NCBI GenBank assembly: GCA_003649085.1
Contig: QMQV01000008.1
Span: forward strand, 1 to 29,943
DNA: 29,943 nucleotides
From: Thermoproteota archaeon
GTDB taxonomy: Archaea > Thermoproteota > Methanomethylicia > Methanomethylicales > B66-G16
Direction of reading: 5' to 3'
In this document: piece by piece, positions 1 through 29,943 of the stretch
How positions within the stretch are numbered: position 1 is the stretch's first letter
How the letters are laid out: each line of letters opens with the position of its first letter
Program-made: the position numbers and the translations under genes
The notes under the pieces: generated by a model
Told to the model about the DNA's origin: nothing
Databases searched by the model: none
The model's input: only the letters and a program-made list of their open reading frames with translations

Positions 1-2
1 GC

Positions 3-1097
3 TTAATAGACATGCACGTTCACATGCGCGATTTTCAGCTAAGCTATAAAGAAGACTTCCAAACAGGGACAAGAGCAGCCGCTAAAGGAGGCTTTACGGT
101 AGTAGCTGACATGCCCAACACTAAGCCCCCAGTCAACACGGTAAATAGCTTGATTGAAAGAGATCGTGTAGCAAGGAGCAAGGCAGTTGTAGACTATGGG
201 CTCTACTACGGCGTTTCAAATGAGCTCAACGACACCGTCAAAAAGCTGGTACTAGGCTTTAAGGTATATTCTCATGAAGACTACTATAGCCCCCTCAAAG
301 ACTTGACGCTGAAGACGATCAAATACGCCAGTCTAAATAGCATGCCCGTACTGGTACACGCTGAAAACCCCAGACTCTTTGAAAACGAGGTTAGACCTCC
401 AAGCGCAGAAGAGTCTGCGATAAGAGATTTCGCTTTTCTTTCAAGGAGCTACAGCTTTCACCTTCATATAACACACCTATCCTCTGCTCAAGGGGTTCAA
501 GCAGTGAAAGAAGCTAAGCAACTTAGCACATCAATAACCGCCGATACGTGTCCTCACTACCTATTGCTAAGTGACGAGGACTATGCGAAGCTAGGGCCAA
601 TAGCCAGGGTTTACCCGCCGTTGAGATCTAAGCAGGATCGCGAAATGGTGTTAAAAGCTTTAGCTGAGCAAGTCATTGACGCAGTGTCATCTGACCATGC
701 CCCCCACACGTTAGACGAGAAGCTGAGCTCAAAGCCTCCAGGAGGTTTTCCTGGACTTGAAACCACGCTGCCCTTGATGACTACCTTAGTGTCTAAAGGA
801 GTTTTAAGCCTAGATCAGCTAGTTCACTTGCTCGCAGTTAATCCGTCCAAGATACTAAAGCTAAGAAAGCACGGTTTCCTCGCTGAAGGCTTCGTTGGCA
901 ACGTGACGATAGTAGATTTAAGTGAAGAGTGGGCTATATGCTCAAGTGAGTTTGAAAGCAAGGCAAAATACAGCCCCTTCGACGGCTTTCACGTAAAGGG
1001 CAAAGCTATAGCTACAATAGTTAGAGGCTCTGTCGTAATGGAGCGTGGAGAAGTTAAAGTCAGTGGAGGTGGAGCTAACGTCAAGTCTTACAACTAA
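3..1097 (+). CDS. pyrC: Dihydroorotase (5' partial)
   Basis: Catalyses cyclisation of carbamoyl-aspartate to dihydroorotate in de novo pyrimidine synthesis, in the cytoplasm. The reading frame is open to the window edge and begins LID-MHVHMRD. The HVHMRD motif carries the first two metal-binding histidines and normally follows a short N-terminal strand, so the true start lies upstream of the window and the ATG at 12 is internal. Other visible family motifs are GFKVYSH (the position of the carboxylated lysine), LVHAE, HITHLSS and the signature SSDHAPHT followed by a Gly-rich GGFPGLET segment, which carries the last metal-site Asp. The C-terminal end overlaps the start of pyrD by up to about 50 nt, so the two are almost certainly co-transcribed. 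Family assignment is firm; only the N-terminus is missing. Confidence 0.93.
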   Translation, partial: LIDMHVHMRDFQLSYKEDFQTGTRAAAKGGFTVVADMPNTKPPVNTVNSLIERDRVARSKAVVDYGLYYGVSNELNDTVKKLVLGFKVYSHEDYYSPLKDLTLKTIKYASLNSMPVLVHAENPRLFENEVRPPSAEESAIRDFAFLSRSYSFHLHITHLSSAQGVQAVKEAKQLSTSITADTCPHYLLLSDEDYAKLGPIARVYPPLRSKQDREMVLKALAEQVIDAVSSDHAPHTLDEKLSSKPPGGFPGLETTLPLMTTLVSKGVLSLDQLVHLLAVNPSKILKLRKHGFLAEGFVGNVTIVDLSEEWAICSSEFESKAKYSPFDGFHVKGKAIATIVRGSVVMERGEVKVSGGGANVKSYN

Positions 1098-1992
1098 TCT
1101 ACCAGGATTACGCATGGAAAACCCTACGATGCTCGCGTCAGGGATTCTCGGCTCAAGTGGCTCAATGATTAGGAGAGTTGTTGAGGAAGGAGGGGCTGGC
1201 GCAGCTGTAACTAAGAGCTTAACGATAGCTCCAAGGGAAGGCTACTCAACGCCATGTTTGATAGCTGTGAAGGAAGGCTTCATTAACGCGATGGGTTTGC
1301 CAAATCCAGGCTATAAGAACTTCTTAGATCATGAGCTACCAGAGGCTCTTAAATGCGGAGCTCCAATAATCGTCAGCATCGCTGGGAGTTCGTCAAGCGA
1401 ATTTAGGGAAATAGCTGCATATGCTGAGAAACGGGGGGCACACGCTGTTGAGTTAAACCTTTCATGCCCACACGTAGCGAAAATGGGCTTAGATATCGGA
1501 GCTGATCCGGAAGCTGTCTACGATGTAGTCAAGGAAGTTAAAAGTTTTCTTAAAATACCAGTGTACGTTAAGCTGGGATTATCAGATAAGATTGTTGAAG
1601 CGGCTTGTAAAGCTGAAAAAGCTGGCGCAGACGCCATAGTCGCTATAAACACTGTTAAGGCGATGGCTATCGACATCTACTCTAAAAAACCCATCCTATC
1701 AGCTAAGTATGGGGGTTTGTCAGGACCGGCTGTCCACCACATAGCTGTAAGATGTATTTATGACATCTATGAGGCAGTTTCGGTACCATTGATAGGCGTT
1801 GGGGGTGTTGAAGACTGGAAGACGGCTGTTGAGCTTATATTAGCTGGAGCTTCGGCTGTCCAGATAGGCTCAGCTATAGCTGTTAAAGGGTTAAAGATAT
1901 TCAAGGAAGTTTGCCTAGGTTTAAAAGAATACTTAAAGCTTAACGGCTTTTCAAGCGTCAAAGACATCGTAGGCTTATCGCATAAGCTTTAA
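1045..1992 (+). CDS. pyrD: Dihydroorotate dehydrogenase, class 1 (catalytic subunit)
   Basis: FMN-dependent oxidation of dihydroorotate to orotate, the step after PyrC. Visible motifs are NPTMLASGILG near the N-terminus, NAMGLPNPG, the NLSCPHV loop whose Cys is the catalytic base in class 1 enzymes, VYVKLG, and a C-terminal GVGGVEDWKTAVELILAGASAVQIGSA phosphate-binding region. The Cys marks class 1 rather than the Ser-using membrane class 2. Length (about 310 residues) is normal for PyrD of the 1B type, but no PyrK electron-transfer subunit lies nearby. The reading frame opens at GTG 1045 inside pyrC. In-frame GTG codons at 1063 and 1069 are alternatives, and GTG 1069 gives the more usual N-terminal length. 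The start is therefore uncertain, the function is not. Confidence 0.92.
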   Translation: MEKLKSVEVELTSSLTTNLPGLRMENPTMLASGILGSSGSMIRRVVEEGGAGAAVTKSLTIAPREGYSTPCLIAVKEGFINAMGLPNPGYKNFLDHELPEALKCGAPIIVSIAGSSSSEFREIAAYAEKRGAHAVELNLSCPHVAKMGLDIGADPEAVYDVVKEVKSFLKIPVYVKLGLSDKIVEAACKAEKAGADAIVAINTVKAMAIDIYSKKPILSAKYGGLSGPAVHHIAVRCIYDIYEAVSVPLIGVGGVEDWKTAVELILAGASAVQIGSAIAVKGLKIFKEVCLGLKEYLKLNGFSSVKDIVGLSHKL

Positions 1993-2004
1993 CTAAGGCT
2001 AACG

Positions 2005-2013
2005 TTTTTATAG
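2005..2013 (+). promoter_or_regulatory. TATA box of hflX
   Basis: The T-rich TTTTTATAG element is centred about 34 nt before the TTG at 2043. The expected transcription start, about 26 nt downstream of the TATA centre, falls near 2035. That would give a very short leader with no clear Shine-Dalgarno. Assigned by spacing and composition only. Confidence 0.45.
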
Positions 2014-2042
2014 ACCTTTAACACCTTCTTTCACGACTTGGA

Positions 2043-3146
2043 TTGAGAGCAATACTAGGCTACGTTAAGACAGACCCACACGACCATACAGTCTACAAAG
2101 CTCAGCTAGCTGACCTAGCTGGTATTGCTAAAGCAGCTGGATACGAACCTGTTGAAACAATTGTCCAGTTCCTACGCAAGGAGACGGTAAACTACGTATT
2201 CGGCAAGGGCAAAGTTGAGGAAATTAAGAAGAGGATTGAGGAGCTTAATGCTCAAGCCTTTATAGTTTACAACACCATGACCAGCGCGCAGAAATTAAAC
2301 CTTGAGAAAGCGCTTAAGGTAAAGGTAATTGACAGGTATGAGCTCACATTGGAAGTCTTCGATTTAAACGCTTCAGATAAGCTATCTAAAATGCAAATTG
2401 AGCTGGCAAAGTTAATTAAAAGCTATCCATATGAAAAGCTCAAGGCAGCTATAAGGTACATAAGAGACAGACCTGGCCCGAAAGGCCTCGGCGAATACGC
2501 ATATCACAGCGTCATAGGTCAGATAAGGAGGCGTATTAAGCAGCTCGAAGAAGAGCTTGAAAAAGCTAGGCAAGTTAGGCTTGCACAGCTTCAAAAGAGA
2601 AAAGAGCTCGGAATACCCATAATAGCGTTAGCAGGTTATTATGGAGCTGGTAAAACAAGCATTTTTAACGCGTTAACAAGGCTCAACCGTCCAGTATTGG
2701 GTAGACCCTTCACAACGCTCTCAAGCAAATATCACGCTGTTAACAAGGAGTCACCTTTTTTGATAGTAGATACAATTGGCTTTGCAATGGGCTTAGACCC
2801 CGAGGTAATTCACGCCTTCAGGTTGACGTTAGATGACATAAGGTTTTCAGACGCGGTAATACTCGTCATCGACATTTCAGATGAAGAACACGTGATGCGG
2901 CTTAGAACCAAAACTTGCATGGACATCTTAAAGGAACTGGGCGTAAACAAAAACCGCGTTGTCGTAGCAGCTAATAAAGTAGACCTTGTCAAACAAGGTC
3001 TTGAGGAGAAAATCAACTCACTTAAGCACATGGTAGCTGGCTGCGAAGTTGTGCTAACATCAGCTCTCGAAAGGAAAAATATATGGGATTTGGCTAAAGC
3101 TGCTGTTGAAAAAGCCTTAGAAGTCAAGCTAGCTAAGTTCTTTTAA
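2043..3146 (+). CDS. hflX: GTPase HflX
   Basis: Ribosome-associated GTPase of the Obg-HflX group, linked to 50S binding and rescue of stalled ribosomes. The N-terminal HflX domain (about residues 1-125, containing YVFGKGKVEEIK) is followed by a basic coiled-coil linker with the family motif DRPGPKGLGE (residues 142-151), then the G domain. G1 is GYYGAGKT (198-205), the switch region is RPFTTLSSK, G3 is DTIGF (243-247), G4 is NKVD (311-314) and G5 is TSA (339-341). All nucleotide-binding motifs are intact. The 367-residue length is typical of archaeal members. The start is TTG; no better in-frame codon lies upstream. Its stop overlaps the stop of the convergent prenyltransferase gene by 4 nt. 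Confidence 0.94.
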   Translation: MRAILGYVKTDPHDHTVYKAQLADLAGIAKAAGYEPVETIVQFLRKETVNYVFGKGKVEEIKKRIEELNAQAFIVYNTMTSAQKLNLEKALKVKVIDRYELTLEVFDLNASDKLSKMQIELAKLIKSYPYEKLKAAIRYIRDRPGPKGLGEYAYHSVIGQIRRRIKQLEEELEKARQVRLAQLQKRKELGIPIIALAGYYGAGKTSIFNALTRLNRPVLGRPFTTLSSKYHAVNKESPFLIVDTIGFAMGLDPEVIHAFRLTLDDIRFSDAVILVIDISDEEHVMRLRTKTCMDILKELGVNKNRVVVAANKVDLVKQGLEEKINSLKHMVAGCEVVLTSALERKNIWDLAKAAVEKALEVKLAKFF

Positions 3147-4033
3147 ACTAAGGCTAGCATAAACCCAAGAGCTAACAGCGCAGGCGTAGCTAACGTTACG
3201 ATAACGTTTGAAGCTAGTGCAGGCATAAGCCCTTGAAGGTCATCATGATGGGCTAAAGCGGTCTTAACGGCTTTCAAGGCGTGTGGCAACGTTAGGAAGG
3301 CTACCAAGCAGGTTACAGGCACGATGCGGACAACCATTGTAAACGCTAACCATGCATAAGCGAAAAGCGTTAAAGCAGAGTAGAGTTTGGCAGCCTTCCT
3401 CCTACCTAAAGCTATGACAAAGTTTCTCCTGCCGGCTTTAGCATCAGCCTCCACGTCTGGGAACTCGTTAAGCAATAGCAGGTTATGCGTCAGTATGCCA
3501 GGTATCAAGGAGGTAGCTAAAGCTAGCGTAGAGTAAAACCCTGTTTGCACAAAGTAGGCTCCCAGAATAGGTAAAGCACCTAACCCAAGCCCGGCAAAGA
3601 CCTCGCCAAGCATCGCCCTAGCTAGCTTAGTAGTATAGAAGTATACGGCTATGAAGCCCAAAATTAAGATAGGTAGAAGGAGCCACCCTACAGCATATAA
3701 AAAGTAGATGCCGATAGCGGTACCAAAAGCTAGGCACACTACGCCAAGCCTATAAGCTGATTCAGGCTTAATAAGGCCCATCACCAAGACCTTGCTACCG
3801 CCACTAAAGGGCGTTGCGATGGTGTTGAAGTCAAGCCCGCTTTTATAGTCATAGTATTCATTGAGCACGTTAACGCTTATGTGGAGGATCACAAGCCCGA
3901 CGAAAGCTAGGACGAAGTGTAGAAAATTGAAAAACCCTTCGTATACCGCTATGCTGGTGCCGAGAGGAACTAAAACTGCTGACAACAAGAGGAAGTTAGC
4001 TCTAATTTCTCGAAGCCATACGTCCAGCTTCAT
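3143..4033 (-). CDS. UbiA-superfamily prenyltransferase (MenA-like)
   Basis: Integral membrane enzyme that attaches a polyprenyl chain to an aromatic or polar acceptor. The 296 residues form about eight or nine hydrophobic segments. The first Asp-rich motif is NEYYDYKSGLD (58-68), followed by an FSGGSKVL stretch; the second is NEFPDVEADAKAGRRNF. These bind Mg-diphosphate of the prenyl donor. The pattern NVLNEYYDYKSGLD with GGS after it resembles 1,4-dihydroxy-2-naphthoate polyprenyltransferases (MenA), which would imply menaquinone synthesis. No other men genes are visible, so the acceptor stays open; other archaeal UbiA enzymes make ether lipids or haem derivatives. The start is ATG. It is divergent from the RAM protein gene, with about 93 nt between them for two promoters. 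Confidence 0.85.
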   Translation of the reverse strand: MKLDVWLREIRANFLLLSAVLVPLGTSIAVYEGFFNFLHFVLAFVGLVILHISVNVLNEYYDYKSGLDFNTIATPFSGGSKVLVMGLIKPESAYRLGVVCLAFGTAIGIYFLYAVGWLLLPILILGFIAVYFYTTKLARAMLGEVFAGLGLGALPILGAYFVQTGFYSTLALATSLIPGILTHNLLLLNEFPDVEADAKAGRRNFVIALGRRKAAKLYSALTLFAYAWLAFTMVVRIVPVTCLVAFLTLPHALKAVKTALAHHDDLQGLMPALASNVIVTLATPALLALGFMLALV

Positions 4034-4093
4034 AACAGCTCTTCACATTGAAGCAAAGGCGTAAGCTAAAAAGCTTTCTATGAAAATACGAGG

Positions 4094-4103
4094 CTTAAAT
4101 ATT
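4094..4103 (+). promoter_or_regulatory. TATA box of the RAM-domain gene
   Basis: The CTTAAATATT element is centred about 29 nt before the GTG at 4127. The predicted transcription start therefore falls almost on the start codon, which suggests a leaderless transcript. No Shine-Dalgarno is visible, in agreement. Confidence 0.5.
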
Positions 4104-4126
4104 GAGAAAGGTAAGAGAGTTAAAGG

Positions 4127-4372
4127 GTGTATGCTTTGACTGTAAAAGCCTACGTGTTAATTCAGGTGACTCCAGGGAAGACAGATGAGATTTTAGAACA
4201 GCTTGTCAAAATCCAAGGAGTTAAACAAGCAAGTCCTGTAACTGGCAGATACGATATAATAGCGTATGTCGAAGCTGAATCTATAGCCGATCTTGGGAGA
4301 ATAGTAACGAGATCTATACGCGCTATATCAGGGGTTCTTTCAACAGAGACAGCTGTCGTAATTTCAAGTTAG
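4127..4372 (+). CDS. Stand-alone RAM domain protein (Lrp/AsnC C-terminal domain)
   Basis: 81 residues matching only the ligand-binding, oligomerising RAM domain of Lrp/AsnC regulators; the helix-turn-helix half is absent. Typical features are AYVLIQVTPGKTDEILEQL, GVKQASPVTGRYDIIAYVEAE and the late GVLSTETAVV strand, with the GxYD core of the effector pocket. Such proteins form oligomers and bind amino acids; some modulate full-length Lrp paralogues. The GTG at 4127 is chosen because the TATA box places transcription start there. TTG 4136 is an alternative, and the ATG at 4131 is out of frame and stops at once. Its target regulator is not in this window. Confidence 0.85.
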   Translation: MYALTVKAYVLIQVTPGKTDEILEQLVKIQGVKQASPVTGRYDIIAYVEAESIADLGRIVTRSIRAISGVLSTETAVVISS

Positions 4373-4374
4373 CT

Positions 4375-5169
4375 TTAACTTAGATGTTCTAAAGCCTTAA
4401 CAATGTCTGCTAAACTATCTATGACTAAGTCTGGTCGAAGCTTTTCATCGACTTCAAGCAACTTCTCTAAGCTGGTAACGCCTGTTAAGACCAAGATCGT
4501 GTATATGTCCGTGCTCTTACCTGCCTTAATATCAGTTTCAATGCGATCGCCTACAATAGCTACTTCCTCTTTGCCGACGCCCAACCTCCTTAGAGCTTCG
4601 AGTATAATCCGCTTAGAAGGCTTACCCACCACTATAGGCTTAACTCCGGTAGCTTTGGTTACAGCGCTTGCTAAAGAGCCAGCGCCAGGTAAAATGCCTT
4701 CTTCAGAAGGTATTGTGGCATCGAGGTTGCTCGCAATAAACTTAGCTCCTCTAAGAATAGCTCTGCAAGCTTTTGTCAACTTATCGTAGTTAAAGCTGAA
4801 GTCGACACCTAAAACCACGAAGTCGACATCTAAGCTGTCTACTACTGCTAGCCCCCTCTTTTCAAGCTCGGCTTTAAACGCCTCTGAACCTATTAAGAAC
4901 ACCTTTTTCCCACGAGCTCCGTATCTCTCAGCTATATAACATGCGGTAGCTTCAGCTGACGTGAGGATGTCATTGGTTTCAGCCTTAATTCCCATATCCT
5001 TAAGCTTCTTAGAGTACTCATATGCCGTCTTAGATGAGTTGTTAGTTAAGTAAAGCAGCTTTATGCCACGCTTAGCAAGCTCTTCTAAAGCTTCTGGAAC
5101 TCCTTCAACCACTTTATTGCCGACGTAGACGCAGCCATCTAAATCAATGATGAGCCCCTTGATCCTCAA
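4375..5169 (-). CDS. HAD-superfamily IIA phosphatase (NagD/4-nitrophenylphosphatase type)
   Basis: Predicted Mg-dependent phosphatase of small sugar or aromatic phosphates; true substrate unknown. Motif I is IIDLDGCVYVGN (nucleophile Asp and acid/base Asp), motif II is LYLTNNSS, a type C2 cap follows, motif III includes VVGKPSK, and motif IV is AIVGDRIETDIKAGK. The frame is open to 5463, but that extension would run antisense through the first 76 codons of the MFS gene and has no family similarity. I place the start at TTG 5169, eight bases after a strong AGGAGG at 5178-5183. This gives 264 residues, the normal family length, with motif I a few residues in. The gene is divergent from the MFS transporter with a 67-nt shared promoter region. 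Confidence 0.9.
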   Translation of the reverse strand: MRIKGLIIDLDGCVYVGNKVVEGVPEALEELAKRGIKLLYLTNNSSKTAYEYSKKLKDMGIKAETNDILTSAEATACYIAERYGARGKKVFLIGSEAFKAELEKRGLAVVDSLDVDFVVLGVDFSFNYDKLTKACRAILRGAKFIASNLDATIPSEEGILPGAGSLASAVTKATGVKPIVVGKPSKRIILEALRRLGVGKEEVAIVGDRIETDIKAGKSTDIYTILVLTGVTSLEKLLEVDEKLRPDLVIDSLADIVKALEHLS

Positions 5170-5236
5170 AGCTTCATCCTCCTTAAAAATCCATTTTAAT
5201 CTGAGCCTTAACTCTTGTGGATAGCTAGCCTTAGAG

Positions 5237-6436
5237 GTGTTTAAGCTGGGTAAGCTCGTTATAGGGATAACTTCTACAGTTCTATACCTTGGAATAACGA
5301 GCTTCTTAACAGATGTCAGCACAGAAGCTATGTTAGCGCTTCTCCCAGCGTATCTCCTCATGGTCTTAAAAATAGCTCCTGAGCTTGTAGGAGTTATCGA
5401 GGGCATAGCTGAGTCGGCAACAGCTTTTCTAAGGCTTTTCTCAGGCGCGTTAGCTGACATCAAGGGGAAGAGGAAGCTGATTACAACAGCTGGATATGCT
5501 CTTTCAAATGCTGTTAAGCCGCTAATGGGCCTTGCCTACACTTGGGATTCCGTCTTAACGATAAGGGTCTTAGATAGGGTAGGTAAGGGCATTAGGACCC
5601 CTCCAAGAGACTCCATGATAGCTGATGCCTCAGTTGAAGGGAAAGTTGGTAGGGCGTTCGGCGTCCATAGGACATTAGACCAGCTTGGTGCCGTAATTGG
5701 CCCATTAGTGGCGTTTGCGCTGCTTCCCTTTCTAGGATATTCTGGCGTCTTCTTCTCAATAGCTATCCCGGGGGGATTGGCGGTTTTAGTCATAGCTTTA
5801 TTTGTCAAAGAACCTCCTATGAGCGCTAAGCTTTCAAGGGAGCGTTTCGTAAAAGGCTTTTCAAAGCTATTTAAAGGCTCCTTTGCTTACTACATGGCTT
5901 CCGTAGCAGCTTATTCGCTTGCCTCCTTCAGCTTCATATTCGTAATCTACAGAGCATCTGAATTAGCTGGCTTAGATCCGTCTACGACAGTCTTGCTCTA
6001 TGCATTAATTCAAGCCTTTCACGTAGCTTCAGGCATACCAGCAGGGGAGCTATTCGACAGGGTTGGGGGAGTTAAAGCTGTCGCGATAAGCTATCTAACC
6101 CTAACGCTATGCTACCTAATGCTCTCCCTTAAGCTACCAGCTTTAATGGTTTTCCTAGCATTAGCAGTATATGGCTTACACAAAGGCTTTATCGAGACCA
6201 CGCAGAGAGCAATAATACCCTCACTCGTAGACCCAAGGTATAAGAACTCAGCATATGGGCTTTACAACACAATGGTCGGAGCAGCAATCCTGCCGTCGAA
6301 CATCTTAGCAGGCTTTCTATACTCAGCCTTTGGGGGGTGGGCTGTTTTCATCTTCGGTACAATATCCTCGCTTTTAGCGACGGCACTTCTACTGCCTATC
6401 ACCCGACGAAAAGCTTCAACTTCTATAACGGCATAA
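5237..6436 (+). CDS. Major facilitator superfamily transporter
   Basis: 399 residues with about 12 predicted membrane helices. The loop between helices 2 and 3 has the MFS motif A form GALADIKGKRK, and helix 4 begins with the subgroup motif DRVGKGIRTPPRDSMIADAS. That second motif marks a set of bacterial and archaeal MFS proteins usually annotated only as multidrug- or metabolite-efflux carriers. The start GTG 5237 is preceded by TTAGAG, a weak Shine-Dalgarno. The C-terminal 21 nt overlap the 3' end of the convergent glycosylase gene. Substrate cannot be inferred from sequence or neighbours. Confidence 0.88.
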   Translation: MFKLGKLVIGITSTVLYLGITSFLTDVSTEAMLALLPAYLLMVLKIAPELVGVIEGIAESATAFLRLFSGALADIKGKRKLITTAGYALSNAVKPLMGLAYTWDSVLTIRVLDRVGKGIRTPPRDSMIADASVEGKVGRAFGVHRTLDQLGAVIGPLVAFALLPFLGYSGVFFSIAIPGGLAVLVIALFVKEPPMSAKLSRERFVKGFSKLFKGSFAYYMASVAAYSLASFSFIFVIYRASELAGLDPSTTVLLYALIQAFHVASGIPAGELFDRVGGVKAVAISYLTLTLCYLMLSLKLPALMVFLALAVYGLHKGFIETTQRAIIPSLVDPRYKNSAYGLYNTMVGAAILPSNILAGFLYSAFGGWAVFIFGTISSLLATALLLPITRRKASTSITA

Positions 6437-7372
6437 GTCGCTTAACAGGCATTTTTCGCAGCTCGGCTTTGATGGTTTACAATAGCTTCCACCGTGAATA
6501 TAACATACTGTCTGAAACCAGCCTGCTAAGTCTCCAAGATCTCTTATGAGCAAAGCCCTTAAACACCTAGATGAGTTTGGGCAAACATCTAAGCCCAGTT
6601 CGTCAGCTTCAGCGCTATTGCACGCGTATTTGATACATAGCTGTTTTACAGGCTCGACAAACTCTTCATATAAGCCGAGCCTCTTCACCATAGTCTTAAG
6701 ATGCGTGTCGCACGGTATTGTCTTAGGAGACCTGAAGGTAAATAAGATAAGTGCATCAGCTACTTTTGGGCCGATACCCCAACACCTTAAAAGCTCTCTT
6801 CTGAGCGCTGAAGGACTTAATTTAGCAACTTGCTTATCGAGCCCCCTACTTAAGAAGTCTCTTAAAGTTAGCTTAAGCTGGTCAAGCTGATAACTTGTCC
6901 CGGCAAACCTTAAATCTGAGTGGGCAATCTCCTCTAAGTCACCATCAAGCTTCTCAAAAATACGGCTACACCACATTAAGACAAACCTCCCGTAGCTAGT
7001 CCTCTTAGACAAGACAACTGAAGTTAAGATGTAGTTGAAGTCTCTAGGAGATATCGATAGTCTAGCCCCTCCATAAGCTTCATAGAGCCTATCAACAACC
7101 TTCTTAATCTTACCGTTTTTGACTAAGCTGACATCTGGATAATACCATAAGCCACTTTCAAGCAAAACCTCCTCCTTAAAAACCTCCTCGTTGACATGTC
7201 CATCTACTTCAGCTATCAACAAGCTATTAGCTTGCATGAGCCTTAAACCTTTTAAAAAGCCAAATTTCTTAATCCAATGCCTTGGACCAACCCTAACATA
7301 TAAGCTTGAGACAAATGATGGGGGAAGAGTCAAATCTAAATCGTATTTCTCGGCGCGAACTTCAACTCTCAA
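6416..7372 (-). CDS. HhH-GPD DNA glycosylase/AP lyase with a 4Fe-4S cluster
   Basis: Base-excision repair enzyme. The N-terminal ~100 residues form a beta-rich domain like those of AlkA/OGG-type proteins. The helix-hairpin-helix region LLRCWGIGPKVADALILF (194-211) carries Lys203, the Schiff-base lysine of bifunctional glycosylases, and PCDTHLKTMVKRL has the catalytic Asp222. Four cysteines at 298, 305, 308 and 314 (C-x6-C-x2-C-x5-C) match the endonuclease III/MutY iron-sulfur loop exactly. The mix of a long N-terminal domain with the FeS loop is less common than plain Nth. Substrate (8-oxoguanine, thymine glycol or uracil mismatch) is not determined. TTG start, 4 nt after a strong GGTGAGG. 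Divergent from the THUMP-SPOUT gene. Confidence 0.85.
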   Translation of the reverse strand: MRVEVRAEKYDLDLTLPPSFVSSLYVRVGPRHWIKKFGFLKGLRLMQANSLLIAEVDGHVNEEVFKEEVLLESGLWYYPDVSLVKNGKIKKVVDRLYEAYGGARLSISPRDFNYILTSVVLSKRTSYGRFVLMWCSRIFEKLDGDLEEIAHSDLRFAGTSYQLDQLKLTLRDFLSRGLDKQVAKLSPSALRRELLRCWGIGPKVADALILFTFRSPKTIPCDTHLKTMVKRLGLYEEFVEPVKQLCIKYACNSAEADELGLDVCPNSSRCLRALLIRDLGDLAGWFQTVCYIHGGSYCKPSKPSCEKCLLSDLCRYRS

Positions 7373-7444
7373 CGGACCTCACCGAGCAAAGCAATTATCT
7401 CTAAAAACCAGCTATACCTTTTTCGTGCATAAGAGGTCTTAAAG

Positions 7445-8536
7445 TTGGGCTGCGACTTCGACTTGCTAGTTAAGACGCCACTGGACATGGAGAACGTAGC
7501 AGCAGCCCATATTGAAGAGCTAGAGGAAGGTGTAGTAGCCATAGCGAAGCCACATGGCTTTAAGGGCATAGTGTTAGTTAAAGGTTCAAAAGATAAGCGT
7601 GTACTAGCTGAGAAGGTTAAAGCTAACGTACCGGAAGCTGAGCGCATCATCTTAGCTGAGAAGTGCGTAAGCTCAAAGCTCGAGGACATCGTGCAGGCCG
7701 CGCTAGAAGTAGCTAAAAACAACTTGTCTCCAGGAGACACGTTTGCTGTCAGAACCGTTAGGAGAGGTGCGCAGCCCTATACGAGCGTGGATGTCAACGT
7801 GAAAGCGGGCGCTGCAATAAAGGAGGCGTTAAACAACCCCGTTGATCTTGAGTATCCTAACAAAGTCATAGCTATCGAGATTGTTAAGGACATCGCGTTA
7901 GTAGGCGTAATTAAAGAAGAGGAGCTTTGGAGAAAAGAAAAGCCTGGCAAATACCCAGTCCTACCCTATTTAAACAAGATAGCTGTAGTCCAAATGCCAT
8001 ATCTAGGTCCATTAGACGCAGCTAAGACAATGGGGGTTAGAATAGGTAGAGAAGTGCAGACCTTTGAGGTAAAGGAGCTCATAATAGCTTTTATCTCAAA
8101 AGTCGATGCGGAGCAGCTCAACGCCTTCTTATCAGGAGTCTTTGAGGGGATAAGGTCTAGATACGAAATTCAAAAAAGAAGTTATGCTAGGAAACCTCAG
8201 AAAGCCGAAGTCTACGTACAAGACCTATACCAGCTTGTAAGAGAAAGGCGTGGTGAGCCCATAATAGTACTTGAACCTGAAGGAGATCCGATAACTTCAG
8301 TTTCAGATCGAATAGCTGACATCTTCTTCAGCAAACACGAAAGAGTAAACGTGTTAATTGGCTCTAGAGAGGGAATACCGACAGGAGTTTACAGATTTGC
8401 GAACCTAGTAGTCGACATATGTCCCGGCGTCACCATATCAACAGATTACGCAGCTGCAGCCGCGCTAATTGCTATATCGACAGTGTTGGAGGAGAAGTTA
8501 CAGGAAAAAGCTGTTAAAGAAGTGGTGTTCGAGTAA
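7445..8536 (+). CDS. THUMP-SPOUT protein, putative RNA methyltransferase
   Basis: 363 residues. The first ~170 form a THUMP RNA-binding domain: a ferredoxin-like N-terminal part, then GDTFAVRTVRRGAQPYTSVDVNVKAGAAIKEAL, which is the classic THUMP strand-helix pattern. The C-terminal ~110 residues resemble a SPOUT alpha/beta-knot domain: IIVLEPEGDP, VNVLIGSREGIPTGVYRF, then ICPGVTISTDYAAAAALIAI, where the knot binds S-adenosylmethionine. This two-domain arrangement is found across archaea; the modified nucleotide is not clear to me. TTG start with GAGGT at 7433-7437, 7 nt upstream; a CTAAAAACC TATA candidate lies at 7401-7409. The next gene on the same strand starts 57 nt later. Confidence 0.8.
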   Translation: MGCDFDLLVKTPLDMENVAAAHIEELEEGVVAIAKPHGFKGIVLVKGSKDKRVLAEKVKANVPEAERIILAEKCVSSKLEDIVQAALEVAKNNLSPGDTFAVRTVRRGAQPYTSVDVNVKAGAAIKEALNNPVDLEYPNKVIAIEIVKDIALVGVIKEEELWRKEKPGKYPVLPYLNKIAVVQMPYLGPLDAAKTMGVRIGREVQTFEVKELIIAFISKVDAEQLNAFLSGVFEGIRSRYEIQKRSYARKPQKAEVYVQDLYQLVRERRGEPIIVLEPEGDPITSVSDRIADIFFSKHERVNVLIGSREGIPTGVYRFANLVVDICPGVTISTDYAAAAALIAISTVLEEKLQEKAVKEVVFE

Positions 8537-8593
8537 GCTTTTTCAGCAGCTTTTCATCACCTCTAAGGCTTAAACCTAAAGCTGGCGAAGAAT

Positions 8594-9262
8594 ATGGGGC
8601 TTGCAGAGTTTTTCGTAACTGTAGTGTTGATATCAGCTTCAGGAGCTTTGGCGCCAGGGCCGCTTTTCTTCGCTACGATAATGGTGGGCATGAAAGGCGG
8701 CGGAAAAGCTGGTTTTAAGGTTTCAATAGGGCACACAATAGCCGAGTTTCCCTTAGTGGTTTTGATGGCATATGGGCTAAGTAATATCTTAGGCTCAAGT
8801 CAAGTCCAGATGTCCTTGGGAGTAATGGGAGGTTTAACGATAATAGCTTTAGGTTTTCTACAAATTTACGAAAGCTACAAGGTGGTTAGGCGAGGAGCTA
8901 AGGTAAATAGCGAGGCTATTAAGCGCAGAACATCGAAGTACTTAAACCCATTTTTCATAGGCTTTGCCTTAAGCATGTTTAACCCATTTTTCTTGCTATG
9001 GTGGGCTACCATAGGCTTAACGTTAGTAGCTGAAGCTCTCGCCTTAGCAGCTTTTACAGGCATTTTATTGATGTACATTTTCCATGTGTGGATAGACTAC
9101 GCTTGGCTTACGTTTACAGCGGCTGCTGTACATAAAAGCGAGAGGCTTGTGAGCTCAAAGACTTACAACTTAATTCTAGCGTTGCTAGGTGCGATACTAG
9201 TTCTACTTGGTGTAAACTTCATAACCAAGTCCACGATGGGCTTAGCGATAATACCCTTATGA
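8594..9262 (+). CDS. LysE/RhtB-family amino-acid exporter
   Basis: 222 residues with six predicted membrane helices. The N-terminal helix ends in ASGALAPGPLFFATIMVGMKGGGKAGF, the LysE/RhtB signature with its PGP turn, followed by GHTIAEFPLVV. Members export basic, neutral or branched amino acids, or homoserine lactones; the substrate here is unknown. A highly charged cytosolic loop (about 95-118) separates the third and fourth helices. The ATG at 8594 has a weak GGCGA Shine-Dalgarno. A possible TATA element (GCTTAAACC) sits at 8569-8577, so the gene may be transcribed alone. Confidence 0.85.
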   Translation: MGLAEFFVTVVLISASGALAPGPLFFATIMVGMKGGGKAGFKVSIGHTIAEFPLVVLMAYGLSNILGSSQVQMSLGVMGGLTIIALGFLQIYESYKVVRRGAKVNSEAIKRRTSKYLNPFFIGFALSMFNPFFLLWWATIGLTLVAEALALAAFTGILLMYIFHVWIDYAWLTFTAAAVHKSERLVSSKTYNLILALLGAILVLLGVNFITKSTMGLAIIPL

Positions 9263-9418
9263 GCTTAAACTTTAAAACTGGAAGCTAGCAAACGTTTAAG
9301 TGGAATGATTAGACTCGAAAGGTATGACCAAGCTGGGATGATTAAGGGCTTTCAATGACCACCCCCGCTCAGCTTAATATCAAGGTTAAGCGTTTAGCCT
9401 TTTGAAGTGTGAAAAATC

Positions 9419-10171
9419 TTGTACGACCCAATTGAGCTGACCGAGAAAATCAAGCCGCTGGTTGTCAATGGTAAGCTGAGGAGGTATTATAGGGTAGCTC
9501 GTGGCGGAAAATGGTATGGAGGCATAGCTACAGCTGACTGCACCGGTTGTAATCTTAGATGTGTCTTCTGCTGGAGTGGTGAACCAAGGGATAACCCATC
9601 TGTAGGGAGGTTTTACTCGCCGCAGCAAATCTTCAACGCATTAGACAACGTGGCTAGAAGGAGAAGTTACAGCCAAGTGAGGGTTAGCGGCAATGAGCCC
9701 ACAATAGGGAAAGAACACTTGCTCGAACTCATTGAGTTAGTTGAGCAAGCAGGCTACCTGTTCATATTGGAGACTAACGGCATTTTAATAGGATACGATA
9801 AGTCCTATGCACAAGCCCTTTCAAAGTTTTCAAAAGTCCACGTAAGAGTCTCTATCAAGGGCACGACACCAGAGGAGTTTTCAAAGCTAACAGGAGCTAA
9901 ACCCGAGTCTTTTGAACTTCAGCTTAAAGCACTTGAAAACCTACTTAACGCTGGAGTAAGCTGCCATCCAGCAGTCATGTTATCCTTTAGCTCTAAAGAA
10001 GGCGTCAAAGAGCTTATTGAAAAGCTACGTGAAATATCGCCAAATTTGATCTCCGAATTTGAGGAAGAATACGTCTTTTTATATCCTCATGTGCAAAAGA
10101 GGCTTGCGAGAGCAGGGATATCTCCAAGAGTATCCTATTGCCCAGATAAGATACCTCCTGAGCTAATTTAG
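9419..10171 (+). CDS. Radical SAM protein upstream of the AOR gene
   Basis: 250 residues. The SAM-cluster motif is CNLRCVFC (CxxxCxxC), preceded by an extra Cys two residues earlier (CTGCNLRC); YYRVARGGKWYGGIATADC before it and VRVSGNEPT, ILETNGIL and HVRVSIKG after it follow the radical SAM barrel. A late YCPDK Cys is also present. It is a compact archaeal activating-enzyme-like protein with no SPASM extension. In Pyrococcus furiosus a radical-SAM-type gene (cmo) lies beside aor, so a role in tungstopterin or AOR maturation is a reasonable inference here, not a demonstrated one. The TTG at 9419 is the first start after an in-frame stop. The next gene is 165 nt downstream with its own promoter. 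Confidence 0.8.
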   Translation: MYDPIELTEKIKPLVVNGKLRRYYRVARGGKWYGGIATADCTGCNLRCVFCWSGEPRDNPSVGRFYSPQQIFNALDNVARRRSYSQVRVSGNEPTIGKEHLLELIELVEQAGYLFILETNGILIGYDKSYAQALSKFSKVHVRVSIKGTTPEEFSKLTGAKPESFELQLKALENLLNAGVSCHPAVMLSFSSKEGVKELIEKLREISPNLISEFEEEYVFLYPHVQKRLARAGISPRVSYCPDKIPPELI

Positions 10172-10261
10172 CCGATGAGTTTACGAGGTTAAACTTTCTC
10201 AGCTCAACCATAGAAAAGGGGTTAAAATTTAACATCACATCCTCAAAGCTTTTAATAAATG

Positions 10262-10282
10262 TTGTGAACCTGTTTTTCACAA
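10262..10282. promoter_or_regulatory. Inverted repeat upstream of the AOR promoter
   Basis: TTGTGAA and TTCACAA form perfect 7-bp arms around a 7-base centre, ending about 12 nt before the TATA box of the AOR gene. The position, just upstream of TATA/BRE, suits an activator or repressor site. No matching copy was noticed elsewhere in the window, and the binding protein is unknown. Confidence 0.35.
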
Positions 10283-10294
10283 TTTTAGGTAATC

Positions 10295-10303
10295 CATATA
10301 TAG
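10295..10303 (+). promoter_or_regulatory. TATA box of the AOR gene
   Basis: CATATATAG is centred at about 10299 and predicts transcription start near 10325. This lies downstream of the first in-frame TTG at 10307, and so decides against that start in favour of GTG 10337, which has GGTGAT 4 nt upstream. Confidence 0.6.
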
Positions 10304-10336
10304 AGGTTGGCTACAAAACACCTTCGGGTGATTTTT

Positions 10337-12205
10337 GTGCCGCATGCCATAACAGGTAAACTTCTAAGGATAAACTTAACCGACAAAACAGCTAAAGAAG
10401 AGACAATCCCAATGGAGCTCTACAAGAGGTTTGTCGGAGGCCGAGGTCTAGCTGCCTGGTACTTATGGAAAGAAACGCCTCCAGGCGTCGATCCGTTTAG
10501 CCCCGAGAATAAGATGGTTTGGGGCACAGGTCCATTAACGGGGCTTCCAATACAGACAGCTTACACCAACTGGGTTGGTGTAACAAAAAGCCCGCTGACC
10601 TACGGCTATTGCAGGAACAGGTGTGTAAGCTACTTTGGAGTAATGATGAAGAAAGCTGGCTACGACATGATCATCTGGGAAGGCAAGGCTGAAAAGCCCA
10701 CGTACGTGATAATTGACGACGGCCACGTGTCATTTGGTGACGCGACTAAGCTATGGGGGTGCACGACCGACTTAACGCAGATAGTCATGCAGGAGATTAC
10801 TGGACCAGGCTTCGAATACGCAGTTATCGGTCCAGCAGCTGAAAAACTAGTAAGATATGCTACCGTACAATCTGGCACGAGGAGCTTCGGCAGAGGCGGT
10901 CACGGCGCTGTAATGGCTTCGAAAAACCTCAAGGCAGTAGCCATAAGAGGTACTGGAGAGCTCACAATGGCCAACCCTGAAAAAGTTAGGGAGCTTTCAA
11001 GAGAGCAGATTAAGCAGTTAGCAGCTTCTCACGGCACTAAGAGGATGCAACAGCTTGGCACGACAAACATTCACGGAATGGTTAACAAGCTTGGAGACTG
11101 CCCATATAAGAACTTCCAGTCATCGTACAACCCCAAGCACGAGAAAATCGATGAAGAGAGAATTAAGTACACCGTTAGGCATGCAGGCTGTGGACACTGC
11201 ATAATCAGCTGCTGGAAGTACGTAGCCGTCAAGGAAGGTCCATACGCAGGAGCTTGGTGCGAAGGACCTGAATATGAGACTCAGTGGGCATTCGGAGACA
11301 TGATCGACAACGACGACTTCGCCGCGATAATCAAAGCAAACCAGTTATGTGACCAGTACGGCATTGACACGATTTCAACTGGTAACGTAGTTGCCTTCAC
11401 CATGGAGCTTTATGAGAAGGGCATCTTAAAGAAGGAAGACTTAGATGGCTTAGACCTCAAATGGGGCAACATGCCAGCAGTCTTTGAGCTATTAAAGAAG
11501 ATCGCCTATAGAGAGGGCATAGGCGATATATTAGCTGAAGGTGCTGCTAGAGCAGCTAAGAAGATCGGCAAGGGAGCTGAGAAGTATGCGATGGTCGTTA
11601 AGAACATGGAGATGCCAGGCTATGAGCCGAGAGCTACTGTTGCTCACGGCTTCCAGTACTTAACTAATACAATAGGTCCAGTCCACTCAATAGGCTATGG
11701 CACACAAGAAGTATTCCAGAGACCTTGGGCAGTTGACCCAAGAACCTTCGACGGCAAGGGCGAGCTAACAGCTTTCAACCAGAACAGGCTAGCCTACATG
11801 GAGACTGTAATATGGTGTACCTTCGCCTTCAGAAGCGAATGGCACGACCCCAAGCTGCTAGCACAGATATTCGCAGCAGCCACGGGCTGGGAAGAGTTCA
11901 GCACAGTTGACACCTTCATGGTAGTAGGAGAGCGTGTATGGAACCTTGAGAGAGCTTTCAACGTAAGAGAAGGCTTAACGAGAGCTGATGAGCACTTCCC
12001 AGACAGAATTATGGAGCCAATACCAGACGGTCCAGCTAAGGGTTGCCACTGGACAAGAGAGCTTGAAAACAAGCTACTTGACGAATACTACAAAGCTAGG
12101 GGCTGGGACTTAGCAACAGGCTGGCCAACGCGCGCCAAGCTAGAGCAGCTTGGTCTCAAGGACGTAGCCGACGAGCTAGAGAAGCTAGGCAAACTCCCCA
12201 AGTAA
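10337..12205 (+). CDS. aor: Tungsten-dependent aldehyde:ferredoxin oxidoreductase family protein
   Basis: Oxidises an aldehyde to a carboxylic acid with ferredoxin as acceptor, using a bis-pterin tungsten site and one 4Fe-4S cluster. With the GTG at 10337 the protein has 622 residues and begins MPHAITGKLLRINLT, as AOR proteins do. Family motifs include FVGGRGLAAWYLW, the pterin-binding GRGGHGAVMASKNLKAVAIRG, and GPEYETQWAFG. Cluster cysteines are C285-x2-C288-x3-C292 and C494, almost the same numbers as in P. furiosus AOR (288, 291, 295, 494). The usual DSLG-type segment before the last Cys reads METVIWC, so the active-site surroundings differ from classic AOR. It could be an AOR, FOR or WOR subtype; the substrate is not readable. 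Followed by a MoaD-like gene 77 nt downstream. Confidence 0.92.
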   Translation: MPHAITGKLLRINLTDKTAKEETIPMELYKRFVGGRGLAAWYLWKETPPGVDPFSPENKMVWGTGPLTGLPIQTAYTNWVGVTKSPLTYGYCRNRCVSYFGVMMKKAGYDMIIWEGKAEKPTYVIIDDGHVSFGDATKLWGCTTDLTQIVMQEITGPGFEYAVIGPAAEKLVRYATVQSGTRSFGRGGHGAVMASKNLKAVAIRGTGELTMANPEKVRELSREQIKQLAASHGTKRMQQLGTTNIHGMVNKLGDCPYKNFQSSYNPKHEKIDEERIKYTVRHAGCGHCIISCWKYVAVKEGPYAGAWCEGPEYETQWAFGDMIDNDDFAAIIKANQLCDQYGIDTISTGNVVAFTMELYEKGILKKEDLDGLDLKWGNMPAVFELLKKIAYREGIGDILAEGAARAAKKIGKGAEKYAMVVKNMEMPGYEPRATVAHGFQYLTNTIGPVHSIGYGTQEVFQRPWAVDPRTFDGKGELTAFNQNRLAYMETVIWCTFAFRSEWHDPKLLAQIFAAATGWEEFSTVDTFMVVGERVWNLERAFNVREGLTRADEHFPDRIMEPIPDGPAKGCHWTRELENKLLDEYYKARGWDLATGWPTRAKLEQLGLKDVADELEKLGKLPK

Positions 12206-12282
12206 AACTCTCTTAAACTCCCCCTTTATTTTCCGCAAGATTTTTACCCACAGCTCTATTATCTTTATAACGTGATAGGGTT

Positions 12283-12552
12283 ATGATGAAAGTCAAAGTC
12301 ACTTTCTTAGGAGATTTAGCTACAATAGCTAAGACGAAGAATACAGAAGTAGAGCTTAGTGAAGGCTCAACGTTAAAAGACCTATTTGCTCATTTAATAT
12401 CAAGGTATGGCTCCCAGCTTAAGGAATTCTTAGACTTTTCATCTAAGAATAGAGCTTTCGTGATGATTAACTCAAGAGTTGCCATAACTGATGACGTAAA
12501 GCTGGGCAATGAAGATAACATCGTGATCTCGCCGCCAATGGAGGGAGGCTAG
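12283..12552 (+). CDS. MoaD/ThiS-family ubiquitin-like sulfur carrier
   Basis: 89-residue beta-grasp protein ending in the required Gly-Gly (PPMEGG). The C-terminal thiocarboxylate donates sulfur to cyclic pyranopterin to make molybdopterin, after adenylation by a MoeB/E1-like enzyme that is not in this window. The segments VTFLGDLATIA, STLKDLFAHLI and INSRVAITDDVKLGNEDNIVISPP follow the MoaD fold. Its place right after the AOR gene suggests dedicated pterin supply for that enzyme, a common archaeal pairing. ATG 12283 and ATG 12286 are equivalent starts. A CTTTATAAC element at 12263-12271 may give it its own promoter. The stop overlaps the convergent citrate-synthase-like gene by 4 nt. Confidence 0.88.
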   Translation: MMKVKVTFLGDLATIAKTKNTEVELSEGSTLKDLFAHLISRYGSQLKEFLDFSSKNRAFVMINSRVAITDDVKLGNEDNIVISPPMEGG

Positions 12553-13979
12553 CGTAGAGGCGCTCTACCACCGTATTTCTCCCAAATCTCAGGCAGATGC
12601 TTCTTAACTAGCTCTAACATCTCCTCGTCACTTATCGAGAGGCTTCCTTCCTCAAACTTCTTCGAAACTTCCTCGAAGATCTTAGCTACGCCAGGAGTCG
12701 TCTTATCTACGCGTTCACTGCCCTTCAAGCTGAAGTAGTAGTTTACCCAAAACGCGACACCAGCTATCCCAGAGTATGGAGTTATGCCGACTCCAGGAGG
12801 TACTCCGAGAAGCTTCTCGGTGTCGAATGGTAAGTACATTTCGACGTTCTTTAAAGTGCCATCAGCGTGTATACCAGCTCTTGTTATGTTAAAGTTTTTG
12901 CCTACTATTGGATAATAGGGAGGTATCTTATACCTAAGCTCCCTTTCATAATATTTAGCAGCCTCCGTTATCGCCTTAGTATCCATGCCGTCAAAGCCTC
13001 CCTTAATAGATGCGTATATGAAGACCATGGCTTCAAGAGGCACATTACCTGCTCTCTCCCCTATGCCGAACAATGTTGTGCTATTCGAAGCAGCTCCGTA
13101 AAGCCAAGCAGCTGTAGCGTTGACTACGCCAAAGTGTAAGTCGTTATGTCCGTGAAACTCAAGCCACTTGCTAGGCACACCTGCTAAGTGGCGTAATACC
13201 CACATAATCTTCGGGATACTCCTAGGCAGAGCTGCCGTGGGCCAGGGTAACCCGACGCCCAGCGTATCTGGCACCCTTATCTTAACTGGCAAGTCATATT
13301 TTTCAGCTAGCTTCATGAGCTTTCTAGCAAATGGCACAACGACGCCGAGCACATCTGCTCTAGTGCAATCCTCGACGTGAGCTCTCATGGCTATGCCAGC
13401 TTTAAGCCCCTCTTCGACAACTTCAAGATACTTCTCGATAACCTGGCTTCTGCTTAATCCCTTAAACTTGTAGAATATGTGGTAATCGCTAATGGAAGTT
13501 AACATGCCAGTTTCTTCAAGTTTAGCTTCTTTAACAGCTTTAAGATCTTCCTTGCTAGCTCTAATCCAACCAGTTATCCTAGGGTTATTATAGCCGAGCT
13601 GCTTTAACCTTTCAACAGCCTCCTTATCCCTGCTAGTGTATAGGAAGCATTCCGTGAAGTTTATCTTACGATTAGGTCCGCTAATCTTATTTAGAAAGCC
13701 ATAGATCTTGATGATCTGCTCAACAGTATAAGGTTGTTCCATAGCTTGCTGGCCATCTCTAAACGTAGTATCTGAAATCCAGATTTCATCTGGTATTTCC
13801 ATTGGCACGACAATTCCATCCCAGACAGCTTTTGGCGGGAGATCCCATGGAAATATCTCCTTATACAACTTGGGCTCCTTAACATCCACAACTTCGTAGT
13901 CAGGGTAGTCAACAGCTTCACTTTTAATAGCTTTAAGCAGCTCCTCCTTCTTTACATAATTTTCAGCCAAAGACCTCAC
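12549..13979 (-). CDS. Re-citrate synthase-like enzyme (IPMS/homocitrate synthase superfamily)
   Basis: 476-residue DRE-TIM metallolyase that would condense acetyl-CoA with a 2-oxoacid. Metal and active-site motifs are SDTTFRDGQQ (69-78), HGHND (276-280), GIGERAGNVPLE and NITRAGIHADG. The N-terminal part KEPKLYKEIFPWDLPPKAVWDG, then TGWIRA, TGMLTSISDYHIF and HVEDCTRADV, follows the pattern I know for Re-citrate synthases of anaerobes rather than leucine-pathway LeuA, and there is no LeuA regulatory domain. I infer citrate synthesis from oxaloacetate; homocitrate synthase or another 2-oxoacid condensation remains possible. The start is GTG 13979 by the longest frame; TTG 13970 after GGTGAGG is an alternative. 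It is convergent with moaD and lies downstream of the ferredoxin on the same strand. Confidence 0.8.
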   Translation of the reverse strand: MRSLAENYVKKEELLKAIKSEAVDYPDYEVVDVKEPKLYKEIFPWDLPPKAVWDGIVVPMEIPDEIWISDTTFRDGQQAMEQPYTVEQIIKIYGFLNKISGPNRKINFTECFLYTSRDKEAVERLKQLGYNNPRITGWIRASKEDLKAVKEAKLEETGMLTSISDYHIFYKFKGLSRSQVIEKYLEVVEEGLKAGIAMRAHVEDCTRADVLGVVVPFARKLMKLAEKYDLPVKIRVPDTLGVGLPWPTAALPRSIPKIMWVLRHLAGVPSKWLEFHGHNDLHFGVVNATAAWLYGAASNSTTLFGIGERAGNVPLEAMVFIYASIKGGFDGMDTKAITEAAKYYERELRYKIPPYYPIVGKNFNITRAGIHADGTLKNVEMYLPFDTEKLLGVPPGVGITPYSGIAGVAFWVNYYFSLKGSERVDKTTPGVAKIFEEVSKKFEEGSLSISDEEMLELVKKHLPEIWEKYGGRAPLR

Positions 13980-14086
13980 CGCAACGTTTTGAAGCTTTAA
14001 GTCTTATCAGTTTAGAATTTGCAGTTAATAATCTTTATGCACTGTCCAAGAAGCTAGATTTAAACACTTTAAACTTTCTCATCAAT

Positions 14087-14093
14087 AAAAAAA
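14087..14093 (-). terminator. T-rich terminator after the ferredoxin gene
   Basis: On the minus strand a run of seven T lies about 32 nt after the ferredoxin stop, preceded by a shorter T5 run. Archaeal polymerases terminate at such runs without a hairpin. Confidence 0.5.
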
Positions 14094-14124
14094 GGTGAGT
14101 TTTCAAAAATGGCGCTTCTCGCTT

Positions 14125-14328
14125 CTACTCCGTAACCGTTATTGCTTGCGTTGGGCACTGTGAGACGCAAGCCATGCACATTATGCATGCGTCGTTGTTC
14201 ACAACGACAGCTTTCTTCTGCCCTGGATACTCCGGTAACTCTTTCATTTCAAAGACTCCAGATGGGCATACGCTTACGCAGATTTCATCTCCATTGCATT
14301 TCGCGTGGTCGACAGTCACTTTAACCAT
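14125..14328 (-). CDS. Two-cluster ferredoxin with Asp in the first cluster motif
   Basis: 67-residue low-potential electron carrier. The second motif CIMCMACVSQCP is a standard CxxCxxCxxxCP. The first reads C11-N-G-D14-E-I-C17-V-S-V-C21-P: the second ligand position is Asp14 instead of Cys. This is the same substitution as Asp14 in P. furiosus ferredoxin, and a similar Asp occurs in Sulfolobus-type ferredoxins that carry a 3Fe-4S cluster. The protein therefore probably holds one normal 4Fe-4S and one Asp-ligated 4Fe-4S or 3Fe-4S cluster. It is a natural acceptor for the nearby AOR, though it lies on the opposite strand. The ATG has GAGGTG 8 nt upstream, and a minus-strand TATTTAAGT TATA box lies at 14365-14373. 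Confidence 0.9.
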   Translation of the reverse strand: MVKVTVDHAKCNGDEICVSVCPSGVFEMKELPEYPGQKKAVVVNNDACIMCMACVSQCPTQAITVTE

Positions 14329-14523
14329 AAAATTCGCACCTCGCCTAGGGTGTTGTTCCCACTTACTTAAATAACCTGCGGTTTAAGCAAAGTCTTAATT
14401 AACTAAACTAGGGCTTTGATTCGGCTAAGCTTTTTGAAATAGCCTATAGCCATCACACTAGACATAAGCTTTATTAATGTTGCAAGAATACTTGGCGGGG
14501 AAGCGTTGAGGACGTGTTAGTAT

Positions 14524-15384
14524 ATGTTTGCAAAGCGTTTCGCACATTTAACTAGCGTACATCCCTGCTATGGGGATAAAGCTCACTTTACCTATGCTAG
14601 AATACATTTACCTGTTGCTCCTAGATGTAATATCCAATGTAACTATTGCATAAGGTCTATAAACAAATGTGAGTATCGACCTGGTGTAGCATCCAGATTG
14701 TTAGCTGTTGAAGATGCAGTTAAAAGAGTTGAGCAAGCTGTTAAACTTTATAAAAATAAACTTAAGGTTGTAGGCATAGCTGGTCCTGGCGAGCCTTTAG
14801 CAAATGAAGCGACTTTTCAACTACTTAAGCAAATCAATGAGAAGTTTCCAAACTTAATAAAGTGCATTGCGACTAATGGCTTACTACTTCCTGATAAGGC
14901 GAGCTTACTAGCAGATTTAGGTGTAAAAGCTGTAACAGTAACTGTAAATGCCATTGACGAACATGTAGGAGCTATGATATATGAATGGGTTTTTCACAGG
15001 GGCAGAATCTTGAGGGGTGTTGATGGAGCAAAGGTCTTAATTGAAAATCAGCTTAAAGGCATTGAAGAAGCTTATCGCGTTGGTCTCGTAGTTAGGGTTA
15101 ACTTCGTGTTAATACCTAGCATAAACGATAAAGAGGTCACGAAAGTTGCTAAAGAAGCTGCTAGTAGAGGGGCAGTTATGATGAACATCATCCCGTTAAT
15201 ACCCTTGCACAAGTTTAAAGACTTGAGACCCCCTACGTGCGAGGAGCTTAGAAAAGCTAGAGATGAAGCTGAAAAATACATTCCACAGTTTAGGCTTTGT
15301 AAACAGTGTAGAGCTGATGCATGTGGCATCCCCGCGTTCGAAAAAGCCCCTATGTTAAGCATTGGTAAGCGTCTTCACGGCTAA
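14524..15384 (+). CDS. NifB-like radical SAM protein
   Basis: NifB fuses two 4Fe-4S clusters and inserts carbide to make the 8Fe core of nitrogenase cofactor. This 286-residue protein has the NifB set: HPC (13-15), AHFTYARIHLPVAPRCNIQCNYC with the SAM cluster at Cys35, 39 and 42, Cys49 followed by E-Y-RPGV, AGPGEPLAN (86-94), ATNGLLLPD, PLIPLHKFKDLRPPTCEEL, and the C-terminal CKQCRADACG (Cys259, Cys262). No NifX-like domain follows, as in short archaeal NifB. The region after Cys42 differs slightly from canonical NifB (CEYRPGVAS rather than CVNESRPGVTS), so activity may have diverged. No nifHDK, nifE or nifN is visible. The ATG at 14524 has a TTTATTAATG promoter element at 14470-14479. The stop overlaps convergent trm5 by 4 nt. 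Confidence 0.85.
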   Translation: MFAKRFAHLTSVHPCYGDKAHFTYARIHLPVAPRCNIQCNYCIRSINKCEYRPGVASRLLAVEDAVKRVEQAVKLYKNKLKVVGIAGPGEPLANEATFQLLKQINEKFPNLIKCIATNGLLLPDKASLLADLGVKAVTVTVNAIDEHVGAMIYEWVFHRGRILRGVDGAKVLIENQLKGIEEAYRVGLVVRVNFVLIPSINDKEVTKVAKEAASRGAVMMNIIPLIPLHKFKDLRPPTCEELRKARDEAEKYIPQFRLCKQCRADACGIPAFEKAPMLSIGKRLHG

Positions 15385-16250
15385 GGCTTCTCCACGTAAA
15401 TGTCTAAAACCACTTGGCTAATTTTCGGTCCTACGCTTCTAACAACTCTTTTAGACCGTACTTCATAAGATACGCCAAGCTCTTGGAGCTTTGTAGCTAC
15501 CTTCTCCTCAGCCTTCTGTAAAGCTTCTAAATCCTTAGAAGCGTATATGTGATCGTAGTAGTGTATCCACCCTCGTCTTCTCAAAGCTATTAAAGCATAG
15601 CTTAAGTAGTCGTAGGCCAGTTCAGGCAGCGGCATTAAAACTCTAGTGAATTTGTTTGGCATTGAAAGAGCTACGTTCTTCGAATCCCCTAAAATTGGTA
15701 TGACCTTTCCTTCAAGCTTGTTAAGCTTAACGTTTTCAACCATGTAGTCAAAAGCATATGGGTTTATGTCGACTGAGTAGACAATCGCTTTATCTGTTTT
15801 CTTAGCCAATATTATTGAGAAGCAGCCAACGCCAGCGAACATGTTTAAGACGAGCTCATATCTACTCTTACAGCTTTCTTCAACAATCTTGGCAATGCGC
15901 TCTCTCTCATATAAAAGCCTTGGCGAGAAATACACCTTAGCTATGTCGACCTTAAAGATACAGCCATGTTCCCTATGGTAGGTCTCCGTCCTTTTTTCGC
16001 CGGCAAGCCACTCTATGCCTCTAACCCTGGTTATGCTCTGAGCTGGGCTCACTTGTCGAAAGACGGCTTTAACGTTATGCATCTCCCTTAATATGGCCTC
16101 CGCTATAACCTTTGACTTGCCTAATAATACATCTGGTACCTTTATGATAGCTATGTCGCCTATCACGTCAACGCCTTTGAGCATTAACTTGGCTTCTTCA
16201 GGCGAAAGAACTTTAGCAGCAGCTTTTCTTACAATGCTTTCTCGAACCAT
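15381..16250 (-). CDS. trm5: tRNA (guanine-N1)-methyltransferase, Trm5 family
   Basis: SAM-dependent enzyme making m1G37 in tRNA, which prevents frameshifting and starts wyosine synthesis in archaea. The D2/Rossmann part shows VDIAKVYFSPRLLYERERIAKIV, NMFAGVGCFSIILAKK (SAM motif I), YSVDINPYAFDYMVENVKLN and LMPLPELAYDYL where family members have an NLP-type motif. The start is ATG, 5 nt after the PINA stop, so the two genes form an operon. At 289 residues it is shorter than many archaeal Trm5 proteins (about 330) and seems to lack the separate N-terminal D1 domain that reads the tRNA elbow. A TYW2-like aminocarboxypropyl transferase is the main alternative, because the two share this fold. 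Confidence 0.88.
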   Translation of the reverse strand: MVRESIVRKAAAKVLSPEEAKLMLKGVDVIGDIAIIKVPDVLLGKSKVIAEAILREMHNVKAVFRQVSPAQSITRVRGIEWLAGEKRTETYHREHGCIFKVDIAKVYFSPRLLYERERIAKIVEESCKSRYELVLNMFAGVGCFSIILAKKTDKAIVYSVDINPYAFDYMVENVKLNKLEGKVIPILGDSKNVALSMPNKFTRVLMPLPELAYDYLSYALIALRRRGWIHYYDHIYASKDLEALQKAEEKVATKLQELGVSYEVRSKRVVRSVGPKISQVVLDIYVEKP

Positions 16251-16255
16251 AAGCT

Positions 16256-17788
16256 CTATAGCTTTGGCTTAATCTCAACTTTCATGCCGATCCGCTGTTC
16301 AACTCTTTCAAGCTTTTTCCTACACTTCTTCAAAACTATTGGAAGCCTTTCAGGGGGAACATGTACTAAAGCTCCATCACGCGTAAACTGCAAGTCATAT
16401 TCTTCAGGAGACATATATCTGCTAAGGGTTTTCTCAATAAGATGCTTAGCCATAGCCATTCTAGGCGTAACCTTAGGCTTAAGCGGGACGACGAACGTCC
16501 TTTCCCCGAAAACGTAAATCTCATACTCAGGCTCGCCTGTTAAGAAGTCTTTGACTATGACAACTGGCCTCGTTAAATCAGCCTCTGTTAAGCCGTGAGG
16601 TACCTTTACGCCAGTTTCAAGCTCGTACACCTTCGCTACCTCGCCGTTCTGTATGAAGATCACTGTGTCTATAATTGATGGTATTACTCCAAGCTCTATC
16701 CTACCTATGAAGCGCTGAATGGCGTCTATTGGCGTTGTCGCGTGGACTACACCTACCATGCCCACGCCAGCTAACCTCAAGTCTGAGAATATCTTGAAGT
16801 CCTCAGTATCCCTCATCTCATCAAAAATCGTGTAGTCAGGTCTACTTAACAAGAGCACGTCGTGAAGCTCCTCCGAGTTAGACCTCGTTTTAGCATATTG
16901 AGTGGCATCAGGTGGAAGCTGCAGTCCTCTTGGCGCCTCAATTGTCTTAACGATCTTACCCTTTCTTAAGTAAAACTCAGCTAAAGCTTGCGCAAACGTT
17001 GTCTTACCCATACCTGGCGCTCCAGCAATTAAAATTCCCTCAGCACGCTCTTCAAGCCTCGCTATTAGCTTTGGAGGAAGGTTGTAGTCCTCTAAGCTCA
17101 GCTTGGCTATAGGCTTAGCAATCGTGACTTCTAAGCCATCAGAAAATGGAGGGCGTGTTACGATAATCCTATAACCTCCCAGTTGTACGATAGTCGAGCC
17201 CTCCCGTTGGATTTCAACAAACCCCTCTCCAGCTTCAACCTTCTCCATGACGTTGGCAATAAGTCTCTCAATCTCCTCTCTGCTAAGAGGTTCAGAGCCA
17301 ATATCCTGTAAGACCCACTTACCTGGCTTGCCTTTCTTAGCTTTAGGAGGGCATCCCTCCTTAAGGTGAACAGACATAGTCTCCTCATCAAAGAACTTGC
17401 TTATAACCAAAGCCTCCTCAACAGCAACTCTACCGTAAACCACCCTAACTCCAAGAGCTTCCGCAACCCTCTTCTGCACATCACTTGAAGTTACGAGTGG
17501 AACGTTAAGCCTCCTAGCAAGCTCGATCGAAGCTAAACCTTCATCTCTAGGGCCTTCGCGCGCATCAACTATATCCACTTCAACACCAAGAGAGTCGGCT
17601 GCTCTCTTAAGCTTCTTAAGCTCCTCAACCCCAATGAAATCTCCCTTACTAGCAGCTTCATACACTTGTTTAACGGCAAGCTCATGAACCATAACCTTTC
17701 TCTTAACCTTCCCACCGCTAACAAGGTCGGCTGCGAACCCCGACCTTAAAGCTGAAGCGTCTGCTACCACTAATTCATACTCAACCAT
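16256..17788 (-). CDS. PINA-type PIN-domain ATPase
   Basis: Archaeal hexameric ATPase that, in Sulfolobus, promotes Holliday-junction migration together with Hjc. From the ATG at 17788 the protein has 510 residues. A PIN domain comes first (VVADASALRSG with the first acidic residue, DAREGPRDEG, then TSSD), then a linker, then a PilT/VirB11-like ATPase with Walker A GAPGMGKTT (256-264), an Asp box DYTIFDEMRD and GVVHATTPIDAIQRFIGR. A KH-like basic tail follows (about 472-510). TTG 17797 is an alternative start. A minus-strand TATA element TTTTTATAC lies at 17846-17854. The gene is followed 5 nt later by trm5. Assignment to the family is firm; the recombination role is transferred from homologues. 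Confidence 0.88.
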   Translation of the reverse strand: MVEYELVVADASALRSGFAADLVSGGKVKRKVMVHELAVKQVYEAASKGDFIGVEELKKLKRAADSLGVEVDIVDAREGPRDEGLASIELARRLNVPLVTSSDVQKRVAEALGVRVVYGRVAVEEALVISKFFDEETMSVHLKEGCPPKAKKGKPGKWVLQDIGSEPLSREEIERLIANVMEKVEAGEGFVEIQREGSTIVQLGGYRIIVTRPPFSDGLEVTIAKPIAKLSLEDYNLPPKLIARLEERAEGILIAGAPGMGKTTFAQALAEFYLRKGKIVKTIEAPRGLQLPPDATQYAKTRSNSEELHDVLLLSRPDYTIFDEMRDTEDFKIFSDLRLAGVGMVGVVHATTPIDAIQRFIGRIELGVIPSIIDTVIFIQNGEVAKVYELETGVKVPHGLTEADLTRPVVIVKDFLTGEPEYEIYVFGERTFVVPLKPKVTPRMAMAKHLIEKTLSRYMSPEEYDLQFTRDGALVHVPPERLPIVLKKCRKKLERVEQRIGMKVEIKPKL

Positions 17789-17845
17789 TTTCCTCAAGAG
17801 CTCCTACGCTTAAAACACCTTAGTTCACAATACCGGAAAACTTTA

Positions 17846-17854
17846 GTATAAAAA
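17846..17854 (-). promoter_or_regulatory. TATA box of the PINA-trm5 operon
   Basis: On the minus strand TTTTTATAC predicts transcription start near 17824. This leaves a leader of about 35 nt that contains AGGAG and GAGG. The T5 run may also end bioY transcripts. Confidence 0.45.
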
Positions 17855-17872
17855 CGTGGCGCTTATCAAAGA

Positions 17873-18415
17873 CTATCTCGCTAAGAAACCCCTAACCCTA
17901 TAAGCTATGATAGCAGCTACTAAACATTTAACGAAGTCACCTGGAATAAACGGGAGAAACCCTATGGTGAAAGCGTATAGAAATTCCATAGGCGTCTCTA
18001 GCACTACGTTATAGTAGAGCCACAAGTACACAACTCCGATCGCGCATAGCAGTAAAAAACCTAAAAACATGGATGTGAAAATCCAAGCTAAAGACCTACT
18101 CTTACGCTCAATTAAAAACCCTATTATGAAAGCAGCTACTACAAAACCGAGAAGATAGCCTCCAGTTGGGCCAATTAAGTATAGCGGACCTCCTCCACCA
18201 GCGAAAACTGGTAGCCCAAAAGCTCCTAGCATGATGTAAATCATAGCAGATAGCGCAGAGAGCCTAGCTCCCAAAACGCCAGCTGCAAGATACAGAAAAA
18301 GCGTCTGAAAGGTGATGGGTACAGGGGAGAAAGGTAGAATTACTTTAAGCTGCGCCCCGACAGCTATGAAAGCTGCAAAAACACCAGCTAGCGCATATCC
18401 AAGAGGTTTACGCAT
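17873..18415 (-). CDS. bioY: Biotin transporter BioY (ECF S-component)
   Basis: Substrate-binding membrane subunit of the biotin ECF transporter, also able to act alone in some organisms. Six hydrophobic segments and the BioY signatures are present: QLKVILPFSPVPITFQTLFLYLAAGVLG, then GAFGLPVFAGGGGPLYLIGPTGGYLLGF. The open frame extends to TTG 18433, but that codon lies inside the operator and upstream of the predicted transcription start. The ATG at 18415 coincides with the expected start about 26 nt from the TATA box, giving a leaderless 180-residue protein. No EcfT or EcfA gene is close by. Regulation by the neighbouring BirA is strongly suggested by the operator. Confidence 0.92.
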   Translation of the reverse strand: MRKPLGYALAGVFAAFIAVGAQLKVILPFSPVPITFQTLFLYLAAGVLGARLSALSAMIYIMLGAFGLPVFAGGGGPLYLIGPTGGYLLGFVVAAFIIGFLIERKSRSLAWIFTSMFLGFLLLCAIGVVYLWLYYNVVLETPMEFLYAFTIGFLPFIPGDFVKCLVAAIIAYRVRGFLAR

Positions 18416-18423
18416 AAAGGAAG

Positions 18424-18453
18424 CGTTAACCAACTTTAAATATAAGGTTAACG
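18424..18453. promoter_or_regulatory. Predicted BirA operator over the bioY promoter
   Basis: Perfect 8-bp arms CGTTAACC (18424-18431) and GGTTAACG (18446-18453) enclose a 14-base spacer that is itself the bioY TATA region (TTATATTTAAAGTT on the minus strand). Arm sequence and N14 spacing fit the known BirA signal of bacteria and archaea. A third GTTAAC at 18453-18458 extends the right arm into a 12-bp palindrome. Binding here would block TBP, so biotin-bound BirA should repress bioY. Confidence 0.8.
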
Positions 18454-18462
18454 TTAACTAGG

Positions 18463-19482
18463 TTAAAACCACTTAGAAAGCTCAGACTGCTTCTCCAGCC
18501 TCAACGCGTGTTTAAGTCTTTCAATGCCTTTTTCAACGCGTTCTGAGTTGAAGTCTAAGCTTAGTAAAAAATCTCTTAGCTCATCGAATTTAGGTTCTCT
18601 CCACCTCAAGGAATAGCCGTCCGTCACCTCTGCGTTTAAGAAGATGTTTCTGACAGCGTGCAAGTCTACGTCAAGCTTTAAACCCAAAGTATTCAACACT
18701 TTTTCAGCTGATCCATAGCTTTTTACAAGCTTAAGCGCTTTCTTGGGCCCAACGCCGTAAATGCCCTCGTTATAGTCAGTCCCCATTAAAATAGCTAAAT
18801 CTACAAGCTGCTCCCTGGTTAAACCAAGCTCTCTTAGCACGCTTTCAAGCTCAATAACCTCTGGTATAAGCTCTTCAACAATACCTTTCTTCGGGTAATA
18901 CTTCTTGCCGGCAATCGTCAAGTTCCTGATTAACCTAGGTGAGCCAAAGAGCAGAGAGTCGAAGTCTTGGCTTGCTGAAGCCCACACGTCTCCTTTAGCA
19001 GCCATGTAGGCTGCTTGCGCTTCCCCCTCTGATGGAGCTTGCACATAGGGGATGCCCATCAGCTCTAAGAGCGTCTTAGAGTCAGCTAGTATTTCGTCAT
19101 TTACTTTGGCGGTCATAACTGACTTCTTAAAAGCCTTAACCAAATCCCCTTCTCTAAGAGCTTCAAGCCACTCCACTTGAAACTTCTCCTTAACCTTAGC
19201 TCTCTCTTCAAGTTCCTTTTTCTTAAGAGCTGGTGGCTTGCCATCAAAGACGTAGACTGGCTTAACTCTATGTTCGAGCAAGTTTATCGTCCTGTAGAAG
19301 AGCCCCATTATGTGAGAAGTCACCTTGCCATCTCGGCTAACTAATAAACTCCCATTGGGTAGCCTAACGATGGCCAAGAACTGGTATATGGCGTTAAGAG
19401 CATCTATAGCTACTGTCTTGCCAGCTAAGTGGTCTAAGCTTACCTGCTTAGCTTTTACAAGCTGTGAAAGCCCAACTCCCAA
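18463..19482 (-). CDS. fen: Flap endonuclease 1
   Basis: Structure-specific nuclease that removes 5' flaps in Okazaki-fragment maturation and repair. The 339 residues have all the usual metal ligands at canonical numbers: Asp27, Asp80 (FDGKPP), Glu152 and Glu154 (SEGEAQAAY), Asp173 and Asp175 (SQDFDSLL), and the Asp of MGTDYNEG. A helix-hairpin-helix follows (GVGPKKALKLVK). The C-terminal tail QSELSKWF is a PCNA-interacting PIP box. TTG start with GAGG 10 nt upstream. It begins 14 nt after birA on the same strand and is probably transcribed with it. Confidence 0.95.
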   Translation of the reverse strand: MGVGLSQLVKAKQVSLDHLAGKTVAIDALNAIYQFLAIVRLPNGSLLVSRDGKVTSHIMGLFYRTINLLEHRVKPVYVFDGKPPALKKKELEERAKVKEKFQVEWLEALREGDLVKAFKKSVMTAKVNDEILADSKTLLELMGIPYVQAPSEGEAQAAYMAAKGDVWASASQDFDSLLFGSPRLIRNLTIAGKKYYPKKGIVEELIPEVIELESVLRELGLTREQLVDLAILMGTDYNEGIYGVGPKKALKLVKSYGSAEKVLNTLGLKLDVDLHAVRNIFLNAEVTDGYSLRWREPKFDELRDFLLSLDFNSERVEKGIERLKHALRLEKQSELSKWF

Positions 19483-19496
19483 GGAAGCTTAACCTC

Positions 19497-20462
19497 TCAA
19501 AGCTTAAGCAGAATTAAGTCTCCTGAATACACCTTAATAGTTGAGCCGTCAGATTTCCTAATGAATAGCGCGCCATCTTCATCAACGTCTAAGGCTAAGC
19601 CTTCAACTTCTTCATAAGCTGTCTTAACTAAAACTCTCTGTCCAAGCCCTAAAAGCTTAGACTTCCACCTCTCTAACAATAGTGGGAAGCGCTTAAGCCT
19701 ATAATCCTCGTATTGTCTGTCAAGAGCTTTGATCAGCTTACATGCAAACTCAGCTAAGTCGACTTCTTTTCTGAGCAGCTCGGACATCGATGTAGCTAAT
19801 GGCTTTAGCTCGTCCGGCATCAAGTTAACTGGCACGTTGACGTTTACGCCTAAGCCTAATGCCACGTAGTTAACCCTATCCATCTCAATATCAGCTTCAG
19901 CTAAAACGCCCGCAATCTTCCTCCCATTGATCATTACGTCATTTGGCCACTTAATGCTAGCTTTAACACCATACTCTTCAAGAGAATCAGCTATACAAGC
20001 AGCTGCCATTAGCGTTAAGAGGGGAGCTTTAATTGGGGGGACATCAGGTCTCAACAATACCGACATCCACAAGCCGCCACGAGGAGAAAACCACGGTCTG
20101 CCGAGTCTACCCTTTCCCTTACGCTGTTCACTAGCTATAATCACAAGCCCCTCAGAAGCTCCTTTTAAAGCCTCCTCCTTGACAGCCTCCTGCGTTGAGC
20201 TAATAGACTCAAAGTACTTAACCTCTCTTCCAATCACGGTAACATCTCCTAAACATCTCTTAACCTCCCATGGATAGGGTATGTTAGGTCTCTTAACCAG
20301 CTTATAGCCTTGCTTAGGCTTAGCTTCAATCACGTAGCCAAGCCTCTTAAGCTTAGCAATAGCTTTCCATACAGCGACCCTGCTAACGCCAAGTCTCTTG
20401 CAAAGTTTTTCTCCTGAAACGTAGCTGTCCTCGCGAAGCTCCCTTAACAACTCCTCTATCAA
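19497..20462 (-). CDS. birA: Biotin--protein ligase with N-terminal HTH (BirA)
   Basis: Makes biotinyl-AMP, transfers biotin to acceptor lysines, and probably represses biotin genes. The N-terminal winged HTH (about 1-58: SGEKLCKRLGVSRVAVWKAIAKLKRLGYVIEA, then QGYKLV) is the regulatory type found only in bifunctional BirA. The ligase domain has SISSTQE, KGKGRLGRPWFSPRGGLWMS (115-134), KWPND (171-175) and KIAGVLAE, and ends with the SH3-like C domain. All biotin-AMP binding motifs are intact. TTG start with AGGTG about 9 nt upstream. Its own promoter region has no copy of the operator found before bioY. Confidence 0.95.
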   Translation of the reverse strand: MIEELLRELREDSYVSGEKLCKRLGVSRVAVWKAIAKLKRLGYVIEAKPKQGYKLVKRPNIPYPWEVKRCLGDVTVIGREVKYFESISSTQEAVKEEALKGASEGLVIIASEQRKGKGRLGRPWFSPRGGLWMSVLLRPDVPPIKAPLLTLMAAACIADSLEEYGVKASIKWPNDVMINGRKIAGVLAEADIEMDRVNYVALGLGVNVNVPVNLMPDELKPLATSMSELLRKEVDLAEFACKLIKALDRQYEDYRLKRFPLLLERWKSKLLGLGQRVLVKTAYEEVEGLALDVDEDGALFIRKSDGSTIKVYSGDLILLKL

Positions 20463-20576
20463 AGCTTAGCGCACCTAAGATATTTTACCCATCTTCTGCT
20501 CTAAACACCTTATGCTAAAAAACAACTGATAAATAGCTGACGCGAAAACCCCTTAGTTCAAGCCTCGGCGATTTAA

Positions 20577-23500
20577 ATGTCGAGGAAAAGCCTTTTAATA
20601 ACAATAGCCGCCATCACGTTAACATTTTCCTTCCTCCTACCCTCTTCAGCTACGTGCTCCGAGCCTCTAGAGTACGGCCCCTACAATGAGCAATACTTCT
20701 TCTACTACATTTTCTGGATACCATGTAAAACTGCAGGTGATCAAGGAATAGCTGTTAAAGTACTTTACCCAAAACAGCCAAGATATGAAGATGGTGCTCC
20801 AATAGCAATTTTCGTAGCAGGCGGGGTCAAACCGGGTTTTCTAGGCTTCTATAGTCCAGACTTTAACCCGTATGGCATGATATGGATAACGTTTATCTTC
20901 CCAGGCGGACGGCAAGTCGTCAACTTACCAGACTACGGAGAAGTTGTGGTTAATAGTGGAGGAACCTACGACTACAGAGGCAATGCTTGTTTTCAAGCAC
21001 TTAAAGCCGTAATTGACTTCGCATCAGGTAAAATAGCTAATACAGCTGGCAAGAAAATCTCAGACTACGTTTCATATCCCGTGCTAACTGACAACATAGG
21101 TCTTTACGGCTCATCATATGGAGGGGTTACAGCAATATTAACTTTATTGAAGTATGGAAGCGAGCTCAGTAATGTGAAATATGTCGTATTCTATGAAAGC
21201 CCAGCTACAAACTTTCTTACTACAACAGATTTAGGTAGGGTGGGAAGCGATCCTGATCCTGAGGTAGACGCTGACGGTGACGGGCTTCCATGGAATGACT
21301 TCAAGAATCCAAACTACCAAGCTGAGACGTGTAATGAGACGTGGTGCTACATAAACTTCTCAACACTGCGTTATGACGCTGCATTAGGCTTTTACCTAGA
21401 TAACAACGGCAATGGTCAGCTAGACTACGTTGGAGAACCTCCACTAGTTTCAACAGATATCGATCATAGTGGAGCAATAGAAAGTGATGAAGACTTCCTC
21501 CTCAGCTACTGGTCTGTTGTGATTAATGGTGTGGAGAGAAAAGCATACTCGTATCTTGTTACCAAAGCAGCTGATGAACTAGGCTTAATGAGCGATGTTC
21601 CTGAAGGAGTGTTGAGGCTTGATGAAGCATATGATTTTTGGTATATGAGAGATATGGGCTTTCACTACAATGAAATTGCTGAAAACGTTTCTTGGATTAA
21701 AGTCATGCAACTGGGTTTCTTAAAAGAGCATATGTGCCCAGCACCAGATTATCCTAACATCGTGGTTAACTATAATGCTTTCAAGAAGAGAGGCTTTTGG
21801 ATTAGGTTAAACCCTGACAAAGCTTACCTTGACAACGTCACGGGTAGAGATGTGGACTGGCAAGACAACGATGCCAACATAGAGATCAATTTCGACAACA
21901 TCAGGGATCACGTGATTTCAGACCCAATATTAAACGGCGCTGAGCGTAAGCTGATAGAAGTCGCCAGCATGCTTGAAATGGCAGACCGTGTCTACCACAA
22001 CGACTGGAGCGCAAACCTAGATGTTGTCTTAACGCAAGCTAAGCCGTCAATTGAAGAGGAGGTTACTGAAATCCCTGAAAACGTGTGGGTTAACATAGGT
22101 CCAGATGGAGGAGACAACTACTTCGTCTTCGTCACCTCAAAACACACCGTGATAGCAGCTACAGCAAATTCAGCTTTTAGAAGCACTGATGGAGCAGCTA
22201 CTTGGAGTCGCATAACAGAGGAAAATCTCATCGACATAGGTTTTACAGCGATGGCTGAAGTAGATGGTGTCCTCTACGCTGGAGTTGGTGTAGGCAGAGG
22301 TCTAATGGTGAGCTACGACGATGGCTATTCATGGTCTAAGATAGAGCTAGGAGTTGAGGAACTTGAAGGAGGCGAGCTTTACGATATAACCTCCATAGCT
22401 GCTGTAAGTACGAAGCAACTCTACTTAGGCTGTAAGACGCTGAAAGCTGGTTCGCTTGAAGTCGTTTACGAAGTCATATACGATGACCAAAGCTCTTCGT
22501 GGAAAGTCATCGAACATAAGTTTCCTGAGGAGTTAGCGTTTCCTGCTCAGCAGGTTGTTGTGAAGCTTCGCTACGACCCAGATTTTCACGGCGAGCCTGT
22601 CCTCTTCGTCTCACGTTATCCTGATGGGCTATACATTGTCAAGAACCTCGATGGAGAATGGTCTTGGCAGAAGATTTTCGATGGAAACACAACAGCAATC
22701 GAGGTAGCTCTTGATCAAGACGTGGTCTATTTAGGTACATACGATGACTGGATTTACAGAGGGGTTTACGAAGATGGCAGCTGGTCCTGGCAGAGATTAA
22801 ATCCACTCGAAGGTAGAGAATCCGAGTTTGAAGTAGATACGCCTCCGATAATATCTGACGTAAAAGTAGACCCCTATAATTCAAACAGAATTTGGTGGTG
22901 TTCACCAGGCAGATTAGCCAGAGTCTACCCCGTAACTAAGGAACACGTAAACTTGTATGGAGTAGGTGCATGGGACCCGGATGGAAAACGCTGGTTACAC
23001 TCCTTTGTCCACTATGGCTGGGGCACATATGTAGCTATTGATAGGCATGGTGAGGGAGAAAGCCCTGAAAGCTTCATGGTCAAGATAGACGGCGTTGTCG
23101 GAGCTAAAATCGCTTATATGCCATCATACTCCTTCCGCTGCTTGCTTAAAACCGAAGATGGCGGACGCACATGGCGCTCAAGCTATAACAAGCTTTATGG
23201 AGACTGCATAAACGAGGTTTCACTGCTAGATAGAGACCCTTACCCGGATGGAATAGCTGTCCTCTGCGTATCTGGAATAGAGCTTAGCTACGACTATGGA
23301 GAATCGTGGGACGACGACTTCGACCTAAACCCTGGAGGAGCTAGATTATGCTTCCCATGGCGCCTCATACCACTACCTCAAATATACGGCTACAAAATTA
23401 CGGTAGATGGCGTAGAATATCCATTGGACTTGATGGTCATAACAGGCTATCCAGGTCCAAGCCCTGAAGAAGGGACTAAAAGACATGGGCTAATAGCTCT

Positions 23501-24683
23501 CTCCTCAAGCTTTATTAAAAGCCATAGGTTGTCGACGGCCATACACCAAGGCTCTATGCAACTAACTTCAAACCCAGCTGTTTACGGCTTAGCAGTTGAA
23601 GACTGCGTTGTCCTCACACTACAAGAAGCTGGTGTCGAAGTCTACAACTTGACGAGTAGGTCAAGTTTCATTTCAAATATGGGTTTGCCTTCAAGCTGCG
23701 AGCTCTACAAAATAGCTTATGCTAAAATAGGGTCTGACGGCTGGTGGGTAGTATCTACATATGAAGGACCTCCAATACATAAGCTCGGTGAAAATGACCA
23801 TTACTTCTGGTTTGGGCCAAGTAGGATCTATAGAGCTAAAAACCTCCTTGAAAGCCGCGAAGATACTGTATGGCAGCAAATTTCGCAGAGGTATGATGGA
23901 GGCATCGTTTCACTCAATGTTAACAATCAAGGAGAGTTAATAGCTCTAGATGCCTCAGGCAAAGTGCTTTACTGTCAAGATTTTACAGCTGACAACCCAT
24001 CGTGGAAGGAGCTCCAAATACTCCTCGTTGAAGGCGGCGAACCAGACTACTACACCGACATGGAAGTTGATTGGGAAGACGGCGTAGCATTCATATCGAC
24101 TGTTGGTCACCAAGGGCCAGGAGTTTGCTATGTAAGCTTAGAAGATATTAGGAGCGGCGTGGGCGCTTTGTGTTGTCACTCGTTTAACGAGGGCTTATAC
24201 ACGAGGCTCATCAGAAACATCTTATGGTCCCCTAAGGAGAAATACCTATTCGCAGGTTCTTGGTGGAGCTCTGTTTGGAGAGTTAAAGTCAACTCTTCAG
24301 CTTTGCTACAAAAAGTTGGTGAGCAACAGCTTACGATAACCTGTCAAGTTTCTCCGCAGCAAGTAAAAGCTGGAAAGCAGGTAACGATATCTGGGCAAAT
24401 AACACCTGCTGTCGAAGGTATTCCAGTGCAGCTCAAACTTACAAAGCCGGACGGCTCTATATCTGAGGTATACGTCGAGACATCGGCTTCAGGGGCGTTT
24501 ATGCATACCTTTAGCCCAGATATGTTGGGTGAATGGCACGTGACCGTGGCTTGTGGCGTTTCAATGCATACTGCTAGCTTTACAGTTGCAGGGGTTGAGG
24601 TTGAAGTTAAGGCTGATATCAACGGAGACGGGGTAGTTAACTGGAAGGACTTCAAAATTTTAAAGTTTCTCTATGGGGGCTAG
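20577..24683 (+). CDS. Giant secreted hydrolase/Asp-box protein with interrupted dockerin
   Basis: 1368 residues. A signal peptide (1-27, KSLLITIAAITLTFSFLLPSSA) directs export. Residues about 55-480 form an alpha/beta-hydrolase-like domain with nucleophile elbow GSSYGG (Ser180). Inserted in it are acidic calcium loops: DADGDG (231-236), DNNGNGQLD (275-283) and a canonical EF-hand loop at 294-305 (D-I-D-H-S-G-A-I-E-S-D-E). Residues about 500-1245 hold Asp-box/BNR propeller repeats, for example STDGAATW (536-543), SYDDGYSW (579-586), KTEDGGRTW and SYDYGESW. An Ig-like domain (about 1252-1338) and the first dockerin repeat (DINGDGVVNWKDF) close it. The frame then stops at TAG; the second dockerin repeat lies in the next frame. 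Possible peptidase or esterase; substrate unknown. Confidence 0.85.
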   Translation: MSRKSLLITIAAITLTFSFLLPSSATCSEPLEYGPYNEQYFFYYIFWIPCKTAGDQGIAVKVLYPKQPRYEDGAPIAIFVAGGVKPGFLGFYSPDFNPYGMIWITFIFPGGRQVVNLPDYGEVVVNSGGTYDYRGNACFQALKAVIDFASGKIANTAGKKISDYVSYPVLTDNIGLYGSSYGGVTAILTLLKYGSELSNVKYVVFYESPATNFLTTTDLGRVGSDPDPEVDADGDGLPWNDFKNPNYQAETCNETWCYINFSTLRYDAALGFYLDNNGNGQLDYVGEPPLVSTDIDHSGAIESDEDFLLSYWSVVINGVERKAYSYLVTKAADELGLMSDVPEGVLRLDEAYDFWYMRDMGFHYNEIAENVSWIKVMQLGFLKEHMCPAPDYPNIVVNYNAFKKRGFWIRLNPDKAYLDNVTGRDVDWQDNDANIEINFDNIRDHVISDPILNGAERKLIEVASMLEMADRVYHNDWSANLDVVLTQAKPSIEEEVTEIPENVWVNIGPDGGDNYFVFVTSKHTVIAATANSAFRSTDGAATWSRITEENLIDIGFTAMAEVDGVLYAGVGVGRGLMVSYDDGYSWSKIELGVEELEGGELYDITSIAAVSTKQLYLGCKTLKAGSLEVVYEVIYDDQSSSWKVIEHKFPEELAFPAQQVVVKLRYDPDFHGEPVLFVSRYPDGLYIVKNLDGEWSWQKIFDGNTTAIEVALDQDVVYLGTYDDWIYRGVYEDGSWSWQRLNPLEGRESEFEVDTPPIISDVKVDPYNSNRIWWCSPGRLARVYPVTKEHVNLYGVGAWDPDGKRWLHSFVHYGWGTYVAIDRHGEGESPESFMVKIDGVVGAKIAYMPSYSFRCLLKTEDGGRTWRSSYNKLYGDCINEVSLLDRDPYPDGIAVLCVSGIELSYDYGESWDDDFDLNPGGARLCFPWRLIPLPQIYGYKITVDGVEYPLDLMVITGYPGPSPEEGTKRHGLIALSSSFIKSHRLSTAIHQGSMQLTSNPAVYGLAVEDCVVLTLQEAGVEVYNLTSRSSFISNMGLPSSCELYKIAYAKIGSDGWWVVSTYEGPPIHKLGENDHYFWFGPSRIYRAKNLLESREDTVWQQISQRYDGGIVSLNVNNQGELIALDASGKVLYCQDFTADNPSWKELQILLVEGGEPDYYTDMEVDWEDGVAFISTVGHQGPGVCYVSLEDIRSGVGALCCHSFNEGLYTRLIRNILWSPKEKYLFAGSWWSSVWRVKVNSSALLQKVGEQQLTITCQVSPQQVKAGKQVTISGQITPAVEGIPVQLKLTKPDGSISEVYVETSASGAFMHTFSPDMLGEWHVTVACGVSMHTASFTVAGVEVEVKADINGDGVVNWKDFKILKFLYGG

Positions 24684-24783
24684 AAAAGGTTCTGCTAAGT
24701 ATAAGCCCTTTGCTGATTTAAACGGCGATGGCGTGATAGATGTCGTGGACTTAGCTTTACTAGCACGCCAATACACAAGCTAA
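24675..24783 (+). other. Out-of-frame second dockerin repeat
   Basis: After the GGGGG run at 24675-24679 the +1 frame encodes ARKGSAKYKPFADLNGDG, then VIDVVDLALLARQYTS and a TAA at 24781. Removing one G joins the two frames into a normal dockerin with 33 residues between the calcium-loop aspartates, the usual spacing. There is no start codon for separate translation. Confidence 0.85.
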
Positions 24784-24823
24784 GCTTTAAGCTAAAGCTA
24801 GGTACTTCTTCAACAAGCGAAGG

Positions 24824-25927
24824 ATGGTTAAAATGCCTAAGGTCAAGTTAGCTGTTGTATACAGTGACCGTTACTTAGACTACAACTTGGGGAAAACGCA
24901 TCCGCTGCAACAAATTCGCGTAAAATTAGCTGTAGAGGAGATGGAGAAACGCAACTTCTTCAACAAGGGAGCATCTATAGTTGAGCCCAGGGAAGCATCT
25001 ATTGAAGAGCTTAAGCTTTTCCACGATGAGGACTACATAAACTACGTTAAGAAGGCAAGCGAGAGAGGAGAAGGCTTCTTAGATTATGGCGATACCCCTG
25101 CTTTCAAAGGATGTTACGAAGCTTCCTCCCTAATTGTAGGAGGCACATTAAAAGCAGTCGAGCTTGTCTTAAACAACGAAGCTGAGCATTCAATGAACCT
25201 AGCTGGAGGCTTACACCACGCTCATCCAGAAAGCGCATCAGGCTTTTGCATATTTAACGACCCAGCAATAGCGATTTCATACCTCTTAAATAGGAAGGGT
25301 GTTAAGCGGGTAATGTACTTAGACGTCGATGCGCATCATGGAGATGGGGTCATGTACGGCTTTTACAGGGATCCAAGAATCCTACACGTGGATTTTCACG
25401 AAGACGGTAGATACCTCTTTCCGGGGACAGGCTTTATAGAGGAAAACGGGGCGGGCGACGCCATCGGGCTTAAAGTCAACATACCATTTAAGCCATACAC
25501 AGGAGATGACGTTTTCATAGCAGCTTTTGATAGAATAGTGCCTAAATGCGTTGAGCTATTTAAACCAGAGTACATAATTGTGCAATTCGGCGTAGATGGG
25601 CATCGAGGAGATCCGCTAACACACCTATCTTATACAGCTAAGGCATACCATTACGCTATGACGCTAATTCACGAGCTCTCACATCGAATTTGTGATGGCA
25701 AGCTCACGGTACTAGGTGGTGGGGGCTACGATGTTAAGCGTACAGCAACCATATGGTCTATGGCCGCAGCTATTTTATTAGACTTGCCCAGGGAGGAATA
25801 CCTCGACATCTTAAACGTCGAAAGCTCTAAGTCGAGCAAAGTTATCCTGGACGAAATCGAAGGCATGTTGAATAAGCTTGAGGAATACACTGTGAAGATC
25901 TTGGAGCAAAAGGCAACCTCTCGGTGA
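24824..25927 (+). CDS. AcuC/HDAC-family deacetylase
   Basis: Zn-dependent deacetylase of the arginase-deacetylase fold, related to class I histone deacetylases and bacterial AcuC. Motifs: GGLHHAHPESASGFCIFNDPAIA (128-150, active-site His pair), YLDVDAHHGDGV (Zn ligands Asp169 and His171), QFGVDGHRGDPLTHL (third ligand Asp258), FPGTG and the Gly-rich GGGGYDV with the transition-state Tyr. All catalytic residues are present. Substrates may be acetylated proteins such as chromatin proteins or acetyl-CoA synthetase, or polyamines; the sequence does not decide. ATG 24824 or ATG 24833 can start it. The stop TGA overlaps the GTG start of the next gene, so the pair is translationally coupled. Confidence 0.9.
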   Translation: MVKMPKVKLAVVYSDRYLDYNLGKTHPLQQIRVKLAVEEMEKRNFFNKGASIVEPREASIEELKLFHDEDYINYVKKASERGEGFLDYGDTPAFKGCYEASSLIVGGTLKAVELVLNNEAEHSMNLAGGLHHAHPESASGFCIFNDPAIAISYLLNRKGVKRVMYLDVDAHHGDGVMYGFYRDPRILHVDFHEDGRYLFPGTGFIEENGAGDAIGLKVNIPFKPYTGDDVFIAAFDRIVPKCVELFKPEYIIVQFGVDGHRGDPLTHLSYTAKAYHYAMTLIHELSHRICDGKLTVLGGGGYDVKRTATIWSMAAAILLDLPREEYLDILNVESSKSSKVILDEIEGMLNKLEEYTVKILEQKATSR

Positions 25928-26565
25928 GTTCGTTGGAAGTAAGTAAGCGAAGTAAGATGAAGATAGCTTGGGGTATAACAGGAGCTGGCGATAGGCTCGA
26001 GGAATGTGTTAAGCTAATGAAAAGCTTAGCTGATAAATATAGAGATCGAGTTGAAGTCTACGCCTATATCTCAAAGTCAGGCGTAGTCGTGCTCAGACAT
26101 TATAGGTTATTGGATTACGTGAGGTCAAACTTTAAGACGTTTACAGAAATATCTGCTAATGAGCCATTTTTAGCTGGTCAGCTACAAAAAGGAGAATTCG
26201 AGTTCCTACTGATAATGCCAGCAACATCAAATACCGTAGCGAAATTAGCTGTTGGGATAGCGGATACCTTGTTAACGAACGCTGCAATAAGCGCGGTTAA
26301 AGCCTTTAAACCAGTTTACATCTTCCCCACAGATAGGGAAGAAGGCTTAATAACTACTAAGCTGCCAAACGGCAAAGAACTTGTCTTAAGAGTTAGAAAG
26401 GAAGATGCTGAAAATGTCAGAAAGCTACGTGAAATGGAGGGCTTCTACGTCTTAAACGACCCTAGAGAGGTTGAAAGCGTAATTGAAAAGCACCTCGAAG
26501 ACATCAATAGAAGAACTCTAAAGGACCTTCGTAGAGGGCAACCCACATCTCAACAAAAGCTTTGA
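25924..26565 (+). CDS. Archaeoflavoprotein (AfpA-like)
   Basis: FMN-binding electron-transfer protein of the flavoprotein/HFCD-like fold; AfpA of Archaeoglobus fulgidus is reduced by ferredoxin. The N-terminal KIAWGITGAGDRLEE and central LLIMPATSNTVAKLAVGIADTLLTNAA segments form the flavin site. The open frame begins at GTG 25924, overlapping the deacetylase stop as GTGA. ATG 25957 would start exactly at the conserved MKIAWGITG and may be the real start, which would remove an 11-residue basic leader. The C-terminal 62 nt overlap a convergent gene. A dihydromethanopterin-reductase-like (DmrB/DmrX) role is an alternative. Confidence 0.82.
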   Translation: MSSLEVSKRSKMKIAWGITGAGDRLEECVKLMKSLADKYRDRVEVYAYISKSGVVVLRHYRLLDYVRSNFKTFTEISANEPFLAGQLQKGEFEFLLIMPATSNTVAKLAVGIADTLLTNAAISAVKAFKPVYIFPTDREEGLITTKLPNGKELVLRVRKEDAENVRKLREMEGFYVLNDPREVESVIEKHLEDINRRTLKDLRRGQPTSQQKL

Positions 26566-27019
26566 TAAGCTCCTCGTTAAAGCCATTTGGCGTAACAAGC
26601 TTAGAGTATTTGAAAGGCAAGACTAAGCGGTAGTAGTGGTCGCCTTCCTCGATCTTAACCTTATCTTTAAAGCTTAAAGCGCTTAAAAATAAGTTGACTT
26701 CATCTAAGCTCATCGGGTAGCGCTTATGCTTTACCATCTTCAAGTAAAGCACGTCATCTTCTTTAACCCATATATCCTTTGACTTAAGCCTCAAATACTT
26801 CGTACTAAACCCCCTAATGGTATAAGCACAGCTATTGCCTGGAGCTAACCTGTAAATGTTAAGCTTCTTGCGCCTACCACCGTAGAAGATTATGGCTTTA
26901 ACATACTCAGCCAGTTTATGGCTTGGAAAACTAGGGTAAACACCTTTAGGCAAGGGAGCAACTTGAATACCCTTTATGCTAACCTCACGGTAAGGCTTAA
27001 GCACGAGATATGAGTTCAA
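26504..27019 (-). CDS. Protein of unknown function
   Basis: 171 residues, not recognised. It is basic, has no signal peptide or membrane segment, and is rich in alternating hydrophobic strands (KAIIFYGGRRKKLNIYRL, DDVLYLKMVKHKRY) with a C-terminal helix LIKAFVEMWVALY. Coding character is supported by the codon pattern shared with neighbours and a promoter-like TTTATAGGT at 27032-27040. The start is TTG 27019, or GTG 27004 if transcription begins about 26 nt after that TATA. The unusual feature is a 62-nt tail-to-tail overlap with the archaeoflavoprotein gene. No pair of Cys/His or other catalytic motif stands out. Confidence 0.65.
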   Translation of the reverse strand: MNSYLVLKPYREVSIKGIQVAPLPKGVYPSFPSHKLAEYVKAIIFYGGRRKKLNIYRLAPGNSCAYTIRGFSTKYLRLKSKDIWVKEDDVLYLKMVKHKRYPMSLDEVNLFLSALSFKDKVKIEEGDHYYRLVLPFKYSKLVTPNGFNEELIKAFVEMWVALYEGPLEFFY

Positions 27020-27218
27020 ACTCTTTTACACCTATAAACTGTTTTTGTGTTTAACAAATTTAACACTTACTCAAAACAAGTGAACAACTCCTTGAAGGTC
27101 TTATCCGATTTTATGCATAAGTAAAATAAAGCCACACCGTTGTTCAAACAAGGCATCTCATAGAAGCTTAAATTAGTTAATGAAAACTCCTAAAAAATCT
27201 GTTTACGTGTCATAGCAT

Positions 27219-27640
27219 ATGAGGTTTAAACTGTTTACAGAGGAAGACGCTAGGAAATACTTGTCTAGGCTAGCGAAGGATGCGCAGGTTCCTGAGCCTA
27301 AGCTTATCATAAGCGATGAGCCGTTCAAAAACCTTCCAAGTGATGTGGACTGGGATCGTCCAGCTTTCTATAGTAGAAAAGAGAAGGCGATATACATTAG
27401 GCCAAAAAAAGTCTTTCTCCAGCTGTTATCGCTCACGAGTTTGCACATTATCTTGCAGATATCAAGGGTGAAAGGAAGAGGATGCGAATGGGAGAATTTG
27501 GCGATATGGCTGTCTTAATGGATTTAAGCCATGTCTGCCTGCCGCCTCTTTGGCACATTCAAATACTTTACTTAGCTTTTCAAATTAGAAAAAGTGTCCG
27601 TAAACTTAAATTGCTATTGAGAAGGTTAAAGAAGTCTTAG
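27219..27640 (+). CDS. Small HExxH metalloprotease-like protein, frameshifted at A7
   Basis: In the first frame a 99-residue product ends at 27518, but its last third (from VFLQLLS) looks non-coding. In the -1 frame, entered at the A7 run 27404-27410, the sequence continues as KSLSPAVIAHEFAHYLAD, with a zinc-protease HExxH motif at 27434-27448, and stops at TAG 27638. The combined product is about 140 residues: an N-terminal part MRFKLFTEEDARKYLSRL, a strand IYIRPKK, the HEFAHYL helix and a basic tail. The setting C-CA-AAA-AAA-G is a classic -1 slippery heptamer in frame; a lost A or a sequencing error would look the same. ATG 27219 follows a TAAAAAATC element about 25 nt upstream, so it is likely leaderless. 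Confidence 0.75.
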
Positions 27641-27754
27641 CAAGTTTACTTATCTTAATGTTAGACAAGCCTCAGCTTTTCATATTTTAAAGGAAGCTTA
27701 AGTAACCTTTTTCAATTTTTAACGAATTATCATGCTGTTTTTGAATAAGGAAAA

Positions 27755-27763
27755 CTTTAAATC
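27755..27763 (+). promoter_or_regulatory. TATA box of the exchanger gene
   Basis: CTTTAAATC predicts transcription start near 27785, giving a short leader of about 12 nt before the TTG at 27797, with AAGGGG at 27784-27789 as Shine-Dalgarno. Confidence 0.4.
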
Positions 27764-27796
27764 TAGACATGTGCTTTGCTCTAAAGGGGCAAAAGC

Positions 27797-28828
27797 TTGT
27801 CGCTTCAGCTACTTGACATAGCGTTTCTCATAGCTAGCTTTGCAGTGATAATAGCTGGCTGCGAGCTCTTTGTAAACGGTATTGAAGCTCTAGGCGTCAG
27901 GCTTAAGCTTTCTCAAGGAGTTGTAGGCAGCGTTTTCGCGGTCATGGGCACAGCTATGCCTGAAAGCTCGATTCCAATAGTAGCGATCTTAGTTGCTTGG
28001 CTTTCAGGAGAAGAATCGATGGAAGTTGCCCATGAAATAGGCATAGGCGCAATACTTGGCGCGCCTTTCCTATTGGTCACAGCTGCCATGTGCGTTGGAG
28101 GAATAGGTGTTCTACTTGGCGTTGCTAAAAAACGCCGCAGTATCAAGCTCGAGCTCGATGAAAAAGCCATTGGCTTAAACTTAAGGTTCTTCTTCCTAGT
28201 CTACGCATTAGCGTTGGTTCCCGCGTTGTTAAGGCTTGGCGTCTTAAAGTGGGCTATTGTAGCCATATTGGTTGGGTGCTATGCATATTATGTTAAGCTC
28301 ACAACACAGGTAGGCGGTGAAGTAGCTGAACCTGAAGAACCCCCATATTTCTGCAGGTGGCTTAAGAAGGAGCATGAGTGGCCTTTAAAGCTCATATTAC
28401 CTCAAGTGATACTAGGTGTCTCGATGATTTTTGGTGGTGCTAGGCTTTTCGTCTACTCAATGGAACACATATCGCTTGCCCTTGGGGTATCGGCTGCCAT
28501 ATTATCGTTTGTGATAGCCCCCCTTGCTAAGGAGCTACCTGAACAATACGTGAGCGCATCTTGGTACCTAAGGAAGCGCGATACTCTCGCTATGTGCAAC
28601 GTCACTGGCGCGATGGTGTTTCAAAGCAGCTTATTGCCAGCTTTAGGCATAGCTGCTACGCCGTGGATCTTGGAGATGTCGATGGTAGGCAGCATCTTGA
28701 TATGCATAATCTTAGCCGCCTTGCTGTACGCGTTGTTGAAGATGAAGAGGATTAACGGCTACGTTTTAGTATGCTTAGGCGTTGTCTATGTAGCTTACAT
28801 AGGCTACATAGTTTCAACGACGTTTTAG
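27797..28828 (+). CDS. CaCA-superfamily cation exchanger (sodium/calcium type)
   Basis: 343-residue membrane protein with about ten helices and two related halves. The first alpha-repeat is GVVGSVFAVMGTAMPESSIPIVAI and the second is SAAILSFVIAPLAKELPEQYVSA; the acidic residue after each Pro (PESS, LPEQ) is the ion-binding position of the CaCA family. A cytosolic loop of about 30 residues (GGEVAEPEEPPYFCRWLKKEHEW) joins the halves. The transported pair (Na/Ca, H/Ca or K-dependent) is not readable. TTG start. It ends one base before the convergent elp3 stop. Confidence 0.85.
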   Translation: MSLQLLDIAFLIASFAVIIAGCELFVNGIEALGVRLKLSQGVVGSVFAVMGTAMPESSIPIVAILVAWLSGEESMEVAHEIGIGAILGAPFLLVTAAMCVGGIGVLLGVAKKRRSIKLELDEKAIGLNLRFFFLVYALALVPALLRLGVLKWAIVAILVGCYAYYVKLTTQVGGEVAEPEEPPYFCRWLKKEHEWPLKLILPQVILGVSMIFGGARLFVYSMEHISLALGVSAAILSFVIAPLAKELPEQYVSASWYLRKRDTLAMCNVTGAMVFQSSLLPALGIAATPWILEMSMVGSILICIILAALLYALLKMKRINGYVLVCLGVVYVAYIGYIVSTTF

Positions 28829-28829
28829 C

Positions 28830-29943
28830 TTAAAGCTGCTTAGCCATGTAAGGTCCTTTGCCTAAAAGCTCGTATCCATTAGCTTTAAAGTACTCCCTAA
28901 CGCCAACTCCAGGCAAGACAACTATCTTCTTAAAGCCATAATCTTCCCTAGCGATCCTCTCAGCTTCTTTGAGCAATTTAACGCCCCATCCTCTATGTTG
29001 CCACGCCTGATCCCATTTCTCGCCTATTGGCACTTGAAGCCCATAAACGTGGAGCTCCCTTATTATTGCGGCGTCCTTAACTTCCACGCGATGCGCTTTA
29101 TCGGATGGTATTCTCAACCTTATAAAGCCAATTAACACGTCTTTTTCAAAGTCTTCAGCTGAAATAAACTCTTCAATTCCATCGCTAGCTTCATAGCGTT
29201 CAGATCTTATCTCGACGTTCTTAACTTCGGATAACCTGCCTTTAATGGACAATAAGCCGACTTCACGACACCTAATACACTTACACTTAAACCCCTTTTC
29301 CTCAGCTCTCTTCTCCACGATTTCCCTCAAATTGCTCTTCTTAACTCCCGCTTCAATAATGTCGACCGGCACGTCTCTCTGGATTCTAGAGATTCTAACC
29401 CACCTTGGGATGTACTTGCAAGCTTCTGAAATGAGCTCAATAGCTTCCTCGTCGGTCATAGGCTTATACTCGCCATTAATCCACATCTCATAAAGCTTAG
29501 TGCCCTTAATCACTAAGGTTGGGTAGATCTTCAAGTAATCTGGCTTAAACCTAGGGTCTTGGAAGATTATCCTAAACATCTCCAAGTCCCTTTCAAGGCT
29601 GCTTCCAGGCAATCCAGGCATGATATGATATCCGACTTTAAAGCCGCAATCCTTCAAAATCCTAGTAGCTTCGATAGAGTCTTTTAAGCTATGACCTCTC
29701 TTAAGGCCTGCTAAAACATCTTCGTAAACTGTCTGTACGCCAACTTCAACTTTTGTGCCACCAAGCCTTAACATTAGGTCTGCATGAGACTCCTTAGCCC
29801 AGTCAGGCCTAGTTTCAAAAGTTACGCCAACGCACCTAATACTAGCATGCTGGTTTTTAGCGAGCGCATCTTCGATATTCACGTAGCTTGGAGGGTTGGG
29901 GTTTGGATAGCGGTTTAAGGCTTCGTAGCACATAGCCATAAAC
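28830..29943 (-). CDS. elp3: Elp3 tRNA uridine-34 modification enzyme (5' partial)
   Basis: Radical SAM plus GNAT enzyme that installs the carboxymethyl group on U34 of tRNA. The visible 370 residues start inside the radical SAM domain: the frame runs off the window, and the SAM-cluster cysteines lie beyond it, so the ATG at 29939 is internal. Present are VGVTFETRPDW, VGVQTVYEDVLAGLKRGH, GYHIMPGLPGSSLERDL, the zinc-type CKCIRCREVG and the acetyltransferase domain with the CoA loop QHRGWGVKLLKEAE. The N-terminal residues before YPNPNPPSYVNIEDA are missing. All visible catalytic regions are intact. Confidence 0.93.
   Translation of the reverse strand, partial: FMAMCYEALNRYPNPNPPSYVNIEDALAKNQHASIRCVGVTFETRPDWAKESHADLMLRLGGTKVEVGVQTVYEDVLAGLKRGHSLKDSIEATRILKDCGFKVGYHIMPGLPGSSLERDLEMFRIIFQDPRFKPDYLKIYPTLVIKGTKLYEMWINGEYKPMTDEEAIELISEACKYIPRWVRISRIQRDVPVDIIEAGVKKSNLREIVEKRAEEKGFKCKCIRCREVGLLSIKGRLSEVKNVEIRSERYEASDGIEEFISAEDFEKDVLIGFIRLRIPSDKAHRVEVKDAAIIRELHVYGLQVPIGEKWDQAWQHRGWGVKLLKEAERIAREDYGFKKIVVLPGVGVREYFKANGYELLGKGPYMAKQL

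Follow-up and report, generated by a model that had tools for sequence, protein, structure and literature searches.

A Dockerin Split between Two Reading Frames at a G Run in a Predicted Surface Hydrolase Gene of an Uncultured Thermoproteotal Archaeon

The Locus and Its Reading Frames

The window, that is, the whole stretch of 29,943 nucleotides analyzed here, carries on its plus strand an ORF of 1368 amino acids (positions 20577 to 24683) that comprises a hydrophobic N-terminal segment, an alpha/beta-hydrolase-like domain, a beta-propeller region, an Ig-like segment, and half a dockerin. The first dockerin loop with its helix (DINGDGVVNWKDFKILKFLY) is encoded in frame 0 at 24615 to 24674 and is followed by a run of five G at 24675 to 24679, the point at which the frame changes, and by the TAG stop codon of the ORF at 24681 to 24683. 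The second dockerin half (ARKGSAKYKPFADLNGDGVIDVVDLALLARQYTS) is found on the same strand in the +1 frame, which is free of stops from 24679 to 24780, and a TAA at 24781 to 24783, also on the plus strand, would terminate the complete dockerin. Frame 0 of the window sequence reads DINGDGVVNWKDF, and the +1 frame reads DLNGDGVIDVVDLALLARQY. The two dockerin loops are 33 residues apart, and 40 bases separate the TAA from the next ORF, which starts at 24824 and belongs to the histone-deacetylase family. The encoded product consequently lacks the last 34 residues, corresponding to half a dockerin. The first-pass annotation had described the same anatomy, and its G run, both stops, protein length, and loop spacing all hold.

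Several lines of evidence locate the frame change. The +1 frame is closed by a stop at 24661 and frame 0 by the one at 24681, which box the change into about 24664 to 24680. The codon-usage log-odds of frame 0 amount to +27.1 over 24516 to 24674; over 24684 to 24780, the +1 frame reaches +15.9, as compared to -10.8 and -4.2 for the other two plus frames and +6.4, +5.2, and -11.0 for the three reverse frames. When the two frames were searched separately with a custom profile made from the dockerins of five relatives, frame 0 scored 25.5 bits (profile positions 1 to 22) and the +1 frame 40.4 bits (positions 20 to 54), and the two matches join inside YGAR, between YG and AR. Nothing else above 0 bits was found with this profile among segments of at least 12 amino acids in the six frames of 24540 to 24830. 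With Pfam Dockerin_1 (PF00404), for which the cut-off is 22.9 bits, the protein as encoded scores 14.6 bits, over profile positions 35 to 53 only, whereas the two frames joined score 42.7 bits over positions 3 to 54. The earlier claims that the second loop is preserved in the +1 frame and that removal of one G restores a duplicated dockerin are therefore borne out. A dockerin divided in this way over two frames is far beyond chance.

Architecture of the Encoded Protein

The alpha/beta-hydrolase-like domain covers about residues 30 to 490 and the beta-propeller region about residues 495 to 1240, and structure models were available for both. The N-terminal model of 474 residues has a pLDDT of 90.3, and its top Foldseek matches are alpha/beta hydrolases, with low TM scores by query of 0.19 to 0.35. 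The motif GSSYGG (residues 178 to 183), which has the G-x-S-x-G form of a nucleophile elbow, is invariant across an alignment of eight sequences. Fold and nucleophile elbow together predict an alpha/beta hydrolase. At the level of Pfam, Peptidase_S15 scored 14.7 bits against a cut-off of 23, and every match for the hydrolase and propeller parts was below its cut-off. The protein had been called a giant exoenzyme, a name of which the hydrolase fold is supported by prediction, whereas the enzyme status is presumptive.

The model of the middle region (754 residues; pLDDT 78.9, with several stretches below 50) resembles propeller proteins. Its best structural match is the GH74 enzyme 6p2k (E 1.8e-13, TM 0.43, 12% identity), and the likeness of the propeller region to the GH74 fold ranges from TM 0.42 to 0.49 at 12% identity. 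Since unrelated propellers come next after 6p2k, the region is likely GH74-like in fold only; at the sequence level, neither Pfam (up to E 1) nor the PDB sequences gave a GH74 match.

Relatives and Their C-Terminal Ends

A database search with the window protein (P0001) returned 23 relatives, of which P0002 to P0013 align over most of its length and the 11 sequences P0014 to P0024 over about the first third (31 to 38% of the query). In P0014 to P0020, the hydrolase region is joined to propellers of the PQQ/aryl-sulfotransferase type (precomputed Pfam PF13360 and PF14269). Three of the 12 long relatives end in two-repeat dockerins, P0002 and P0003 above the Pfam cut-off and P0011 below it at 19.2 bits; the dockerins of the two best-scoring homologues are complete. 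Another eight (P0004 to P0010 and P0012) have a hydrophobic C-terminal stretch, with a best 19-residue mean of 2.47 to 3.34, and after it further residues, some of them basic; P0013 is a partial sequence. With the C-terminal 331 residues as the query, P0025 (52%) and P0026 (51%) were retrieved, followed by other dockerin proteins, and no sequence from the same species. P0025 and P0026 are fragments, the former with a two-repeat dockerin and the latter with none.

The first-pass annotation had proposed an alignment of homologues and considered that these might naturally end at the first loop. That was the case for none of the four dockerin-bearing homologues (P0002, P0003, P0011, and P0025), all of which possess both repeats. 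In L057, another protein encoded by genome G276, the second loop is the only canonical one.

In a tree of 15 sequences (the window protein, P0002 to P0013, P0025, and P0026), the window protein groups with P0002 and P0003 with a support of 81/84, which falls short of the starred level. One side of this tree contains P0009, which bears an anchor, together with the dockerin bearers, and the other side contains the remaining anchor bearers. C-terminal types and tree together suggest that dockerin and hydrophobic anchor are alternative devices for holding these proteins at the surface. The dockerin-free P0026 sits on the dockerin side, and in some cases the tail may thus have been lost otherwise than by a recent accident.

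A relative of the propeller region is also present in genome G010 (contig C60, 18829 to 20749; L016 and L028), where it is divided into two pieces, one of which contains both a TAG and a TAA; it is perhaps another broken copy.

Dockerins and Cohesins in Related Archaeal Genomes

The source archaeon is uncultured, thermoproteotal, and distant from all genomes compared. Its aldehyde ferredoxin oxidoreductase had eight matches at E 1e-200 among 398 genomes of the phylum, the best at 62% and all in the 40-genome class of G155, which was taken as the nearest class. The FEN1 of the window, searched in this class only, had matches in 37 of the 40 genomes, the best at 59% (G266). Dockerins were detected in five of these 40 genomes and cohesins in four, and three genomes have both, namely, G276 (L050, L055, L057, and L061), G197, and G291. 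In G276, cohesin and dockerin share one frame of 361 codons.

Dockerin-cohesin binding has been verified for archaeal modules, and such modules are reported to exist outside cellulosomes (PMC9012536). Like the proteins described there, the archaeal extracellular protein of the window carries a type I dockerin, and the likeness extends to the cohesins of the nearest class, but the window dockerin is incomplete as written.

Close relatives of the gene itself were sought in several collections. The genome contigs searched contained seven related loci, none of them near-identical, and the viral contigs searched gave four pattern matches and no relatives. With P0001 or P0003 as the query, matches were found in 16 of the 81 genomes in the class of G001 (E 0.001; mostly Ig-like or otherwise partial, that in G001 itself being nearly full length), in two of the 40 genomes in the class of G155 (E 1e-20), and in seven of the 398 genomes sampled from the phylum (E 1e-60); none of the matches in these three sets is close enough for a comparison of G4 with G5. 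The protein database listed no relative above 60% identity; P0001 itself is also unlisted, so a grouped near-identical sequence might be hidden there. Another window protein, P0051, was listed.

Comparison of the Junction DNA

The dockerin-bearing orthologues were compared as proteins, and the DNA comparison makes use of L055 of G276, the dockerin of a different protein. In L055, TATGGGGCTAGA is read in frame at the position of TATGGGGGCTAGA in the window, and the L055 codons at the junction are AGC TAT GGG GCT AGA GCT GGT, i.e., a run of four G at the place equivalent to the G5 of the window. At the protein level, SYGARQG of the homologue P0003 corresponds to YGARKG spanning the break in the window. 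From the in-frame G4 of L055 and this correspondence with P0003, the ancestral run was most likely G4, to which one G was added in the window. Among 78 loci totaling 301,530 bases, the 11-mer TATGGGGCTAG of the junction was found once in L003 as well as in L055, and is thus not unique; the copy in L003, on the opposite strand or outside a dockerin, was not assigned to one.

Origin of the Extra Base

The first-pass annotation had listed four choices, namely, a sequencing or assembly error, a recent inactivating mutation, phase variation, and programmed +1 frameshifting. All are formally open, but the last two have gained no positive support. A recent frame-breaking insertion in the cells, from G4 to G5, is given about an even chance, and a real strain-level mutation is considered somewhat more likely than a consensus error. 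The original gene would have encoded a secreted or surface protein composed of the alpha/beta hydrolase, the beta-propeller region, the Ig segment, and a complete C-terminal dockerin. One G would then have been gained in the G4 run between the dockerin repeats, too recently for the second repeat to have decayed, and would be present in the cells rather than in the consensus alone. Translation would now stop after one calcium loop, and the product would presumably fold without a working dockerin, the remaining half being unlikely to dock. By comparison with the dockerin- or anchor-bearing relatives, loss of the dockerin would probably cause the protein to be released instead of kept at the cell surface.

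The age of the break was approached by a simulation of neutral decay that gives a rough bound, as it starts from the present tail, uses chosen conserved positions together with an open frame, and assumes an indel rate. An intact second repeat survived in 12.5% of cases at 0.05, in about 5.6% at 0.07, and in 1.7% at 0.1 substitutions per site. The earlier argument from the preserved downstream repeat is upheld by these values, and an old inactivation is ruled out by the decay estimate.

The closest precedent is the chitinase PF1234/PF1233 of Pyrococcus furiosus, an archaeal secreted-type hydrolase gene broken by one extra nucleotide, in which, as in the window gene, the part downstream of the break is well preserved (PMC3575233). 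As reported there, the insertion was confirmed by re-sequencing of a new culture, and the authors concluded that the gene had mutated recently or was perhaps subject to programmed +/-1 frameshifting. As this case shows, such an extra base in an archaeal hydrolase gene can be genuine. The break in the chitinase separates catalytic parts and is confirmed from cells, whereas the window gene has lost half a dockerin and is known from assembled sequence alone. According to PMC3711429, an indel mutation is a likelier cause than a sequencing error when a singleton has its frame break close to the 3' end; the same source generally expects BLAST-validated singletons to be sequencing errors, which counts against a real insertion. 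If the insertion is real, the locus offers a natural experiment on the role of the dockerin in an archaeal surface protein with dockerin- or anchor-bearing relatives.

A consensus or assembly error, by which the cells would have G4 and a complete dockerin and the extra G would be an artefact, is a serious possibility that falls short of being probable. It is favored by a second repeat that is kept with no sign of decay and by the unbroken state of the two best-scoring homologues, and it would mean that automatic annotation of the contig misses a dockerin. Runs of five or six identical bases are nevertheless frequent in the 24 listed ORFs of the window, where 83 were counted including the dockerin G5 (23 of them G or C), and the other 82 accompany open frames. 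Of the 24 distinct ORF products, 21 match a family and are untruncated except at the window edges, the three without a family match being encoded at 26504 to 27019, 7369 to 7740, and 6416 to 7372. These 82 runs and 21 untruncated products give no sign of a high rate of homopolymer errors.

A further homopolymer-associated frame break 2.7 kb away speaks for such an error. A small HExxH metallopeptidase-like gene (27219 to 27640, plus strand) has its halves in different frames, with a first part beginning MRFKLFTEEDARKYLSRL and a second part containing HEFAHYLAD; the change of frame falls within 27401 to 27516, a run of seven A (27404 to 27410) being the most likely site. P0049, with 86% identity to this gene, is intact. 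P0050 agrees with the window at 22 of 22 residues in a non-coding frame and at 75 of 76 in the tail, which points to near-identical DNA, and its protein implies an A run that differs in length from that of the window, a difference that may be biological or technical. This gene is not clean proof of a technical error, since P0052 is also broken near the same place and all three frames of a homologue in G182 contain stops, so that the gene may be decaying in nature as a true pseudogene. Its break settles nothing for the dockerin.

Phase variation, in which slippage at the G run would reversibly switch the protein between docked and free forms, is quite unlikely, and a population harboring both G4 and G5 alleles, with slippage toggling the surface hydrolase between docking and release, is very unlikely. 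The break does coincide exactly with a homopolymer, and the tail is undamaged in its other frame, but the run has only five bases, whereas the criterion for long hypermutable tracts of contingency loci in PMC3711429 is repeats of at least seven. Six G6/C6 runs elsewhere in the window sit in listed ORFs, the best-scoring homologues are intact, and G5 is the one allele seen. According to PMC2831843, the tracts that are overrepresented are mainly A and T tracts close to 5' ends.

Programmed +1 ribosomal frameshifting, or decoding of GGGG as a quadruplet, would yield some complete protein and is extremely improbable: a tRNA sitting on GGG could pair again once shifted by +1 (TAT GGG GGC TAG), and GGG GGC is present in the ORF once, at this site, but the site is not conserved (P0002 and P0003 are continuous, and L055 is in frame with G4), RNA folding of three stretches is unremarkable (z -0.62, -0.01, and -0.72), and six other in-frame GGG-G sites of the ORF must be read as triplets, which excludes quadruplet decoding as a general mechanism. 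Archaeal recoding is known from the -1 shift in a Sulfolobus fucosidase and has been reported as +1 for one haloarchaeal virus (PMC8211752). Like the window gene, fucA1 of Sulfolobus solfataricus is an archaeal hydrolase gene in which two frames are joined at a homopolymeric stretch; it has a -1 shift, an A-rich slippery heptamer, a stem-loop, occurrence in two strains, and a demonstrated product, as opposed to a +1 shift at a G run with no supporting signal in the window (PMC8211752).

The extra G therefore has the look of a commonplace, recent slip of one base, whether real or made in the assembly, rather than of a new switch. Neither of these two readings alters general ideas on decoding or gene regulation. 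Below the cut-off of the ORF list, two small intact frames were recognized by eye in the window, one with a MoaD-type look at about 12280 to 12550 (plus strand) and one ferredoxin-like at about 13979 to 14530 (minus strand).
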